From Cellulophaga sp. F20128 (GTDB taxonomy: Bacteria; Bacteroidota; Bacteroidia; Flavobacteriales; Flavobacteriaceae), in contig NZ_JALKBA010000008.1 of assembly GCF_023015805.1 (NCBI RefSeq), positions 1-64,000 of the forward strand: a DNA stretch of 64,000 bases, given 5' to 3'. This document shows positions 1 through 64,000 of this stretch, piece by piece. The translations under genes were made by a program, and so were the position numbers. The number at the start of each line of letters is the position of its first letter. Position 1 is the stretch's first letter. The notes under the pieces were generated by a model, which had not been told where the DNA came from, did not search any database, and worked only from the letters and a program-made list of their open reading frames with translations.

Positions 1-70
1 CCTAAACACTTTAACTCTGTCCTAACATGTTAGTTGTAAACAAACTAGTTTGCATAAAAATAATTATGTG

Positions 71-91
71 ACCCTGAAATAAATTCAGGGT
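71..91. repeat. Short REP-like palindrome
   Basis: ACCCTGAA and TTCAGGGT form a perfect 8-bp stem with a 5-nt loop, followed on the plus strand by TGACGG and a T run. Palindromes built on CCCTGAA/TTCAGGG recur between genes in many Flavobacteriaceae genomes. It could also act as a weak terminator for the minus-strand DUF2007 gene that ends at 168. I saw only this one copy in the window. Confidence 0.4.
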
Positions 92-167
92 GACGGTTTT
101 TAAGAATCATACTACAATCAACCACTAGGTACGGTTTCCCTAGAGATACCAATACTAAAAATTTGCT

Positions 168-581
168 TTATTTTACAGCAAATTCTGTTTTGCAGTCTTC
201 ACAAATATATTTGTGTTTAATTCCCAAAGGAAGAATACTAGCAAGAAACCCCAGAATCACCCAAAAGAAGGCCTTAACACCACTCATCTTAGAATACAAT
301 TCTATTTTTTCACTATTGCAGTATGGGCAATGTAGCGCTTGACCTTCGTCATCAACGGAATACTTCTGAATAGAATCTAAAATTCCTTGCGACTTTTCTA
401 CATCTTCCGATAGCACCTTTAGTTTTACTCCTCCTATAGCATTACTCACCAATGGATCAGTGTCTATGGTATGGTTATCAGTTAAAAAAACTTGTACTCC
501 TTCTGCCTCCAATCGGCCCTTAACAATTAGAGCCTCTGCTGAATATTGAAATTTTGCGATGGTTTTAAACGTGTCACTCAT
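168..581 (-). CDS. DUF2007 domain protein with zinc ribbon
   Basis: A 137-residue protein. Residues about 8-70 match the DUF2007 (putative signal-transducing) fold, a small ferredoxin-like domain. A split zinc ribbon follows, with CPYC at 85-88 and CEDC at 127-130. Between the two Cys pairs lies one hydrophobic segment (about 103-121), so the ribbon halves are probably brought together at the membrane surface. Four cysteines in two CxxC pairs support metal binding. It is transcribed in the same direction as the flotillin genes upstream, but a strong terminator at 801-839 separates them, so it is probably its own unit. The molecular role of DUF2007 proteins is unknown, and none is proposed here. 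Confidence 0.85.
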   Translation of the reverse strand: MSDTFKTIAKFQYSAEALIVKGRLEAEGVQVFLTDNHTIDTDPLVSNAIGGVKLKVLSEDVEKSQGILDSIQKYSVDDEGQALHCPYCNSEKIELYSKMSGVKAFFWVILGFLASILPLGIKHKYICEDCKTEFAVK

Positions 582-800
582 GGTTTATAATTTTAGCAAA
601 TAACCTTACTATGGTTGTTGTTGTTTTGAGGGTTTATACGAATGTAAGCAAAATCTGCCTTCTTTATTCTCCTAACTTCCGCTATGGTGTATCCCTCCAT
701 ATAAGGCTTCAAAGATATCCTTTTTATTGATTGTTGGAATTACATCCCTCAAAAGATGAATATGAATATTCTTCCTTAGTTGTTCGTTTTATAAACCTAA

Positions 801-839
801 AAACCAGCTTGCTTACACTAATTGTAAGCAAGCTGGTTT
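801..839 (-). terminator. Strong intrinsic terminator after the flotillin gene
   Basis: AAACCAGCTTGCTTACA and its exact reverse complement form a perfect 17-bp stem with a 5-nt loop. Read on the minus strand it is followed by a short T run (TTTTTA). It lies 18 nt past the flotillin stop codon at 857, as expected for the end of that operon. Confidence 0.85.
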
Positions 840-856
840 AAAAACAAATAACTTAT

Positions 857-2293
857 TTAACCTTCTAAGTTGTCTTCCTTAGACTGGTTTTTTGCAACTT
901 CTGCTTTTACCTCTTCCGCTTCTAAATCTTTGCCCTTTAAATACTCTGGCAATTGCATACCTGCCATATTAAACATTTCTTGTAATGGTGGTACCGATTT
1001 ATACATCCCAGAGATAAAGTTTGCCGTAGAACCTTTGCCATCTGCAGATTTTGCTCCTGAATCCCAAACGGTAACCTTGTCTATCTTAATATTTTTAATG
1101 GCTTCGGCCTGTGTTCTTACCAATTCTGGCAATTTGTCTGCTATCAGTAATAATACGGCATCTTTAGGGTTGTTCCCCGCAGCTTTTACGATCTCATCCA
1201 AACCTTTGGCTTGTTTTGTTAATACCTCCAAAATCCCCTGAGCTTCTGCTTGTGCTTTAAACAATATGGCATCTGCTTCCCCTTTTGCAATACGTCTAGT
1301 TCTTTCTGCATCAGCTTCTGCATCTATCTCTACTTTTTTCTTATCTATTTCTGCAGGAACCACAATATCTGCCATTTGTGAGCTACGTACCCGTTCTGCC
1401 CTAGCCAATTCAGCCAATTGCTCTGCCGCATAGGACTCTTCCAATGCCTTTGCTGTTTGTACCTTTTCTGATGCTATTGCTGTACGTTCTGCTTCTGCCT
1501 CTCTCTGGCGACGTAACGAATCTGAATTCGCCACATTAATTTTGGCAATATTTTCTCCTTCTACTGCCTTTGCATTGGCTGCCGCTACTTGTGTACGCTC
1601 ATCTTGAACTGCATTTGCCTCACCAATGGAACCATCCCTATTTTTCTCTGCAACAGATTTACGGGCCGCATTAATGGCGTGGGCTGCTGCCTCCTTACCC
1701 AATGCCTCAATATATCCAGATTCATCAACAATATCCGTAATGTTTACGTTGATTAACTTAAGACCTACTTTTTTAAGTTCGCTCTCGACACTATTAGATA
1801 TGTTCGTTAAAAACTTGTCACGGTCATTGTTGATCTCTTCAATATCCATAGATGCTACAACCAAACGTAACTGACCAAAAATGATTTCCATAGCCAGATC
1901 TTGAATTTCTTGCTGCCCAAGCCCTAACAAACGCTCTGCAGCATTTTGCATAATTCCTGGCTCTGTTGAAACACCAATGGTAAAACGAGAAGGTACGTTT
2001 ACACGAATATTCTGCTTACTCAATGCATTTTTTAAATTTACCTCTATAGAAATAGGAGTTAAATCCAAAAACTCATAATCTTGAATTACAGGCCAAATAA
2101 AAGCTGCACCACCATGAATACACCTTGCTGAATTACCAGTACCCACCTTACCATACACCACTAAAATTCTATCTGACGGACAGCGTTTGTACCTCCGTAT
2201 AAAGGAAATGATAATTATAAAAAAGAATAAAATGGCTACGGCGATTGCTATTAAGCCAGCATTACCGCCCAATTGTAAGGGTACTAAAATCAT
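857..2293 (-). CDS. Flotillin-family (SPFH domain) membrane protein
   Basis: A 478-residue flotillin/YqiK-type protein. It has an N-terminal membrane segment (about 11-32), an SPFH/band-7 domain (about 40-200), a long Ala/Glu-rich coiled coil (about 190-370) and a flotillin C-terminal region. Flotillins oligomerise into scaffolds on the inner membrane and influence membrane fluidity and the placement of membrane complexes. The gene follows the NfeD-like gene by 4 nt, which matches the flotillin/NfeD-partner pairing of B. subtilis floT-yuaF and E. coli yqiK-yqiJ. The pair is therefore almost certainly one operon, ended by the hairpin at 801-839. Family assignment is firm; the cellular role in this organism is inferred. 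Confidence 0.93.
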   Translation of the reverse strand: MILVPLQLGGNAGLIAIAVAILFFFIIIISFIRRYKRCPSDRILVVYGKVGTGNSARCIHGGAAFIWPVIQDYEFLDLTPISIEVNLKNALSKQNIRVNVPSRFTIGVSTEPGIMQNAAERLLGLGQQEIQDLAMEIIFGQLRLVVASMDIEEINNDRDKFLTNISNSVESELKKVGLKLINVNITDIVDESGYIEALGKEAAAHAINAARKSVAEKNRDGSIGEANAVQDERTQVAAANAKAVEGENIAKINVANSDSLRRQREAEAERTAIASEKVQTAKALEESYAAEQLAELARAERVRSSQMADIVVPAEIDKKKVEIDAEADAERTRRIAKGEADAILFKAQAEAQGILEVLTKQAKGLDEIVKAAGNNPKDAVLLLIADKLPELVRTQAEAIKNIKIDKVTVWDSGAKSADGKGSTANFISGMYKSVPPLQEMFNMAGMQLPEYLKGKDLEAEEVKAEVAKNQSKEDNLEG

Positions 2294-2297
2294 ATGT

Positions 2298-2876
2298 TTA
2301 TTTATTTAGAAATTCAACTATTAATATTCCGTTATCGGTTATCTCTTTTACTTTAACAACATTACCCTGTGTTAGGTCTTTGGCTTCATCAGTAAGCGCA
2401 TCTAATTCTCGCAAAGAACCTTGTACGTTAACGCTTACCTTACCAATGGAAGACCTATTTGCTCCAATGGTTAAATACACCTCACCAACCTGATTTAATG
2501 CATTTTTTAATTTTAAGGTACCGCTACTCTGCAATTTACTGAGGTAGTAAAATAATGCTGCCATTGCAATCATCATTAGGAGTCCACACACTATCGAAAT
2601 AAATATCGTGAGTATGTTGGACAGCCCTGCCTCAATACAAGCAATACCTGTCCATCCAAAAATAGCCAAGAAACCCGACAAATTCTTTATGGACAAAAAT
2701 TGAAATCCAACTCCAGCATCTCCTTCAATTTCGGCATCAACATCACCTCCCAAATCATCCGCATCTCCCCCAATTAACGTCAACACTAAAAAAACAATAA
2801 GCACAACTGAACCAATTAAGGCGATGCTCCAATAAATTTTTGGAAATAATTCTAATCCGACATACCACTCTTCCAT
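2298..2876 (-). CDS. NfeD/YqiJ-like membrane partner of flotillin
   Basis: A 192-residue protein. Hydrophobic segments lie at about 14-36, 62-82 and 86-112. An acidic Asp/Gly-rich loop (about 37-55) separates the first two. The soluble C-terminus (about 117-192) is beta-rich and looks like the OB-fold of NfeD-type proteins. NfeD-family proteins are encoded beside flotillin/stomatin genes and are thought to act in the same membrane assemblies. This gene is first in the two-gene unit. Upstream on the minus strand is a TATCTTTC element, one base from the TAnnTTTG consensus. Assignment rests on topology and context more than on a diagnostic motif. Confidence 0.75.
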   Translation of the reverse strand: MEEWYVGLELFPKIYWSIALIGSVVLIVFLVLTLIGGDADDLGGDVDAEIEGDAGVGFQFLSIKNLSGFLAIFGWTGIACIEAGLSNILTIFISIVCGLLMMIAMAALFYYLSKLQSSGTLKLKNALNQVGEVYLTIGANRSSIGKVSVNVQGSLRELDALTDEAKDLTQGNVVKVKEITDNGILIVEFLNK

Positions 2877-3203
2877 AAAAATAAATTTAAATCCTTATAG
2901 AGGGCTTATGTCCTCTAACTTGTTAATTATTGAATTTGAAAGATAGTGAAAATCCACTAGGTAAAAAGCGCTATTCATTCACTTTCTTAAAACTATTTCA
3001 GTTATAAAATAGGCGCTTCATTTTCGTCAAAACAAATAAAAGAATATTCTATTTTCTACTTATTGGTAGTTATAGTAGTGACTTTGTTACAAAAAAATTA
3101 AGGGAAAGCTATTTTTGGTTCGATTTGCATAAAACAAAAAAGGAAGTTGTCATTTACAATAGTAAAAACAAATAAAAACTATTTCTTTTTCAATATCTTA
3201 TTA

Positions 3204-3231
3204 TTGTTTTTCAATAATTTTTATATATTTG
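3204..3231 (+). promoter_or_regulatory. Bacteroidota-type promoter of the DUF2975 operon
   Basis: TTG at 3204-3206, a 17-bp spacer and TATATTTG at 3224-3231 match the TTG/TAnnTTTG promoter consensus. Transcription would start near 3237, about 25 nt before the DUF2975 start codon at 3261. Confidence 0.7.
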
Positions 3232-3245
3232 TTATCGAATAACAA
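3229..3245. promoter_or_regulatory. Palindromic operator candidate over the start site
   Basis: TTGTTAT-CGA-ATAACAA is a perfect inverted repeat with 7-bp arms and a 3-bp centre. It overlaps the end of the -7 element and the predicted transcription start. The operon encodes a small Cro/C1-type HTH protein, so autorepression by that protein is the simplest inference. Confidence 0.6.
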
Positions 3246-3260
3246 TAATATTCATCACTT

Positions 3261-3833
3261 ATGACCAAAAACAAACTACTGAACATTGCCATACTTGCAT
3301 GCAAAGGCCTTAGAATACTATGGATTTTTATTTTTACAATCTCAACCCTATTCTTTATTCATTTTCAAATAAATAAAGATTTCTATAAGGATATGGAGAT
3401 AAAATTCAATGAACCTAGTGGCTTTAATATCAGCAGTTCCGAAACATTATTTACACAAAACTCTGAAGGCGATAAAAAGTCAAGCTCTATTCAGCAAATA
3501 ACAACAGCCTCACTCTATATTAACTATATTAAGTTTACCGCGGTACTGCTTTTCTATTTCTTATCACTTAAAGAATTTCAAAAGGTCATTGAGTCCGTAA
3601 AACACCTCAAAACGTTTCAATTAAACAATGTAAATTCTTTTCGACGCATAGGAAAATATGCATTCATAATTTTTATATTATCAAGCTTTACCTTTATTAC
3701 CTATCAACACACAGCTACAAGTGGTTTTCAAATATCATTTACCCCACTAATTCTTATGCTATTAGCTTTTATTTTGGCTGAAATTTTTAAAGAAGGCAAC
3801 ATGCTGCGAAAAGAAAACGATTTAACAATATAA
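3261..3833 (+). CDS. DUF2975 integral membrane protein
   Basis: A 190-residue protein with four predicted membrane segments (about 10-32, 88-108, 130-150 and 155-178). A polar extracytoplasmic stretch between the first two is rich in Ser/Asn. The topology and the small HTH gene starting 2 nt downstream are typical of the DUF2975 family, which is commonly encoded with a YozG-like Cro/C1 regulator. No enzymatic motif is visible, and family function is unknown. It is the first gene of an apparent four-gene unit ending at the terminator at 5686-5717. Sensing or controlling the HTH partner at the membrane is possible, but that is only inference. Confidence 0.85.
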   Translation: MTKNKLLNIAILACKGLRILWIFIFTISTLFFIHFQINKDFYKDMEIKFNEPSGFNISSSETLFTQNSEGDKKSSSIQQITTASLYINYIKFTAVLLFYFLSLKEFQKVIESVKHLKTFQLNNVNSFRRIGKYAFIIFILSSFTFITYQHTATSGFQISFTPLILMLLAFILAEIFKEGNMLRKENDLTI

Positions 3834-3835
3834 CT

Positions 3836-4048
3836 ATGCCCATAGTTGTGAATTTAGATGTAATGCTTGCTAAACGCAAGATGAAAAGTAAGGACTTGGC
3901 AGAAATTATTAACATCACTACCGCCAATCTATCCATTTTAAAATCGGGTAAGGCCAAAGCCATTCGTTTTTCTACCTTGGAAGCAATTTGTAACGCCTTA
4001 GACTGTCAGCCATCGGATATATTAGAATATGTGGAAGAAAATGAATAA
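3836..4048 (+). CDS. Small Cro/C1-type HTH regulator (YozG-like)
   Basis: A 70-residue protein that is almost entirely one helix-turn-helix domain (about 5-66). The recognition region around residues 27-42 has the TTANLSILKSGKAKAIRF pattern typical of the YozG/YdaS-like XRE group, and the CQPSDILEY tail ends the five-helix fold. The gene starts 2 nt after the DUF2975 stop, so the two are translationally linked. It probably binds the palindrome at 3229-3245 to control its own operon; this is inferred from position, not shown. Confidence 0.9.
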   Translation: MPIVVNLDVMLAKRKMKSKDLAEIINITTANLSILKSGKAKAIRFSTLEAICNALDCQPSDILEYVEENE

Positions 4049-4074
4049 TTTTAAGCAATCAAAACTCATCCAAA

Positions 4075-4512
4075 ATGAAAAAATCCCTATTCTTTACCTT
4101 TCTGATGATCACAACTTTTGCAACAGCACAAGCCATAAACGACGATCTAAAAAATGCGCTTAAAACAGATAACACAACTGCTTTAAAAAAGTTAATCAAT
4201 TCAGAAAACATAAACAATTGCCATACAATTGAAACTTTTGAATATACAATCTTGGCACTAGCAATTAAAACAAATGCAAAAGGGTGCTTTACCAGCTTGT
4301 TGGCAGAAAAGGCAAATATAGAAAAGGCCTGTGGAGACAAAACCCCACTTATGTATACGGCAAAGTATGGCCGATTAGATATGGCCAAGGCTTTAATAAA
4401 AGCCGGTGTAAAATTAAGAGCCAGAAACAGCAAGGGAAGATCTGCATTAGACTATGCTAAAAAATATAAGCAGCAAGAAATAATGGATTATTTCACATCC
4501 TTTGATCAATAA
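4075..4512 (+). CDS. Exported ankyrin-repeat protein
   Basis: A 145-residue protein with an N-terminal signal peptide (about 1-18, ending ATAQA). Two to three ankyrin repeats fill the rest; the clearest is DKTPLMYTAKYGRLDMAKALIKAG (about 88-111, split here only for description), followed by a second with the ALDYAKKY helix. Ankyrin repeats bind protein partners. It lies 26 nt after the HTH gene and 37 nt before the protease gene, in the same direction. A partner or inhibitor role toward the neighbouring protease is attractive but unproven. The start gives a well-formed signal peptide. Confidence 0.8.
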   Translation: MKKSLFFTFLMITTFATAQAINDDLKNALKTDNTTALKKLINSENINNCHTIETFEYTILALAIKTNAKGCFTSLLAEKANIEKACGDKTPLMYTAKYGRLDMAKALIKAGVKLRARNSKGRSALDYAKKYKQQEIMDYFTSFDQ

Positions 4513-4549
4513 AATGGAAGCCCTTAACGAAATCTAAAAAACATAGTAA

Positions 4550-5662
4550 ATGCGCAAACTTCTCTTTCTTTTAACCTTCTTAAGTACGTTATATACTACT
4601 GCTCAAAAAGCCTATACATTTACCGAAATAATAGATTTAGAAACTACCCCTGTTATTAGTCAGGGCGCCACCGGAACATGTTGGAGTTTTTCTACCTCTT
4701 CCTTCTTAGAATCGGAAATTATAAGGCTTAGTGGAAAACACATTGATCTATCAGAGATGTATACGGTTCGGAACACCTATCCAAAAAAGGCTGAAAATTT
4801 TGTTATGCGCCAAGGCAAAGCACAATTTAGCGAAGGAGGCTTAGCGCATGATGTGATCAATTCTGTACGGGATTACGGGTTAGTTCCCCAAGAAGCTTAC
4901 AATGGCCTACTAGGCGAAAGCACATCTCACAACCACGCAGAAATGGTTGCTGTATTAGAGGCTATGGTTAAAACCTACGCCGCCAACCCCGGAAGAAAAT
5001 TAAGCAGCAATTGGACCAAAGCAATCGCTGCGGTATTGGATGTTTACTTAGGAGAAAATACAATGTCTTTTGCATATAATGGCAAGCAATACACGCCCAC
5101 TTCTTTTCTTGCAATGACCAAGATTGTCCCAGAAGATTATACCACCATAACCTCTTTTACTCATGCGCCTTTTTACGAATCCTTTATATTAAACATTCCT
5201 GACAATTGGAGCAATGGAAGCATGTTTAATGTTCCTTTGGATGAAATGATGCAGACGCTAGATAACGCCTTAAAAAACGGGTTTACGGTAGAGTTAGATT
5301 GTGATGTAAGTGAACGTACATTCTCCTCTAAGCATGGTGTTGCGGTTATTCCTGCTAGTTCAGATAATAACACAAAAGCTTTGGAAGGAGTATATCCTGA
5401 ACAAATCATTACCCAAGAGTATCGTCAGACTGAGTTTGAGAATTTTACCACCACGGATGACCACCTTAAGCATATTACCGGACTGTTAAAAGACCAAAAC
5501 GGCACAACGTATTATAAAGTAAAGAATAGTTGGGGTACCGATGAAAGCCGGAATGCCAATGGAGGCTATGTGTTTTTTAGCGAAGCGTATATGCGTCTTA
5601 AAGCCATAAGTATTATGATCCATAAAGATGCCCTACCAAAAACAATTGCAAACAAAATATAA
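4550..5662 (+). CDS. Exported papain-like cysteine peptidase (C1 family)
   Basis: A protein of about 370 residues with a signal peptide (about 1-19, ending TTAQ). Catalytic features of the C1 peptidase fold are visible: oxyanion Gln38 and nucleophile Cys44 in QGATGTCWSFS, the His in LKHITG (about 309) and Asn in VKNSWG (about 327). The long insert between Cys and His and the overall layout resemble bleomycin hydrolase/aminopeptidase C (C1B) rather than plant papains. There is no evident propeptide. It is the last gene of the DUF2975/HTH/ankyrin unit and is followed by a hairpin terminator. It likely acts in the periplasm or outside the cell; substrates are unknown. Confidence 0.88.
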   Translation: MRKLLFLLTFLSTLYTTAQKAYTFTEIIDLETTPVISQGATGTCWSFSTSSFLESEIIRLSGKHIDLSEMYTVRNTYPKKAENFVMRQGKAQFSEGGLAHDVINSVRDYGLVPQEAYNGLLGESTSHNHAEMVAVLEAMVKTYAANPGRKLSSNWTKAIAAVLDVYLGENTMSFAYNGKQYTPTSFLAMTKIVPEDYTTITSFTHAPFYESFILNIPDNWSNGSMFNVPLDEMMQTLDNALKNGFTVELDCDVSERTFSSKHGVAVIPASSDNNTKALEGVYPEQIITQEYRQTEFENFTTTDDHLKHITGLLKDQNGTTYYKVKNSWGTDESRNANGGYVFFSEAYMRLKAISIMIHKDALPKTIANKI

Positions 5663-5685
5663 ACGTATAGAAAATTGGATAAAAC

Positions 5686-5717
5686 AAAAAACGCGAAGCT
5701 AAGGCTTCGCGTTTTTT
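5686..5717. terminator. Bidirectional terminator between the C1 peptidase and atpC
   Basis: CGCGAAGC/GCTTCGCG form a perfect 8-bp stem with a TAAG loop, flanked by A6 and T6. It lies 24 nt after the peptidase stop and 21 nt from the end of atpC, and serves both converging units. Confidence 0.9.
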
Positions 5718-5737
5718 AATTCTATATATGTCTGTAA

Positions 5738-6016
5738 TTAATCTGCTAAGACAATAACTTTATTGTCTTTCATCTCAATAGTACCACTAGAAATGGCCAA
5801 TACAGTTTCTCCATTACTCCCCTTAGAAAACTTACTTTCAAAAGCTTCATCTACTGTCACATTTCCTTGAATCCTAACATTACCATTTTGTAATAAGGAT
5901 ACAATTGGAGCGTGATTTGATAAGATTTGAAACTCACCATTAATTCCAGGAACCGTTACTGAGACAACTTCTCCAGCAAATAATGTTGCTTCTGGGGATA
6001 CAATTTCTAAATACAT
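5738..6016 (-). CDS. atpC: F1Fo ATP synthase subunit epsilon
   Basis: A 92-residue epsilon subunit of the F1 rotor stalk. It contains the N-terminal beta-sandwich (MYLEIVSPE start, GEFQILSNHAPIVSLL motif) and stops there. Epsilon in E. coli has about 138 residues, with a C-terminal two-helix domain that inhibits ATP hydrolysis. That domain is absent here, as is common in Bacteroidota. The gene is 78 nt downstream of atpD on the same strand and should be co-transcribed with it. The rest of the ATP synthase operon is not in this window, matching the split atp arrangement of the phylum. Confidence 0.95.
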   Translation of the reverse strand: MYLEIVSPEATLFAGEVVSVTVPGINGEFQILSNHAPIVSLLQNGNVRIQGNVTVDEAFESKFSKGSNGETVLAISSGTIEMKDNKVIVLAD

Positions 6017-6030
6017 AATCTATTAGTTTA

Positions 6031-6055
6031 CAGTTGGCAGTTGACAGTTGACAGT
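6031..6055. repeat. Heptanucleotide tandem repeat in the atpD-atpC gap
   Basis: CAGTTGG-CAGTTGA-CAGTTGA-CAGT gives about 3.6 copies of a 7-bp unit directly upstream of atpC. A related 7-bp array (GTGTTAG type) sits at 27692-27715. Such short AGTTG-rich arrays are frequent between flavobacterial genes. Confidence 0.6.
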
Positions 6056-6094
6056 CTTAAACTAAAGACTGAGCCCTGAAGACTACGAACTAGT

Positions 6095-7615
<1,521 letters not shown>

Positions 7616-7686
7616 TTATTTTATAAAAAAATTCTTATTTGTAAAACACAAGCCTGTAACACACAGTCCTTATGATTTTCAGGCTG

Positions 7687-7694
7687 CAAAGATA
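7687..7694 (-). promoter_or_regulatory. -7 element of the atpDC promoter
   Basis: Read on the minus strand this is TATCTTTG, an exact TAnnTTTG match often seen at highly expressed Bacteroidota genes. Transcription would begin near 7681, leaving a leader of about 78 nt before atpD. The upstream TTG element is not well formed. Confidence 0.55.
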
Positions 7695-7766
7695 GGCCTT
7701 TCAATTTTAAATAAAAACTACTTTTTTGTGTTTTTTTAAGTTCCTTAAAACCTTTTCTTAAATTAT

Positions 7767-7797
7767 AAAAAAAGCGCCTTCGAAACGAAGGCGCTTT
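7767..7797 (-). terminator. Terminator of the GDSL lipoprotein gene
   Basis: AAAGCGCCTTCG/CGAAGGCGCTTT form a perfect 12-bp stem with a 3-nt loop. On the minus strand a T7 run follows. It lies 30 nt past the GDSL gene stop at 7827. Confidence 0.88.
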
Positions 7798-7826
7798 TGC
7801 TATCACAACTCTAGCATTATTTCCTA

Positions 7827-9404
7827 TTATTGTAAGGATATTGCGTAATTTATTTGATAGTCGTATGCCTTTGTAACATTTCCGGAGGCTATAAAGTTAG
7901 AACCGTAGGTTGCATCAATTGCCTCTAAAAACTTATTTGCCATAAGAGCATATCCTCTAGCCGTTAAATGTATACCATCTAAACTCACGAGGCCACCTCT
8001 TACCAAAGCGGTGTTTAAGGTGTAATTGTCAAATTTAATACCTGTCGTAGAGGCTTGAATCAATATCGCATTTAAATCTACCAAGGCTAATCCATTTGTG
8101 GAGGCTACTGAAGCTATTGTACTATTGTAAGCATCTGTAGCGTCTTTTATCGCCATAAGCTCATCACTATCCAATGCATTTTGATCATCGATACCACTTA
8201 CTGCTCCTAAAACAAGCCCGCCTTCTTCAGGAGTAATAGCTATATTTTGTTGGAGCTTTCCTAAAACCTGAAGTACTTCTGGCGTTATCATTGCCGATCC
8301 ATATCCTTGTTTTAAGGCATCTTGATCTATAGTAAGCAGCAACAACTCATTTTCAGTCATTTGTCTAAAGCCTAAAGGGTTAGAGGGAGTAACGGGAACA
8401 TCGATAAGAAAGCGATTTGGCCCTTCATTAAATGTTATGGCATATTGTGCAGCTAATGCTTGTGCACTTGCCGGCGGTACGCTTTGCCCAATTAAAGCCT
8501 GGGTAAATATCCCTGCTACGGCTTGATAAAAACCAGTAAGGTTTGCTGCTTTTTCTGCATCTAAAACCAACGCATTATTAGGAACCTGAGTAAAATGAGG
8601 TAGACTTGTAATATAGGGTACATTGGTAATTACCCCTTTTGCACCGTTTGCTGTTAATTGCGCAACAATTCCTGTTAATACAGCTCCAAAAAGTCCAGGA
8701 TCTGTAATATCATTTGTTCCATATTCAGCAGCATTTGGATTCCCTGTTTGGTCTACTCCCATACCACCAGAAGTAGCATAACTTAATACATCGTTACCCC
8801 CAATTTCAGATAAGGTAAAAAAGGATGGGTCCTGCTTAGCTGCCTCTCCTAACATGGTTGCTCCTGCAGAAGTAGCCATACGCCCAAAATACGGGTTTAG
8901 GGTTCCGTAACCAGCAAAGGTTACATGAAAACTCTTGGCTCCCGGAACACCTACATTATTAAAAGTGCTTCCCAGGTTAACTGTTGGATCTGTAGTTATT
9001 GTTGGCGCTGGAGCTCCCAAATCTGTATAAAACTCATCTAATCGTTGCGGTCCTTCACCATTAAAAATTAATCGGTAAGGCACTAGAACCGAAGACCCCA
9101 CAGCCATTGCTCCCGTATTGTCTGCCATTAAAGGTTGTGTAAAAGGACCCCCCGAAGCATTGGCAAACATTTTTGACAGTAAATTTGGGAATGAATTTTC
9201 CTGAGCAGCCTTAAATAAAGCACCGTCTGTAAAGCCAGCAGTAAAAGAAGCCCCTAAGGCCACATAGTTTGAAAAATCTGCTGAACCTGCAGTTAAGGCT
9301 GGCAATTCTACTGCCACTACTTCTTCTTCAAGAAAATCAGCTTCCTCACTACATGCAGAAAATCCTATCAATCCTGCTAATAGCCATATATATTTAGTTT
9401 TCAT
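7827..9404 (-). CDS. SGNH/GDSL hydrolase lipoprotein
   Basis: A protein of about 525 residues with a lipoprotein signal (Cys after GFSA). Numbered from the upstream ATG at 9419, the SGNH blocks are Ser58 in ALGASFTAG (block I), Gly/Asn around VGVPGA (block II), GGND at 207-210 (block III) and DGIHL with Asp481 and His484 (block V). So all four catalytic positions are present. It is probably an esterase or lipase of the outer membrane. I chose the ATG at 9404 because it gives a compact signal peptide; 9419 adds five residues. At about 525 residues it is longer than minimal GDSL enzymes, with a large middle insertion. It follows a TonB receptor gene by about 110 nt on the same strand, suggesting joint use of an ester-containing substrate. 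Confidence 0.88.
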   Translation of the reverse strand: MKTKYIWLLAGLIGFSACSEEADFLEEEVVAVELPALTAGSADFSNYVALGASFTAGFTDGALFKAAQENSFPNLLSKMFANASGGPFTQPLMADNTGAMAVGSSVLVPYRLIFNGEGPQRLDEFYTDLGAPAPTITTDPTVNLGSTFNNVGVPGAKSFHVTFAGYGTLNPYFGRMATSAGATMLGEAAKQDPSFFTLSEIGGNDVLSYATSGGMGVDQTGNPNAAEYGTNDITDPGLFGAVLTGIVAQLTANGAKGVITNVPYITSLPHFTQVPNNALVLDAEKAANLTGFYQAVAGIFTQALIGQSVPPASAQALAAQYAITFNEGPNRFLIDVPVTPSNPLGFRQMTENELLLLTIDQDALKQGYGSAMITPEVLQVLGKLQQNIAITPEEGGLVLGAVSGIDDQNALDSDELMAIKDATDAYNSTIASVASTNGLALVDLNAILIQASTTGIKFDNYTLNTALVRGGLVSLDGIHLTARGYALMANKFLEAIDATYGSNFIASGNVTKAYDYQINYAISLQ

Positions 9405-9514
9405 AATATTTAGTTTCATCTGTTTAATTTTTTAGTATTTTTTATAAGTCAGATGTAATTCACCACGGACTATCTTAGTTCATTCTAAGCACAGCTATGG
9501 CTCATTTCATGGTA

Positions 9515-12265
9515 TTATAGATTATTAATTGTAATTCCAACATAGTACATAGATCCAATATATCCTGTTCCAAATGCGGTAAAATACTCTTCTCCTAAAA
9601 GATTAGTTGCACCTGCTTTTAACGATGTTTTGATACTTGGTATTTTGTAGTTAATCTGTGCATCTACGGTATGAAATTCTGGAACTACACCACTTCCAAA
9701 AGTAGCTTCCCAATAATAATCGTCACTATACCTATAGGCTACATTAAATCCGAAATTTTTAAATACTTCCGTATTTCCAAATGATGCTTTAAATTTATGT
9801 TCCGGGGTATTAAAGTTGGTTTGAAAATCTGGATTAGCAGCCTGATCAAAGTCTTGCTTTGTAAACGTATAACTTCCACTTAAATCAAAATCCCCCAATA
9901 CTTTTGCCGTTAACCCTATAGAAGCACCATATGAATTAACATCAGCATCTGAGTTTGTATAAGCACTGTACCTAGTAACATCGTCAAAATCAATTGCATC
10001 TATAGACAACCCTCCATCACCTACAACGCCATACAAAGGAGCATCTACCACCCCTTGAGATATAAAATCTTTATAAGAGTTATAATAAGCGCTAAAGTCT
10101 ACAACTAACTTATCTATTTTACCCCTGTACCCAACCTCTACCGAAGTTACTTGCTCTGGCGTTACGATATCAGGATTAGAAACAACCAAATCGGCTGCAT
10201 TCTTGGTTATTTTATACTTCTCTACAGATTGCGCACTATAGGAGTTACTATAAGCTGCACCTCCTGTTTGAGTTAGTTGATCTGGCTGAGAAGGATTGTT
10301 GACATCATAAGTTCTAGAATAACGATCCAAATTGCTAGGAGCAGACCCTACTAAAATTGCCCTACCCGCATCTAATCCAATAAATAAATCTTGGGTAGTA
10401 GGATTTCTAAAGCCTGTTTGCACTGACGCCCTTACGTTATGATTTCTATTTAGAGTTACCCCAGCTGATAATCTTGGGGATATAAATCCATCAAAGAATT
10501 CTGATTTATCATACCGTGCAGACCCTGTTAATTTTAATTTTGCTTGCTCGTTTAAATCAAATTCCTTTTGAACTTGCGTATAAATACCATATTCTGAGTA
10601 TTGAATTGGGGCATCATAATCAGTATAAATGGTTCCAGAAGAATTTAGATTGTACTTTCGGTACGATCCACCTACTTGAATATCTACCACATCAATTAAA
10701 TGCTCAAAATTGTAATTTGCATCTGCGTGATAGTATTTAGAAGCATCCTGAAATTTAGACCCTGTTGTTAAATCTGGATCATTAATACTTCGGTTAAAAG
10801 CCGCATTATACCCTGCACTTCCTGGTAAGAAACGCCCCGTATCAGCAACACCTCTGGCCGTGTCATGTTTTTGCTGTTCACTTAACCCTTGTGGGTTCCC
10901 TGAAAACTCAATACCAGCATAGGTCGCAATATATTCCTCAAACCATTGTTCGTCACTTTTCCATGCTCTATTGATATTAATCCCTGTAAACACCATATCA
11001 TAGGAATCACCCGCCTTATCAGCTACAACATAACCCCGAACAAAAAAGTTATCATTTCTTACCTCTAATTTATGCTGCTCTTGAAAGAAGTTATCTATAT
11101 TATACCTGTTTGTACCTTGGTAAATTGTAGAACCTGTTCCAACCTTACCAACATAAGATATTTCCAAATTATTGTCTAGGATTGGTCGGTAATACAAGCC
11201 CCAATCTGCCTTTACACTTTCCGCATTATAGTCGGTTAAGTCGCGCTCATTGTATCCTGTTCTACTAACCACCACATCAGGAATTGCTCCTATTCCCGAA
11301 GCAGCTCTAATGTTTGTAGATACTTCATCTCCATATACATTAATACCATCATAATTGGTACTTGTTCTAGTTCTTGTTGGGTCAATTTTATCTACTTCGC
11401 TAGTTGCTGCCCAGTCTGTTCCTTTTAAATATCCAAAGTTTACCTTGGCCGCAAAATTATCAGAAAATTTATGTGCTGCGCGAATACCAAAATCGGTATA
11501 CGTATTATCTCCGGCTGCTTCTTGCGAAGTAATTCCTCGTTTAATAAACGTACTTATTCCTTGATGATCAAATGGATTTTTACTACGCATAAACAAAACA
11601 CCATTAAAGGCGTTTGCACCGTATAATGCCGAAGAGGCTCCTGGCAATAGCTCTACACTAAGCACATCGGTCTCTATCATACCTACCAAGTTCCCTATAG
11701 GAAAATTTAAGGCTGGAGTTGAGTTGTCCATCCCATCTACTAACTGCATAAAACGCGTATTTGCAAAAGTTGCAAATCCACGTGTGTTTATCGATTTAAA
11801 TGTTAAACTATTGGTATTAACATCTACTCCTTTTAGGTTTTCTAACCCTCCATAAAAATCTGCAGATGCCGTATTTTGTATTTCTTTAAGTCCAAAACGC
11901 TCTACGGTTACAGGGGATTCAAAAACACGCTCCGGAGTTCTAGAAGCAGAAATAACAACCTCGTCTAATAGACTAGTTGTCTCCTCAAGTTTTACCGTTA
12001 CGTTTTGATTGTTAGTAGTTACATCTACCATAGCATCTGCATAGCCAATGCTTGTAATTTTTAGTTTAAACGGTGGTGTTTCGGATGTCGTTAAAACAAA
12101 ATTACCATCAAAGTCTGCTACTGTACCTTCTGCCTTACCAACAATTACAACGTTGGCACTCGGTACTGGCTGATCGTCTTGATCAACAACCTTTCCTTTA
12201 ATTGTTGTTTGCGAAAAACCCAAAGCACCAAAAATTAGGAAAGAAAAAAGAATTAAATTTCTCAT
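9515..12265 (-). CDS. TonB-dependent outer-membrane receptor
   Basis: A 916-residue receptor. It has a signal peptide (about 1-18), a carboxypeptidase-D-like regulatory domain (about 22-100, beginning TTIKGKVVDQDDQPV), a plug domain from about 105 with the VVISASRTPERVFESPV entry motif, and a 22-strand-type beta barrel ending in an aromatic-rich segment. Such receptors import large nutrients using the TonB-ExbBD proton-motive system. The ligand cannot be read from the sequence. The GDSL lipoprotein downstream may process the ligand. A promoter candidate lies at 12398-12430, and the leader carries the palindrome at 12343-12354. Confidence 0.93.
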   Translation of the reverse strand: MRNLILFSFLIFGALGFSQTTIKGKVVDQDDQPVPSANVVIVGKAEGTVADFDGNFVLTTSETPPFKLKITSIGYADAMVDVTTNNQNVTVKLEETTSLLDEVVISASRTPERVFESPVTVERFGLKEIQNTASADFYGGLENLKGVDVNTNSLTFKSINTRGFATFANTRFMQLVDGMDNSTPALNFPIGNLVGMIETDVLSVELLPGASSALYGANAFNGVLFMRSKNPFDHQGISTFIKRGITSQEAAGDNTYTDFGIRAAHKFSDNFAAKVNFGYLKGTDWAATSEVDKIDPTRTRTSTNYDGINVYGDEVSTNIRAASGIGAIPDVVVSRTGYNERDLTDYNAESVKADWGLYYRPILDNNLEISYVGKVGTGSTIYQGTNRYNIDNFFQEQHKLEVRNDNFFVRGYVVADKAGDSYDMVFTGININRAWKSDEQWFEEYIATYAGIEFSGNPQGLSEQQKHDTARGVADTGRFLPGSAGYNAAFNRSINDPDLTTGSKFQDASKYYHADANYNFEHLIDVVDIQVGGSYRKYNLNSSGTIYTDYDAPIQYSEYGIYTQVQKEFDLNEQAKLKLTGSARYDKSEFFDGFISPRLSAGVTLNRNHNVRASVQTGFRNPTTQDLFIGLDAGRAILVGSAPSNLDRYSRTYDVNNPSQPDQLTQTGGAAYSNSYSAQSVEKYKITKNAADLVVSNPDIVTPEQVTSVEVGYRGKIDKLVVDFSAYYNSYKDFISQGVVDAPLYGVVGDGGLSIDAIDFDDVTRYSAYTNSDADVNSYGASIGLTAKVLGDFDLSGSYTFTKQDFDQAANPDFQTNFNTPEHKFKASFGNTEVFKNFGFNVAYRYSDDYYWEATFGSGVVPEFHTVDAQINYKIPSIKTSLKAGATNLLGEEYFTAFGTGYIGSMYYVGITINNL

Positions 12266-12342
12266 TCTAGTCTTAAATTAAATTAGTTTAGGTTGTTAAG
12301 TTATATTAATTTTTCATTTTAGCAAGGAAAAACCAAATAAAT

Positions 12343-12354
12343 TATGCGTGCATA
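12343..12354. promoter_or_regulatory. Palindrome TATGC-GT-GCATA, copy 1
   Basis: A 12-bp inverted repeat in the upstream leader of the TonB receptor gene. The same 12 bases occur at 25360-25371 beside a promoter for the thioesterase gene. A shared operator is possible. Confidence 0.4.
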
Positions 12355-12397
12355 GTATTTTTTTAACATAAATAGGTGTTATATTTTCACTATTCCG

Positions 12398-12430
12398 CAA
12401 AATTAATGTGGTATATCTTTAAATTAACAA
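12398..12430 (-). promoter_or_regulatory. Promoter candidate for the TonB receptor/GDSL operon
   Basis: On the minus strand TTG (12430-12428), a 22-bp spacer and TAATTTTG (12405-12398) match the Bacteroidota consensus. The leader before the receptor gene would be about 125 nt. Confidence 0.5.
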
Positions 12431-12462
12431 GCTTTGTGGTTCTAATCTTACATTAGCAAACA

Positions 12463-12500
12463 CAAATAAGCCCAGAAATTTTCATTTCTAGGCTTATTTG
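12463..12500 (-). terminator. Probable terminator after glmS
   Basis: CAAATAAGCC-AGAAAT pairs with ATTTCT-GGCTTATTTG as a 16-bp stem with one mismatch and a 4-nt loop. It lies 22 nt past the glmS stop. The T run on the minus strand is short, so termination strength is uncertain. Confidence 0.6.
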
Positions 12501-12521
12501 CATTTCTTTATGGATAGTGAT

Positions 12522-14369
12522 TTATTCTACCGTTACTGATTTTGCTAAATTTCTTGGCTGATCTACATTACACCCTCTCATTAAAGCAATATGATAAGAC
12601 AATAACTGCAGGGGTATTGTTGTTAACAATGGTGTTAAAGCCTCTAAGGTATCAGGAACTTCAATAACATAATCTGCCAAAGCTTTTACCTGCTCATCAC
12701 CTGCTGTTACAATCGCAATAATTTTCCCTTTTCTAGATTTTATTTCTTGAATATTACTTACCACTTTTTCATAGTGCCCCCGACTTGTAGCGATTACAAT
12801 TACGGGCATATGCTCATCTATTAATGCAATTGGCCCATGTTTCATTTCTGCTGCTGGATACCCCTCTGCGTGTATATAACTAATCTCTTTTAATTTTAAG
12901 GCCCCCTCTAAGGCTACTGGAAAATTATAACCACGACCCAGATACAAACAGTTGGGAGAGTCTTTGTATACCGCTGCAATTTTTTCAATGGCATCATTAG
13001 ATTTCAAGGCAACCTCAACCTTGGTTGGTATATACTCTAATTCTGTAAGGAATTCATCTAATTTTTCCTTTGACATACTTCCTTTTTCTTGCGCTAACTT
13101 TAACGCGATTAAGGTAAGTACCGTAATTTGAGTGGTAAACGCTTTTGTAGATGCAACGCCTATTTCTGGTCCGGCATGGGTATATGCACCAGCATGTGTT
13201 TCCCTTGCAATTGTAGAACCAACCACATTACATACTCCAAAGACAAAAGCTCCGTTTTCTTTTGCCAACTTAATTGCTGCCAATGTATCTGCAGTTTCAC
13301 CCGATTGAGAAATTGCGATTAAAACATCTTTGTCTGTAATAATTGGGTTTCTATATCTAAATTCTGAAGCATATTCCACTTCAACTGGGATACGCGCCAA
13401 ATCTTCAAAAATATATTCGGCCACCAAGCCCGCATGCCATGATGTACCACAAGCCACAATTATTATTCTATTGGCATTTAAAAATTTATCCAAATGTTGG
13501 TCTATACCCGCCATTTTTATCAGCCCTTTTTCGGCTAACAATCTACCGCGATATGTATCCAAAATTGCTCTTGGCTGCTCGTATATTTCTTTCAACATAA
13601 AGTGATCATAACCACCTTTCTCTATTTCTTCAAGATTCATTTGCAACTCCAAAACATTAGGATATGCCACTGCATCATTCTTTATTTTTCGCAACTTTAT
13701 TTCTTTGCCCAGTCTAATAATAGCCATTTCTTCATCTTCTAAATAAATTGCATTATTTGTAAACTCAATAAAAGGAGATGCATCTGAGGCAATAAAAAAT
13801 TCATCTTCACCAACACCTATGGCTAAAGGACTCCCTAACTTTGCGACAACTATTTCGTCTGGTTTTTTAATATCAAAAACAGCAATAGCATAAGCACCTA
13901 CCACTTCGTTTAAGGCGAGTTGAACTGCTTTACCGAGTTTTACCTGTTCCTTTTTTTGAACTTCCTCAATAAGATTTATTAAAACCTCGGTATCGGTATC
14001 CGATTGAAAGGTATAGCCCCTATTAATAAGCTCGGTCTTAATTGATTCATAATTTTCAATAATTCCATTATGAATAATAACTAAGTCTCCAGAATTTGAG
14101 TAGTGTGGATGTGAATTTACATCATTAGGTACCCCATGTGTAGCCCATCTAGTGTGACCTATACCAAGGTTTCCTTTTACTGATATGTTTTCGGTAGATT
14201 TCTTTTTAAGGTCAGAGACTTTCCCTTTCGTTTTAGATAAGTTTATTTGATTCCCATCAAATAATGCAACACCTGCACTGTCATATCCTCTATACTCCAA
14301 ACGCTCTAACCCTTTTATAATTATAGGATAAGCTTCTCTATGACCTATATAACCAACTATTCCACACAT
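12522..14369 (-). CDS. glmS: Glutamine-fructose-6-phosphate aminotransferase
   Basis: A 615-residue enzyme that makes glucosamine-6-phosphate from fructose-6-phosphate and glutamine, the first step toward UDP-GlcNAc for the cell wall and LPS. The N-terminal nucleophile Cys2 is in MCGIVGYIG. The glutaminase domain runs to about 230, and two SIS sugar-isomerase domains follow, with CGTSWHAG in the first. The canonical C-terminus LAKSVTVE is present. Length is as expected for the family. It lies 125 nt downstream of the DUF4270 lipoprotein gene on the same strand. No glmS ribozyme is visible upstream. Confidence 0.97.
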   Translation of the reverse strand: MCGIVGYIGHREAYPIIIKGLERLEYRGYDSAGVALFDGNQINLSKTKGKVSDLKKKSTENISVKGNLGIGHTRWATHGVPNDVNSHPHYSNSGDLVIIHNGIIENYESIKTELINRGYTFQSDTDTEVLINLIEEVQKKEQVKLGKAVQLALNEVVGAYAIAVFDIKKPDEIVVAKLGSPLAIGVGEDEFFIASDASPFIEFTNNAIYLEDEEMAIIRLGKEIKLRKIKNDAVAYPNVLELQMNLEEIEKGGYDHFMLKEIYEQPRAILDTYRGRLLAEKGLIKMAGIDQHLDKFLNANRIIIVACGTSWHAGLVAEYIFEDLARIPVEVEYASEFRYRNPIITDKDVLIAISQSGETADTLAAIKLAKENGAFVFGVCNVVGSTIARETHAGAYTHAGPEIGVASTKAFTTQITVLTLIALKLAQEKGSMSKEKLDEFLTELEYIPTKVEVALKSNDAIEKIAAVYKDSPNCLYLGRGYNFPVALEGALKLKEISYIHAEGYPAAEMKHGPIALIDEHMPVIVIATSRGHYEKVVSNIQEIKSRKGKIIAIVTAGDEQVKALADYVIEVPDTLEALTPLLTTIPLQLLSYHIALMRGCNVDQPRNLAKSVTVE

Positions 14370-14494
14370 ATTTTTATGTTATTTAAACAATTACAAAAAC
14401 TGATGATGCACAAATTTAATCAGAAAGTGCAAAAAAAGTATCAATTTACTGCTGTATAACGTAAAAATACTATAAGTGGTATGTGATTAGTCTA

Positions 14495-16342
14495 TTAATT
14501 AGTCTCTGTATAGAAAATTTCTAGTTTCAGCTTTTTATCTTCATTTTCTGGAGTAACATCACTACCGTGCAAAATAGTACCCAATGGATTTATTACTGAA
14601 TAGCTAGGTAAAAAAGCCTCAGGGTCATCATTTAACATTGCTCCTGTAATATTCGCAAATCGAATATCAGAGGTTACAGATAATCCCAAAGTAGCATTGG
14701 TAGAATCTCGAATAATAAGATTATTTAGGTATTCTGTTATTCGTATAGTATACTTTAATCCTTTTCCTGCCGTTTCTTCTAAAACACCACCGTGATTAGG
14801 CAATACACCCAAGGCAGACTCATCAATAGAAGGATCGTATTGAACAAAATACAACGGAGAATAGGTTTCAGAATTATACAGGTATAATCTTGGCGGCTCA
14901 ATTGTACCACCCGCAGCATCTAATGAATTTCTATCTACATAAAAAACAAGATTAGCCTCGTTAACGATCCAATTATTTGCTTTAATTTGATTTATAGCAG
15001 TTCTACCGTTTACTTCATCAAACAATTTAATCTCTGCAAACGCACCAGCACCACCTTTTAAATAAATTTTATCTGTATTTTCACCAGTATTCATTTTATT
15101 CAGGATCTCTGCAGGATAGTCTTCATTGACGAAAATATTCACCGCATTGGAAATACTTGCATTAATCTCTAAAATATAGGTAGAATTAGCCTGCTCTATA
15201 GTATCGTCTGAAGTATCACTTACCGTATTGTTAGTATTAACTCTATCATACTCGTAATTGACTCTAATTTTTGCATTATTAAAATCTAATAACAACATAA
15301 TATCTTCTGAGTTTCCTGAAGCTGAAAGGTAAATTCCTCTAATAAAATCTTGAAAATTAGTTTGACTTAACAATTCTGATTGCCCTTCTTTATCTAAAAA
15401 GTTCTCCTGAAAAAAGGCGGTATCAAGGTTCGCCATTACACCTGGAAAAAGACGTGTCGCTACCTCTTCTGACTCATCTACATCTTCCGTATCAGCATCA
15501 TCTTCTTTAAAAATCAATGTTTCCATATCTGAAATGGTAACGGTTCCGTCATACAAAACATCTGAAACAAAAGTTGGTGAAAATTCTTGATTTGAATAAT
15601 ACGCTTGTCGGTCTACAAAGTTTGAATCAGGATCTAGATCTCTTAAAAAATAAGTAGAACGCTCTACTTTTAAATTAAACGGCTCAACTCTATTACCATA
15701 AATACTATCCAAATCGTATTGTTTTGGATAGGTATTCGCCACGGTATCAACATCTTCATTATCAAGAGTACCATCACCGTCAGTATCCGCATTTAAAGGA
15801 TCTGTACCAAAAGATTGTTCTTGGATATCTGTTAATCCGTCGCCATCAGAATCACTATTGGCGTCTGAAGAATCCAAATCAAATTCATCGTCAACACCAT
15901 CACTATCCGCGTCTCGTAATAGATCATCTTTTACAAGGTATGGAATGTATAACAAAACACTAGTTACGGTTTCATTTTCTGGTATCGTTGTAATACTTTC
16001 ATCTGTATCTGCACCATCTTCAGTAGACTGTGCATACAATCCAAATATAGGATTACCAACTCCGCTGGCTAATCTTATCTGTGTATTCACAAAGGCATTG
16101 GTTTTTCCGTAAACAGGGTCATTAAATGTTCCCAATTGAAAAATTGGTAAATTATTAGTCTGTACTGCCTCTATTTTTTTATTATAAGCATAAACATTAA
16201 ATTCTGCTTTATTGGTTGAAAAGGGTTGACCTGAAATTACGCCATTACCTATTGTTTCTAATTCATCCTCGCAGGCCACAAAAGTGGTCATTAATACAAT
16301 TCCCGCTACAGCAGAAAAAATTAATTTCTTATAAAAATTCAT
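14495..16342 (-). CDS. DUF4270 lipoprotein with thrombospondin type-3 repeats
   Basis: A 615-residue exported lipoprotein (lipobox Cys24 in TTFVAC). The bulk matches the DUF4270 family of Bacteroidota surface proteins. An insertion at about 145-200 carries Ca-binding thrombospondin type-3 repeats such as [21 protein letters not shown] and [10 protein letters not shown] second acidic stretch lies near residues 280-295. The gene is 5 nt downstream of the starch-synthase-like gene and upstream of glmS, so all three may form one unit. DUF4270 function is unknown; the glycan-related neighbours hint at an envelope role, which is inference. Confidence 0.88.
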
Positions 16343-16347
16343 GTAAC

Positions 16348-17157
16348 TTATTTTAAGACTTCATTACTGTAAAAATTTGTATACGCTTCTTCAAACTCTT
16401 GAAGAGGAACGTAAGACAACACAGGTTTTTTGAGGTTGGCAATGTATGCATCTAATTCTTCTGGAACTTCTTCTGAGGCTAAAATAACTGCATCTGAATA
16501 ATCTACCGCTACTTTTAACAAATTATTATAGTTAGGCGTTGCTAAAGAACTTATCTTATCTTCAGCTATTTCATCAAAACCTATCTTATTAATAATACCG
16601 CTATCTAGCTCATTATCAAATCCTTTGCCGTAAACAGAAGTTACAACTTTACTGTCTGCGAACAAGGGTTCATCAGCATAAAATTGTTTTAGATACAAAG
16701 GCACTAATGAGGCCATCCAACCGTGTACATGAATTATATCTGGAGACCAGTTTAATTTTTTTACAGTTTCTACTACTCCTTTTGCAAAGAAAATAGCCCT
16801 TTCATCATTATCTGGAAATAAATCTCCATTTTCATCTGTAAAGGTTGCCTTTCTTTTAAAATACTCTTCGTTATCAATAAAATAAACCTGAATACGTTCT
16901 TTTGGTATTGAAGCCACCTTTATAATTAAAGGCATATCCATATCATTAATTACTAAGTTCATACCAGACAAACGGATAACTTCGTGCAACTGATGCCTTC
17001 TTTCATTGATGTTCCCGTAACGAGGCATAAAAATTCTAATTTGCCCTCCTTTACTATTCACCATACGTGGTGTTTCATAAGACATTTGCGAAACTTGATT
17101 CTCTGGGAGATAGGGCATTAATTCTGAAGATACAAACAATATCTTTTTACCATTCAT
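16348..17157 (-). CDS. Starch/glycogen-synthase-like protein, N-terminal domain only
   Basis: A 269-residue protein similar to the GT5 catalytic N-domain of glycogen synthases, seen in the [12 protein letters not shown] start, the [11 protein letters not shown] segment and DIIHVHGWM. Full GlgA proteins have about 480 residues, with a second Rossmann domain and an N-terminal K-x-G-G loop that binds ADP-glucose. Here the C-domain is absent, and the loop position reads [16 protein letters not shown] without KxGG. Both ends look natural, so this is not a broken gene. Glycogen synthesis is therefore doubtful; a regulatory or lectin-like role is possible. It starts the unit that continues into the DUF4270 gene. 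Confidence 0.8.
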
Positions 17158-17193
17158 AGAAGCTGAATTTTATTAATCAAAAAAGCGTGAGTG

Positions 17194-17240
17194 CAAAATT
17201 ACAAAAATTATAGAGATTAGCAGTAATTATAGTAAGTTTG
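17194..17240. promoter_or_regulatory. Divergent promoter pair for the glgA-like gene and panC
   Basis: On the minus strand TAATTTTG (17201-17194) faces the starch-synthase-like gene. On the plus strand TAAGTTTG (17233-17240) faces panC, whose start codon is 21 nt downstream. Neither has a clear TTG element, so both are supported by the -7 motif and position only. Confidence 0.45.
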
Positions 17241-17260
17241 CTAGCTTTTAAATTTAATTT

Positions 17261-18109
17261 ATGCCAATATTTCACAAAACTGACGCTTTAAAAAATCATT
17301 TTTCTGCCATTTCTAAAGGAGATACCATAGGTATGGTACCCACAATGGGCGCCTTACATTTGGGACATATTTCACTAGTAAAAAAGGCTTTTAAAGAAAA
17401 TAAACATACAATTGTAAGCATTTTTGTGAACCCAACACAGTTTAACAACCCAGAAGACTTAGAAAAATACCCTAAAACTTTAGCTGCAGATGTTGCATTA
17501 TTACAAAAGGAAGTCTCTAAAGAAATTATTGTTTTTGCCCCTTCTGCCGAAGAAATATACAATGGCACGATAAAATCTAGTAGTTATAATTTTGGATCCT
17601 TAGAAAAAGTAATGGAAGGTGCTTTTAGAGATGGACACTTTGATGGGGTAGGAACTATAGTTGAAAAATTACTTACCCTTGCACAACCAAATACCGCCTA
17701 TTTTGGTGAAAAAGATTACCAACAACTACAAATTATTAAAAAGCTCGTTCAATTAAAAAATATTCCTGTACGCATAATAGGATGCCCCATAGTTAGAGAA
17801 GAAAACGGATTAGCCATGAGTTCTAGAAACGAAAGACTAACTCCTGAACTAAGAATAGAAGCCGCTTTTATCTACAAAACCTTAAAAACTGCCAAACAAA
17901 AATTTGGCACAAAAAGTGCAGTACAAGTTACAGCCTGGGTTACCGATCAGTTTCAACAAAACAAATTATTGCAATTAGAATATTTTAACATCACTGAAGC
18001 CAACGAACTACAGCCATTTAAAAGAAAATCTAAAAACAGGAAATACAGAGCATTTATTGCCGTTTATGCGGATGACATTAGGCTAATTGACAATATTTCT
18101 TTAAATTAA
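17261..18109 (+). CDS. panC: Pantothenate synthetase
   Basis: A 282-residue enzyme that joins pantoate and beta-alanine using ATP to form pantothenate. The nucleotide-binding motif TMGALHLGH (28-36, with His33 and His36) matches the class-I-synthetase-like HxGH signature. The second signature MSSRN, for the KMSKS-like loop, is also present. Length is normal. It is followed 13 nt later by panD, the enzyme that supplies beta-alanine, so substrate supply and use are encoded together. Confidence 0.97.
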
Positions 18110-18122
18110 TTACCTTTGCCCT

Positions 18123-18473
18123 ATGCAAATAGAAGTTGTAAAATCTAAAATACACCGTGTAAAAGTTACAGGTGCAGACCTAAATTATATTGGGAGCATC
18201 ACCATTGATGAGGATTTAATGGATGCAGCCAATATTATTCAAGGCGAAAAAGTACAAATTGTAAACAACAACAATGGAGAGCGACTGGAAACATACGCCA
18301 TTCCAGGTCCAAGAAAAAGCGGAGAAATTACACTAAACGGAGCGGCTTCTAGAAAAGTAGCTGTTGGTGATATCCTTATATTAATTACCTATGCACGTAT
18401 GGATATTGAAAAAGCCAAAACATTTAACCCTGCTTTGGTTTTTCCTAATGAAGAAAATAATCTGCTTACCTAA
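18123..18473 (+). CDS. panD: Aspartate 1-decarboxylase
   Basis: A 116-residue pyruvoyl enzyme that decarboxylates aspartate to beta-alanine for pantothenate. The self-cleavage site Gly24-Ser25 is present in NYIGSITID; Ser25 becomes the pyruvoyl group. Other family features include the GAASR segment, ITYARM and Lys8 near the N-terminus. It sits between panC and the membrane protein gene with gaps of 13 and 2 nt. Confidence 0.97.
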
Positions 18474-18475
18474 CA

Positions 18476-19441
18476 TTGACTAGTTCTTTAAAAAAAACAC
18501 TAAAAACAGTACTTCCAATTGCTATTGGTTTATTTTTAGTTTGGTATTCTTATAATTCTACCTCTGCTGAAGATAGAAAACAGATAATCTATTATATTAA
18601 AGAGGCCGATTTATTTTGGGTATGCATCTCTTTAGGTATGGGAATTTTGAGTCACATATCTAGAGCAATCCGATGGAATTATCTTTTAGAACCATTAGGC
18701 TACAAACCAAAAATAACAAACAACATTCTCATTATTTTAACCTCTTATTTTGCTAATTTAGGAATCCCTAGATCTGGAGAAATACTTAGAGCCACAGCCT
18801 TAACAACCTATGAAGACGTCCCTTTTGAAAAAGGGTTTGGAACTATCGTAACAGAACGAGTAGTAGACTTAATTATGTTACTGCTCATCGTTGTAACCAC
18901 CTTCTTTTTGCAAACAGATATCATTATAGAGTTCTTTACAAACAAAGGTTTTAACCTTAGTAAAATAGCACTACTTATAAGTGTTTTTGGCATACTAGCA
19001 ATTGTATTTATTTACTTTATCAAAAAATCCACACATCCATTTTTATTAAAAATAAAAACCTTTGTTACCGGCTTATTACAAGGGGTCACTAGTATTTTTA
19101 GAATGAAGAATAAGTGGGCCTTTATCTTTCATACTATTGTTATTTGGACTGTTTATGTTGGTATGTTTTGGGTAATAAAATATACTGTACCCGAAACCAT
19201 ACATTTATCCCTTAGCCAGTTATTAGTAGCCTTTGTTTTTGGAGCATTTGCTATGACCGCAACCAATGGTGGAATAGGCCTATATCCAATTGTTGTAAGT
19301 AGCGCCTTGGCCATTTTTGGCATTAGCAGCGTTTCTGGCGATGCATTTGGGTGGATTATGTGGATTTCACAAACCCTACTAGTTGTTGTTTTTGGTGCAA
19401 TATCTTTTCTAGTATTACCGTTATTGAAAGGAAACAAATAA
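18476..19441 (+). CDS. Flippase-like membrane protein (UPF0104/LPG-synthase TM family)
   Basis: A 321-residue protein with about eight membrane segments, of the lysylphosphatidylglycerol synthase transmembrane/UPF0104 family. The family pattern SHISRAIRWNYLLEPLGY appears near residues 60-77 and IPRSGEILRA near 100-109. It lacks the soluble aminoacyl-transferase domain of MprF, so it may act as a flippase or transporter rather than a synthase. The start is TTG at 18476, 2 nt after panD; no ATG is available before the first membrane segment. It may be translationally coupled to panD. Confidence 0.85.
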   Translation: MTSSLKKTLKTVLPIAIGLFLVWYSYNSTSAEDRKQIIYYIKEADLFWVCISLGMGILSHISRAIRWNYLLEPLGYKPKITNNILIILTSYFANLGIPRSGEILRATALTTYEDVPFEKGFGTIVTERVVDLIMLLLIVVTTFFLQTDIIIEFFTNKGFNLSKIALLISVFGILAIVFIYFIKKSTHPFLLKIKTFVTGLLQGVTSIFRMKNKWAFIFHTIVIWTVYVGMFWVIKYTVPETIHLSLSQLLVAFVFGAFAMTATNGGIGLYPIVVSSALAIFGISSVSGDAFGWIMWISQTLLVVVFGAISFLVLPLLKGNK

Positions 19442-19468
19442 TTTTTCAATAGTCAATACCCCAAAATA

Positions 19469-20608
19469 ATGAAATATCTTATTCTAGCTTTTACCCTGTT
19501 TTTAGGGCTAAACACCTTTGCTCAAGTACAAGAAGAAATTTTTGAATCTTTTAAACTTCAAGAAAGAAGAGATGTTAGCTACTATATTCCTGTAGATTAT
19601 GACGAAGAAGAGCAGCATACCCTAATAGTGGTTTTAGATGGGGACTATTTATTTGATGCCGTTGTTGCCAAGGCCAAATTCTACCATAGGTTTAATGGAA
19701 TGCCGCCTGCAATTGTTGTTGGAATAAACCAAAGTAAGAATCAACTGCGCTATGAAGACTGTGCTTTTGATGCAGAAAACGGATTGCCTACAGAAAAAGC
19801 AAAACTGTTTTTTGAGTTTCTTGGAATGGAAATTATTCCAAAATTAGAAACTACCTATACCATTTCTCCCTTTAAAATGATTGTAGGTTATGACCTAACT
19901 GCTAATTTTGAAAACTACTTCTTATTTAAAGAAAACCCTTTGTTTAACTCCTATATTAGTATTTCTCCAACACTTGCTCCTGAAATGGAAAGTAGAGTCC
20001 CAGAAAGAATAAATGCATTAGACAAAGAAATTTTCTATCATTTAATTACGGAGACAGAAAAAAGCAACAGCACACAACAAATTACTCAATTACACACTGC
20101 TCTAGCGGCAATAGATAAGGAAACTTTTCATTATTATTACGACGAATATGAAACGGACCATACCTCTATAGCGGCCTACGGATTAGGCAAGGCTTTTGAA
20201 GATATTTTTGAAATATTTAAACCCATCAGCCCCAAAGAATACAAGCAAAAAATTATAACATCAGACGAACCGGTTTTTGATTATTTAAAAAACAAATACA
20301 TTCTTATAGAAGAAACCTTTGGTTTTACTAAAAAAGTAGACCTCAATGATATTATGGCCATTTACGCTGCTTCTAAAAAGAAAGAAGAACCAGAATCTCT
20401 AAAAGAACTGTCAGATTTATGTAAAAAAGAATTTCCAGAAACCATGCTGGGCTTCTATTTTGAAGGAGAGTATTTAGAGGAAATAGGGGAACCTAAAAAA
20501 GCTTTGCGAACTTTTGAAAAAGCATTTGGTATGGCCGAAATAGATTTCCTAACCAAGGATATGGCGCTAGAAAAAATGGATGCCCTAAAAGCAGATTTTG
20601 GATATTAA
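19469..20608 (+). CDS. Esterase-D-like exported protein lacking the nucleophile Ser
   Basis: A 379-residue protein with a signal peptide (about 1-19, ending NTFAQ). Residues about 25-265 resemble the alpha/beta-hydrolase esterase family (Enterochelin esterase/FrsA type), with an LIVVLDGDYLFD strand and the His-containing DHTSI near the domain end. At the nucleophile elbow, where a G-x-S-x-G is expected, the sequence is VGYDLTANF, with Asp142 in place of Ser. A Glu-rich helical C-terminus (about 300-379) looks TPR-like. It may be non-catalytic or a binding protein. It is the last gene of the pan cluster, 27 nt after the flippase-like gene. Confidence 0.75.
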   Translation: MKYLILAFTLFLGLNTFAQVQEEIFESFKLQERRDVSYYIPVDYDEEEQHTLIVVLDGDYLFDAVVAKAKFYHRFNGMPPAIVVGINQSKNQLRYEDCAFDAENGLPTEKAKLFFEFLGMEIIPKLETTYTISPFKMIVGYDLTANFENYFLFKENPLFNSYISISPTLAPEMESRVPERINALDKEIFYHLITETEKSNSTQQITQLHTALAAIDKETFHYYYDEYETDHTSIAAYGLGKAFEDIFEIFKPISPKEYKQKIITSDEPVFDYLKNKYILIEETFGFTKKVDLNDIMAIYAASKKKEEPESLKELSDLCKKEFPETMLGFYFEGEYLEEIGEPKKALRTFEKAFGMAEIDFLTKDMALEKMDALKADFGY

Positions 20609-20679
20609 ATAATTTCAATTTTTTGTAGAACATATCTGAAATGGTGCTTCACAAAAAATTAAATTTTCAAACTTTATAG

Positions 20680-20687
20680 TACCTTTG
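20680..20687 (+). promoter_or_regulatory. -7 element upstream of radA
   Basis: TACCTTTG matches TAnnTTTG exactly and lies 22 nt before the radA start codon. No TTG is seen at the right distance, so support is partial. Confidence 0.4.
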
Positions 20688-20709
20688 GCCAAAACCAATG
20701 AATTAGGTA

Positions 20710-22071
20710 ATGGCTAAAACAAAAACAGCTTTTTTCTGTCAGAATTGCGGCACACAACACGCAAAATGGGCAGGACAGTGCGGTACTTGCAAAGAATGGA
20801 ACACCGTTATTGAAGAAGTAATCCAAAAAGAAGAAAAAAGCGGCTGGAAAACTCCTTCTGCTACTGCTAAAAAAGTAGCACAACCTTTGCGGATTAAAGA
20901 AATAAGCACTGAAAAAGAATTACGCCTCAATACGTACGACCTTGAGTTTAACAGGGTTTTGGGCGGCGGCCTAGTCCCTGGTTCCCTAACCTTATTGGGG
21001 GGCGAACCAGGTATTGGAAAAAGCACATTGCTTTTACAAATCTCTCTAAAGTTACCCTATAAAACCCTTTACGTTTCTGGTGAAGAAAGCCAGAAGCAGA
21101 TTAAAATGCGGGCAGACCGTATTTTTCCCAATAGTGAAAATTGCTTTATTCTTACAGAGACAAAGACACAAAATATTTTTAAGCAAATTGAAGCTATTGA
21201 ACCAGACATTGTGGTTATAGACTCGATACAAACCTTACATTCCGATTATATAGAATCTGCAGCCGGGAGCATCTCACAAATACGGGAATGCACTGCAGAA
21301 CTAATAAAATTTGCCAAAGAAACCAACACCCCAGTGATCTTAATTGGCCATATCACAAAAGACGGTACCATTGCAGGTCCCAAAATTTTGGAGCATATGG
21401 TAGATACCGTTTTACAGTTTGAGGGAGACAGAAATTATGTTTACCGAATACTACGCGCTCTTAAAAACAGGTTTGGCTCTACAGCAGAATTAGGGATTTA
21501 CGAAATGCAAGGCAGTGGATTAAGAGAAGTGAACAATCCTTCTGAAATATTAATTTCTAAAAATGATGAAGGCTTAAGCGGTACCGCCATATCTGCCACC
21601 TTAGAAGGCATGCGCCCCTTGCTTATAGAAATACAGGCATTGGTAAGTACTGCGGTTTACGGCACACCACAACGCTCTACCACAGGATACAATGCCAAGC
21701 GTTTAAATATGCTTTTGGCAGTCTTGGAAAAAAGAGCTGGTTTTAAATTGGGTGCCAAGGATGTTTTTTTAAATATTACTGGTGGTATTTCGGTAGATGA
21801 TCCTGCAATAGACTTAGCTGTTATAGCCGCAATCCTATCGAGCAATGCTGATATTGCTATTGAAAAAAGAATATGCTTTGCTGCCGAAGTAGGTTTAGCC
21901 GGAGAAATACGATCTGTACAGCGAGTAGATCAACGAATCTCTGAAGCCGAAAAACTTGGGTTTACTACTATTTTTGTTTCCAAAAACAACAAGATAACCT
22001 TAAAAAATACAGCGATCAAAATACAATTGGTATCAAAAATTGAAGATGTAGTTGCTCATTTGTTCCAATAG
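20710..22071 (+). CDS. radA: DNA repair protein RadA
   Basis: A 453-residue RecA-like ATPase that promotes branch migration in recombination. An N-terminal C4 zinc finger has Cys10, Cys13, Cys24 and Cys27. Walker A GEPGIGKS is at about 98-105, the RadA-specific KNRFG motif at 252-256, and a C-terminal Lon-protease-like domain from about 290 lacks a protease function. Length and domain order are standard. It is flanked downstream by a bidirectional terminator at 22219-22256. Confidence 0.97.
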   Translation: MAKTKTAFFCQNCGTQHAKWAGQCGTCKEWNTVIEEVIQKEEKSGWKTPSATAKKVAQPLRIKEISTEKELRLNTYDLEFNRVLGGGLVPGSLTLLGGEPGIGKSTLLLQISLKLPYKTLYVSGEESQKQIKMRADRIFPNSENCFILTETKTQNIFKQIEAIEPDIVVIDSIQTLHSDYIESAAGSISQIRECTAELIKFAKETNTPVILIGHITKDGTIAGPKILEHMVDTVLQFEGDRNYVYRILRALKNRFGSTAELGIYEMQGSGLREVNNPSEILISKNDEGLSGTAISATLEGMRPLLIEIQALVSTAVYGTPQRSTTGYNAKRLNMLLAVLEKRAGFKLGAKDVFLNITGGISVDDPAIDLAVIAAILSSNADIAIEKRICFAAEVGLAGEIRSVQRVDQRISEAEKLGFTTIFVSKNNKITLKNTAIKIQLVSKIEDVVAHLFQ

Positions 22072-22109
22072 AAAAATACTATCTCAATATGCATAAAAAA
22101 ACCGATTAG

Positions 22110-22125
22110 TTTGTTTTAAAACAAA
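22110..22125. repeat. Perfect 16-bp AT-rich palindrome
   Basis: TTTGTTTTAAAACAAA lies 39 nt after the radA stop. It is a perfect self-complementary sequence but AT-rich, so chance occurrence is plausible. No function is assigned. Confidence 0.3.
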
Positions 22126-22218
22126 TCCCCTGCTCTGAGTTTTTCTACTGACCACAGCTTTTTGACTTTTTACATCAAAAAAGTAATGGTTCACCACAAC
22201 AAATAAGCAAGCCACCAT

Positions 22219-22256
22219 AAAAAAAGACCAAGCAGTTTACCGCCTGGTCTTTTTTT
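22219..22256. terminator. Bidirectional terminator between radA and the aldo/keto reductase gene
   Basis: A run of A7, AGACCA-AGC, a short loop, GC-TGGTCT and T7 form a hairpin of about 8 bp with one mismatch. The flanking A and T tracts allow it to work in both directions for the two converging genes. Confidence 0.8.
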
Positions 22257-22275
22257 ACCTCCAAATTAGCCTAAT

Positions 22276-23316
22276 TTATGGTGCTGGATTCGGTATTTCT
22301 TTGTGAATTTCTTCTATTCCTTGAAGTACTTCATCACTTAATACTATAGCTGTACTGCCTATATTCTCTTTCAGTTGCTCCATATTGGTTGCGCCAATGA
22401 TTGTGCTTTTTACAAAAGGCCTAGAGTGAACATACGCCAATGCCATTTGCGGTAATGATAAACCATGTGCTCTGGCTAAATCGTAATACTTCTGGGTTGC
22501 TAGTTCTGCTGGAGCGCTACTGTATCTATTATAATTAGGAAACATAGTAATCCTTGCATTTGCCGGTTTTAAACCTCCAAGATACTTTCCGCTTAACACT
22601 CCAAAACCTAGTGGAGAATACGGCAAAAGGGCAATATCTTCTCGCATAGAAATTTCTGCTAAACCAACCTCAAAAGTTCTGTTTAACAAACTGTAGGGGT
22701 TTTGTATGGTAGCCATTCTTGGTAATGTTCTATGTACTTTGCTTTCTTCTAAAAAGCGCATTGTTCCCCAAGGTGTCTCATTAGACAAGCCTATATGTTT
22801 AATTTTACCTGCAGTAACCAGATCCCTTAGCGTCTCTAAAACTTGATGAATATTATCTTCCCAATAATCGTCTATTTTATGTTCATACCCTCTTTTACCA
22901 AAGAAATTTGTTTGGCGTTCTGGCCAATGCAATTGGTATAAATCTATATAGTCTGTTTGCAAACGTTTTAAACTGTCTTCAACAGCAGTGATTAAACCCT
23001 CTTTCTGAAAGCCAGTTGTTCTAATATGCTTTGTAAAATCAGACTTCCCTGCTATCTTAGAGGCTAAGATAATCTTATCACGATTCCCTGTTTTTTTAAA
23101 CCAAGTACCAATTATTTTTTCTGTTTCCGCATACAACTCTGCCTTTGGAGGAATGGGATACATTTCTGCCGTATCAAAAAAAGTAACACCCTGTTCTATG
23201 GCATAATCCATTTGTTGGTGACCTTCTGCTTCATTGTTTTGCCTGCCCCATGTCATTGTTCCTAAACAAATTTCACTGACCTCTAAATCTGTATGTGGTA
23301 GCTTATTGTATTTCAT
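22276..23316 (-). CDS. NADP(H)-dependent aldo/keto reductase
   Basis: A 346-residue TIM-barrel oxidoreductase close to the E. coli Tas group. The catalytic tetrad is visible: Asp48 and Tyr53 in FFDTAEMYP, Lys87 in LASKIAG and His130 in LYQLHWP. The DYWEDNI segment and the S-N-E-T-P region are typical of Tas-like proteins. It reduces carbonyl compounds with NADPH; the physiological substrate is unknown. It is a single-gene unit with a strong promoter (23351-23380) and a terminator downstream. Confidence 0.92.
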   Translation of the reverse strand: MKYNKLPHTDLEVSEICLGTMTWGRQNNEAEGHQQMDYAIEQGVTFFDTAEMYPIPPKAELYAETEKIIGTWFKKTGNRDKIILASKIAGKSDFTKHIRTTGFQKEGLITAVEDSLKRLQTDYIDLYQLHWPERQTNFFGKRGYEHKIDDYWEDNIHQVLETLRDLVTAGKIKHIGLSNETPWGTMRFLEESKVHRTLPRMATIQNPYSLLNRTFEVGLAEISMREDIALLPYSPLGFGVLSGKYLGGLKPANARITMFPNYNRYSSAPAELATQKYYDLARAHGLSLPQMALAYVHSRPFVKSTIIGATNMEQLKENIGSTAIVLSDEVLQGIEEIHKEIPNPAP

Positions 23317-23350
23317 TTTAGTGTGCTAAAAGTTATAGTTTTAATCGTAT

Positions 23351-23380
23351 CAAAAGTACCAAAATTGGCATTCTAATCAA
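23351..23380 (-). promoter_or_regulatory. Promoter of the aldo/keto reductase gene
   Basis: On the minus strand TTG (23380-23378), a 19-bp spacer and TACTTTTG (23358-23351) match the Bacteroidota promoter consensus. Transcription would start about 30 nt before the start codon at 23316. Confidence 0.65.
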
Positions 23381-23398
23381 ATAGAACATCATTCATAA

Positions 23399-23441
23399 TT
23401 AAAAAAAAGCGTTTATCATGGATGACAAACGCTTTTTTTTA
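23399..23441 (-). terminator. Terminator of the cytochrome c gene
   Basis: An A8-GCGTTT arm and its reverse complement AAACGC-T8 form a 14-bp stem with a 12-nt loop, 16 nt past the cytochrome gene stop. Confidence 0.85.
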
Positions 23442-23456
23442 ATTTAGGCAGGAATT

Positions 23457-23939
23457 TTAGAGAGTTCTAAAGTACTCTACAAGAGACCTAGCCTGCTCTT
23501 CTGTTAAACCTTGGTTCGTCATTAAGGCATTGTTATATTCTTTAAACAAAGCTTTTGCAATAACATCTTCCTTTAGCATGCCCTCAGGATTTAAAATCAT
23601 ATTCATTACCCACTCAGGACTTCTTCGTTCCATCACACCTTTAATAGCTGGGCCAATTAAACGAGTTTCAACAGTATGACAAGCGATACAAGTTGTACCA
23701 AAAATAGCTTCACCCTTTGCCGCTAATTCTGTATTTACTTCGGCATCTAATTTCACCGAAGTAATAGGACCAACCCCTTTGTTTTCCATATCAACTGGCA
23801 CACCTTCTTCTACCTTTGCAGCATTATCCGCTTTTTTGGTTCTGTTCATTTCAAAACCATCTTCTTTTTTCTCTTCTTTTTTACCACCGCAGCTTACTAC
23901 AAAAGCACTTACTGCTAGAATTACAAGTATTTTTTTCAT
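23457..23939 (-). CDS. Monohaem c-type cytochrome lipoprotein
   Basis: A 160-residue protein with a lipoprotein signal (Cys17 in FVVSC), a Lys/Glu-rich linker (about 19-60) and one cytochrome c domain (about 70-160). The haem-binding motif CIACH is at 84-88. The sixth ligand is probably the Met in EGMLK or NALMTN. It would carry electrons in the periplasm while anchored by its lipid. It has its own terminator and no partner gene nearby, so the redox chain it serves cannot be deduced here. Confidence 0.9.
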   Translation of the reverse strand: MKKILVILAVSAFVVSCGGKKEEKKEDGFEMNRTKKADNAAKVEEGVPVDMENKGVGPITSVKLDAEVNTELAAKGEAIFGTTCIACHTVETRLIGPAIKGVMERRSPEWVMNMILNPEGMLKEDVIAKALFKEYNNALMTNQGLTEEQARSLVEYFRTL

Positions 23940-24281
23940 CTGACTATTATATTTAATGGTACTAAGATAAGCATTCGTATAATTTAAACCTTCTCTTCTA
24001 AAAATTTATATCCTCTTTTGTGAAAATTGTAAAAAATCACAAGAATAATTTGCATTTCCGCAGCTATTTTTTATTTCACCCCTGCTTTTAAAACTCCTTG
24101 ATACCTTAAAAATTTAGTCTGCATAACATCCAAACCATTCGTTTAACAGTCCAAGACTTACGCTTGCTATTTTAAACAAAAACCTTATAAAAAATATTTT
24201 AATTTACTTTAGATAATTCCTAAACAATTACCCTTTATCCTGTGGAACATATTGCTCTTTACAAATGGATATTCAAAACCT
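23940..24281. other. Intergenic gap without recognised features
   Basis: A 342-bp AT-rich stretch upstream of the cytochrome gene and downstream of the nitronate monooxygenase-like gene. On the minus strand TATCTTAG lies about 30 nt before the cytochrome start and could be a weak -7 element. I find no ORF, RNA hairpin set or terminator with a T run in it. Confidence 0.5.
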
Positions 24282-25256
24282 TTATTTAGGATAAACCTCT
24301 AGTAATAGTTGTTGTTCTTCAATTGCGGTTAAAAATTCTGATTTTAAGGTGTTTACCAAATCGGTCACCGAAGTATTATCTTCAATCGTTGTCACCCCTT
24401 GTCCGGCAGACCAAATCGTTTTCCAAGCTTTGGCTTCAGTGTCTAGTTCCTTTCCAAAATCTATTTTCGTGTCTTTTTTAAGATCTTCCGCTGTGATTCC
24501 TGCTGCCTTTAAGCTGGCTCCCAAAAAATTAGCATGCACCCCAGATATGGAGGCCGTATACACAACATCACTGGCACCAGCATCAATTATCATTTTTTTA
24601 TATTCTTCTGAGGCATTACTTTCCACTGTATTTATAAACCGAGTGCCCATATAAGCAACATCGGCACCCATTTGCATGGCCGAAGCCACATCCCTTCCTG
24701 TACTAATGCAACCTGAAAGAATAATAGTCTTCTTAAAAAATTTCTTGATTTCTGCCACCAGTGGCATAGGGTTAATTGTTCCCGCATGACCTCCAGCACC
24801 AGCGGCAACAAGTATTAAACCGTCCACTCCAGCTTCTGCTGCTTTTTCTGCATGACGCTTTTTAATAATATCATGAAAAACCAACCCTCCATAGCTATGA
24901 ACTGCATCAATAACCTCTGAGACTGCCCCCAAGGAGGTTATAATTAATGGAACTTTATGCTTTATACACAACATTAGATCTGCTTGTAATCTTGGGTTTG
25001 TAGCGTGTACAATTAGATTTACTCCAAATGGCGCTGCTTTTTTACCCGTCTCCTTTTCAAAGGCTTGCAATTCGGCTTTTATTTGCACCAACCACTTTTC
25101 AAAACCATCGCTTGTTCGTTGGTTGAGCGCTGGAAAAGTACCAACGATTCCATTTTTACAACATTCTACTACCAATTTTGGCCCAGAAATTAAAAACATT
25201 GGAGCCGCAATTACAGGTAATGAAAGGTCTTTTATAAAAGGTGCTTGCGTATGCAT
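24282..25256 (-). CDS. Nitronate monooxygenase-like FMN oxidoreductase
   Basis: A 324-residue TIM-barrel flavoprotein of the NPD (2-nitropropane dioxygenase/nitronate monooxygenase) family. The N-terminal LPVIAAPMFLISGP motif and the phosphate-binding AAGAGGHAGT segment (GGHAG 155-159) are diagnostic. Such enzymes oxidise alkyl nitronates with O2, though some members act on other small molecules. The gene stands alone on the minus strand, divergent from the thioesterase gene. A TTG-N21-TATATTTA promoter-like pair precedes it. Confidence 0.9.
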   Translation of the reverse strand: MHTQAPFIKDLSLPVIAAPMFLISGPKLVVECCKNGIVGTFPALNQRTSDGFEKWLVQIKAELQAFEKETGKKAAPFGVNLIVHATNPRLQADLMLCIKHKVPLIITSLGAVSEVIDAVHSYGGLVFHDIIKKRHAEKAAEAGVDGLILVAAGAGGHAGTINPMPLVAEIKKFFKKTIILSGCISTGRDVASAMQMGADVAYMGTRFINTVESNASEEYKKMIIDAGASDVVYTASISGVHANFLGASLKAAGITAEDLKKDTKIDFGKELDTEAKAWKTIWSAGQGVTTIEDNTSVTDLVNTLKSEFLTAIEEQQLLLEVYPK

Positions 25257-25318
25257 TACTATGATTTATTTTTGAATTACTTTAAATATAGGGTTTTCCT
25301 ATAAATTTTTACAACGAA

Positions 25319-25351
25319 TTGCATCTCTTCTTCAAAACTATGCTATTTTTG
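25319..25351 (+). promoter_or_regulatory. Promoter candidate for the thioesterase gene
   Basis: TTG at 25319-25321, a 22-bp spacer and TATTTTTG at 25344-25351 resemble the Bacteroidota consensus. The predicted start near 25358 falls at the edge of the palindrome at 25360-25371. Confidence 0.5.
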
Positions 25352-25359
25352 TTATTTAT

Positions 25360-25371
25360 TATGCGTGCATA
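25360..25371. promoter_or_regulatory. Palindrome TATGC-GT-GCATA, copy 2
   Basis: Identical to the 12 bases at 12343-12354, and here extendable by one pair to TTATGC-GT-GCATAA. It overlaps the predicted transcription start of the thioesterase gene, a typical repressor position. Confidence 0.45.
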
Positions 25372-25390
25372 ACAAATAATTCTTAAAGCT

Positions 25391-25870
25391 ATGTATTTAA
25401 AAGAGTTTGAAATAAGATGGAGTGATATTGATGCCAATTGGCATTTGGCAAATTCTGCCTATGTTAATTTTATGAGTCATACCCGTATGGGGTTTCTAAT
25501 GGAATTGGGGTTTAATCAAAAAACAATGGCTAATCACAATATTGGGCCTGTAGTTTTTTACGAACATATTTACTACTTTAAAGAAGCCTTTTTTGGCAAA
25601 CCTGTAAAAGTTTCATTAGAACTATTAGGACTGAGCGAAGATGGAAAATTCTTTGAATTTCATCATAATTTTTACGACGAAAAAGGGAATAACTTTGCCC
25701 ATTGTGAAATTTTAGGAGCTTGGATCGATTTAAAATCACGATCGTTAACAGGGCTTCCGGATGTATTTTTAGCTGCTTTTTCTGCCATTGACAAGGCAGA
25801 AGGATTTAAAGTTCTTACCAAGGAAGACACCCGTAAATTTGCAAAGTCTCCAAAAAATTTAAGCTTATAA
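25391..25870 (+). CDS. Acyl-CoA thioesterase (hot-dog fold)
   Basis: A 159-residue protein of the 4-hydroxybenzoyl-CoA thioesterase/YbgC type. The N-terminal strand-helix EIRWSDIDANWHLANSAYV carries the conserved Asp (12 and 14) and the N-x-x-Y pattern of the active-site loop. It hydrolyses acyl-CoA thioesters; substrate length is unknown. Its stop codon overlaps the converging EamA gene by 6 nt. Promoter and operator candidates lie just upstream. Confidence 0.88.
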   Translation: MYLKEFEIRWSDIDANWHLANSAYVNFMSHTRMGFLMELGFNQKTMANHNIGPVVFYEHIYYFKEAFFGKPVKVSLELLGLSEDGKFFEFHHNFYDEKGNNFAHCEILGAWIDLKSRSLTGLPDVFLAAFSAIDKAEGFKVLTKEDTRKFAKSPKNLSL

Positions 25871-26779
25871 TTTTGTTGGAGCCTGTTTTACTTTTTGTTC
25901 GGTTTGTTTGGTGGCCAAATACAGTCCAACAACCACCATCATTGTACCTATAATTTTAACGGTGGTCAATTGATCATTACCTGTAAAAACAGCAAATAAA
26001 ATTCCCATTAACGGCTGTGCATAAGTAAACGCACTTACCGTAGATGCTTTTAATTTAGACAAGCCGTAAGCATTAAATAAATAGGTTAAAAATGTTGTTC
26101 CTACTACAACAAACACAATAGCTTCTATACCCTCTTTAGGAATGGTTGCCCATTGTATTTCTCTAAATTCTGAAATGGTAATTGGAAAACTAATAATACA
26201 TCCAATGGTAAATAACCATTTTAAAAGCGTAATAATAGCATACTTTTCAATCAGTTTTTTAACTAAGATTAAATAACCCCCAAATGTCAATGCATTTAAA
26301 ACAAACAATGCATTTCCTAAGGGTATGTTGGGAGCATCATGCCTTAATTCTGCCCCGTATAAAATAAGAAATAAGGCCCCCATTAGGCCAAGACCCACAC
26401 CCAACCCTTTTTGAAGTGTTATCCTTTCTTTTATAAATAGGGCCGAAAGTACAACAACAATTATAGGCACTAAAGTTATTAAAACGGAGCTATTAATAGG
26501 CGTAGAAAGTTCTAATCCCTTAAAAAAAGAAAGCATGTTAACACTCATTCCCAACAAAGAACAGACAAGTATTCTGCCCCAATCTTTTCGTTCTATTTTT
26601 TCGTTAGGCACAAAAAAAGAGCAAATCCAGAACAGTACAGATGCCCCCAAAAGACGTGTCATAATAAACCCAAAAGGTTTTATATGCATAGGCATTACTC
26701 CCTTGGCAATGGTATGATTAATCGCATATATGGTAGTAGCCGCTAGACAAGCAACGATAGCTAGTGTTCTTTTGCTCAA
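25865..26779 (-). CDS. EamA/DMT-family transporter
   Basis: A 304-residue inner-membrane protein with ten predicted membrane helices in two EamA repeats (about 5-140 and 150-290). Features include INHTIAKGVMP in helix 1 and the AFTYAQPLMGILFAV pattern in the second repeat. DMT exporters move metabolites or amino acids; the substrate cannot be read. It overlaps the ArsC-like gene by 4 nt (ATGA), so the two are translationally coupled. Confidence 0.92.
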   Translation of the reverse strand: MSKRTLAIVACLAATTIYAINHTIAKGVMPMHIKPFGFIMTRLLGASVLFWICSFFVPNEKIERKDWGRILVCSLLGMSVNMLSFFKGLELSTPINSSVLITLVPIIVVVLSALFIKERITLQKGLGVGLGLMGALFLILYGAELRHDAPNIPLGNALFVLNALTFGGYLILVKKLIEKYAIITLLKWLFTIGCIISFPITISEFREIQWATIPKEGIEAIVFVVVGTTFLTYLFNAYGLSKLKASTVSAFTYAQPLMGILFAVFTGNDQLTTVKIIGTMMVVVGLYLATKQTEQKVKQAPTKL

Positions 26780-27129
26780 GCGTGTATTTTTTCTTTTGCA
26801 CCAGCAATTACTTTTTTACTATTTCCAATAAAAATAGTAGTGTCTACAATAATTACAGGGCGTTTTAAAAAGGTATAGTGTTCTAAAAGTAATGCTTTAA
26901 AATCGGCTTCAGTTACCTCCTTAGCTCCAAGATTTCTTTCTTTGTACAAACGCGCTCTTTTACTAAATAGAGCTTCGTAGCTTCCCGCTAAATTATACAT
27001 TTCTTCTATCTGACTTTTAGTCATTAATTCTGTTTTAATATCTTGCAACAAAAAGTCGTCTAAGGGTGCCAACTCTTTCAATATTCTTTTGCAGGTATCG
27101 CAAGTACTTAAGTAATAAATTTTTTTCAT
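26776..27129 (-). CDS. ArsC/Spx-family thioredoxin-fold protein
   Basis: A 117-residue protein with a CDTC motif (Cys10 and Cys13) in YYLSTCDTCKRIL. The ArsC/Spx fold continues to the KRPVIIVDTTIFIGN segment, where the R-P dipeptide is conserved in the family. True glutaredoxin-linked arsenate reductases use Cys12-x5-Arg; the CxxC here is closer to Spx/MgsR-like or YffB-like proteins. Arsenate reduction should therefore not be assumed. It is first in a two-gene unit with the EamA transporter. Confidence 0.85.
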   Translation of the reverse strand: MKKIYYLSTCDTCKRILKELAPLDDFLLQDIKTELMTKSQIEEMYNLAGSYEALFSKRARLYKERNLGAKEVTEADFKALLLEHYTFLKRPVIIVDTTIFIGNSKKVIAGAKEKIHA

Positions 27130-27229
27130 TTTTTAAAAATATGGACTAAATCTAGTAACGATGTAAAAAAATCTACACAAAGAAACCCAATTTGAATGAA
27201 TTGTACTATTTTTATCCCAAAACATAATT

Positions 27230-27691
27230 TTGGAATACACCGCTCATATCACCCTACAAAACAGAAAAATTTTATATAAATTTTTGACAGAAACACCTCG
27301 CGAACTATTGTTAGAAATACCAAAAAATTTCAACAATAATATATGGTGGAACATTGCGCATGTAGTAGTCACCCAACAATTATTAGTCTATAAATTTAGT
27401 GGTTTACCCATGCTTGTAAATGACACAATGGTTGAAAAATTCATGAAAGGTTCTACTCCAGATGGTACTGCTACAGATGAAGAAATACAACTAATTAAAA
27501 CACTTTTGTTTGCTACACTAGAGCAAACTGAAGCCGACTACAAGGCTGGTAAATTTACAACCTACAATACCTATACTACAAGCGTAAATATTACTTTAAG
27601 CACAGTAGAAGAAGCAATGGAATTTAACGGTTTCCACGAAGGCATTCATTTAGGTGCCATTCTAGCCTTAAAACGCAATATTGGGAATTAA
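27230..27691 (+). CDS. DinB-family metal-binding protein
   Basis: A protein of about 153 residues with the four-helix-bundle DinB/YfiT fold. The metal ligands are probably His44 (WWNIAHVVV), His136 and His140 (FHEGIHLG). DinB-like proteins are often thiol-dependent transferases or damage-induced proteins of unknown substrate. The start is TTG at 27230; no ATG lies near the start of the homologous region. A TAATTTTG promoter-like motif at 27225-27232 overlaps that start codon, so the true transcription start and the start codon conflict and should be verified. Confidence 0.85.
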   Translation: MEYTAHITLQNRKILYKFLTETPRELLLEIPKNFNNNIWWNIAHVVVTQQLLVYKFSGLPMLVNDTMVEKFMKGSTPDGTATDEEIQLIKTLLFATLEQTEADYKAGKFTTYNTYTTSVNITLSTVEEAMEFNGFHEGIHLGAILALKRNIGN

Positions 27692-27715
27692 GTGTTAGGT
27701 GTTAGTTGTTAGTTG
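27692..27715. repeat. Heptanucleotide tandem repeat after the dinB-like gene
   Basis: GTGTTAG-GTGTTAG-TTGTTAG-TTG gives just over three copies of a 7-bp unit, starting at the base after the stop codon. It resembles the array at 6031-6055 in unit length and base content. Confidence 0.55.
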
Positions 27716-27803
27716 AAAATTCAAAACACAGAACCACAGCTACAAAGGAGACAAAAATGAATCAAGAGTCCAGACTTTAGATGATCAACATTAGACTCTA
27801 AAC

Positions 27804-28547
27804 CTACTGCCCGACTTTTATTTTTAATAAGCTATTGGCTTCTGTATACGGTATACTAAATTCTATTTGTCCGTCTGCATAGGATGCCACTTCATAGGCG
27901 TTGTACAACAACTTTATACCGTTTTTGGTATACCCTATATTTAAGGGAAGCCTATATTCTTCCTCCTCAAACATAAAACCTGTATCATTGATAGGAACAT
28001 CTTCTGGAATCTCTTCTTGTGTTCTAAATCTAAGTTCAGCAAGCCTCTCAAAAGCTTTCATATCAGAAAATAATTCTTCCTTTTTAAGTTGTCTTCCCTT
28101 TACTTTATCAAAATTTAAGAATGTAGTAGACAAATAGCCATGCGCCCCACCTGTAAAAACATAAGACTCCAACGCAATTGTCACTAATTCAGCATTCTCA
28201 AATAATACGGCGCCTTTAACTTTTACTTCCCAACGTGCAGCATGCCCAGGAAATTTTTCCTTTACTGCAAAAAACTCTTTTTTAAACGAATTTGCGGCTT
28301 CGTTGATGGTGTGTATTGGACTGTTTTCTTCAAAAATCAGAAGCGCTAGTATTTCTTCTTTTATGGATGTATTTATGGCGACGGCCAGCTTGGTATCTTT
28401 TAGAGCATTGGGAACATTTACCACAACCAAAGGAGCGTCAATTTCATTTTCATTGGATAAATTTAAGGTTCCAAAAGAAATCTCATTCTTGTTTTGACAA
28501 CCAACCAACAGCATTAAAAAAAGCGATAAGAAAAATTTATTATTCAT
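27804..28547 (-). CDS. DUF4163/DUF3298 lipoprotein (RsiV-like)
   Basis: A protein of about 247 residues starting at the internal ATG at 28547, which gives the lipoprotein signal MNNKFFLSLFLMLLVGC. The longer reading from 28583 adds 12 residues that spoil the signal. The N-terminal half resembles DUF4163 and the C-terminal half DUF3298, with the GGAHGYLSTTFLNFD motif typical of this domain pair. B. subtilis RsiV has the same domains and binds lysozyme, but here no sigma factor gene is adjacent. Function is unknown; it is divergent from the trans-sulfuration gene with overlapping promoters. Confidence 0.85.
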   Translation of the reverse strand: MNNKFFLSLFLMLLVGCQNKNEISFGTLNLSNENEIDAPLVVVNVPNALKDTKLAVAINTSIKEEILALLIFEENSPIHTINEAANSFKKEFFAVKEKFPGHAARWEVKVKGAVLFENAELVTIALESYVFTGGAHGYLSTTFLNFDKVKGRQLKKEELFSDMKAFERLAELRFRTQEEIPEDVPINDTGFMFEEEEYRLPLNIGYTKNGIKLLYNAYEVASYADGQIEFSIPYTEANSLLKIKVGQ

Positions 28548-28570
28548 AAAAATAAGATTGTAAAGTGGTA

Positions 28571-28600
28571 TTGAAATATGCAAAGATAACTATACATTTG
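28571..28600 (+). promoter_or_regulatory. Promoter of the trans-sulfuration gene
   Basis: TTG at 28571-28573, a 19-bp spacer and TACATTTG at 28593-28600 match the Bacteroidota consensus. The start codon is at 28620, so the leader is short (about 14 nt). Confidence 0.65.
28581..28588 (-). promoter_or_regulatory. -7 element of the DUF3298 gene, inside the opposite promoter
   Basis: On the minus strand this reads TATCTTTG, an exact TAnnTTTG match. It lies within the spacer of the plus-strand promoter at 28571-28600, so the two promoters overlap physically. Confidence 0.5.
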
Positions 28601-28609
28601 TGTTATCTT
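28583..28609. promoter_or_regulatory. Inverted repeat across the divergent promoters
   Basis: AAGATAAC and GTTATCTT are 8-bp arms separated by 11 bp that include the plus-strand -7 element. A third half-site (AGATAA, 28612-28617) follows. Part of the left arm is itself a -7 element, so the symmetry may be partly incidental. Confidence 0.4.
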
Positions 28610-28619
28610 ACAGATAAGA

Positions 28620-29774
28620 ATGAGTAAAAATAACTTAAAATTCAACAGTAAAACGATTCATGGCGGCCAACAGCCAGACAAGGCTTATGGTGCTGTTATG
28701 CCTCCAATTTATCAGACCTCAACCTACGCGCAAGCTACGCCGGGTACTCATAAGGGATATGCATATTCTAGAAGCGCCAACCCTACAAGAACTGCCCTTG
28801 AAAACTCTATAGCCAGTATAGAAAATGGCAATTACGGTATGGCATTTGGAAGCGGCCTAGCGGCCATAGATGCCGTTATTAAACTTTGCAACCCTGGAGA
28901 CGAAGTTGTTTCTACAAACGATTTATACGGAGGAAGTTATCGCTTATTCAAGAAAATATTTGAAAAATATGGAATTATTTTTCATTTTATCGGGATGGAG
29001 AATGCTGCAAATATTGAAAAATACATAACCGACAAAACCAAACTTCTTTGGGTAGAAACACCAACCAACCCAATGATGAACATTATAGATATTGTTGCGG
29101 TTAGCAGCTTGGCTAAAAAACACAATGTATTACTCGCAGTTGACAATACTTTTGCTACACCTTATTTACAAAGACCGTTAGATTTAGGTGCTGATATTGT
29201 TATGCATTCGGCCACAAAATACTTAGGAGGCCATAGTGATGTTGTTGTTGGTGCATTGATAGTAAACGACAAAGCCTTGGCAGAAGAACTTTATTTTATA
29301 CAAAATGCAAGTGGTGCAATTTGCGGACCTATGGATAGTTTTTTGGTTTTACGAGGTATCAAAACACTGCATGTTAGAATGCAACGCCATTGTGAAAACG
29401 GCAAGGCGATAGCTACCTATTTACGAAATCATCCTAAGGTAGAAAAAGTATTTTGGCCAGGATTTAAGGATCATCCAAACCATAATATAGCCAAAAGTCA
29501 AATGAAAGATTTTGGCGGAATGATCTCCTTTATTCCTAAGGGAGGTACCTATGCAGCTGCTATTAAAATAGTGGAAAAACTACAAGTTTTTACCTTGGCA
29601 GAATCCTTAGGCGGTGTAGAAAGTCTGGCAGGCCACCCGGCCAGCATGACCCATGGAAGTATCCCGAAAGCAGAACGTGAAAAAATTGGAGTGGTCGATG
29701 CCTTAATTCGGTTAAGCGTTGGAATTGAAGATGAAGAAGATTTAATAGAAGACCTAAAACAGGCGATTGGATAG
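28620..29774 (+). CDS. PLP-dependent trans-sulfuration enzyme (cystathionine gamma-synthase/lyase type)
   Basis: A 384-residue Cys/Met-metabolism PLP enzyme. The PLP lysine is Lys200 in HSATKYLGGHSDV. Other hallmarks are YQTSTYAQATPG, the YSRSANPTR phosphate-cup segment and the SLGGVESL-HPASMTH pair near the C-terminus. Cystathionine gamma-synthase, gamma-lyase and O-acylhomoserine sulfhydrylase share these features, so the exact reaction is not decided by sequence alone. It is preceded by its own promoter and followed by gdhA after about 105 nt. Confidence 0.93.
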   Translation: MSKNNLKFNSKTIHGGQQPDKAYGAVMPPIYQTSTYAQATPGTHKGYAYSRSANPTRTALENSIASIENGNYGMAFGSGLAAIDAVIKLCNPGDEVVSTNDLYGGSYRLFKKIFEKYGIIFHFIGMENAANIEKYITDKTKLLWVETPTNPMMNIIDIVAVSSLAKKHNVLLAVDNTFATPYLQRPLDLGADIVMHSATKYLGGHSDVVVGALIVNDKALAEELYFIQNASGAICGPMDSFLVLRGIKTLHVRMQRHCENGKAIATYLRNHPKVEKVFWPGFKDHPNHNIAKSQMKDFGGMISFIPKGGTYAAAIKIVEKLQVFTLAESLGGVESLAGHPASMTHGSIPKAEREKIGVVDALIRLSVGIEDEEDLIEDLKQAIG

Positions 29775-29825
29775 CAATTTTTATCAAATTTTTAAAAAAA
29801 CAAGGGGTAAATTATATAAAAAGTA

Positions 29826-29833
29826 TAATTTTG
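29826..29833 (+). promoter_or_regulatory. -7 element upstream of gdhA
   Basis: TAATTTTG is an exact TAnnTTTG match, 47 nt before the gdhA start. A TTG element at the expected distance is not seen. Confidence 0.4.
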
Positions 29834-29880
29834 TCCATTTAATATTTAATTCAATAAATTAACAGTTGTAAAGTTTCTAT

Positions 29881-31224
29881 ATGGAAGCACAGATAAATGC
29901 ATTTATGGATGAAGTAAGGATTCGTAATGGTCACGAGCCAGAATTCATTCAGGCGGTACAAGAAGTTGCCGAAACAATAATCCCCTATATTGCAGATCGC
30001 AATATTTACACTGCCAAAAAAATCTTACTACGCATGGTTGAACCTGAAAGATTAATATCTTTTAGAGTATCATGGACAGATGATAAAGGAGAAATTCATG
30101 TTAATAGAGGGTATAGAGTTCAGATGAATTCTGCCATAGGCCCTTATAAAGGCGGTCTTCGTTTTCATCCAAGTGTAAACGCGAGTATTCTAAAATTTTT
30201 AGCCTTTGAACAGGTTTTTAAAAATAGCCTAACAACCCTTCCTATGGGTGGTGGAAAAGGAGGATCTGATTTTGATCCCAAAGGAAAGTCTGATGATGAG
30301 GTAATGCGTTTTTGCCATGCTTTTATGATAGAACTTTGTCGCCATATTGGTCCTAATACAGATGTACCTGCCGGCGATATTGGTGTTGGAAGTAGAGAAG
30401 TTGGTTTTCTTTTTGGAATGTACAAGAAAATTAAAAATGAATTTACAGGTGTTTTAACCGGTAAGGGACGTACTTGGGGTGGTTCTCTCATTCGTCCTGA
30501 AGCCACAGGCTACGGAACGGTGTATTTTGCACAAAGCATGTTAAAAACACAAAATCAAGATTTTACAGGCAAAACGGTAGTGATCTCTGGTTCTGGAAAT
30601 GTTGCACAATACGCAGCTGAAAAAGCATTGCAATTGGGTGGAAAAGTTTTAACACTATCAGATTCTCAAGGTTATATTTTTGACAAAGATGGTATTGACC
30701 AAGACAAACTTGCTTTTGTTATGGATTTAAAGAATAATAGAAGAGGTCGAATATCTGAGTACGCCGATAAATATACCTCAGCAACCTTCTATGAAGGGAA
30801 AACACCATGGGAAGTTGCTTGTGATATCGCCTTACCCTGTGCCACTCAAAACGAATTGGGTGGAGATGACGCCAAAAATTTAATTGACAACGGATGTATC
30901 TGCATTGCCGAAGGTGCAAATATGCCGTCAACGCCAGAAGCAATTCACCATTTCCATACCAACAAAATATTATTTGCACCAGGAAAAGCATCTAATGCTG
31001 GTGGTGTGGCTACCTCTGGTCTTGAAATGTCTCAAAACTCCTTGCGTATTAGCTGGACAAGGGAAAAGGTAGACGATAAACTAAAAGTTATTATGGAAGA
31101 TATTCATAGTTCATGTATTAAATATGGCAAGGATGAAGATGGGTATTGTAACTATGTTAAAGGAGCAAATATTGCCGGTTTTGTCAAGGTTGCAGATGCT
31201 ATGTTAGCACAGGGAGTGATCTAG
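29881..31224 (+). CDS. gdhA: NADP-type glutamate dehydrogenase
   Basis: A 447-residue hexameric glutamate dehydrogenase that interconverts 2-oxoglutarate plus ammonia and glutamate. The substrate-binding GPYKGGLRFHPSV is at 88-99, and catalytic Lys126 lies in PMGGGKGGSDFDP. A Rossmann fold follows with the GSGNVAQYAAEK dinucleotide motif. Length and the long N-terminus fit the small-subunit NADP(H)-type GdhA used for ammonia assimilation. The coenzyme preference is inferred from family. A terminator follows at 31269-31308. Confidence 0.96.
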   Translation: MEAQINAFMDEVRIRNGHEPEFIQAVQEVAETIIPYIADRNIYTAKKILLRMVEPERLISFRVSWTDDKGEIHVNRGYRVQMNSAIGPYKGGLRFHPSVNASILKFLAFEQVFKNSLTTLPMGGGKGGSDFDPKGKSDDEVMRFCHAFMIELCRHIGPNTDVPAGDIGVGSREVGFLFGMYKKIKNEFTGVLTGKGRTWGGSLIRPEATGYGTVYFAQSMLKTQNQDFTGKTVVISGSGNVAQYAAEKALQLGGKVLTLSDSQGYIFDKDGIDQDKLAFVMDLKNNRRGRISEYADKYTSATFYEGKTPWEVACDIALPCATQNELGGDDAKNLIDNGCICIAEGANMPSTPEAIHHFHTNKILFAPGKASNAGGVATSGLEMSQNSLRISWTREKVDDKLKVIMEDIHSSCIKYGKDEDGYCNYVKGANIAGFVKVADAMLAQGVI

Positions 31225-31268
31225 CCTACAGCCTTGAGTCGAAGTTAGCTAGTGGACAAAATTACAAT

Positions 31269-31308
31269 CGAGAAGTTGGGTATTACATTCCACCTTCTCG
31301 ATTTTTTT
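31269..31308 (+). terminator. Terminator of gdhA
   Basis: CGAGAAG-TGG pairs with CCA-CTTCTCG across a short loop, with one internal mismatch, and is followed by A-T7. It lies about 45 nt past the gdhA stop. Confidence 0.85.
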
Positions 31309-31329
31309 GTTGTAGGCCAAAACTTAAAA

Positions 31330-31356
31330 TTGAATACTTCTAAATCTCTATCTTTG
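31330..31356 (+). promoter_or_regulatory. Promoter of recO
   Basis: TTG at 31330-31332, a 16-bp spacer and TATCTTTG at 31349-31356 match the Bacteroidota consensus (spacer one base short of the usual range). The recO start is 20 nt downstream. Confidence 0.6.
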
Positions 31357-31376
31357 TTATCAACTAATACCTAACA

Positions 31377-32096
31377 ATGCAAGTTACTACCAAAGCAATT
31401 GTACTTTCTGCGCTAAAATATGGAGACAATAGCTTAATTGTTAAAGCTTACACCCTTTCCGACGGGTTAAAACCATACCTACTAAAAGGAGTTTTATCGT
31501 CCAAAAGAGGCAAATTAAAAACCGCATATTTTCAACCCTTAACACAACTTGAGCTTGTTGCAGTACACAAAAACAAAGGAACTTTAGAGAGTATCCGAGA
31601 GGCTAAAATAAATTACCATTACCAAACTTTGCACAACACTATTGCGAAAAATACAATGGCCCAATTTTTAGCTGAAATGCTTAGCAATAGCCTGCTCGAG
31701 GAAGAGCCCAACGAAAGCTTATTCCTTTTTGTTGAAGCGGCATTACAATGGCTAGACAATCACACCGACATTGCTAACTTTCACCTCTTTTTTTTACTGC
31801 GATTAACCAAATACCTAGGCTTTTATCCAGATACAGAAAACAAAGCTTATTTGTACTTTGATTTACTAGAAGGAGGTTTTACTAATGTAGCCACTTTAAA
31901 CCCAATGCTGAAAGGTGAAAATTTAAATTATTTTAAAACCTTCTTAGGCATAAATTTTGATGCCATACATTCTGTAAAAATGAACAAAACACAAAGGCAA
32001 GAATTATTAAAATCCTGTATTCTGTATTTTGAATTACATTTACAAGGTTTTAGAAAACCGAAATCACTTGATGTTTTAAATGAAATTTTCCGCTAG
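31377..32096 (+). CDS. recO: DNA repair protein RecO
   Basis: A 239-residue RecO. The N-terminal OB-fold (about 1-75, beginning TTKAIVLSALKYGDNSLIVKAYT) is followed by a helical C-domain. RecO loads RecA onto SSB-coated gaps with RecR. The Cys4 zinc finger seen in some RecO proteins is not present. Length is typical. The gene ends just before the TonB receptor start at 32098. Confidence 0.93.
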   Translation: MQVTTKAIVLSALKYGDNSLIVKAYTLSDGLKPYLLKGVLSSKRGKLKTAYFQPLTQLELVAVHKNKGTLESIREAKINYHYQTLHNTIAKNTMAQFLAEMLSNSLLEEEPNESLFLFVEAALQWLDNHTDIANFHLFFLLRLTKYLGFYPDTENKAYLYFDLLEGGFTNVATLNPMLKGENLNYFKTFLGINFDAIHSVKMNKTQRQELLKSCILYFELHLQGFRKPKSLDVLNEIFR

Positions 32097-32097
32097 T

Positions 32098-34509
32098 ATG
32101 CACAAAGTAATAGTACTTCTTTTTTTAATTTGTTTGGAACACACCATTGCTCAAAAAGTTGTCATTTTAGACCAGGAAACACATGAACCTATTCCTAGTG
32201 TTGCTATTTTTAATCACGACAAGAGTAGAACAACACTTTCTGGCCTTGATGGAAGTGTTGATTTTACTTTATTTGATAAAAATGAACGCATCACACTAAA
32301 ACATATTGGATATCAAACCAAGAGAACTACAAAAAATACAATTTTAAAGCACGGGAACACAATTTATATGACCCTTACAGCAGAAGAACTAGAAGGTGTT
32401 GTCATGTCAGTTTCTAAATGGGAACAACAAAAAAAAGATATTCCTCAAAAAATAGCTAGTATCAACGCTAAAAATATTGCATTTTCTAATCCACAAACGG
32501 CAGCAGATTTATTACAAAACAGTGGAAAAATATTTGTTCAAAAAAGTCAATTGGGTGGAGGAAGCCCTATGATTAGAGGGTTTTCTACAAATAGATTATT
32601 AATTACAGTAGACGGCGTACGTATGAACAATGCCATATTTAGAGGTGGAAATCTACAAAATGTCATATCTATAGACCCTTTCTCTATTGACAAAACAGAG
32701 GTTATTTTTGGCCCAGGTTCTGTTATTTACGGTAGCGATGCCATTGGTGGTGTAATGAATTTTTATGCTGAAAAACCAGAGTTCTCTAAATCGACTTCCC
32801 CGCTCCTTTCTGGAAATGCTGTTTATAGGTTGTCTACCGCTAACGGTGAAAACACCATGCATGTAGACCTGAATTATGGAAAACAAAAATGGGGCTTCTT
32901 AAGTAGTTTTACCTATACTGATTTTGGAGATTTGAAAATGGGGCAGAATGGTCCTGACTCCTATTTAAGAACCAATTATGTGCAAACCATAAACAATGTA
33001 GATCAGCTTGTACCTAACAAGAACCCTCAAAACCAGGTTACCACGGGCTACAACCAAGTGAATGCAATGCAAAAAATTGAGTACAAACCCAACATTAACT
33101 GGAATTATGATTTGGGACTCTATTTTTCCGAAACTTCCGACTACAACCGATATGATCGATTAATACGACCAACAAGTGACGGCACGGGCCTACGCTCAGC
33201 AGAATGGTATTACGGCCCACAACAATGGTTTATGGGCAAGTTACAAATGCAGCACCACGGTAAAGGAAAATTTTATGATCGCCTAAAGCTGATAACAGCA
33301 TTTCAACACTTTGGAGAGAGCAGAAATGACCGAAATTTTGGAGCTACAACTTTAAGCACAACCGAAGAAAAAGTAAACGCAATTTCCACTACTCTTGATT
33401 TTGAAAACAAACGAATAGGTGACTTGCGACTTTACTATGGTCTTGAGTACTTGTTTAATAAGGTATATTCTGATGGATATGAAACAAACATTGATACAGA
33501 AGCTATTGCTAATGCCCCTTCCAGGTATCCAGATGGGTCTACATGGCAAACAGCTGCAGGCTATATAAATGCAGAATACAAAGCAAAGCCAAATTTAACA
33601 CTATTGTCCGGGTTACGCTATAGCAACGTATGGATCAATGCTATTTTTGACAAAACGTTTTACCCCTTCCCTTTTGATGATGCAAATCTTAACACTGGGG
33701 CCTTAACCGGAAGCATTGGACTAAGTTGGTTTCCTAAAGAAAGTGTTCAAATTACATTTAACGGCGCTACAGGTTTTAGAGCCCCAAACATAGATGATGT
33801 GGGTAAAATTTTTGATTCTGAACCCGGTTCTGTGGTAGTTCCTAACCCAGATTTAGAAGCTGAATACGCTTATAATGTTGATTTGGGTATTCAGAAAAAT
33901 TTTAACGACAAATTAGTGATTAACGCTGCCGCCTTTTACACCTATTTGGTAGACGCTCTTGTTCGAAGAGATTTTACTTTCAATGGCGTTTCTGAAATAG
34001 AATATCACGGCGAACTCAGCAATGTACAAGCCATACAAAACGCCGCAAAAGCATATGTACATGGGTTTGAATTTGGTGCAGATGCCTTTTTTACGGAACA
34101 CATATCTTTCTCATCGAATTTAACTATAACCAAAGGAATTGAAGAAGAAGACGATGGCACCCAATCTCCGGGAAGACATGTGGCCCCTGTTTTTGGCGAT
34201 GTTCATTTGATTTGGAAAAATGAAAAACTAAAGACAGATCTCTTCTTTAATTTTAACGGCGCAGTGCCTTACAACAACCTGTCCTCTTCTGAGAGAAGTA
34301 AAAGCTATATTTACGCTACCAATAGCGATGGCAATCCCTATTCGCCTAAGTGGCACACTTTAAATGCCCGTACGAGCTACTCTATTTCAAATAAATTAAA
34401 GACTACAATTAGTTTAGAAAATATTACCAACCAAAGATACAGGACCTATTCTTCCGGTATTGTAGCCCCTGGAATTAATTTTATCGCGAGTCTAAAGTAT
34501 TCTTTTTAA
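32098..34509 (+). CDS. TonB-dependent receptor, haem/siderophore-like group
   Basis: A protein of about 803 residues. I chose the ATG at 32098 because it gives a clean signal peptide (MHKVIVLLFLICLEHTIAQ); the longer reading from 32080 overlaps recO. A short carboxypeptidase-like domain (about 20-95) precedes the plug, whose GGGSPMIRGFSTNRLLITVDG and GPGSVIYGSDAIGG segments are typical of haem, haemoglobin or siderophore receptors. The barrel contains FRAPNIDDVGK and ends in an aromatic residue. Iron or haem as ligand is inferred from these motifs only. It has a terminator at 34512-34544. Confidence 0.9.
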   Translation: MHKVIVLLFLICLEHTIAQKVVILDQETHEPIPSVAIFNHDKSRTTLSGLDGSVDFTLFDKNERITLKHIGYQTKRTTKNTILKHGNTIYMTLTAEELEGVVMSVSKWEQQKKDIPQKIASINAKNIAFSNPQTAADLLQNSGKIFVQKSQLGGGSPMIRGFSTNRLLITVDGVRMNNAIFRGGNLQNVISIDPFSIDKTEVIFGPGSVIYGSDAIGGVMNFYAEKPEFSKSTSPLLSGNAVYRLSTANGENTMHVDLNYGKQKWGFLSSFTYTDFGDLKMGQNGPDSYLRTNYVQTINNVDQLVPNKNPQNQVTTGYNQVNAMQKIEYKPNINWNYDLGLYFSETSDYNRYDRLIRPTSDGTGLRSAEWYYGPQQWFMGKLQMQHHGKGKFYDRLKLITAFQHFGESRNDRNFGATTLSTTEEKVNAISTTLDFENKRIGDLRLYYGLEYLFNKVYSDGYETNIDTEAIANAPSRYPDGSTWQTAAGYINAEYKAKPNLTLLSGLRYSNVWINAIFDKTFYPFPFDDANLNTGALTGSIGLSWFPKESVQITFNGATGFRAPNIDDVGKIFDSEPGSVVVPNPDLEAEYAYNVDLGIQKNFNDKLVINAAAFYTYLVDALVRRDFTFNGVSEIEYHGELSNVQAIQNAAKAYVHGFEFGADAFFTEHISFSSNLTITKGIEEEDDGTQSPGRHVAPVFGDVHLIWKNEKLKTDLFFNFNGAVPYNNLSSSERSKSYIYATNSDGNPYSPKWHTLNARTSYSISNKLKTTISLENITNQRYRTYSSGIVAPGINFIASLKYSF

Positions 34510-34511
34510 AC

Positions 34512-34544
34512 AAAAAAAGCTTGGTTTACACCAAGCCCTTTTCC
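34512..34544. terminator. Terminator after the second TonB receptor gene
   Basis: GCTTGGT/ACCAAGC form a 7-bp stem with a TTAC loop, flanked by A7 and a C-T-rich tail. It sits 3 nt past the receptor stop and may also serve the converging lipoprotein gene. Confidence 0.75.
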
Positions 34545-34569
34545 ACCAAAAACGATACCTACGTCTTAA

Positions 34570-34923
34570 TTAGTTTTCTACAGACTCTTTTACTTCATTT
34601 GCCGTTTTCTTAGCTTTATCAGCTACATTTTTAGCCGCATCTTTAACATCTTCTCCTGCTTCTTTAGCCTCATCAATTACATTTCCTGCAGCATCTTTTA
34701 CTTCTTCTCCTGCTTCTTTCACAGCATCAACTGCATCCTCACCAGCCTCTTTTACTGCGTCAACTGCATTCTCACCAGCTTCTTTCATATCATTAGCCGT
34801 TTCTTCTAGTGCGTCACCAGCTTGTTCTGATGTATCTTTAGCTTTATCTACTGCTTCTCTACATGAAACAAATGATACACTTAATACCATCATTAATACT
34901 GAACCTAAAATTAATTTTTTCAT
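34570..34923 (-). CDS. LEA/apolipoprotein-like repeat lipoprotein
   Basis: A 117-residue protein with a lipoprotein signal (lipobox Cys21 in SVSFVSC). The rest is composed of Ala, Lys, Glu, Asp and Val in an 11-residue periodicity, as in AVDAVKEAGED repeated and DVKDAAKNVADK. This pattern forms amphipathic helices like those of late-embryogenesis-abundant or YtxH-type proteins. It probably associates with membranes or protects the envelope under stress, but that is inferred from composition. No partner genes are apparent. DNA repeats match the protein repeats, so unequal crossing-over may vary its length. Confidence 0.75.
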   Translation of the reverse strand: MKKLILGSVLMMVLSVSFVSCREAVDKAKDTSEQAGDALEETANDMKEAGENAVDAVKEAGEDAVDAVKEAGEEVKDAAGNVIDEAKEAGEDVKDAAKNVADKAKKTANEVKESVEN

Positions 34924-35270
34924 TTCTTAGTTTTTATTGTTTGTTAAATTATACTTCATCTACGTTGAAAACTTATATTTAGATGTAAATGATAAAAAAA
35001 ATATAACAAAATACACAACAATTTTTAAATTAATAGGTTGCCCTTAGCTCTTTCAAAAATAAAAATTTAGAACAAAATAGGCATTTACATTACCCCTAAA
35101 CGTACTCACTAGTTCACAACACTTAGTTTACAACAACCTAAAAAACAGTGTATTTCGCAAAGTAATGGAGGCCACTAAAAAAAGACAGTCTCTTTTACTT
35201 TTATGCATTTGTATTAAGGTAAAATTCACTAATTTTGCAAACTTAAAATGTAGTACCAGAAGCACTTAAT
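34924..35270. other. Intergenic gap with the ileS promoter
   Basis: A 347-bp AT-rich gap. Its right end holds the ileS promoter (35209-35237). I find no T-box leader, tRNA or ORF in it, and no clear promoter for the minus-strand lipoprotein gene. Confidence 0.5.
35209..35237 (+). promoter_or_regulatory. Promoter of ileS
   Basis: TTG at 35209-35211, an 18-bp spacer and TAATTTTG at 35230-35237 form a full consensus promoter. The leader to the start codon at 35271 is about 27 nt. Confidence 0.7.
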
Positions 35271-38200
35271 ATGAAGTTTGAGGAATATAAAGGATTAGAT
35301 TTACCAAAGGTAGCAGAGAACATACTTGACTATTGGAAAGAGAACAACATTTTTGAAAAAAGTGTTACCAATAGAGAAGGCGGAGAAGGATATGTGTTTT
35401 TTGAAGGGCCACCTTCTGCAAATGGCATGCCTGGTATACACCATGTAATGGCACGTACCATTAAGGATATTTTTCCTCGTTATAAAACAATGAAAGGTTT
35501 TCAAGTAAAACGCAAAGCTGGTTGGGATACACACGGTCTACCAATAGAACTCGGTGTAGAAAAGGAATTGGGAATTACTAAAGAAGATATTGGAAAAAAA
35601 ATATCAGTAGAAGAGTACAATGCCGCTTGTAAAAAAGCCGTGATGCGCTATACCGATGTTTGGAATAAAATGACCGAGCAAGTTGGCTATTGGGTGGATA
35701 TGGAAGACCCCTACATAACCTACAAGTCTAAATATATGGAATCTGTTTGGTGGTTACTAAAACAGATTTACAACAAAGACCTTATTTACAAAGGATATAC
35801 CATACAACCCTATTCCCCTAAGGCCGGCACCGGACTTAGTTCACATGAACTAAACCAACCGGGCACATACCAAGATGTAACAGACACCACGGTTACTGCC
35901 CAATTTAAAGCAAACAAAGAAACCTTACCAAAGGAGTTTAAAAATATAGAAGGCGATATCTATTTTATAGCTTGGACAACAACACCATGGACATTACCCT
36001 CTAACACAGCTTTAACTGTAGGGTCTAAAATAGAATATGTATTGGCGCAAACATTTAACCAATACACCTTTGACCCTATCTATGTAATTTTAGCTAAAAA
36101 CCTAGTAGGCAAACAGTTTAGTGGAAAATTCAAACTTGCTGAAAATGATGAGGATTTTACCAATTATACATCGTCAGACAAAAAAATACCGTATAGGATT
36201 GTTGCCGAAGTTAAAGGCACAGATCTATTAGATGCAACCTATGAGCAGTTAATAGACTATGTATTGCCTTACCAAAATGCAGAAAATGCATTTCGTATAA
36301 TTGCAGGCGACTTTGTTACCACAGAAGATGGTACTGGGATAGTACATACAGCACCTACCTTTGGTGCAGATGATGCTTTGGTTGCCAAACAAGCCACACC
36401 CGAAATTCCACCCATGTTAGTTTTGGATGAAAATGATAATCCTGTACCTCTCGTAGATTTGCAAGGAAAATTTAGACCAGAACTAAAAGAATTTGGCGGC
36501 AAATATGTTAAAAACGAATACTATAACGACGGTGAGGCTCCAGAGCGATCTATAGACGTGGAAATAGCCATTAAATTAAAAGAAGAAAACAAAGCATTTA
36601 AGGTTGAAAAATATGTACATAGCTACCCTAACTGCTGGCGCACAGACAAACCCATACTTTATTACCCACTAGATTCTTGGTTTATCAAGGTAACAGACGT
36701 TAAAGATAGAATGTTTAGCCTCAATGAAACCATAAATTGGAAACCTAAATCTACAGGAGAAGGACGTTTTGGCAATTGGTTAGCCAATGCAAACGACTGG
36801 AATTTATCTAGATCTAGGTATTGGGGTATTCCATTACCAATTTGGAGAACAGAAGATGGTAAGGAAGAACTAATTATTGGTTCTATTGCAGAGTTAAAAG
36901 AAGAAATGGCCAAAGCTTTAAAAGCTGGCATCCTTGAAAAAGACATTTTTGAAGATTTTGTTGTAGGTGATATGAGTGAAGAAAACTATGAAAAAGTAGA
37001 TCTTCACAAAAATATAGTAGATCAAATCACCTTGGTTTCTGCGAGCGGTAAACCAATGAAAAGAGAAAATGACTTAATAGATGTTTGGTTTGATAGTGGA
37101 TCAATGCCCTATGCACAATGGCATTATCCTTTTGAAAACAAAGAGCTTATAGACGAGAACAAGGCATACCCAGCAGACTTTATAGCCGAAGGGGTAGACC
37201 AAACACGCGGTTGGTTCTATACCTTACACGCTATTGCCACTATGGTTTTTGATTCTGTTGCCTATAAAAATGTAGTTTCCAATGGCTTGGTATTAGACAA
37301 GGAAGGCAAAAAAATGTCTAAACGCTTAGGCAACGCAGTTGACCCTTTTGAGACTATGAACACGCATGGGCCCGATGCCACACGTTGGTATATGATCTCA
37401 AATGCAAACCCTTGGGATAACTTAAAGTTTGACATAGAAGGTATTGCAGAAGTAAAGCGAAAATTCTTTGGAACGCTATACAACACCTATTCTTTCTTTT
37501 CACTGTATGCCAATATAGACAACTTTAGTTATGAAGAAGCCGACGTTCCTTTGGCAGAACGCCCAGAAATTGACCAGTGGATTTTATCAGAACTACACTC
37601 CCTAATACACAAGGTAGACCTCGCTTATGGTGATTATGAACCAACCAAAGCTGCTAGGGCTATATCTAACTTTGTTCAAGAAAACCTAAGCAACTGGTAT
37701 GTTCGTTTATGTAGAAGACGATTCTGGAAAGGAGATTACCAACAAGATAAAATATCTGCCTACCAAACACTTTATACTTGTTTGGAGACCGTAGCAAAGC
37801 TATCTGCCCCTATTGCTCCATTTTTTATGGACCGACTTTACAAAGATTTAACGCAGGCAACCACCAAAGAAAAAGCTGAAAGCGTACATTTGGCTGATTT
37901 TCCAATATACAACGAAGCCCTTGTTAACAAAGCGCTAGAAAGTAAAATGGAAAAAGCACAGACCATATCGTCATTAGTATTGTCTATTCGTCAGAAAGAA
38001 AAAATAAAAGTACGCCAACCCTTACAAAGAATAATGGTTCCTGTATTAGACGAAAAGCAGAGAAGCGAGATAGAAGCTGTTGCAGACTTAATTAAGTCCG
38101 AAGTTAATGTAAAAGAGATTGAACTTTTGGATGATGCCTCTGGAATATTGGTCAAACAAATAAAACCAAACTTTAAAGTTTTAGGACCAAAGTTTGGAAA

Positions 38201-38672
38201 GGATATGAAGCTGATTGCCAATGCTGTAAGTAAATTTAACCAAGATGACATCCAAAAAATTGAGCAGAATGGCGAATTAATTATTGCAATTGATAATAAA
38301 AGTATTAATTTACAGTTACAAGATGTAGAGATCTCATCACAGGATATTGAGGGCTGGCTCGTTGCTAGCTCAGGCAATTTAACAGTTGCTCTTGATGTTA
38401 CCATAAGTGAAAACCTTAGAAAAGAAGGGATTGCCAGAGAATTGGTAAACAGAATTCAAAACCTGAGAAAAGAATCTGGTTTTGAAGTGACAGATAAGAT
38501 CGATATAAAAATATTAAAGGATGGTTATGTAGAAAATGCTGTTGCAGATAACATAGCTTATATTAAAACAGAAACATTAACAGCGGAACTTAATTTTGAG
38601 GAAAAACTGGACAATGGCACAACAATTGCTTTTGACGAAGTAAATACAAAATTGTTTATCCAAAAACATTAA
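35271..38672 (+). CDS. ileS: Isoleucyl-tRNA synthetase (eukaryote-like clade)
   Basis: A 1133-residue class I synthetase that charges tRNA-Ile. The HIGH-equivalent is PGIHH (about 54-58) in GPPSANGMPGIHH, and KMSKR lies near 681-685 in GKKMSKRLGN. The editing domain contains TTPWTLPSNTAL (about 240). It is longer than E. coli IleRS (about 940) and lacks its C-terminal zinc finger, features of the eukaryote-like IleRS clade, which includes mupirocin-resistant enzymes. It is followed 4 nt later by the DksA-like gene, so the two are co-transcribed. Confidence 0.97.
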   Translation: MKFEEYKGLDLPKVAENILDYWKENNIFEKSVTNREGGEGYVFFEGPPSANGMPGIHHVMARTIKDIFPRYKTMKGFQVKRKAGWDTHGLPIELGVEKELGITKEDIGKKISVEEYNAACKKAVMRYTDVWNKMTEQVGYWVDMEDPYITYKSKYMESVWWLLKQIYNKDLIYKGYTIQPYSPKAGTGLSSHELNQPGTYQDVTDTTVTAQFKANKETLPKEFKNIEGDIYFIAWTTTPWTLPSNTALTVGSKIEYVLAQTFNQYTFDPIYVILAKNLVGKQFSGKFKLAENDEDFTNYTSSDKKIPYRIVAEVKGTDLLDATYEQLIDYVLPYQNAENAFRIIAGDFVTTEDGTGIVHTAPTFGADDALVAKQATPEIPPMLVLDENDNPVPLVDLQGKFRPELKEFGGKYVKNEYYNDGEAPERSIDVEIAIKLKEENKAFKVEKYVHSYPNCWRTDKPILYYPLDSWFIKVTDVKDRMFSLNETINWKPKSTGEGRFGNWLANANDWNLSRSRYWGIPLPIWRTEDGKEELIIGSIAELKEEMAKALKAGILEKDIFEDFVVGDMSEENYEKVDLHKNIVDQITLVSASGKPMKRENDLIDVWFDSGSMPYAQWHYPFENKELIDENKAYPADFIAEGVDQTRGWFYTLHAIATMVFDSVAYKNVVSNGLVLDKEGKKMSKRLGNAVDPFETMNTHGPDATRWYMISNANPWDNLKFDIEGIAEVKRKFFGTLYNTYSFFSLYANIDNFSYEEADVPLAERPEIDQWILSELHSLIHKVDLAYGDYEPTKAARAISNFVQENLSNWYVRLCRRRFWKGDYQQDKISAYQTLYTCLETVAKLSAPIAPFFMDRLYKDLTQATTKEKAESVHLADFPIYNEALVNKALESKMEKAQTISSLVLSIRQKEKIKVRQPLQRIMVPVLDEKQRSEIEAVADLIKSEVNVKEIELLDDASGILVKQIKPNFKVLGPKFGKDMKLIANAVSKFNQDDIQKIEQNGELIIAIDNKSINLQLQDVEISSQDIEGWLVASSGNLTVALDVTISENLRKEGIARELVNRIQNLRKESGFEVTDKIDIKILKDGYVENAVADNIAYIKTETLTAELNFEEKLDNGTTIAFDEVNTKLFIQKH

Positions 38673-38676
38673 AACT

Positions 38677-39060
38677 ATGGCGCAAGATTTAAATGTAAGA
38701 TACGGCGATAAAGATTTAGAGGAATTTAAAGTTCTTATCACCGAAAAAATAAATAAAGCTAAAGAGCATTTAGAACTTTTAAAAAGTTCGTATATGAACG
38801 ATGGCAACAACGGTACTGATGATACCTCACCTACCTTTAAAGCCTTTGAAGAAGGCTCGCAAACCATGAGTAAAGAAGCAAATACGCAATTGGCTATTCG
38901 TCAAGAAAAATTTATTCGCGATTTAAAAAATGCCTTACTTCGGATTGAGAATAAAACCTTTGGTGTATGTAGAGTTACAGGTAAACTAATTAATAAAGAA
39001 CGATTAAAATTAGTACCCCACGCAACATTAAGCATTGAAGCTAAAAATATGCAACAATAA
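38677..39060 (+). CDS. TraR/DksA-family regulator with degenerate zinc finger
   Basis: A 127-residue protein. A coiled-coil region (about 10-90) precedes the DksA-type C-terminal zinc-finger region (about 92-127). In E. coli DksA four Cys bind zinc; here only one remains, in GVCRVTGKLI, and a His sits in VPHATLSIEA where the second pair would be. DksA proteins bind RNA polymerase through the secondary channel and respond to ppGpp. The degenerate finger seems common to flavobacterial homologues. It is coupled to ileS and ends 2 nt before a terminator. Confidence 0.9.
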   Translation: MAQDLNVRYGDKDLEEFKVLITEKINKAKEHLELLKSSYMNDGNNGTDDTSPTFKAFEEGSQTMSKEANTQLAIRQEKFIRDLKNALLRIENKTFGVCRVTGKLINKERLKLVPHATLSIEAKNMQQ

Positions 39061-39061
39061 T

Positions 39062-39086
39062 AAAACGCCCTTTAAAGGGCGTTTTT
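39062..39086 (+). terminator. Terminator of the ileS-dksA-like operon
   Basis: AAAACGCCCTTT and AAAGGGCGTTTT form a perfect, nearly loopless palindrome ending in T6. It directly follows the DksA-like stop codon and rules out a long start for the next gene. Confidence 0.88.
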
Positions 39087-39097
39087 TACAACCACAA

Positions 39098-39721
39098 ATG
39101 AGGGTTTTTCTTTTTTTACTAACCATAATAGTAACAGCCAATTTTTTAAGTGCTCAAAAAATTGTTAAAAAATCTTTTGCCAACAATCGCATTGATCTAA
39201 TCAATATAAATTCAGAAAATTGTTTTGAAGTTACTCTTGAAACTTCAACAGTTAATGAAATTTCGGTTTTAGCCACTATAAATGGTGAATACCAAAGAGA
39301 TTTATCAGTACAAATCAATGAAGAAGAATCTACCTTATCTGTCAGTGCCGGATTTACACCAAACTTCACAAACCCAAATGACAAATTAAGCGCACACAAG
39401 GTAATCTCTATATCCTTACACATTATTATACCCAACAATAAAAATGTAAAACTGTATGGAAAAAGTTCTAACGTTAACGCTTCCGGTAATTTTAATGATT
39501 TAGACATCTCTCTGTCTGATGGGTATTGCAAATTAACAAATATTGGGAATCATGTATCTACAACTACCCAAAGTGGTGATATTTTCTTAGAAAATAATAC
39601 TGCTACCATAACAGCAACGACCAAATACGGTAAAATATACGACAGCAATATTCCTAAAGGAAATGGTGTATTTCTTTTATCCTCTATTACTGGAAACATA
39701 CATATCTCTAAAACGAAATAA
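39098..39721 (+). CDS. Exported beta-rich protein, DUF4097-like
   Basis: A 207-residue protein with a signal peptide (MRVFLFLLTIIVTANFLSAQ). I chose this ATG because the longer reading from 39035 runs through the terminator at 39062-39086 and overlaps the DksA-like gene. The mature part contains repeating short beta strands with a GNFNDLDISLSDGYCKLTNIG pattern (split here; about 127-147), like the right-handed beta-helix adhesin-like DUF4097 proteins. No function can be assigned. lspA follows 33 nt later on the same strand. Confidence 0.7.
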   Translation: MRVFLFLLTIIVTANFLSAQKIVKKSFANNRIDLININSENCFEVTLETSTVNEISVLATINGEYQRDLSVQINEEESTLSVSAGFTPNFTNPNDKLSAHKVISISLHIIIPNNKNVKLYGKSSNVNASGNFNDLDISLSDGYCKLTNIGNHVSTTTQSGDIFLENNTATITATTKYGKIYDSNIPKGNGVFLLSSITGNIHISKTK

Positions 39722-39726
39722 ATGCC

Positions 39727-39734
39727 TATTTTTG
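39727..39734 (+). promoter_or_regulatory. -7 element upstream of lspA
   Basis: TATTTTTG matches TAnnTTTG, 21 nt before the lspA start. No clear TTG element accompanies it. Confidence 0.4.
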
Positions 39735-39754
39735 CCAAATCTATTTAGTAAAGA

Positions 39755-40393
39755 ATGAGTCTAAAGAAATCTATCCTAGTAATTATACTACTTTTAGTAG
39801 TAGACCAAATAAGCAAAATATACATAAAGACACACTTTACGTATCAACAATCTATAGAAGTATTTAGTTGGTTTAAAATATTGTTTATAGAAAACGAAGG
39901 TGCAGCCTGGGGTGCAAAATTAAGCGATGTTTTTCCGGTGTCAGATAGTACTGGGAAATTAATACTAACCGTTTTTAGATTGTTTGCAGTTGCTGGTATT
40001 GGGTATTGGCTCTACGGCACAATTAAAAAACATGCACCAAGTGTACTTATTCTGGCAGTTTCCCTAATCTTTGCAGGGGCTTTAGGTAATATTATAGATT
40101 CTGTTTTTTACGGTGCCATTTTTGATGAAAGTTATGGAAAAATAGCTACTTTATTCTCCGATGAGCCCTATAGTAGTTTATTTCATGGCAAGGTTGTAGA
40201 TATGCTTTACTTTCCAATCATTCAAGATGCCATTTGGCCTTCTTGGATTCCGTTTGTCGGGGGCAATACCTTTAGTTTCTTTGAGCCCGTTTTCAACATT
40301 GCAGATATGGCTATTAGTACTGGCGTGGGTATCCTTTTGGTTTTTAATAAAAAAGCTTTTGGAACTAAAACTGAAATATCTGCTGAGGAGTAA
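39755..40393 (+). CDS. lspA: Prolipoprotein signal peptidase (signal peptidase II)
   Basis: A 212-residue inner-membrane aspartic protease that cleaves signal peptides of lipid-modified prolipoproteins. Catalytic Asp115 in GNIID and Asp184 in FNIADM match the two family motifs, with N-x-G-A-A-W-G (about 47-53) also conserved. It is longer than the 160-170-residue E. coli enzyme because of an extra loop (about 122-172) typical of Bacteroidota. The window encodes at least seven lipoproteins that would be its substrates. Its 3' end overlaps the converging cyclo-ligase gene by 29 nt. Confidence 0.96.
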   Translation: MSLKKSILVIILLLVVDQISKIYIKTHFTYQQSIEVFSWFKILFIENEGAAWGAKLSDVFPVSDSTGKLILTVFRLFAVAGIGYWLYGTIKKHAPSVLILAVSLIFAGALGNIIDSVFYGAIFDESYGKIATLFSDEPYSSLFHGKVVDMLYFPIIQDAIWPSWIPFVGGNTFSFFEPVFNIADMAISTGVGILLVFNKKAFGTKTEISAEE

Positions 40394-40925
40394 CACAGTA
40401 GTTTAAGGGAATATCTTCCGTATAAACATCTGTAATTTCTGCTTCAGGTTCAAAAAAAGACAATCCTACCTTTATAACATTTGGCTTACAATTGGCTAGA
40501 AACTGGTCGTAATACCCTTTACCATAACCTATTCTATTCCCTAACTTGTCATACGCTAATAACGGAATAAAAACCACATCCATTTGTAGAGGATGAATTT
40601 CTATACCATCAGTAGGCTCTGGTACATTGAAATTATTCTTTTTTAATAGGGTACTATCGGTAAGTAAAAAGTGAGTTAAAGAAGTATCTGCATTCATTTT
40701 TGGCAGAATAATGTTTTTGTCTTTCCCTTGAAGAATGGTTAGAATATAACTAGTGTCTATTTCCTTTTTTTCTACAATTGATAAAAAAATATGATAATAC
40801 GTATGCTGCCATATGGGCAATTTTAATATCTGATTGGATATTTCTAAACTTTTATCAGCCACTTGAATAGCTGATAAATTATCCCGTTGTTCCTTGTACT
40901 TAATCCGTAGTTCTTTTTTATTCAT
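40365..40925 (-). CDS. 5-formyltetrahydrofolate cyclo-ligase
   Basis: A 186-residue enzyme that converts 5-formyl-THF to 5,10-methenyl-THF with ATP. The signature LAYDKLGNRIGYGKGYYDQFL (split; about 123-143) carries the ATP-binding G-x-G-x-G-Y-Y-D loop, and the N-terminal KKELRIKYKEQR basic segment is conserved. Length is normal. It overlaps the 3' end of lspA in converging orientation. The 28-residue small ORF lies 21 nt upstream and may share its transcript. Confidence 0.95.
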   Translation of the reverse strand: MNKKELRIKYKEQRDNLSAIQVADKSLEISNQILKLPIWQHTYYHIFLSIVEKKEIDTSYILTILQGKDKNIILPKMNADTSLTHFLLTDSTLLKKNNFNVPEPTDGIEIHPLQMDVVFIPLLAYDKLGNRIGYGKGYYDQFLANCKPNVIKVGLSFFEPEAEITDVYTEDIPLNYCVTPQQIFQF

Positions 40926-40946
40926 TGGTACGCTTAAAAAGCCATT

Positions 40947-41033
40947 TTATTTTCTAGATGAAATAGCTTCGTATATAACTACAAAGATCATCATTATTAC
41001 ATAGACGCCCATTGCAACCACATATAACTCCAT
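40947..41033 (-). CDS. Putative 28-residue single-pass membrane protein
   Basis: A very short ORF whose product is hydrophobic except for a basic tail (start MELYVVAMG, end YEAISSRK). One membrane segment spans about residues 3-23, with positive residues at the C-terminus. A longer in-frame reading from 41207 adds 58 residues of low quality and is not favoured. It lies 21 nt upstream of the cyclo-ligase gene on the same strand. Evidence is limited to hydrophobicity and position; it may not be translated. Confidence 0.35.
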   Translation of the reverse strand: MELYVVAMGVYVIMMIFVVIYEAISSRK

Positions 41034-41079
41034 AATTACTAATTTTATGGAGCTAATGTAGATAAAAAAATTATAATTA

Positions 41080-41109
41080 ATCGATAAAGTGCTTGTTTTT
41101 ATCGATAAA
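41080..41109. repeat. Direct repeat ATCGATAAA, 21 bp apart
   Basis: ATCGATAAA occurs at 41080-41088 and 41101-41109, start to start 21 bp or two helical turns. Each contains the palindrome ATCGAT. It lies upstream of the small membrane ORF and of uvrC on the other strand. A binding site is possible. Confidence 0.35.
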
Positions 41110-41267
41110 ATGCAGTCTATTATAGAATTCCTGGTATTCCACTTTCTATGCTCAAAAGATAAAACTTTTATCCAGAAGAGAACAACCCGATTCAAAATTA
41201 ATTGCAACCCTATCTATTCCGTTAAATAAAAACATAGTAATTTCACTACTTCAATTACTAATGTGAT

Positions 41268-41275
41268 TATTTTTG
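41268..41275 (+). promoter_or_regulatory. -7 element abutting the uvrC start codon
   Basis: TATTTTTG ends only 4 nt before the uvrC ATG at 41280. If used, transcription would begin at or next to the start codon, giving a leaderless mRNA. No clear TTG element is present. Confidence 0.4.
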
Positions 41276-41279
41276 CATC

Positions 41280-43070
41280 ATGTCTAAAGAGATTTCCATA
41301 AAACTACAGTTAAGCACACTGCCTACTACTCCAGGTGTCTATCAGTTTTATGATATTAGTGAAAAAATTCTGTATGTAGGCAAGGCTAAAAACTTAAAAA
41401 AAAGGGTTAGTTCGTATTTTACGAAGAATCACGAGTACGGGAAAACCAAAGTGCTCGTCAAAAAAATTGTGCACATAAAGCACATTGTAGTTCCTACAGA
41501 ATCTGATGCCTTATTATTAGAAAACAACCTGATTAAAAAATACCAACCTAGGTATAATGTCTTATTAAAGGATGACAAGACCTACCCTTGGATTTGCATA
41601 AAAAACGAACGCTTTCCAAGAATATTTCCCACCCGAAATCTCGTAAAAGACGGTTCTGAATATTTTGGTCCTTATACCAGTATGAAAACCGTTAGGGTGC
41701 TTTTAGACCTCATAAAAAGTGTGTACCCCTTGCGCAACTGTTCTTATGATTTATCTGATGAAAAAATAAATGCCGGAAAATACAAAGTGTGCCTAGAGTA
41801 TCATTTAGGCAATTGCAAAGGCCCTTGCGAAGGGTATCAATCTTCCGAAGAATATCAAAGACAAATTGTTGAAATTAAAGAAATCGTAAAGGGTAATTTT
41901 AAATCTTCGGTACATTATTTTAGAACTCAGATGAAAGAGTTGGCCTCAGAAATGAGATTTGAAGAGGCTCAAGAAATTAAAGAAAAGGTTGAAGTATTGG
42001 AAAATTATCAGGTAAAATCGACCATAGTGAATCCTAAAATAAACAATGTAGACGTTTTCTCTATCATTTCTGACGAGAGTTATGCCTATATTAATTTTTT
42101 ACAATTGTCACATGGAGCCATTATAAGATCGCACACCTTGGAGTTAAAGAAAAAATTAAATGAATCCGATGAAGAATTACTACAGCTGGGGATTATAGAG
42201 ATAAGGCAACGATTTAAATCGCATTCCACAGAAATCTATCTTCCATTTGTAGTTACAGTAGACAAGGAGTTAAAAGTAACAGTCCCCAAATTAGGAGACA
42301 AAAAAAGGATATTAGAGTTATCTGAAAGAAACGCCAAGTTTTTCAGAATGGAGCGCTTTAAACAATTAATGGTTACAGATCCAGACAGACATACCAATAG
42401 AATAATGGCGCAAATGAAAAAGGATTTGCGTTTATCCGAAGAACCTAGGCATATAGAGTGTTTTGACAATTCTAATATTCAGGGTTCTAATCCAGTGGCA
42501 GCCTGTGTTGTATTTAGAAATGGCAAGCCGTACAAAAAAGACTACAGACACTACAATATTAAAACCGTTGTTGGACCAGATGATTACGCTTCTATGGAAG
42601 AGGTTGTATACAGACGCTATAAAAGATTAATAGATGAAGAACAATCATTGCCCCAGTTAATTGTAATAGATGGTGGTAAAGGACAATTATCCTCTGCCCT
42701 TAAAAGTTTAGATATTTTAGGTTTGCGTGGTAAAATAGCAATTATAGGTATTGCTAAAAGATTAGAAGAGATTTATTTTCCAGGCGATTCAATTCCCTTA
42801 TATTTAGATAAGAAATCAGAAAGCTTAAAAATAATTCAGCAGCTACGTAACGAAGCACATCGATTTGGGATTACATTCCATAGAGTAAAAAGAAGCAAGG
42901 CCGCTATTAACTCCGAATTAGAAAATATAGAAGGTATCGGAGAAAAAACAACAATGGAACTTTTAAAAACATTCAAATCTGTAAAACGAATTAAAGAAGC
43001 CAGTTTAGAACAACTAGCAGCAATAATAGGTATGTCAAAAGCAAAAAAAATACACAACACTTTTCATTAA
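41280..43070 (+). CDS. uvrC: Excinuclease ABC subunit C
   Basis: A 596-residue nuclease subunit that makes both incisions in nucleotide excision repair. The N-terminal GIY-YIG domain has TPGVYQFYD (about 17-25) and YVGKAKNLKKR (32-42). A UVR motif lies near 205-235. The RNase H-like 3' domain contains IECFDNSNIQGSNPVA (about 392), and helix-hairpin-helix repeats end the protein. A Cys-rich stretch (about 150-185) may bind a metal cluster. The patatin gene starts 2 nt after its stop. Confidence 0.97.
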   Translation: MSKEISIKLQLSTLPTTPGVYQFYDISEKILYVGKAKNLKKRVSSYFTKNHEYGKTKVLVKKIVHIKHIVVPTESDALLLENNLIKKYQPRYNVLLKDDKTYPWICIKNERFPRIFPTRNLVKDGSEYFGPYTSMKTVRVLLDLIKSVYPLRNCSYDLSDEKINAGKYKVCLEYHLGNCKGPCEGYQSSEEYQRQIVEIKEIVKGNFKSSVHYFRTQMKELASEMRFEEAQEIKEKVEVLENYQVKSTIVNPKINNVDVFSIISDESYAYINFLQLSHGAIIRSHTLELKKKLNESDEELLQLGIIEIRQRFKSHSTEIYLPFVVTVDKELKVTVPKLGDKKRILELSERNAKFFRMERFKQLMVTDPDRHTNRIMAQMKKDLRLSEEPRHIECFDNSNIQGSNPVAACVVFRNGKPYKKDYRHYNIKTVVGPDDYASMEEVVYRRYKRLIDEEQSLPQLIVIDGGKGQLSSALKSLDILGLRGKIAIIGIAKRLEEIYFPGDSIPLYLDKKSESLKIIQQLRNEAHRFGITFHRVKRSKAAINSELENIEGIGEKTTMELLKTFKSVKRIKEASLEQLAAIIGMSKAKKIHNTFH

Positions 43071-43072
43071 AA

Positions 43073-45355
43073 ATGTATAAAAAAATACTAATATTACTTT
43101 TCGCTATTCTAGGCACAACAACCTATGGGCAAGCCTTACAAACCAATGACAGCATAAAAGTTGGCTTGGTATTAAGTGGGGGTGGAGCAAAAGGATTAGC
43201 ACATATTGGCGCCTTAAAAGTAATTGAAGAGTCTGGAGTAAAAATAGATTACATTGCCGGAACAAGTATGGGTGCAATTATTGGGGCACTCTATGCCGCT
43301 GGGTATTCTGCCAAAGAATTAGATTCTATTTTTAACACTACAGATATCTCTCAATTAATTCAAGATAATCTACCTAGAGGCGCAAGAAATTTTTACGACA
43401 AAGAAGACAATGAACGTTATGCCCTAAGCCTACCGTTTAACAACTTTAAAATATCGTTTCCTTCTGCCATTTCTAGTGGACAAAATATATATAATCTCTT
43501 GGCCGAATTATTATACCCCGTTAAGGACATCAATGATTTTAACAACCTTCCCATACCTTTTTTCTGTATTGCAACAGACATAGAAACCGGTGAAGAAGTT
43601 CTTTTAAATAAAGGCTATTTACCCGAAGCCATTATGGCAAGTGGCACCTTCCCCTCTTTATTTGAGCCTTCGGAAATTGACGGAAGAATTTTAATAGATG
43701 GTGGTGTAGTAAATAATTATCCCATTAAAAGATTAAAAAATATGGGAGCTACGGTTATTATTGGTGTAGACGTTCAACATGGCCTTTCCAAAAGAGAAAA
43801 CCTATTATCTGCAACGGAAGTGTTACTGCAGATTAACAATTACCGAACTGTTGCCGCTATGAAAGAAAAAGTAGCTGAAACAGATATTTATATCAAACCC
43901 AATATTGATAATTTTTCTGTTATAGACTTTGCCTATGGAAAAACGATAATTACAAATGGCGAAAAAGCGGCAATGACCAAATATGATGACTTAAAGAAAT
44001 TAGCAATAAAACAAAATACTACTTCCTTAAAAATCAAACCTTTAGAAGCAATAGATTCACTACAAATTAAAAATCTAATTATAGAAGGAAACAAAGACTA
44101 CACTAGAGCCTACATAAAAGGAAAGTTACGGTTAAATCTAGATGAAAAAATTACATTCAGCAAACTGCAACAAGGCATCAATAATTTAGCTGCTACTAAT
44201 AATTTTAAAACTATTCGGTACAAATTATTTTCTCAGGAATCTATAGATTCGGATGAGAGTGAATTAAATTTTAAACTCACCTTAAAAGAGAACAAAAACA
44301 AAATGTTTATTAAAATGGGTGCTCATTATGACGATTTATACAAAAGTGCAGCCATAATTAATCTGACAAAGAAAAATATTTTTTTACAAGATGATGTGGG
44401 TTCCTTCGATTTTATTCTAGGTGACAATATTAGGTACAAAATAGAATATTATGTAGACAAAGGATTTTATTGGAGCTTTGGATTTAAATCTATCTACAAT
44501 ACATTTAATTCTGAAATAGATTACGATATCATCAAATCTAATTTTGAAGTACCGAATGACAATATTAACAACATCAATTTAGATGTTATTAATCTTACCA
44601 ATCAAATGTATGTTCAAACAGTGTGGAATGAAGAGTTTTCGCTTAGCCTAGGTGTAGAGCATCGTTTTTTAAAATTAAGCTCAAGGACTTTGGTAGAAAA
44701 TGTACCTGAAAATCCTGATGGCAATCCCCCTTCTAACGACAATTTTAGAACCATTCTAGAAAAAAGTAATTATTATAGTGGGTTTGGAAAACTAAAATTA
44801 GACACCTATAACGACAAATATTTTCCTACCAAAGGCCTGTATTTTAATGGTAATTTTCATTTTTACATGTTGTCATCCGATTACAACAATAATTTTAAAG
44901 AGTTTTCCATTACCCAAGGAAATATGGGTGCCGCCTTTACCATAGCCAAAAATTTATCCATCAATTTAGAAACTGGAGGTGGTTTTAAATTAGGAACATC
45001 TAATGTGCGCTCCTTAGATTATATTTTAGGTGGTTATGGCAATGATTTAAGCAATAATTTTATTCCCTTTTTAGGGTATGACTTTCTTAGTTTAACAGGC
45101 AACAGCTACATAAAAGCCTACGGAAGGTTAGACTATGAATTTAGCCCAAAAAATCATTTGTTATTTGCAGCCAATTATGCCAACGTAGCAGATGACATTT
45201 ATAGAACTGCGAACTGGTTTACAGTACCCAACTATTCTGGGTATGGAATTGGTTATGGCCTAGAATCATTTATAGGGCCAATACAAGTAGTTTACTCTTG
45301 GTCACCAGAAAGAACCAAAGGCAACTTCTTTTTTAGTTTAGGGTATTGGTTTTAA
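43073..45355 (+). CDS. Patatin-like phospholipase fused to a BamA-type barrel
   Basis: A 760-residue outer-membrane protein. After a signal peptide (about 1-19), a patatin domain (about 28-270) has the oxyanion loop SGGGAKGLAHIGAL (35-48), nucleophile Ser65 in GTSMG and the catalytic Asp in DGGVVNNYP. A POTRA-like segment (about 325-395) is followed by an Omp85/BamA-type beta barrel to the C-terminal aromatic residue. The design matches the type Vd autotransporter (PlpD) architecture, so the lipase may be surface-exposed or held. It is coupled to uvrC by a 2-nt gap. Confidence 0.93.
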   Translation: MYKKILILLFAILGTTTYGQALQTNDSIKVGLVLSGGGAKGLAHIGALKVIEESGVKIDYIAGTSMGAIIGALYAAGYSAKELDSIFNTTDISQLIQDNLPRGARNFYDKEDNERYALSLPFNNFKISFPSAISSGQNIYNLLAELLYPVKDINDFNNLPIPFFCIATDIETGEEVLLNKGYLPEAIMASGTFPSLFEPSEIDGRILIDGGVVNNYPIKRLKNMGATVIIGVDVQHGLSKRENLLSATEVLLQINNYRTVAAMKEKVAETDIYIKPNIDNFSVIDFAYGKTIITNGEKAAMTKYDDLKKLAIKQNTTSLKIKPLEAIDSLQIKNLIIEGNKDYTRAYIKGKLRLNLDEKITFSKLQQGINNLAATNNFKTIRYKLFSQESIDSDESELNFKLTLKENKNKMFIKMGAHYDDLYKSAAIINLTKKNIFLQDDVGSFDFILGDNIRYKIEYYVDKGFYWSFGFKSIYNTFNSEIDYDIIKSNFEVPNDNINNINLDVINLTNQMYVQTVWNEEFSLSLGVEHRFLKLSSRTLVENVPENPDGNPPSNDNFRTILEKSNYYSGFGKLKLDTYNDKYFPTKGLYFNGNFHFYMLSSDYNNNFKEFSITQGNMGAAFTIAKNLSINLETGGGFKLGTSNVRSLDYILGGYGNDLSNNFIPFLGYDFLSLTGNSYIKAYGRLDYEFSPKNHLLFAANYANVADDIYRTANWFTVPNYSGYGIGYGLESFIGPIQVVYSWSPERTKGNFFFSLGYWF

Positions 45356-45465
45356 CAATCTAATTGATTTAGCTAAAGCAAGGGATTAACTAAATAATCA
45401 CTTATTTTTTCCGATATTAGCATATTAATATTACGTTTTATGCTTCAATTGAGAATAGATATTAC

Positions 45466-45481
45466 TGCCCATTTACGGGCA
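45466..45481 (+). promoter_or_regulatory. Small hairpin upstream of hppD
   Basis: TGCCC/GGGCA with a 6-nt loop lies about 90 nt before hppD, just ahead of the palindrome at 45489-45505. It may be part of a structured leader or a short terminator without a T run. Confidence 0.35.
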
Positions 45482-45488
45482 ATGTGGT

Positions 45489-45505
45489 GATAGATGACAC
45501 CTATC
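45489..45505. promoter_or_regulatory. Operator-like palindrome upstream of hppD
   Basis: GATAG-A-TG-A-CA-C-CTATC is a 17-bp imperfect palindrome: seven of eight pairs match. It lies 68 nt before hppD. Size and symmetry suit a dimeric repressor or activator site. Confidence 0.4.
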
Positions 45506-45572
45506 ATAGCCTTTTGTTTTTCACTTATAAAGCAAGAGAATACTACTACACTTAATTTTAAATCACAACAGT

Positions 45573-46715
45573 ATGGCAACATTAGATAAATCATCATTAC
45601 AATTACCTAAAGAAAATTTAGAAGCTGAAGATTTTCTTCCGCTATTAGGCACAGACTACGTGGAACTCTATGTGGGTAATGCCAAGCAGGCTGCTCATTA
45701 TTACATGTCTGCCTGGGGTTTTCAACCCTTAGCATATGCAGGTCTGGAAACAGGATTAAAAGATCGCGTATCCTATGTAATAGCACAAGACAAAATTAGA
45801 TTGGTTCTTACCTCTCCTTTAAATTCTGGAGGAGACATCAATAGACATATAGACGCACATGGTGACGGGGTTAAAGCTATCGCCCTTTGGGTAGATGATG
45901 CTACTAAAAGTTATCAAGAAACCACCTCAAGAGGCGCAGACAGCTATTTTGAACCAAAAAAAGAGGAAGATGAGAATGGAGTGGCCGTTTTCTCTGGTAT
46001 TCACACCTATGGAGAAACCGTTCACATATTTGTAGAAAGAGGCAATTATAAGGGTGTATTCTTGCCCGGTTTCAAAGCTTGGAACCCTCACTATAAACCC
46101 ACAGATGTAGGCCTTAAATACATAGACCATATGGTTGGCAATGTAGGATGGAACGAAATGAACAAATGGTGTGAGTTTTACGCCAAAGTAATGGGGTTTG
46201 CCCAATTGGTCTCTTTTGACGATAAAGATATCTCTACAGAATACACCGCCCTTATGAGTAAGGTTATGAGTAATGGCAATGGCCGTATTAAATTTCCCAT
46301 AAACGAACCCGCAGAAGGAAGAAAAAAATCCCAAATTGAGGAATACATCGATTTCTATAATGGAGCAGGGGTACAACATATGGCGTTAGCCACAGATAAC
46401 ATCATTGAAACCGTTACAAAATTAAGAGATCGAGGCATAGAATTTTTAACGGTACCTAGCTCGTATTACGAAACCGTTTTGGACAGAGTTGGTGAAATTG
46501 ACGAAGATTTAGCCCCGCTAAAAGAATTGGGTATTTTAATAGATAGGGATGAAGAAGGGTACCTTTTGCAGATCTTTACAAAACCCATTTTAGACAGACC
46601 CACAATGTTCATAGAAATTATACAACGAAAAGGTGCTAAATCTTTTGGAAAAGGGAATTTTAAAGCACTTTTTGAAGCCATAGAAAGAGAGCAAGAAGCT
46701 AGGGGAACCCTATAA
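45573..46715 (+). CDS. hppD: 4-hydroxyphenylpyruvate dioxygenase
   Basis: A 380-residue Fe(II) enzyme that makes homogentisate from 4-hydroxyphenylpyruvate in tyrosine degradation. Two VOC domains are present. The iron ligands are His186 (YIDHMVG), His269 (VQHMAL) and Glu348 (FIEIIQ). The C-terminal FGKGNFKALFEAIEREQ helix that closes the active site is intact. The next step, homogentisate dioxygenase, is not encoded in this window. A palindrome and hairpin precede the gene, suggesting regulation by tyrosine-related signals (inference). Confidence 0.97.
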   Translation: MATLDKSSLQLPKENLEAEDFLPLLGTDYVELYVGNAKQAAHYYMSAWGFQPLAYAGLETGLKDRVSYVIAQDKIRLVLTSPLNSGGDINRHIDAHGDGVKAIALWVDDATKSYQETTSRGADSYFEPKKEEDENGVAVFSGIHTYGETVHIFVERGNYKGVFLPGFKAWNPHYKPTDVGLKYIDHMVGNVGWNEMNKWCEFYAKVMGFAQLVSFDDKDISTEYTALMSKVMSNGNGRIKFPINEPAEGRKKSQIEEYIDFYNGAGVQHMALATDNIIETVTKLRDRGIEFLTVPSSYYETVLDRVGEIDEDLAPLKELGILIDRDEEGYLLQIFTKPILDRPTMFIEIIQRKGAKSFGKGNFKALFEAIEREQEARGTL

Positions 46716-46825
46716 AAATCGGTTATTTAATAGGAAACTATTAATTTTTATTACGAAAAGCTAAAGTTCTGTTAACAGTTTAGTTAAAGTAAGTTAAAAC
46801 CTATTAATGCAATAGAATATTGTAG

Positions 46826-46833
46826 TATTTTTG
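46826..46833 (+). promoter_or_regulatory. -7 element of the candidate small RNA
   Basis: TATTTTTG is an exact TAnnTTTG match 5 nt before the first hairpin. The upstream TTG is replaced by ATG (46807-46809) at a 16-bp spacing. A CTGTTAACAG palindrome lies about 50 bp further upstream (46769-46778). Confidence 0.5.
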
Positions 46834-46838
46834 TCGGC

Positions 46839-46940
46839 ATAAGGGGTGGTTCCCTTATAACTTTAAGTATTGGTTTTTCATAATTTAAAGTTTGGTTGGT
46901 TATTTAGGAAAAGCCCAGTTTTAAAGCTGGGCTTTTTTTT
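46839..46940 (+). ncRNA. Candidate structured small RNA or leader with terminator
   Basis: Between hppD and the DUF3108 gene (313 bp) lies a compact set of stems. Hairpin 1: ATAAGGG (46839-46845) with CCCTTAT (46852-46858), loop GTGGTT. Hairpin 2: AACTTTAA (46859-46866) with TTAAAGTT (46885-46892), directly abutting hairpin 1, so they can stack. Hairpin 3: AAAAGCCCAG (46909-46918) with CTGGGCTTTT (46927-46936), followed by more T, an intrinsic terminator. A TATTTTTG promoter element ends 5 nt before hairpin 1. The product would be about 102 nt. It contains no usable ORF. It could be an independent sRNA or an attenuating leader for DUF3108-kynA. Confidence 0.55.
46909..46940 (+). terminator. 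Intrinsic terminator of the small RNA candidate
   Basis: GCCCAG/CTGGGC extended by A/T pairs gives a 10-bp stem with an 8-nt loop and a T8 tail. It lies about 195 nt past hppD and 88 nt before the DUF3108 start. Confidence 0.85.
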
Positions 46941-47028
46941 ATACAATACTTTGGAACAAAAGTTGTTTAAATAAATGTAAAGACGATAGATTGTTTTTTC
47001 AATTTTAGTAATTTTACACCCAAGGGAT

Positions 47029-47808
47029 ATGAAAAAAATATACATTATACTGCTTGTACTAACTACTCTCTCTGCAAACGCACAAGAAAACAAAAGTGCT
47101 TTTAAGGCTGGGGAATGGTTAAAGTTTAGATTGCATTATGGAATATTCAACGCCAGTTACGCCACACTTCAAGTAAAAAACGACAAAATAAACAACATTC
47201 CTGTATACCATGTTGCTGGGGAAGGGAGCACGGTAGGCCTTGCCAGAATATTTTTTAAAGTAGATGATGTTTACGAAAGCTATTTTGACAAAGAAAACGG
47301 AAGACCTTATAAATTTATAAGAAAAGTTAGTGAAGGTGGTTACACCATAGACTTGGATATAGATTTTGACTACCAAAAGAAAAAAGCCATTTTAAACGAC
47401 AATAAAAAAGGCAAAAAGATTGAATTTACAATTCAAGATAATATCCAAGATTTAATATCTGCTTTTTACTATCTAAGAAACAATTACAAAGCTGAAGAAT
47501 TAGTAAAAGGAGAGTTTATTGAACTAGACTTGCTATACGATGATGACGGTATTTTTAAATTTAAACTTAAATATCTCGGAACAGAAGTTTTAAAAACGAA
47601 ATTCGGAAAAGTAGAATGTCATAAATTTAGACCTTATGTAGAATCTGGGAGAGTATTTAAAGCACAAGAAAGTTTATCGCTTTGGGTCTCTAATGATGAT
47701 AATAAAATTCCTATTCGAATTAAAGCAGATTTGGCAGTAGGTTCCATAAAGGCAGATTTAGACGGTTACGCCGGATTAAAACATCAGTTTAAAATAATAA
47801 TGGATTAA
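47029..47808 (+). CDS. DUF3108 exported protein
   Basis: A 259-residue protein with a signal peptide (about 1-19, ending LSANAQ). The rest matches the DUF3108 family: FKAGEWLKFRLHYGIFNASYATL near the N-terminus (split; about 25-47) and a central FVRKVSEGGY-type strand. The fold resembles lipoprotein-carrier-like half-barrels. Function is unknown. It starts an apparent four-gene unit with kynA, an M23 peptidase and pgi, with gaps of 5 nt or less between most members. Confidence 0.85.
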   Translation: MKKIYIILLVLTTLSANAQENKSAFKAGEWLKFRLHYGIFNASYATLQVKNDKINNIPVYHVAGEGSTVGLARIFFKVDDVYESYFDKENGRPYKFIRKVSEGGYTIDLDIDFDYQKKKAILNDNKKGKKIEFTIQDNIQDLISAFYYLRNNYKAEELVKGEFIELDLLYDDDGIFKFKLKYLGTEVLKTKFGKVECHKFRPYVESGRVFKAQESLSLWVSNDDNKIPIRIKADLAVGSIKADLDGYAGLKHQFKIIMD

Positions 47809-47813
47809 CTTTG

Positions 47814-48773
47814 ATGAAGGACCAAGAGAAGATAAAAGCGCAAATTTTAAAATTAGAAGAGAAATACAAAGGCTCTGGTCAAGATTTAAGTGCTTACCTA
47901 GATGGCTTACTTTACCAAAGATATCTTACGTATTGGGACTATATCCATTTAGATACCCTACTTAGTTTACAAATACCCAAGACTCATTTTCCTGATGAAG
48001 AAATTTTTATAATGTATCATCAAATTACGGAATTATACTTTAAATTAATCTTACATGAACAAAAGCAAATTGTTGATGACAAGTCTCAAAATGTAGATTT
48101 CTTTATAGAAAAGGCGAATAGAATTAACAGTTATTACAAAGTCCTTATTTCGTCATTTAGCATCATGATTAACGGAATGGAAAGGGAACAATTTTTACAA
48201 TATAGAATGGCATTATTGCCAGCTAGTGGTTTTCAATCGGCACAATATAGAATGATTGAAATATATGCCGCACCCCTTGAAAATTTAGTACACCACACGA
48301 AACGAGATCAATTTTCTTCAAAAAATAATACAGAGGAACTCTATGAAGAAATCTATTGGAAAAATGGAGCCACAGATAGAAACACCGGAGAAAAAACGCT
48401 TACGTTAAAACAATTTGAATACCGATACACTCCGCGTCTTATACGTATTGCTAAAGAAGTAAAAGACAACACCATCTATCAAAAATATCTAGCGCTACCT
48501 AGCAAAAGTCGAGAAAACAAAGAATTAATTGATGCCTTAAAAGCACTAGACATTAATGCAAATGTAAATTGGCCCTTAATGCATATGGGCTCTGCCTATA
48601 GATATCTTGCCAAAGACAAACAACCCATTGAGGCTACTGGTGGAACAAACTGGAAAGACTACCTTCCTCCCAGCTTTCAAAAAGTAATATTTTTTCCTAA
48701 CCTATACTCAAAAGAAGAGTTAAATAATTGGGGGAAAGAATGGATAGACCATATCTTTAACCCTGAAAAATGA
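47814..48773 (+). CDS. kynA: Tryptophan 2,3-dioxygenase
   Basis: A protein of about 319 residues that opens the indole ring of tryptophan to N-formylkynurenine. Numbered from the TTG at 47811, the haem ligand is His258 in WPLMHMGSAYRYL. The substrate pocket shows YHQITELYF (His70), SGFQSAQYRMIE and TGGTN (276-280). I chose the ATG at 47814 over the preceding TTG. The stop overlaps the M23 gene region by an ATGA. Together with hppD this places aromatic amino-acid breakdown in one region. Confidence 0.96.
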   Translation: MKDQEKIKAQILKLEEKYKGSGQDLSAYLDGLLYQRYLTYWDYIHLDTLLSLQIPKTHFPDEEIFIMYHQITELYFKLILHEQKQIVDDKSQNVDFFIEKANRINSYYKVLISSFSIMINGMEREQFLQYRMALLPASGFQSAQYRMIEIYAAPLENLVHHTKRDQFSSKNNTEELYEEIYWKNGATDRNTGEKTLTLKQFEYRYTPRLIRIAKEVKDNTIYQKYLALPSKSRENKELIDALKALDINANVNWPLMHMGSAYRYLAKDKQPIEATGGTNWKDYLPPSFQKVIFFPNLYSKEELNNWGKEWIDHIFNPEK

Positions 48774-48781
48774 TAATATCA

Positions 48782-50065
48782 ATGCAAAAATCCATTATTC
48801 TGCTATTAGCAATAGTCTCTTTTATTTCTTGCAAAGAAAGTAAGATTGAGGAAAACAAAGACAACCTACCCGAGGTCGTAACTATAGAAAAACCAATAGT
48901 TGCGTTAGAATACGGTTTTAATTTGGATGATTTTACGGTGTTACAAGATACCATAAAAAACGGCGATAGTTTTGGTGAACTAATGACAAACAACAAGGTA
49001 GATTATCCAAAGATTTACAAAATATCACAAGACTACAAAGACACTTTTGATGTTCGCAGAATAGGCGTTGGTAAACCTTACCTTATTTTAAAGTCTAAAG
49101 ACACCACTGGCGCCGCTCAAGTATTCATCTATGAGAATGACCGTATCAATTACACCGTTGTAGATTTTAGGGATTCTGTAAATGTTTATAAGAAAAAAAA
49201 GAAAGTAACCTATGTAGAGCGCGAGGCGTCTGGGGTAATATCTACATCCTTGTCTGAAGCCATTTTAGAGCAAGGCATAGATTACAATATCACGAACAAC
49301 CTTTCCGAAATATATGCATGGGCCATTGATTTCTTCCGACTTCAAAAAGGAGATAAATTTAAAGTAATTTACAAGGAACGCTATATTAATGATACTATCT
49401 ACGCAGGAGCAGAACCAATTAATGCAGCTTATTTTGAACACAATGGAAAACCCTTCTATGCTTTTGAATACATAGCGGATTCATTAAAACAAATAGTAGA
49501 TTATTACGATGATGAAGCAAATAATTTACGAAGAGCTTTCCTAAAGGCACCAATCAAATTTAATTATAGAATATCTTCTCGTTATAACTTAAACAGAAGA
49601 ATAGCTTATTATGGCTATAAGGTAAGAGCGCATAAAGGGACAGATTACGCAGCTGCCGTTGGAACTCCAATAATAGCAACTGCCAATGGTACTGTAGTAG
49701 AATCTACCAGAAGAGGAGGAAACGGAAAATATGTTAAGATTCAACACAATAGCACCTACAGCACCCAATATTTACATATGAAAAACAGAAATGTAAAAAA
49801 AGGACAGCACGTACTGCAAGGAGATATTATTGGATGGGTAGGAATGACCGGAAATACCGGAGGACCGCATGTTTGTTATCGCTTTTGGAAAAATGGACAC
49901 CAGGTAGACCCGCTACGCGAAAAGTTACCGGTTGCTGAAGCTATGGCCGATACTTTAAAAATTCACTATTTAGAGCATATAGCTCCCAGAAAAGAACAGT
50001 TAATGAAGATGGGATTTCCTGAAGAGGTTCCTCCTATCAATAACGAAACCCTAACCAACCTCTAA
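48782..50065 (+). CDS. M23-type peptidoglycan metallopeptidase lipoprotein
   Basis: A protein of about 427 residues with a lipoprotein signal ([17 protein letters not shown]). The start at 48770 overlapping kynA by ATGA is also possible and adds four residues. Numbered from that longer start, the LytM zinc site is His288 and Asp292 in HKGTD, and the H-x-H motif reads His367-Val-Cys369 in GGPHVCYRF. Cys replaces the usual second His, which is normally a zinc ligand. His336 in QYLHMK is conserved. An N-terminal domain (about 40-130) resembles the OapA/LysM-like region of such peptidases. Confidence 0.92.
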
Positions 50066-50066
50066 G

Positions 50067-51713
50067 ATGGCACTACAAAATACAAATCCAACCAAAACCA
50101 ATGCCTGGAAAAAGCTTCAAGAAAACTATACGAAGACCAAAAATCTTCAAGTAAAAAACTTGTTTGCGGAAGACAGCAAGAGGGCCGAAAAATTCACCTT
50201 AAAAAACGATGATTTTTTATTTGATTATTCTAAGAATAGGATAACTGAAGAAACTATGCAACACCTATTAGAATTAGCTAATGAAGTTAATTTAAAAGGT
50301 GCAATAGAAAGCTATTTCAAAGGGGACCTTATTAACCAAACCGAAGGAAGGGCTGTTTTGCATACCGCATTGCGCGCAAAAAAAACGGATACAGTTGTTG
50401 TTGATGGCGAAAATGTAATGCCCGAAGTCTATGCCGTTAAAGAAAAAATAAAAACGTTTACCGAACGTGTAATTTCAGGAGAAAGCAAAGGGTATACTGG
50501 CAAAGCATTTACCGATGTTGTAAATATAGGCATTGGCGGATCAGATTTAGGACCTGCAATGGTTGTAGAGGCTTTAAAATTCTACAAAAATCACCTGAAA
50601 ATGCATTTTGTTAGTAATGTAGACGGGGACCACGTCTATGAAACGCTGAAAGAGTTAAACCCTGAAACAACATTATTTGTAGTTGTATCCAAAACATTTA
50701 CTACCCAGGAAACTTTAAGTAATGCAACTACGATTAAAAAGTGGTTTTTAAAACCTGAATTTAATGCCAAAGAAAGTGACATCGCTTTACATTTTGCAGC
50801 AGTATCTACCAACACTGCTAAAATTGCAGAATTTGGTATAGACGCAAACAATGTATTTCCAATGTGGGATTGGGTTGGAGGTAGGTTTTCATTATGGAGT
50901 GCTGTGGGTCTTAGCATAGCTCTATCTGTTGGATACACCAATTTTGATGAATTATTAATGGGCGCCAATGCAATGGACGAACATTTTAAATCAACCGAAT
51001 TCTCTGAAAACATCCCAGTAGTATCTGCACTTTTAAGCGTCTGGTACAACAACTTTTACCAAGCAGAAACGGAAGCGATTATTCCTTATTCTCAGTACTT
51101 AAGCAGATTTTCTGCTTATTTACAGCAAGGAATTATGGAAAGTAACGGCAAGAGTGTTGATAGAAATGGAGATCCCGTTGATTATCAAACAGGAACAATA
51201 ATATGGGGAGAACCTGGCACAAACTCTCAACACGCCTTTTTTCAACTCATACACCAAGGCACCAAAATTATTCCTACAGAATTTATTGGCTTTAAAAAAG
51301 CGTTATATGGGGATCAAGATCATCATCATAAATTAATGGCTAACTTTATTGCACAAACCGAAGCACTACTTAATGGTAAAACCAAAGAGGAGGTACTTTC
51401 AGAATTAAAAACACAAGGTTTGGCTCCTTCAGCAATAGAAACACTACTCCCATTTAAAGTTTTTGAAGGTAATAAACCAACCACAACAATACTCATAAAC
51501 AAACTTTCTCCAAAAAGTTTAGGCAAGTTAATTGCTTTATATGAGCACAAAATATTTGTACAAGGTATTATTTGGAATATTTTTAGTTACGACCAATGGG
51601 GTGTAGAATTAGGCAAGCAATTAGCGAATAACATCCTTTTAGACCTAACTTCTGATAAAAATGGAAAACACGACCACTCCACATTGAATATTTTGCAAAA
51701 TTTTAAGAATTAA
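50067..51713 (+). CDS. pgi: Glucose-6-phosphate isomerase
   Basis: A 548-residue enzyme interconverting glucose-6-phosphate and fructose-6-phosphate. Signatures include [13 protein letters not shown] (about 154-166), [11 protein letters not shown] in the DWVGGRFS region, and a C-terminal [11 protein letters not shown] that carries the catalytic Lys. Length matches the long bacterial/eukaryotic PGI form. It starts 1 nt after the M23 stop and ends the operon begun by DUF3108. No clear terminator follows. Confidence 0.97.
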
Positions 51714-51876
51714 AACACCTCTAATTATTTTCCAAATACAGCTGATAACTTATTGTCTATCAAGTCTGGTTTAATTTTTTTCACTATTTTTGCACCGACT
51801 AATTTAACATACTGTTAACGTGCATGTGATAGTTATTTTTCACTTTTGCAGCATCAACAAAAAAAACTAAAGAACA

Positions 51877-54800
51877 ATGAAAAAAATTTCTCAATTTTTA
51901 TTATTAGCTGTCGCATTCCTATGCACTACAGTTATGATGTCTCAGGTAACTTCGTCCAGTATGACTGGTCAAGTTACAGATACTGAAGGGCCCGTTATGG
52001 GCGCAACTGTAGTTGCAACCCACACACCTTCTGGCTCTATTTATGGAGCAATTACAAATGACCAAGGACGTTTCAATTTACCAGGCATGCGTGTTGGCGG
52101 TCCTTATAGTATAGAAGTATCTTATATTGGTTATGGAAAAAACACGACCAATAATATAATGATCAGACTGGGTGCTGCGTACATTCATAATGTAGTATTA
52201 AGTGAAGAAAATGTTTCCTTGGATGAAGTTGTTATTTCTGCAAAAAGAACAAAATTTTCAGCAGAGAAAACTGGAGCAACAACGAATATCTCTAACGAGC
52301 AAATGTCTACAATGCCTACTATTAATAGAAGTATTTCTGATATTGCCCGTATTTCTCCATACGCAAATGGGATGAGTATTGCAGGTGGTGATGGTCGTTC
52401 AACGAATTTCACTGTAGATGGCTCTAACTTTAACAACAACTTTGGCTTGAGTTCTAGCTTACCAGGTGGTGGAAATCCTATTTCATTAGACGCTATAGAA
52501 GAAGTACAAGTAGTAATTGCACCTTTTGATGTTCGTCAAACAAATTTTATTGGAGGCGGTATTAATGCGATTACAAAATCAGGAACTAATACATTTAAAG
52601 GTTCTGCTTATACGTATTACAATAACCAAGAAATGCGAGGCAATAGAATTGGTGATACTGATTTTGGAGCACGTAATGAAGAATCAACCACAACGTACGG
52701 TGCAACTTTTGGAGGTCCAATTATAAAAAATAAATTATTCTTTTTCGTTAACGCAGAATCTGTAGTTCGTCCAGGACAAGTGGTAAATTGGAGACCTTCT
52801 GAAGATGGTGTTGCCAACCTTGATTTGTCGCTTTCACGTACTAGTATTGCAGATATGGAAAGAGTAAAACAGCATTTAATCACTAATTATGGGTATAATC
52901 CAGGTTCATACAGCGATTATCCTGCTGATGAAACTAACAAGAAACTTCTTGCCCGTATTGACTGGAATATTAATCCAGGAAATAAACTGAGCGTACGATA
53001 TAACTACGTTAAAAACCAAGGGTGGAATGCTACTAATGGTAACTCAAACAATGCGGGCTCCCGTAACAGATCAATGGATCGTATTTCACAAAATTCTATG
53101 GCGTTCTCTAATTCTACGTACTCTATGGATAATATTGTAAATTCAATATCATTTGATTTAAATAGTAGAATTTCAGATAAGATTTCAAATCAATTTCTTG
53201 CTACCTATTCAAAAATACAAGATGCACGTGGTACAAACTCTTCTCCATTTCCATTTATTGATATTATGAATGGACTTGATGGATCGGGGAATCAAATTGA
53301 TGAACCTTATATGTCTGCCGGTTATGAATTATTTACTTGGAATAACGCTGTAAACAATAATACCTTCACAGCTACAAATAACTTAACTTATTATTTAGAC
53401 AATCATAAAATTACTGCTGGGGTTAGCTTTGAGCATCAATTGGCAAACAATTCTTATATGAGAAACGGTACTGGTTATTACCGTTATGCGAGTATTGATG
53501 ACTTCCTTAATGAAGCCGCACCAAGAGATTTCGCCCTTACTTATGGTTATGATGGTGAAGAAAATCCAAATGCAGAGGTTGCATTTAGTCAATTAGGTTT
53601 TTACCTTCAAGACGAATGGAACATTAATCCAGATTTCAAATTATCTTTTGGCGTTCGTGCTGATTATTTAAAGTATAAAGATAATTTAATAAGAAATAAC
53701 TCAATATACGACCTAGATTTTGGCGGTAGACAAATTGACAGTGGTAAATGGCCAGATGCTAATGTTCAGTTTTCACCAAGAGTTGGTTTTACATGGGATG
53801 TAAAAGGTGATCAAACCATGAAACTACGAGGAGGAACTGGTATTTTTTCTGGAAGATTGCCATTGGTGTTTTTCACCAATATGCCTACCAATTCAGGAAT
53901 GGTACAAGGAAGCTATGCTGCTACTACCACCTATAACGCCGATGGTTCTGTAAATACTGCTAGTCCTGCTTTAGCAGGCTTGGCCGGTCCAATGATTACA
54001 GATGTAAATGAAATGATTGACAGGTTGAACTTACCAAATACGATATCTCCTGAGGATGGTGTTTTACCAAGAGATATTAATGGTGTAGCTTCTGATTTTA
54101 AAATGCCACAAGTATGGAAAACTGCTTTGGCGCTCGACTTTGAAGTTCCTGCTTCTTTCCCATTGTCTGTTACTTTGGAAGGTATTTACACTAAAAATAT
54201 CAATGGTGTAATGCTTAAAAATTACAATATAGAACAGCCAGATGCAACATGGCAGCGTTTTTCTGGTCCTGACGACAGATACATGTATCCTGATAATAGT
54301 GACATCACTTATACTTCAACGGATGCATACGTATTGTCTAACACCAGCAAAGGTTGGGGTGCCATCAGCAATATTACTGTGAACGCACAACCAATACAAG
54401 ATTTAAGATTAATGGCCGCTTACACCTACACAGAGTCTAAAGAGATTTCTGGAATGCCTGGTAGTAATGCAGGTTCAGCTTATTCCGGTTTAGCTGCAGT
54501 TAATGGTCCACATTTACCTGAACTTCAACGTTCACAATATGTAGTACCTAGCAAAGCAATTGCATCTGCTTCCTACAAACTACCTTGGTCTAATAATACC
54601 TTAAAATCAGCTACTTTAATTAATTTGTTTTACTCTGGTTACTCTCCTAACGGATATAGCTACACCTATACAAATGATATGAATGGCGATGGTATCACTA
54701 CAGATTTAATTTATATACCAAGTGCCAAAGGCGATATCAATTTTACCTCTACGGCAGACGAAGATGCGTTCTTTGCTTTTATGGAACAAGACAAATACTT

Positions 54801-55161
54801 GAGTGCAAATAAAGGTAAATATGCTGAAGCAAATGCAGCACGTAGTCCTTGGGTTCATAGTTTTGACTTAAGACTAGCACGTGAGTATTATATAGGTGCT
54901 GGTGAAACTAAAAATACCTTACAATTTACGCTGGACTTTATAAATGCAGGAAATATGTTAAATTCAGAATGGGGTGTAGAAAAAAACAACAACATCTCAA
55001 ATAGAGGACAAATTCTAAGATACGAGGGTGTGGATGGTAATAACGTTCCTTCCTATTCATTTGTTCAAGTTGCTGGAGAGTATCCTGTTAACACCTATGA
55101 CTATAACTACTTTTTTGGTCAAACTTGGAAACTTCAAGTAGGCGTTAAGTATTCTTTCTAA
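51877..55161 (+). CDS. Oar-like TonB-dependent receptor
   Basis: A 1094-residue receptor. It has a signal peptide (about 1-22), a carboxypeptidase-like domain (about 27-115, beginning SSSMTGQVTDTEGPV), a plug domain with ISRSISDIARISPYANG-like residues (seen as INRSISDIARISPYANGM), and a long beta barrel ending in a terminal Phe. The DALEEVQ-type segment (LDAIEEVQVVIAPFDVRQ) and overall size are characteristic of Oar-like receptors, which in Myxococcus help secretion of a protease and in Bacteroidota are abundant. The ligand is unknown. It is monocistronic, with a terminator at 55239-55264. Confidence 0.93.
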   Translation: MKKISQFLLLAVAFLCTTVMMSQVTSSSMTGQVTDTEGPVMGATVVATHTPSGSIYGAITNDQGRFNLPGMRVGGPYSIEVSYIGYGKNTTNNIMIRLGAAYIHNVVLSEENVSLDEVVISAKRTKFSAEKTGATTNISNEQMSTMPTINRSISDIARISPYANGMSIAGGDGRSTNFTVDGSNFNNNFGLSSSLPGGGNPISLDAIEEVQVVIAPFDVRQTNFIGGGINAITKSGTNTFKGSAYTYYNNQEMRGNRIGDTDFGARNEESTTTYGATFGGPIIKNKLFFFVNAESVVRPGQVVNWRPSEDGVANLDLSLSRTSIADMERVKQHLITNYGYNPGSYSDYPADETNKKLLARIDWNINPGNKLSVRYNYVKNQGWNATNGNSNNAGSRNRSMDRISQNSMAFSNSTYSMDNIVNSISFDLNSRISDKISNQFLATYSKIQDARGTNSSPFPFIDIMNGLDGSGNQIDEPYMSAGYELFTWNNAVNNNTFTATNNLTYYLDNHKITAGVSFEHQLANNSYMRNGTGYYRYASIDDFLNEAAPRDFALTYGYDGEENPNAEVAFSQLGFYLQDEWNINPDFKLSFGVRADYLKYKDNLIRNNSIYDLDFGGRQIDSGKWPDANVQFSPRVGFTWDVKGDQTMKLRGGTGIFSGRLPLVFFTNMPTNSGMVQGSYAATTTYNADGSVNTASPALAGLAGPMITDVNEMIDRLNLPNTISPEDGVLPRDINGVASDFKMPQVWKTALALDFEVPASFPLSVTLEGIYTKNINGVMLKNYNIEQPDATWQRFSGPDDRYMYPDNSDITYTSTDAYVLSNTSKGWGAISNITVNAQPIQDLRLMAAYTYTESKEISGMPGSNAGSAYSGLAAVNGPHLPELQRSQYVVPSKAIASASYKLPWSNNTLKSATLINLFYSGYSPNGYSYTYTNDMNGDGITTDLIYIPSAKGDINFTSTADEDAFFAFMEQDKYLSANKGKYAEANAARSPWVHSFDLRLAREYYIGAGETKNTLQFTLDFINAGNMLNSEWGVEKNNNISNRGQILRYEGVDGNNVPSYSFVQVAGEYPVNTYDYNYFFGQTWKLQVGVKYSF

Positions 55162-55238
55162 ACAAAAGAATCAAATAACTTTTGTTATCGTGATTGCCTA
55201 ACCGCTATTATATAACAAAACAATCTTAAATAAATTTA

Positions 55239-55264
55239 AACCCTGCCAGCCGGCAGGGTTTTTT
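55239..55264 (+). terminator. Terminator of the Oar-like receptor gene
   Basis: AACCCTGCC/GGCAGGGTT form a perfect 9-bp GC-rich stem with an AGCC loop and a T6 tail, 78 nt past the stop codon. Confidence 0.88.
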
Positions 55265-55306
55265 ATTGTAAAAATTCACTATTTTTGAAATATAAAAAAA
55301 GCAACT

Positions 55307-55744
55307 ATGTACGAAACTATTTTAAACTTACACTCCTATTTAGCCTATGCAGTATTGGCTATCTTATTCCTAGCCGTAGCAAATGCTATTATGGGGCTTG
55401 CAGGTAATAAAATTTTTAACCTTACTAAAGATTTTAGACTTTCATTGTTTGCCTTGATTGTATCACATATTCAATTATTAATTGGGCTTATTTTATTTTT
55501 TGTTTCTCCTAATGGGCTAAACGCGATACAATCTAACGGAATGGGAGGTTTAACTTCTGCCGCTCGATTGTTAGCTGTAGAACATCCTTTTATTAACATT
55601 ATCGCTATCGTATTTATTACCATTGGCTGGTCTAAACACAAAAAAGTGATGGAAGGCAATAAAAAATTTAAGCGTATTGCTATCTTTTATGGCATTGGAC
55701 TAGTTCTATTTTTAAGTCGCCTACCATGGGGACAATGGCTATAA
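55307..55744 (+). CDS. Small four-helix membrane protein
   Basis: A 145-residue protein with four predicted membrane helices (about 8-30, 45-65, 87-107 and 122-140). Family members in Flavobacteriaceae are often labelled cytochrome B, but I see few conserved histidines (His9, His54, His92 and His109) and cannot confirm haem binding. Start and length look natural. It has a short upstream region after the Oar-like receptor terminator and converges on the EEP gene with a 2-nt gap. No function is assigned. Confidence 0.75.
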   Translation: MYETILNLHSYLAYAVLAILFLAVANAIMGLAGNKIFNLTKDFRLSLFALIVSHIQLLIGLILFFVSPNGLNAIQSNGMGGLTSAARLLAVEHPFINIIAIVFITIGWSKHKKVMEGNKKFKRIAIFYGIGLVLFLSRLPWGQWL

Positions 55745-55746
55745 GA

Positions 55747-56814
55747 CTACTCTACTAGCTTAATTAAAGTGATGTATACGGGAAAATGATCACTATAACC
55801 TCCTGTATAATTACCACCGGCGTAGGTACGATAGGGATAGCCTTTGTATTTCCCCGAAGTAGTTACCAAATAACTGGGGTTAAAAATACCCACATTCCAA
55901 AAAGAGTAGGTCTCTTTAGTAGCACTTAGAAGGTTTCCTGTAAAGAAAATCTGATCAAAAATGTTCCATTTATCACGGTATGCTAATGAGCCCTCTCCTT
56001 TCTTATAAAGTTGCTCCATTGGATTAAACAAAAGATCTGAAGTTACTCCTTCAATTTCTCCTACAGTTTTTAACACCTTTTTAAGGCTGTCATCAATTGG
56101 GTCATCGTTAAAATCGCCCATACTTATTATTCTAGCGTTAGCATCTAAGCGCACTAAAGAATCTATAATACGTCTATTTAGCTTAGCAGCGGCCATTCTA
56201 TTTGGTTTACTACGTGCCTCTCCACCACTTCTAGAGGGCCAATGGTTTACTATAAAAAAGAATTCTTCATCATCTAGCAGCCCTCCAACCACAAGTTGAT
56301 CCCTTGTATAATCTCGGAACTCATTTTCCTTAAAGAGCAACAACCTATGGCTTTTAAAAGAGGTTGGTGAAAACATTGCTTTTTTATACAACAAAGCAAC
56401 ATCTATTCCACGTTCATCAGGAGAATCAAAATGTACAATCCCATAGTTTTTGTCTCGTAAAGTAGGCTCATTGACCAAATCCTCCAAAACTGTCCTATTT
56501 TCGACTTCACAAACCCCAATAACATCCGGAGCTGTATGTATTTTTTGGTGTGAAATACCAGACAAAACATCTGCCATGTTACGCAGCTTATTATGGTATC
56601 GAATAGCTGTCCACTTGTCTTTTCCTGCCGGTGTACGATCATCATCAAAAGTATCTGGATCATTAATGGTATCAAATAAATTTTCAAGATTGTAAAAAGC
56701 AATGGTTTTTACCTGGTATTGTCTTTTGTCTTGAGAATGAACCCCAAAACACATCAAAAGACAAAACAAAACCACAAAATACATGTATTTAATACAGGTT
56801 TTACCTACACACAT
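55747..56814 (-). CDS. Secreted endonuclease/exonuclease/phosphatase-family protein
   Basis: A 355-residue protein with a signal peptide (about 1-28; an internal ATG at 56784 gives a shorter one). EEP fold motifs are present in order: FYNLENLFD (metal/Asn), CEVENR (Glu), NHWPSR (His), MGDFNDDP (Asp-x-Asn) and YSDHFPVY (Asp-His). It therefore probably cleaves phosphodiester or phosphomonoester bonds outside the cytoplasm, as in secreted DNases or phosphatases. It is divergent from the TonB receptor/lamin-tail pair (62-bp gap), which suggests shared control and a joint role in nucleic-acid or phosphate-ester use. Confidence 0.9.
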   Translation of the reverse strand: MCVGKTCIKYMYFVVLFCLLMCFGVHSQDKRQYQVKTIAFYNLENLFDTINDPDTFDDDRTPAGKDKWTAIRYHNKLRNMADVLSGISHQKIHTAPDVIGVCEVENRTVLEDLVNEPTLRDKNYGIVHFDSPDERGIDVALLYKKAMFSPTSFKSHRLLLFKENEFRDYTRDQLVVGGLLDDEEFFFIVNHWPSRSGGEARSKPNRMAAAKLNRRIIDSLVRLDANARIISMGDFNDDPIDDSLKKVLKTVGEIEGVTSDLLFNPMEQLYKKGEGSLAYRDKWNIFDQIFFTGNLLSATKETYSFWNVGIFNPSYLVTTSGKYKGYPYRTYAGGNYTGGYSDHFPVYITLIKLVE

Positions 56815-56875
56815 TAATAAGAAATTTTATGAAAAGTAAGAAAATATAATTAATTTTTTATAAATTAACGTACTT

Positions 56876-59611
56876 ATGAGACTGTTCCTTAGTATTTTAA
56901 CACTTTTTACAGCCATACAATATAGTGTAGGACAAGAAACTTATGTTCTTAAGGGACGGGTTCTTAGTAACCAACTTCAAACGGAAATAAACAATGCTTC
57001 AGTACAAATTGAAGGAACATTAAATTATCAAAAAATAAGCAATGGAACCTTTTATTTAACCACTAAATATAGTGGCGAACATATTCTACAAATTGCTGCG
57101 CCTAACTATATCACCAAAAGAATACCCCTTACAATAGACAAGGAAATTATGGATTTGGGCAATATCTATTTAGAAGAAGATATTACGATAGAGCAAACAG
57201 ACAATCTCATTGCATTAACAGACAATGATCTCTCTACCGATGAAAGTACAACCATTACCTCTGGTTTATTACAAGCAACAAAGGATGTCTTTTTAAATAG
57301 AGCTGCTTTTGATTTTGGACAAGCTTTTTTTCGGGTACGGGGGTATGACTCACAATACGGTCAAGTATTAATCAACGGTATTCTTATGAACCAGTTATCT
57401 GATGGCAGACCTCAATGGAATAACTGGGGTGGACTAAACGACGTTACAAAAAATCAAGATTTTACACATGGTTTACAACCCTTAGATTATGGTTTTGGCG
57501 GTATCCTAGGAACTACAAACATAGACACTAGACCATCTTTAATGCGATCAGGGACAAGAATTTCCACCTCAGCATCTAACAGAACCTATGCTGGAAGATT
57601 AATGGTAACACAGACGGTACCAACCAATAAAAAAGGATTCAGCTATAGCATATCTGCCTCGCGGAGATGGGCCAAAGAAGGTTATATCAACGGTACACTT
57701 TATGATGCCTTTTCTGTTTTTGGCGCAGTTGAATATCAATTCAACCCTAAAAATAGCCTTACCCTTACTGCCATCCTAGCTTCAAACAGACGTGGTCGCT
57801 CTTCAGCTATTACCGAAGAAGTATTTGAACTGATGGGGCGTACCTACAACCCGTATTGGGGAACTCAAAATAATGTCATTCGCAATTCTAGAGAACGGGA
57901 AATTGAACAACCAATCGTTATGATAAATCACAGCTACGAATCAAAAGCCTTACGAATAAACACAGGAATTTTATATCAATTTGGGCCTCACTCTAAAAGT
58001 AGGATGGGCTATTTTAATTCCCCCAACCCAGACCCTACTTACTATAGATACTTACCGAGCTATCATATTAACAGCCCTATAGGAGCCAATTTTGAAAGTG
58101 CAGAAACCGCAAAAAAGGCATTCCTAAATAACCCGCAATTAAACTGGAACAATGCATACCTTGCTAACGCTAGTATATCAAACAACGATGCTGTTTATGT
58201 TCTATACAACGATGTAACAGATGACAAAATCTTAACGGTTAATAGTACTGCCAACATTGTCCTAAACGACAAATTTGCATTAGATTTTGGGTTGATGGTA
58301 AAAACTTTGAATGCTTCCAATTACGCCAAAATAGATGATTTGTTAGGTGCTGCTTTCCATAGGGATGTAGATCCTTTCTCGAATACAATAAATGACATTG
58401 AAGGCAATCTGCAAAAGGCAAGAAATGATATTTTTAATTATAACTATGATTTATACGCCAGCACCCTAACAACCTTTTCTCAATTTAAAGCCAGGTATAA
58501 TAAATGGAATGCCTCTATCACCACAAGTCTTTGCAATACCAACTACCAAAGAAACGGGTTATTTAAAAATGAACGTTACCTAGAAACTTCAAAAGGGGAA
58601 AGTGACAAAATTCATTTTTCCAATATGAATATAAAAGGGACCTTTACCTATAAATTAACGGGTAGACATTGGTTCAATTCACAATTTGCACTTATAAATA
58701 AGGCACCTGTTTTACAAAATGTATTTATTAATCCGAGAGAAAACAATGCTACGGTTCCAGCAATAAAAAGTACTGAAATAATAACCACTGACGTTAATTA
58801 CTATTTACGAATGCCTAAGTTAACTGGGCGAATATCCGCTTTTTATACGGAATTCAATGCAATGACAGACATCAACTTCTTCTTTGTTGAGTCTGGAGTA
58901 GGTTCGGATTTTGTACAGGAAGTAGTTACAGACATAAACAAACTACACAAAGGGCTTGAAATTGGCTTAGAATATCAACTTTCTAGCACAGTAAAAGCCT
59001 CTGCCGTAGCTGCCCTATCCAGATATACCTACAACAACAATCCAACAGTTGCCATAAATTTTGATACGGCTGGCGCCACAGAAGACATCATTAACTTAGA
59101 AGGCACCGTAAACCTAGGAAAAGCAGATATCACGGACTACAAACTAGCTCAAGGCCCTCAAAAAGCATTGGCCTTAGGACTAGAGTATAGAGATCCCAAA
59201 TATTGGTGGGTGGCAACATCAGCCAATTTTTTAGGCAACAATTACGCCAATATTTCAACTATTACTAGAACAGCTAGTTTTTATTTAGATCCCGAAACGG
59301 GTCAAAACTTCCCCGATGCAACGAATGAAAATGTGAACAATTTATTAGCCCAGAAAAAAATGGAAGACTTTTACTTACTCAATCTTGTAGGAGGAAAATC
59401 GTGGTTAATAAATCACAAATACATTAGCATTTTTGCCAGTATAAACAATGTATTTGACACTGTTTATAAAACAGGCGGGTATGAACAAAGTAGAAATGGT
59501 AATTATGGTCAATTGGCACAAGACAACCTTAGTGGAACACCCTCCTTTGGAACAAAATATTGGTATGGATATGGGCGTACTTATTTTTTAAATATCGCTG
59601 TAAGTTTCTAA
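56876..59611 (+). CDS. TonB-dependent receptor of the EEP/lamin-tail locus
   Basis: A 911-residue receptor with a signal peptide (about 1-19), a carboxypeptidase-like domain (about 23-105), a plug domain (about 120-245, with QAFFRVRGYDSQYGQVLINGI, split) and a barrel ending AVSF. It is in one unit with the DUF5689/lamin-tail gene, which starts 2 nt downstream, and divergent from the EEP nuclease gene. The lipoprotein partner likely caps the receptor in the manner of SusD-like proteins, though it is not a SusD homologue. Ligand (nucleotide, DNA fragment or phosphate ester) is inferred from neighbours. Confidence 0.92.
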   Translation: MRLFLSILTLFTAIQYSVGQETYVLKGRVLSNQLQTEINNASVQIEGTLNYQKISNGTFYLTTKYSGEHILQIAAPNYITKRIPLTIDKEIMDLGNIYLEEDITIEQTDNLIALTDNDLSTDESTTITSGLLQATKDVFLNRAAFDFGQAFFRVRGYDSQYGQVLINGILMNQLSDGRPQWNNWGGLNDVTKNQDFTHGLQPLDYGFGGILGTTNIDTRPSLMRSGTRISTSASNRTYAGRLMVTQTVPTNKKGFSYSISASRRWAKEGYINGTLYDAFSVFGAVEYQFNPKNSLTLTAILASNRRGRSSAITEEVFELMGRTYNPYWGTQNNVIRNSREREIEQPIVMINHSYESKALRINTGILYQFGPHSKSRMGYFNSPNPDPTYYRYLPSYHINSPIGANFESAETAKKAFLNNPQLNWNNAYLANASISNNDAVYVLYNDVTDDKILTVNSTANIVLNDKFALDFGLMVKTLNASNYAKIDDLLGAAFHRDVDPFSNTINDIEGNLQKARNDIFNYNYDLYASTLTTFSQFKARYNKWNASITTSLCNTNYQRNGLFKNERYLETSKGESDKIHFSNMNIKGTFTYKLTGRHWFNSQFALINKAPVLQNVFINPRENNATVPAIKSTEIITTDVNYYLRMPKLTGRISAFYTEFNAMTDINFFFVESGVGSDFVQEVVTDINKLHKGLEIGLEYQLSSTVKASAVAALSRYTYNNNPTVAINFDTAGATEDIINLEGTVNLGKADITDYKLAQGPQKALALGLEYRDPKYWWVATSANFLGNNYANISTITRTASFYLDPETGQNFPDATNENVNNLLAQKKMEDFYLLNLVGGKSWLINHKYISIFASINNVFDTVYKTGGYEQSRNGNYGQLAQDNLSGTPSFGTKYWYGYGRTYFLNIAVSF

Positions 59612-59613
59612 TT

Positions 59614-60969
59614 ATGATGAATAAAAAAAGCATATACACCCTTATTTTATTTAATATCATTTGCCTTGGATGTGTAAAAGATAAAGATTTTGATATCCCT
59701 AAAACTACTTGTTCAGAATTACTTGCCAACACTACTTTTGAAGAGCTAAAAAGTTTGTCGGATGATGGCATTGTACATATTCAAGATGATTTAATTATTG
59801 AAGGCTATATAATTTCTTCGGATATTGAAGGCAACTTTTTTGGCACAATACACTTACAAGACAAACACACCAACCCAACTATGGGGCTTGAATTTCACAT
59901 AGACCTCAGAGAGCATCACCTTCTTTACAAAAGTGATAGTAAAGTCTTTGTTAAATTGAAAGGGTTGTACCTAGATACAAAAAATGATGCCATTTTAATT
60001 GGCGGCGTGTTTTCTTCTTTTGGAAATAAATCTGTAGGTAGACTTCCTAGTCTACAGGTTTCAGAACACCTATTCGTAAGTTGTGATGACCAACAAGCCA
60101 CGCCAACCAAAACCAGTTTAAGCAACTTAAAAGACCAATTGATAAATACTTTAATTGAGTTGGATAGCCTTGAAATTGTGGATAACGAATTGGGGCTTAG
60201 TTTTGCGGAACCCAAACTAGAAACAGAACGCACCCTCAAAGACTGTCACAACAATGAAATTAAACTCTTAAACAGCGGTTATGCCGATTTTCAAGCGCGT
60301 ATAGTACCAGACAAAAATGGAAGTATTAGTGCGGTACTAGTAAAAGAGGGTAATGAATATAAATTGCGTATTAGAAGTTTACATGACATTAACTTTACCA
60401 ATAACCGTTGTCCTGAAATTGTAACGGAGTTTACCTCTACCAACATTTTTATTTCTGAAATAGCAGACCCCAACAATAATACGGGAGCTCGCTTTGTGGA
60501 ACTCTATAATTCTGGCACCGAACACCTAAGTTTAAACCACTGGAAATTAAATAGATATACGAATTACAATACTGAAGTAAGTTCTACCATAGACCTGTCT
60601 GCCTATACAATTAATGCGGAAAGTGCGTTGATTATTTCTCCAAATGCCAATGAATTTGAAACTGTTTATGGTTTTCCTCCAGACATAGCCGTAGGCGTTA
60701 ATAGTCCGGCAGATTCCAATGGAGATGACAACCTAGAATTGGTAGATCCTTTTGGTACTGTAATTGATGTTTTTGGTATTATTGGCGAAGATGGTTCTGG
60801 TACAAATCACGAATTTGAAGATGGAAGAGCCCTTAGAAAGCCCGAAATTACGCAAGCCAACAAGGTTTATTCTTTTAACGAATGGGTTATTTTTAATGAT
60901 ACTGGTGCATTAGGAACTACAAACCTACCCCAGAACGCACCTCAAGATTTCTCCCCTGGTGTCAGGTAA
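59614..60969 (+). CDS. DUF5689 plus lamin-tail-domain lipoprotein
   Basis: A protein of about 451 residues. I chose the ATG at 59614 because it gives a lipoprotein signal (MNKKSIYTLILFNIICLGC); the longer reading overlaps the receptor gene. Residues about 40-270 match DUF5689, an OB-fold-like region, with IIEGYIISSDIEGNFFGTIHLQD (split) and FVKLKGLYL. A lamin-tail domain follows (about 290-430) with IFISEIADPNNNTGARFVELYN (split). Lamin-tail and OB-fold modules occur in many secreted nucleases. It is probably the surface partner of the TonB receptor. The gene ends 2 nt before the converging response-regulator gene. Confidence 0.88.
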   Translation: MMNKKSIYTLILFNIICLGCVKDKDFDIPKTTCSELLANTTFEELKSLSDDGIVHIQDDLIIEGYIISSDIEGNFFGTIHLQDKHTNPTMGLEFHIDLREHHLLYKSDSKVFVKLKGLYLDTKNDAILIGGVFSSFGNKSVGRLPSLQVSEHLFVSCDDQQATPTKTSLSNLKDQLINTLIELDSLEIVDNELGLSFAEPKLETERTLKDCHNNEIKLLNSGYADFQARIVPDKNGSISAVLVKEGNEYKLRIRSLHDINFTNNRCPEIVTEFTSTNIFISEIADPNNNTGARFVELYNSGTEHLSLNHWKLNRYTNYNTEVSSTIDLSAYTINAESALIISPNANEFETVYGFPPDIAVGVNSPADSNGDDNLELVDPFGTVIDVFGIIGEDGSGTNHEFEDGRALRKPEITQANKVYSFNEWVIFNDTGALGTTNLPQNAPQDFSPGVR

Positions 60970-60971
60970 TT

Positions 60972-61373
60972 TTATTCTATTTCTTCAATTAAATTTCTGA
61001 GGTCTTTTGGAGTAACTGGTTTTAATATATAATCACTCACCACATCATATTCTTTTACCCTTTCTATGTCCCTTGGATCTATAGAAGAACTAATAATAAA
61101 TATGGTGACTTGTTCTCTAATATTGTTAGGGATTTTTAGAAAATCTTCAAGAAATTCCCAACCATCCATTATGGGCATATTTAAATCTAAAAATATTAAC
61201 CGAGGTAACTCAATACCATCAACAATCATTTTTTTTAATGCATTAATAGCATCTAATCCGTTTTCAAAGACATGAATAGTTTCACAAAAGTTTGCGTCTT
61301 TCATTATGCGTCGGGTACCATAAACAAATATTTGATCATCATCTATAATACAAGAGCTACTAATTTTTTTCAT
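60972..61373 (-). CDS. Single-domain response regulator
   Basis: A 133-residue receiver domain without an output domain. The acidic pocket DDD is at 11-13, the phospho-acceptor Asp63 in FLDLNMPIMDGWEF, the Thr/Ser switch in IFIISSS and the conserved Lys in YILKPVTP (about 118). Such stand-alone receivers act by protein contacts, as in CheY or phosphorelays. It follows the histidine kinase gene by 4 nt and is surely its partner. Confidence 0.95.
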   Translation of the reverse strand: MKKISSSCIIDDDQIFVYGTRRIMKDANFCETIHVFENGLDAINALKKMIVDGIELPRLIFLDLNMPIMDGWEFLEDFLKIPNNIREQVTIFIISSSIDPRDIERVKEYDVVSDYILKPVTPKDLRNLIEEIE

Positions 61374-61377
61374 ACAA

Positions 61378-63573
61378 CTAATTTATTTTAAAATACAAGG
61401 TAAAGGTAGTACCAACATCAACAATACTTGAAACTTTAATTTTACCATTCATTGCTTCCATTTGCCCCTTGGTGATAAACAATCCAACCCCCTTAGAATC
61501 CTTGTGTTTATGGAAAGTTTTATACATTCCAAATATTTTTTCTTTGTGTTTCTTTAAATCTATACCTAGACCATTATCTTTAAAGGTCAAGATTATTTTA
61601 TCTTTTACTCTTTTGGTTTTAATATGAATTACCGGCAATCTTGTTGGGGAACTATACCGGATACTATTGGTTAATAGGTTTAATAAAATACTTTCTAAAT
61701 AGGCAGGAACAGCACTAACGGAGTGCGCCTCAGGAATGGTGCAATTTATGGTTACCTGATTATCATTTACTAATGCAACTACACTCTTTTTTACATTGTT
61801 AAACGCATGTGAAATATTTACATTCTCTAATTTATCAATTATATTTAATTTAACGTTTACAACTTCATTTAAATGCACAATAGTTTCGTCTAAACTTTCT
61901 GTTGAATCATTTAGCATTCCCATCAAATTTTTCTTTTCAGCTTCGTCCTCTTCAGTTGACAAAAAACCCGTAAGCATGGATAAGTTGGTAGAATGCGACC
62001 TTAAATTATGAGATACTATATGTGCAAAATTTGTAAGGCTATTGTTTTGTTCTTCCGTGATTTTTAAAACAGCTTTTAACTTATTCTCTGCCTGTTTACG
62101 AGAGGTTATATCCACTATTTGAGTAATAAAATGAGCTATACTACCGTCAATTTTAGTAACTTTTGTTACGGATAATATCACATAAACAATATGACCATTT
62201 TTATGGTAATAACGTTTTTCTATTTGATAACCATCTCTTTTTTCATCTATCAATTCTTGTAAAAGGGTAAGATCGGTGATCAAATCATCTGGATGCGTAA
62301 TATCTTGAAAAGTTAGCTTTATAAGTTCTTTAGAAGAATAACCCAAACTAGAGGATAAACTGTTGTTTATTTTTAACCACTTACCTTCTATACTAACAAG
62401 TGCCATACCCACACTAGAATTATCAAAAACACCAGTAAAAGATTCTTTATTTTTAAGTAGTTTTAATTCTGTATTTCTATGGTCTGTAATGTCCCATTTT
62501 GCCCCAATTACCTTTGTTAGAACCCCATTTTTATCATGCTGAACCTGAGCAATTGATTTTATGTGTTTTATTTTACCATCTTCGGTTTGTATGCGATATT
62601 CTGTATTAAACTCCTTTCCATGATTTAGAGATATTAACATCTCATGAATGACTCTTTCTTTATCTTCTGGATAGATCACAGATTTCCAAGCCTCAAAATC
62701 ATTGGAAAAATTCCCTTTTTCCAATTCAAAAAGATAATACATGTTATCATCACAATTCAATTGTTTGCTCACAATATCATAATCCCATACCCCAATACGA
62801 GCAGACTTAGCCGCCAAATTAAATCTTTCTAAAGACTCCTTATAGTTAATCTCCGCCTTTTTTTCCGCATCGATATCTTGAAAAGTACCCGTTAATCTCA
62901 CTGCTTTCCCATCAACCAACTCTACTTTTCCAATAACCTTTACCCATTTTTCTTTTCCATCAACGGTAAGTATCACAAATTCATCATTCCAAGGTGTTCC
63001 GTTTGAAATTGCTTCACTGACATAGGCAAATATCATTTCCCTATAATACCCCTCTTTATAAAAATTAATACCATCTTCTAAAGTGGGTATAAAATCTTCA
63101 GGAGCATTGTGAATCTCTTTGGTTATTTTAGTCCAATAGACTTCATTGCTAATTAGATTAACCTCCCAGCCACCTATTTTAGCCACTTCCTGAGCTTTTA
63201 ACCTATACTTCTCTTCAATTAGTTTCTTTGTAATATCCTCCCTTACTATAACTAAGCCTCCTATTTCACCACTATCATTTTTCCAAGAGTTAATTTTCCA
63301 GTTCAAACATTGTAAACTCCCATTTGGAAGTGTTAAATGCTCTATCTCAGAAATCTTTAAATTCTTTGTTAAACAGCGATCGTGTATTTCCCTAATTGCA
63401 ACAGAAGTTGTAGGAAAAATATCATAATACGATTTTCCAATTACACCTATTTCATCAGCATTAATAGTTTTGAGCCAGAGTTTAGAACATAGAATGAAAT
63501 TCATTTCCAAATCAAACACTCCTATTTCTATGGGGGAATCTGTAATAAAGCAGTCTGTAAGCAGTGTATTCAA
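61378..63573 (-). CDS. Four-PAS sensor histidine kinase, soluble
   Basis: A 731-residue kinase with no membrane segment. Four PAS/PAC domains can be placed at about 10-115, 128-238, 255-365 and 378-492. The dimerisation/phospho-acceptor region has VSHNLRSHSTNL with the likely phospho-His522. The catalytic domain shows the N box (LLNLLTNSIRY, about Asn636), G1 DNGLGID (666-672) and G2 KGVGLFI (694-700). It is a cytosolic sensor, perhaps of redox, light or a small ligand. The cognate receiver gene lies 4 nt downstream. Confidence 0.94.
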   Translation of the reverse strand: MNTLLTDCFITDSPIEIGVFDLEMNFILCSKLWLKTINADEIGVIGKSYYDIFPTTSVAIREIHDRCLTKNLKISEIEHLTLPNGSLQCLNWKINSWKNDSGEIGGLVIVREDITKKLIEEKYRLKAQEVAKIGGWEVNLISNEVYWTKITKEIHNAPEDFIPTLEDGINFYKEGYYREMIFAYVSEAISNGTPWNDEFVILTVDGKEKWVKVIGKVELVDGKAVRLTGTFQDIDAEKKAEINYKESLERFNLAAKSARIGVWDYDIVSKQLNCDDNMYYLFELEKGNFSNDFEAWKSVIYPEDKERVIHEMLISLNHGKEFNTEYRIQTEDGKIKHIKSIAQVQHDKNGVLTKVIGAKWDITDHRNTELKLLKNKESFTGVFDNSSVGMALVSIEGKWLKINNSLSSSLGYSSKELIKLTFQDITHPDDLITDLTLLQELIDEKRDGYQIEKRYYHKNGHIVYVILSVTKVTKIDGSIAHFITQIVDITSRKQAENKLKAVLKITEEQNNSLTNFAHIVSHNLRSHSTNLSMLTGFLSTEEDEAEKKNLMGMLNDSTESLDETIVHLNEVVNVKLNIIDKLENVNISHAFNNVKKSVVALVNDNQVTINCTIPEAHSVSAVPAYLESILLNLLTNSIRYSSPTRLPVIHIKTKRVKDKIILTFKDNGLGIDLKKHKEKIFGMYKTFHKHKDSKGVGLFITKGQMEAMNGKIKVSSIVDVGTTFTLYFKIN

Positions 63574-63870
63574 AATATATATGTTAGTAAAAAAATAAAG
63601 GTAATACTATTTTAAATAAAGTAAGAAAAACCCTCTTTTTATTTGGATTTTTGTTGTGAAAAGTACAATAAACAACATAAAATAAAATTTTGATAGGGAT
63701 ATTAGCATTATAAGCCTACCAATACTAGGAAAGTAGAATTATGGATCTTCTTCCTAAATTCATTTTATTTACTCACTAGCTAAGCCTATAAATTGCGAAC
63801 ATAACAAGAGGTATGTCACAAAAATCTTCCTTAAATTTAGTAATTTTATACCCTTGTTAAAATAGATCCA
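63574..63870. other. Divergent gap between the kinase and nitrilase-family genes
   Basis: A 297-bp AT-rich stretch. AGTAATTTTA followed by a CCC element (about 63838-63852) resembles the sequence upstream of DUF3108 near 47008-47022 and may be a variant promoter (TAATTTTA). No ORF longer than a few residues or hairpin with a T run was found. Confidence 0.4.
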
Positions 63871-64000
63871 ATGGTAAAACCCGCTCGCCTTACAGTTGCC
63901 GTAGTTCAAACTTCCCTGTTTTGGGAGAGTCCCCAAAAAAACAGAAATTCTCTTGAACAAACAATTGATTCTTTTTCTAAGCAGGTAGATCTTATAGTGC
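63871..64000 (+). CDS. Nitrilase/amidase-family protein, 5' part
   Basis: The first 43 codons of a gene cut by the window edge. The N-terminus VKPARLTVAVVQTSLFWESPQ (split; residues 2-22) matches the first strand of carbon-nitrogen hydrolases, especially the YafV/omega-amidase group. These enzymes use a Glu-Lys-Cys triad to hydrolyse amides such as 2-oxoglutaramate. The catalytic residues are beyond the visible part, so only the family can be proposed. The start is preceded by an AT-rich leader with a TAATTTTA element. Confidence 0.75.
   Translation, partial: MVKPARLTVAVVQTSLFWESPQKNRNSLEQTIDSFSKQVDLIV

Follow-up and report, generated by a model that had tools for sequence, protein, structure and literature searches.

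A candidate independent small RNA gene in Cellulophaga sp. F20128 with predicted antisense pairing to the starts of SusC-type receptor mRNAs

The spacer between hppD (ending at 46715) and a DUF3108 gene (47029-47808) in Cellulophaga sp. F20128 holds a folded RNA stretch that looks like a small RNA gene in its own right. We consider it probable that this separate, ~100-nt RNA acts in trans, repressing the mRNAs of SusC-type receptors by base pairing. All features described here lie on the forward strand of the 64,000-nt stretch that was analysed, hereafter the window. Three computed results carry this reading: a conserved and covarying RNA, its separation from DUF3108 by a terminator and a sigma54-like site, and an excess of complementarity to the starts of SusC-type genes. 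From these we infer a mechanism in which a dedicated promoter and terminator would bound the transcript. A CAU in the loop region of its second hairpin would cover the AUG of SusC-type TonB-dependent receptor mRNAs, and a single-stranded GGUUGGUUA linker would cover an AACUAAC-like stretch 13-22 nt upstream of that AUG. Pairing of this kind would block the start of translation and lower many outer-membrane uptake systems together.

The putative sRNA occupies 46838-46941, its start placed by the distance to a promoter box and its end by the terminator, and a covariance model matches 46836-46939 with 124 bits. Hairpin 1 (46839-46858, with GGGGUGGUUCCC on its loop side) directly abuts hairpin 2 (46859-46892, ACUUUAA...UUUAAAGU), which is followed by a 13-nt linker and an intrinsic terminator (46906-46941) composed of a hairpin at 46906-46939 and a T run. 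The most conserved stretch is the core, UUUUUCAUAAUUUAAAGUUUGGUUGGUUA (46874-46902), which serves as the predicted seed; within it, CAU at 46879-46881 is predicted to face the AUG, and GGUUGGUU at 46894-46901 to face the 5'UTR element. The minimum free energy is -36.2 kcal/mol, compared with -19.3 ± 3.2 for 200 dinucleotide shuffles, none of which is as stable (z -5.3). A first-pass annotation of this DNA had described three tightly ordered hairpins, two of them abutting, between a promoter element and a T-tailed terminator, and had judged the stretch too organised for a random AT-rich spacer, all of which is borne out by the sequence and the fold. The interval it proposed (46716-47028) does contain the RNA but is too wide, as its right part also takes in the promoter region for the operon that follows.

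Upstream of the RNA, TATTTTTG (46826-46833) matches the TAnnTTTG -7 box of the sigmaA type and lies 5 bp before the inferred start. According to the available text of a study of Flavobacterium psychrophilum, this flavobacterial box sits at -12 to -5 (PMC9723704), which would place the start near 46838-46840, in agreement with the 46839 suggested earlier. A further element, AGTTAAAGTAAGTTAAAAC (46782-46800), lies ~40-55 bp before the start and contains GTTAAA repeated after 10 bp. It is kept in most rows of the family alignment, across many genera; a scan of the own genome, bearing on a possible PHO-box role of the GTTAAA repeat, finds only the site itself and one other place, with 2 mismatches. 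This GTTAAAGTA-n-GTTAAAA element looks like the site of a dedicated regulator. In four Kordia and Galbibacter copies (L064, L082, L096 and L101), a palindrome-like ATGCTTGCAT replaces the second GTTAAA, and another regulator may have taken over there.

The RNA is widely distributed in the Flavobacteriaceae. DNA searches detect it in all 18 genomes of the genus (Cellulophaga-like, own genome included), and in at least 9 of these the match shrinks to query ~40-140 (window 46839-46939) at 91-95% identity. The RNA stretch is thus conserved above its flanks, with a core that other genera share almost unchanged. Across the family, a DNA search gives matches in 66 of 149 genomes at E<=1e-3, short partial matches counted in, and the covariance model finds the RNA in 164 of 299 sampled genomes at E<=1e-3 and in 79 at E<=1e-8. 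An exact pattern scan of named genomes yields at least 120 loci, and the matches listed include Maribacter, Arenibacter, Zobellia, Cellulophaga, Allomuricauda, Robiginitalea, Kordia, Galbibacter and Capnocytophaga. One covariance-model match is present in the own genome (G000), and some relatives carry two or three copies (Kordia, Cerina and G040). The class-wide sample contains a match in 24 of 295 genomes. One is the own genome; five belong to g128, another genus within the Flavobacteriaceae, and score 48-72 bits; the remaining 18 reach ~36-42 bits. Five of these 18 weak matches outside the family were inspected (L215-L219) and rejected; all are without the CAU-GGUUGGUUA core and resemble terminator matches. 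Within the family, 40 divergent homologues were taken from the listed covariance-model rows, as a subset of those with E ~1e-10 to 7e-6, and 30 of them have CAUA, the linker and either (G/A)GUUGGUUA or something close to it; consequently, much of this weak tail is real.

Covariation supports two of the three stems. The covariance-model alignment retains 49 of 55 non-redundant rows, drawn from 161 found, with 6 mis-bounded rows excluded and 4 edge loci skipped. Loci L001-L058 came from ordinary DNA searches, and L060-L179 were fetched with a 28-base pattern, so that conservation of this pattern in the latter is partly selection. Among 57 aligned matches, both partners have changed in 17 of 27 pairs while 95.9% of cells remain paired, which none of 500 shuffles reaches. 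Hairpin 1 supplies this signal with 7 of 7 pairs and the terminator, variable in sequence, with 9 of 10, in an alignment that favours the model for these two stems. Hairpin 2 is paired in 94% of cells with 1 of 9 inner pairs changed on both sides; being nearly invariant, it adds little to the covariation signal and is weak as a covarying stem. One homologue (L053) lacks hairpin 1 and keeps the core. Among the findings that the first-pass annotation named as refuting its structured RNA was a lack of covariation or conservation of the stems in relatives; hairpin 1 and the terminator do covary, and the RNA is conserved. The RNA scores below the cut-off of every Rfam family (Flavo-1, RF01705, and 6S included; 64 kb window, 0 matches), and ten homologue loci give above-cut-off Rfam matches only away from the RNA. 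Two g128 loci have Flavo-1 matches near the homologue, at L211:2956-3036 (60.4 bits) and L213:3005-3088 (40.8 bits; cut-off 42), and the Kordia locus L064 has two DUF805b matches.

The genes around the RNA are, according to Pfam, a patatin-Omp85 protein, a glyoxalase/HPPD-type protein (HPPD N-terminal model at 23.4, below the cut-off of 27), DUF3108 (PF11306, 192.8 bits; 81% protein identity to Cellulophaga omnivescoria, the nearest named row), tryptophan dioxygenase, an M23 peptidase and PGI. DUF3108 is the constant neighbour: in 150 of 163 loci it follows the sRNA in the same orientation; at least 7 of the 13 loci without it stop less than 400 nt from the RNA. Upstream, hppD is found in 86 of the 163 loci, part of which stop before the hppD position, and a patatin gene is the direct neighbour at others (e.g., L061-L063). 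In g128, DUF3108 follows the RNA at 5 of 5 loci and a near full-length hppD precedes it at 4 of 5, indicating that the hppD-sRNA-DUF3108 order is old.

This constant position downstream would fit a 5' leader or attenuator of the DUF3108-kynA-M23-pgi unit, as the first-pass annotation had offered besides an independent sRNA, but we hold a leader to be very unlikely. Of 148 intervals between the strong terminator and DUF3108, 137 contain a sigma54-like TGG-n-n-N6-TTG[C/T] site, compared with 1.5 expected, mostly 75-82 bp ahead of the ATG. In the window, this site is TGGAACAAAAGTTGT (46952-46966), outside the sRNA and probably the promoter of DUF3108-kynA-M23-pgi. Its sigma54 form is exact in Capnocytophaga-type loci (L133 and L149) and near-exact in others; only 4 of the 148 intervals have the strict TGGCA form. 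Copies of the sRNA also lie away from DUF3108, at two Kordia loci (L064 and L096) and one in Capnocytophaga (L109); no alternative antiterminator pairing was seen, and the part that is invariant across the family is the linker rather than a switch. Together with the promoter box, the terminator and the covarying stems, the sigma54-like site and the copies elsewhere support an independent gene and make a leader unlikely. Control by amino acids, proposed earlier from the position between tyrosine and tryptophan catabolic genes, finds no support: in addition to the partial linkage to hppD, kynA was not found behind DUF3108 in three Capnocytophaga loci (L107, L111 and L133) and the sRNA contains no ATG. 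On synteny and the missing ATG, we reject an amino-acid leader.

The candidate targets emerge from the core, which is the antisense of UAACCAACCAAACUUUAAAUUAUGAAAAA. At the starts of SusC-type receptor genes, the predicted pairing sets CAU opposite AUG and GGUUGG opposite an AACUAAC-like element upstream. Thirty TonB-dependent receptor starts of the own genome (those given loci among 53 Plug matches) average -17.7 kcal/mol, compared with -13.4 for 40 window ORFs (p 4.8e-5). Of the 30, 22 have open frames of at least 1000 aa. The 22 SusC-like starts pair better than 353 other genes of the genome (p 7.5e-7; per-gene z, p 1.6e-7), with the limits that start codons were picked by a heuristic and that SusC genes, as paralogues, are not independent data. 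A z below -2 is reached by 13 of the 22 SusC-like starts and by 33 of the 353 genes. The excess holds against 223 secreted-like genes (p 1.9e-6) and 70 secreted genes starting ATGAAA (p 1.9e-4); against other receptors, p is 0.05. For the SusC-like starts, the pairing is strongest at the start codon and nowhere else (-18.9 vs -12.0 to -14.6 at 20 other offsets), the signal is confined to RNA part 46862-46915, and the AACYAAY motif occurs in 7 of 22 SusC UTRs vs 14 of 353 genes. In two genomes with 32 SusC starts between them, the predicted duplex includes CAU at 29-31 starts, mostly against the AUG (28-29), and the first GG at 31-32. None of 200 shuffled cores scores as low in the own genome, and neither do 200 shuffles of whole starts or 200 of UTRs only.

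Taken singly, SusC starts do not stand out in energy, and the top genes outside the class reach -25.9. The lone SusC in a sample of 400 kb plus the window, drawn from the own genome, scores -15.0 and is not at the top, where the ranks are mixed. These mixed ranks speak for a base-pairing sRNA whose true targets are wider or different, taking in secreted AUGAAAA starts, lipoproteins, kynA or DUF3108, with SusC as one part; overall, we regard this reading as unlikely. Single genes also point towards it: pairing of the core with the start of kynA (47811) is predicted at -23.9 kcal/mol (rank 8 of 353 listed genes), a lipoprotein-like ORF start on another contig of the genome (C26:182110-182129, L232) carries an 18-base mismatch-free match to the core antisense, and several secreted or lipoprotein genes stand in the top rows of two other sRNA-bearing genomes, G078 and G031. 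As a class, however, secreted genes average -14.2 vs -14.1 for all genes, and the neighbouring starts are unexceptional across loci, with shuffles scoring as low in 6 of 50 cases for kynA (64 named loci) and 5 of 50 for DUF3108 (103 loci). The corresponding figures at named loci are 36 of 50 for hppD, 31 of 50 for M23 and 33 of 50 for patatin.

Three further sRNA-bearing genomes support SusC pairing to varying degrees; the shuffle tests used the 10 best SusC-type starts per genome. In the g128 genome G505, tested with the core of its homologue, none of 100 shuffles is as good, and in G125 the count is 1 of 100, with UTR-only shuffles as good in 38 of 200. In G078 (283 genes of 400 kb), 5 SusC genes differ from 274 others at p 8e-4 and rank 1 is a SusC gene. 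A fourth sRNA-bearing genome, G031, gives p 0.09 with only 2 SusC genes. Linker length and UTR spacing show no visible co-variation in G078, and the 2 SusC genes of G031 are too few to reveal any. Genomes in which no sRNA was detected show no comparable signal: 34 of 100 shuffles are as good in G335, of the same order, and 73 of 100 in G148, which has 2 SusC genes only. As a positive control, the core of FopS, an sRNA of Bacteroides, scores 0 of 100 in a FopS genome (G386), where the window core scores 14 of 100. The FopS core also scores elsewhere (1 of 200 in the own genome, 1 of 100 in G505 and 3 of 100 in the sRNA-less G335), as does the g128 core (0 of 50 on window genes with M-K/R/N starts and 1 of 100 in G386). 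Part of the signal is therefore generic, reflecting CAU plus a U run against AUGAAAA.

Pairing alone does not account for every conserved part of the RNA. The long single-stranded G/U-rich linker is conserved, as is the GUGGU of hairpin 1, which divergent homologues retain; both would suit an RNA that binds or titrates a protein and owes its conservation to that protein rather than to mRNA pairing. We give this little credence, since it leaves the start-codon peak without explanation, and the RNA matches neither 6S nor another Rfam family at cut-off. For the favoured reading, repression of SusC-type mRNAs by pairing, a seed role would itself explain the strong conservation of the RNA.

The divergent homologues point to the conditions under which the sRNA may act. 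A strict TTGGCA[C/T]-N5-TTG sequence lies upstream of the RNA in 18 of the 40 (vs 0.04 expected), all within L364-L392, and 15 of the 18 sites are 44-52 nt before the model start. DUF3108 was not found beside these 18 homologues within the short stretches covered. According to the available text on F. psychrophilum, genes for protein quality control and the envelope-stress response are under sigma54 promoters there (PMC9723704). Combined with the sites found here, this suggests a stress-driven role for the sRNA. A sigma54 site thus precedes the sRNA in one branch and follows it in the branch of the window, which also suggests a tie to a sigma54 envelope programme.

Much of the breakdown of algal polysaccharides is the work of flavobacteria, which depend for it on dozens of SusC-type receptors. 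If the predicted pairing is real, a single RNA with a strongly conserved seed would tie many of these uptake systems together and offer a simple, testable handle on how flavobacteria switch off glycan uptake. In enterobacteria, RybB and MicA are sigmaE-dependent sRNAs that lower many outer-membrane proteins. By analogy only, the window RNA would likewise link an envelope-stress sigma factor to an sRNA lowering outer-membrane proteins; it differs in its sigma factor and has no known Hfq link. Tentatively, it could be a family-wide counterpart: a sigma54-linked sRNA with a two-part seed that lowers the whole SusC class under envelope stress and is possibly related to FopS. We think this extended version possible, at less than even chances.

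The nearest known system in action is FopS, which, according to the available text, binds near susC start codons and represses these genes (PMC11697453); GibS is another sRNA of Bacteroides (PMC7366714). Coverage of susC start codons is predicted for the window RNA and established for Bacteroides FopS, and the FopS core in the FopS genome gives the same kind of signal in the same pairing test. In an alignment, the two also share UUUUUCAU near the 5' part, GGUUA ~15 nt later and then a terminator. Against the FopS family model (RF04319), however, the window RNA scores 21.1 bits (cut-off 56). FopS consists of a single-stranded 5' part and a terminator only, whereas the window RNA has two hairpins before its terminator, and FopS occurs in many paralogous copies, compared with the single match here. 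FopS is partnered by the RRM-1 protein RbpB, and no PF00076 (RRM_1) match was obtained in the own genome. Score, architecture and copy number thus argue against membership, and the RNA is best read as working like FopS without belonging to it. FopS itself was not found in 7 family genomes sampled. When the window RNA's model was run on 25 FopS loci, 6 of 7 weak matches fell on FopS copies (E 0.28-2.4), and 86-628 of 2000 pairwise shuffles were as good at six loci, so that sequence kinship is only suggestive. A common root of the two RNAs is the question this raises; if they do share descent, antisense control at SusC start codons would be ancient within the Bacteroidota.

Within the family, the literature searched describes no SusC-controlling sRNA. 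The Rfp RNAs of F. psychrophilum are, like the window RNA, conserved, structured flavobacterial sRNAs, and in the available text the third stem-loop of Rfp18 is said to pair with protease mRNAs (PMC9723704), whereas the third stem-loop of the window RNA is the variable terminator. As g128, probably Flavobacterium, has a homologue, the window RNA could be among the 85 new Rfp RNAs. Set beside these systems, and on the strength of its sequence, the window RNA is best read as an sRNA antisense to start codons, its two-part seed borne on a hairpin, and present across much of the family.
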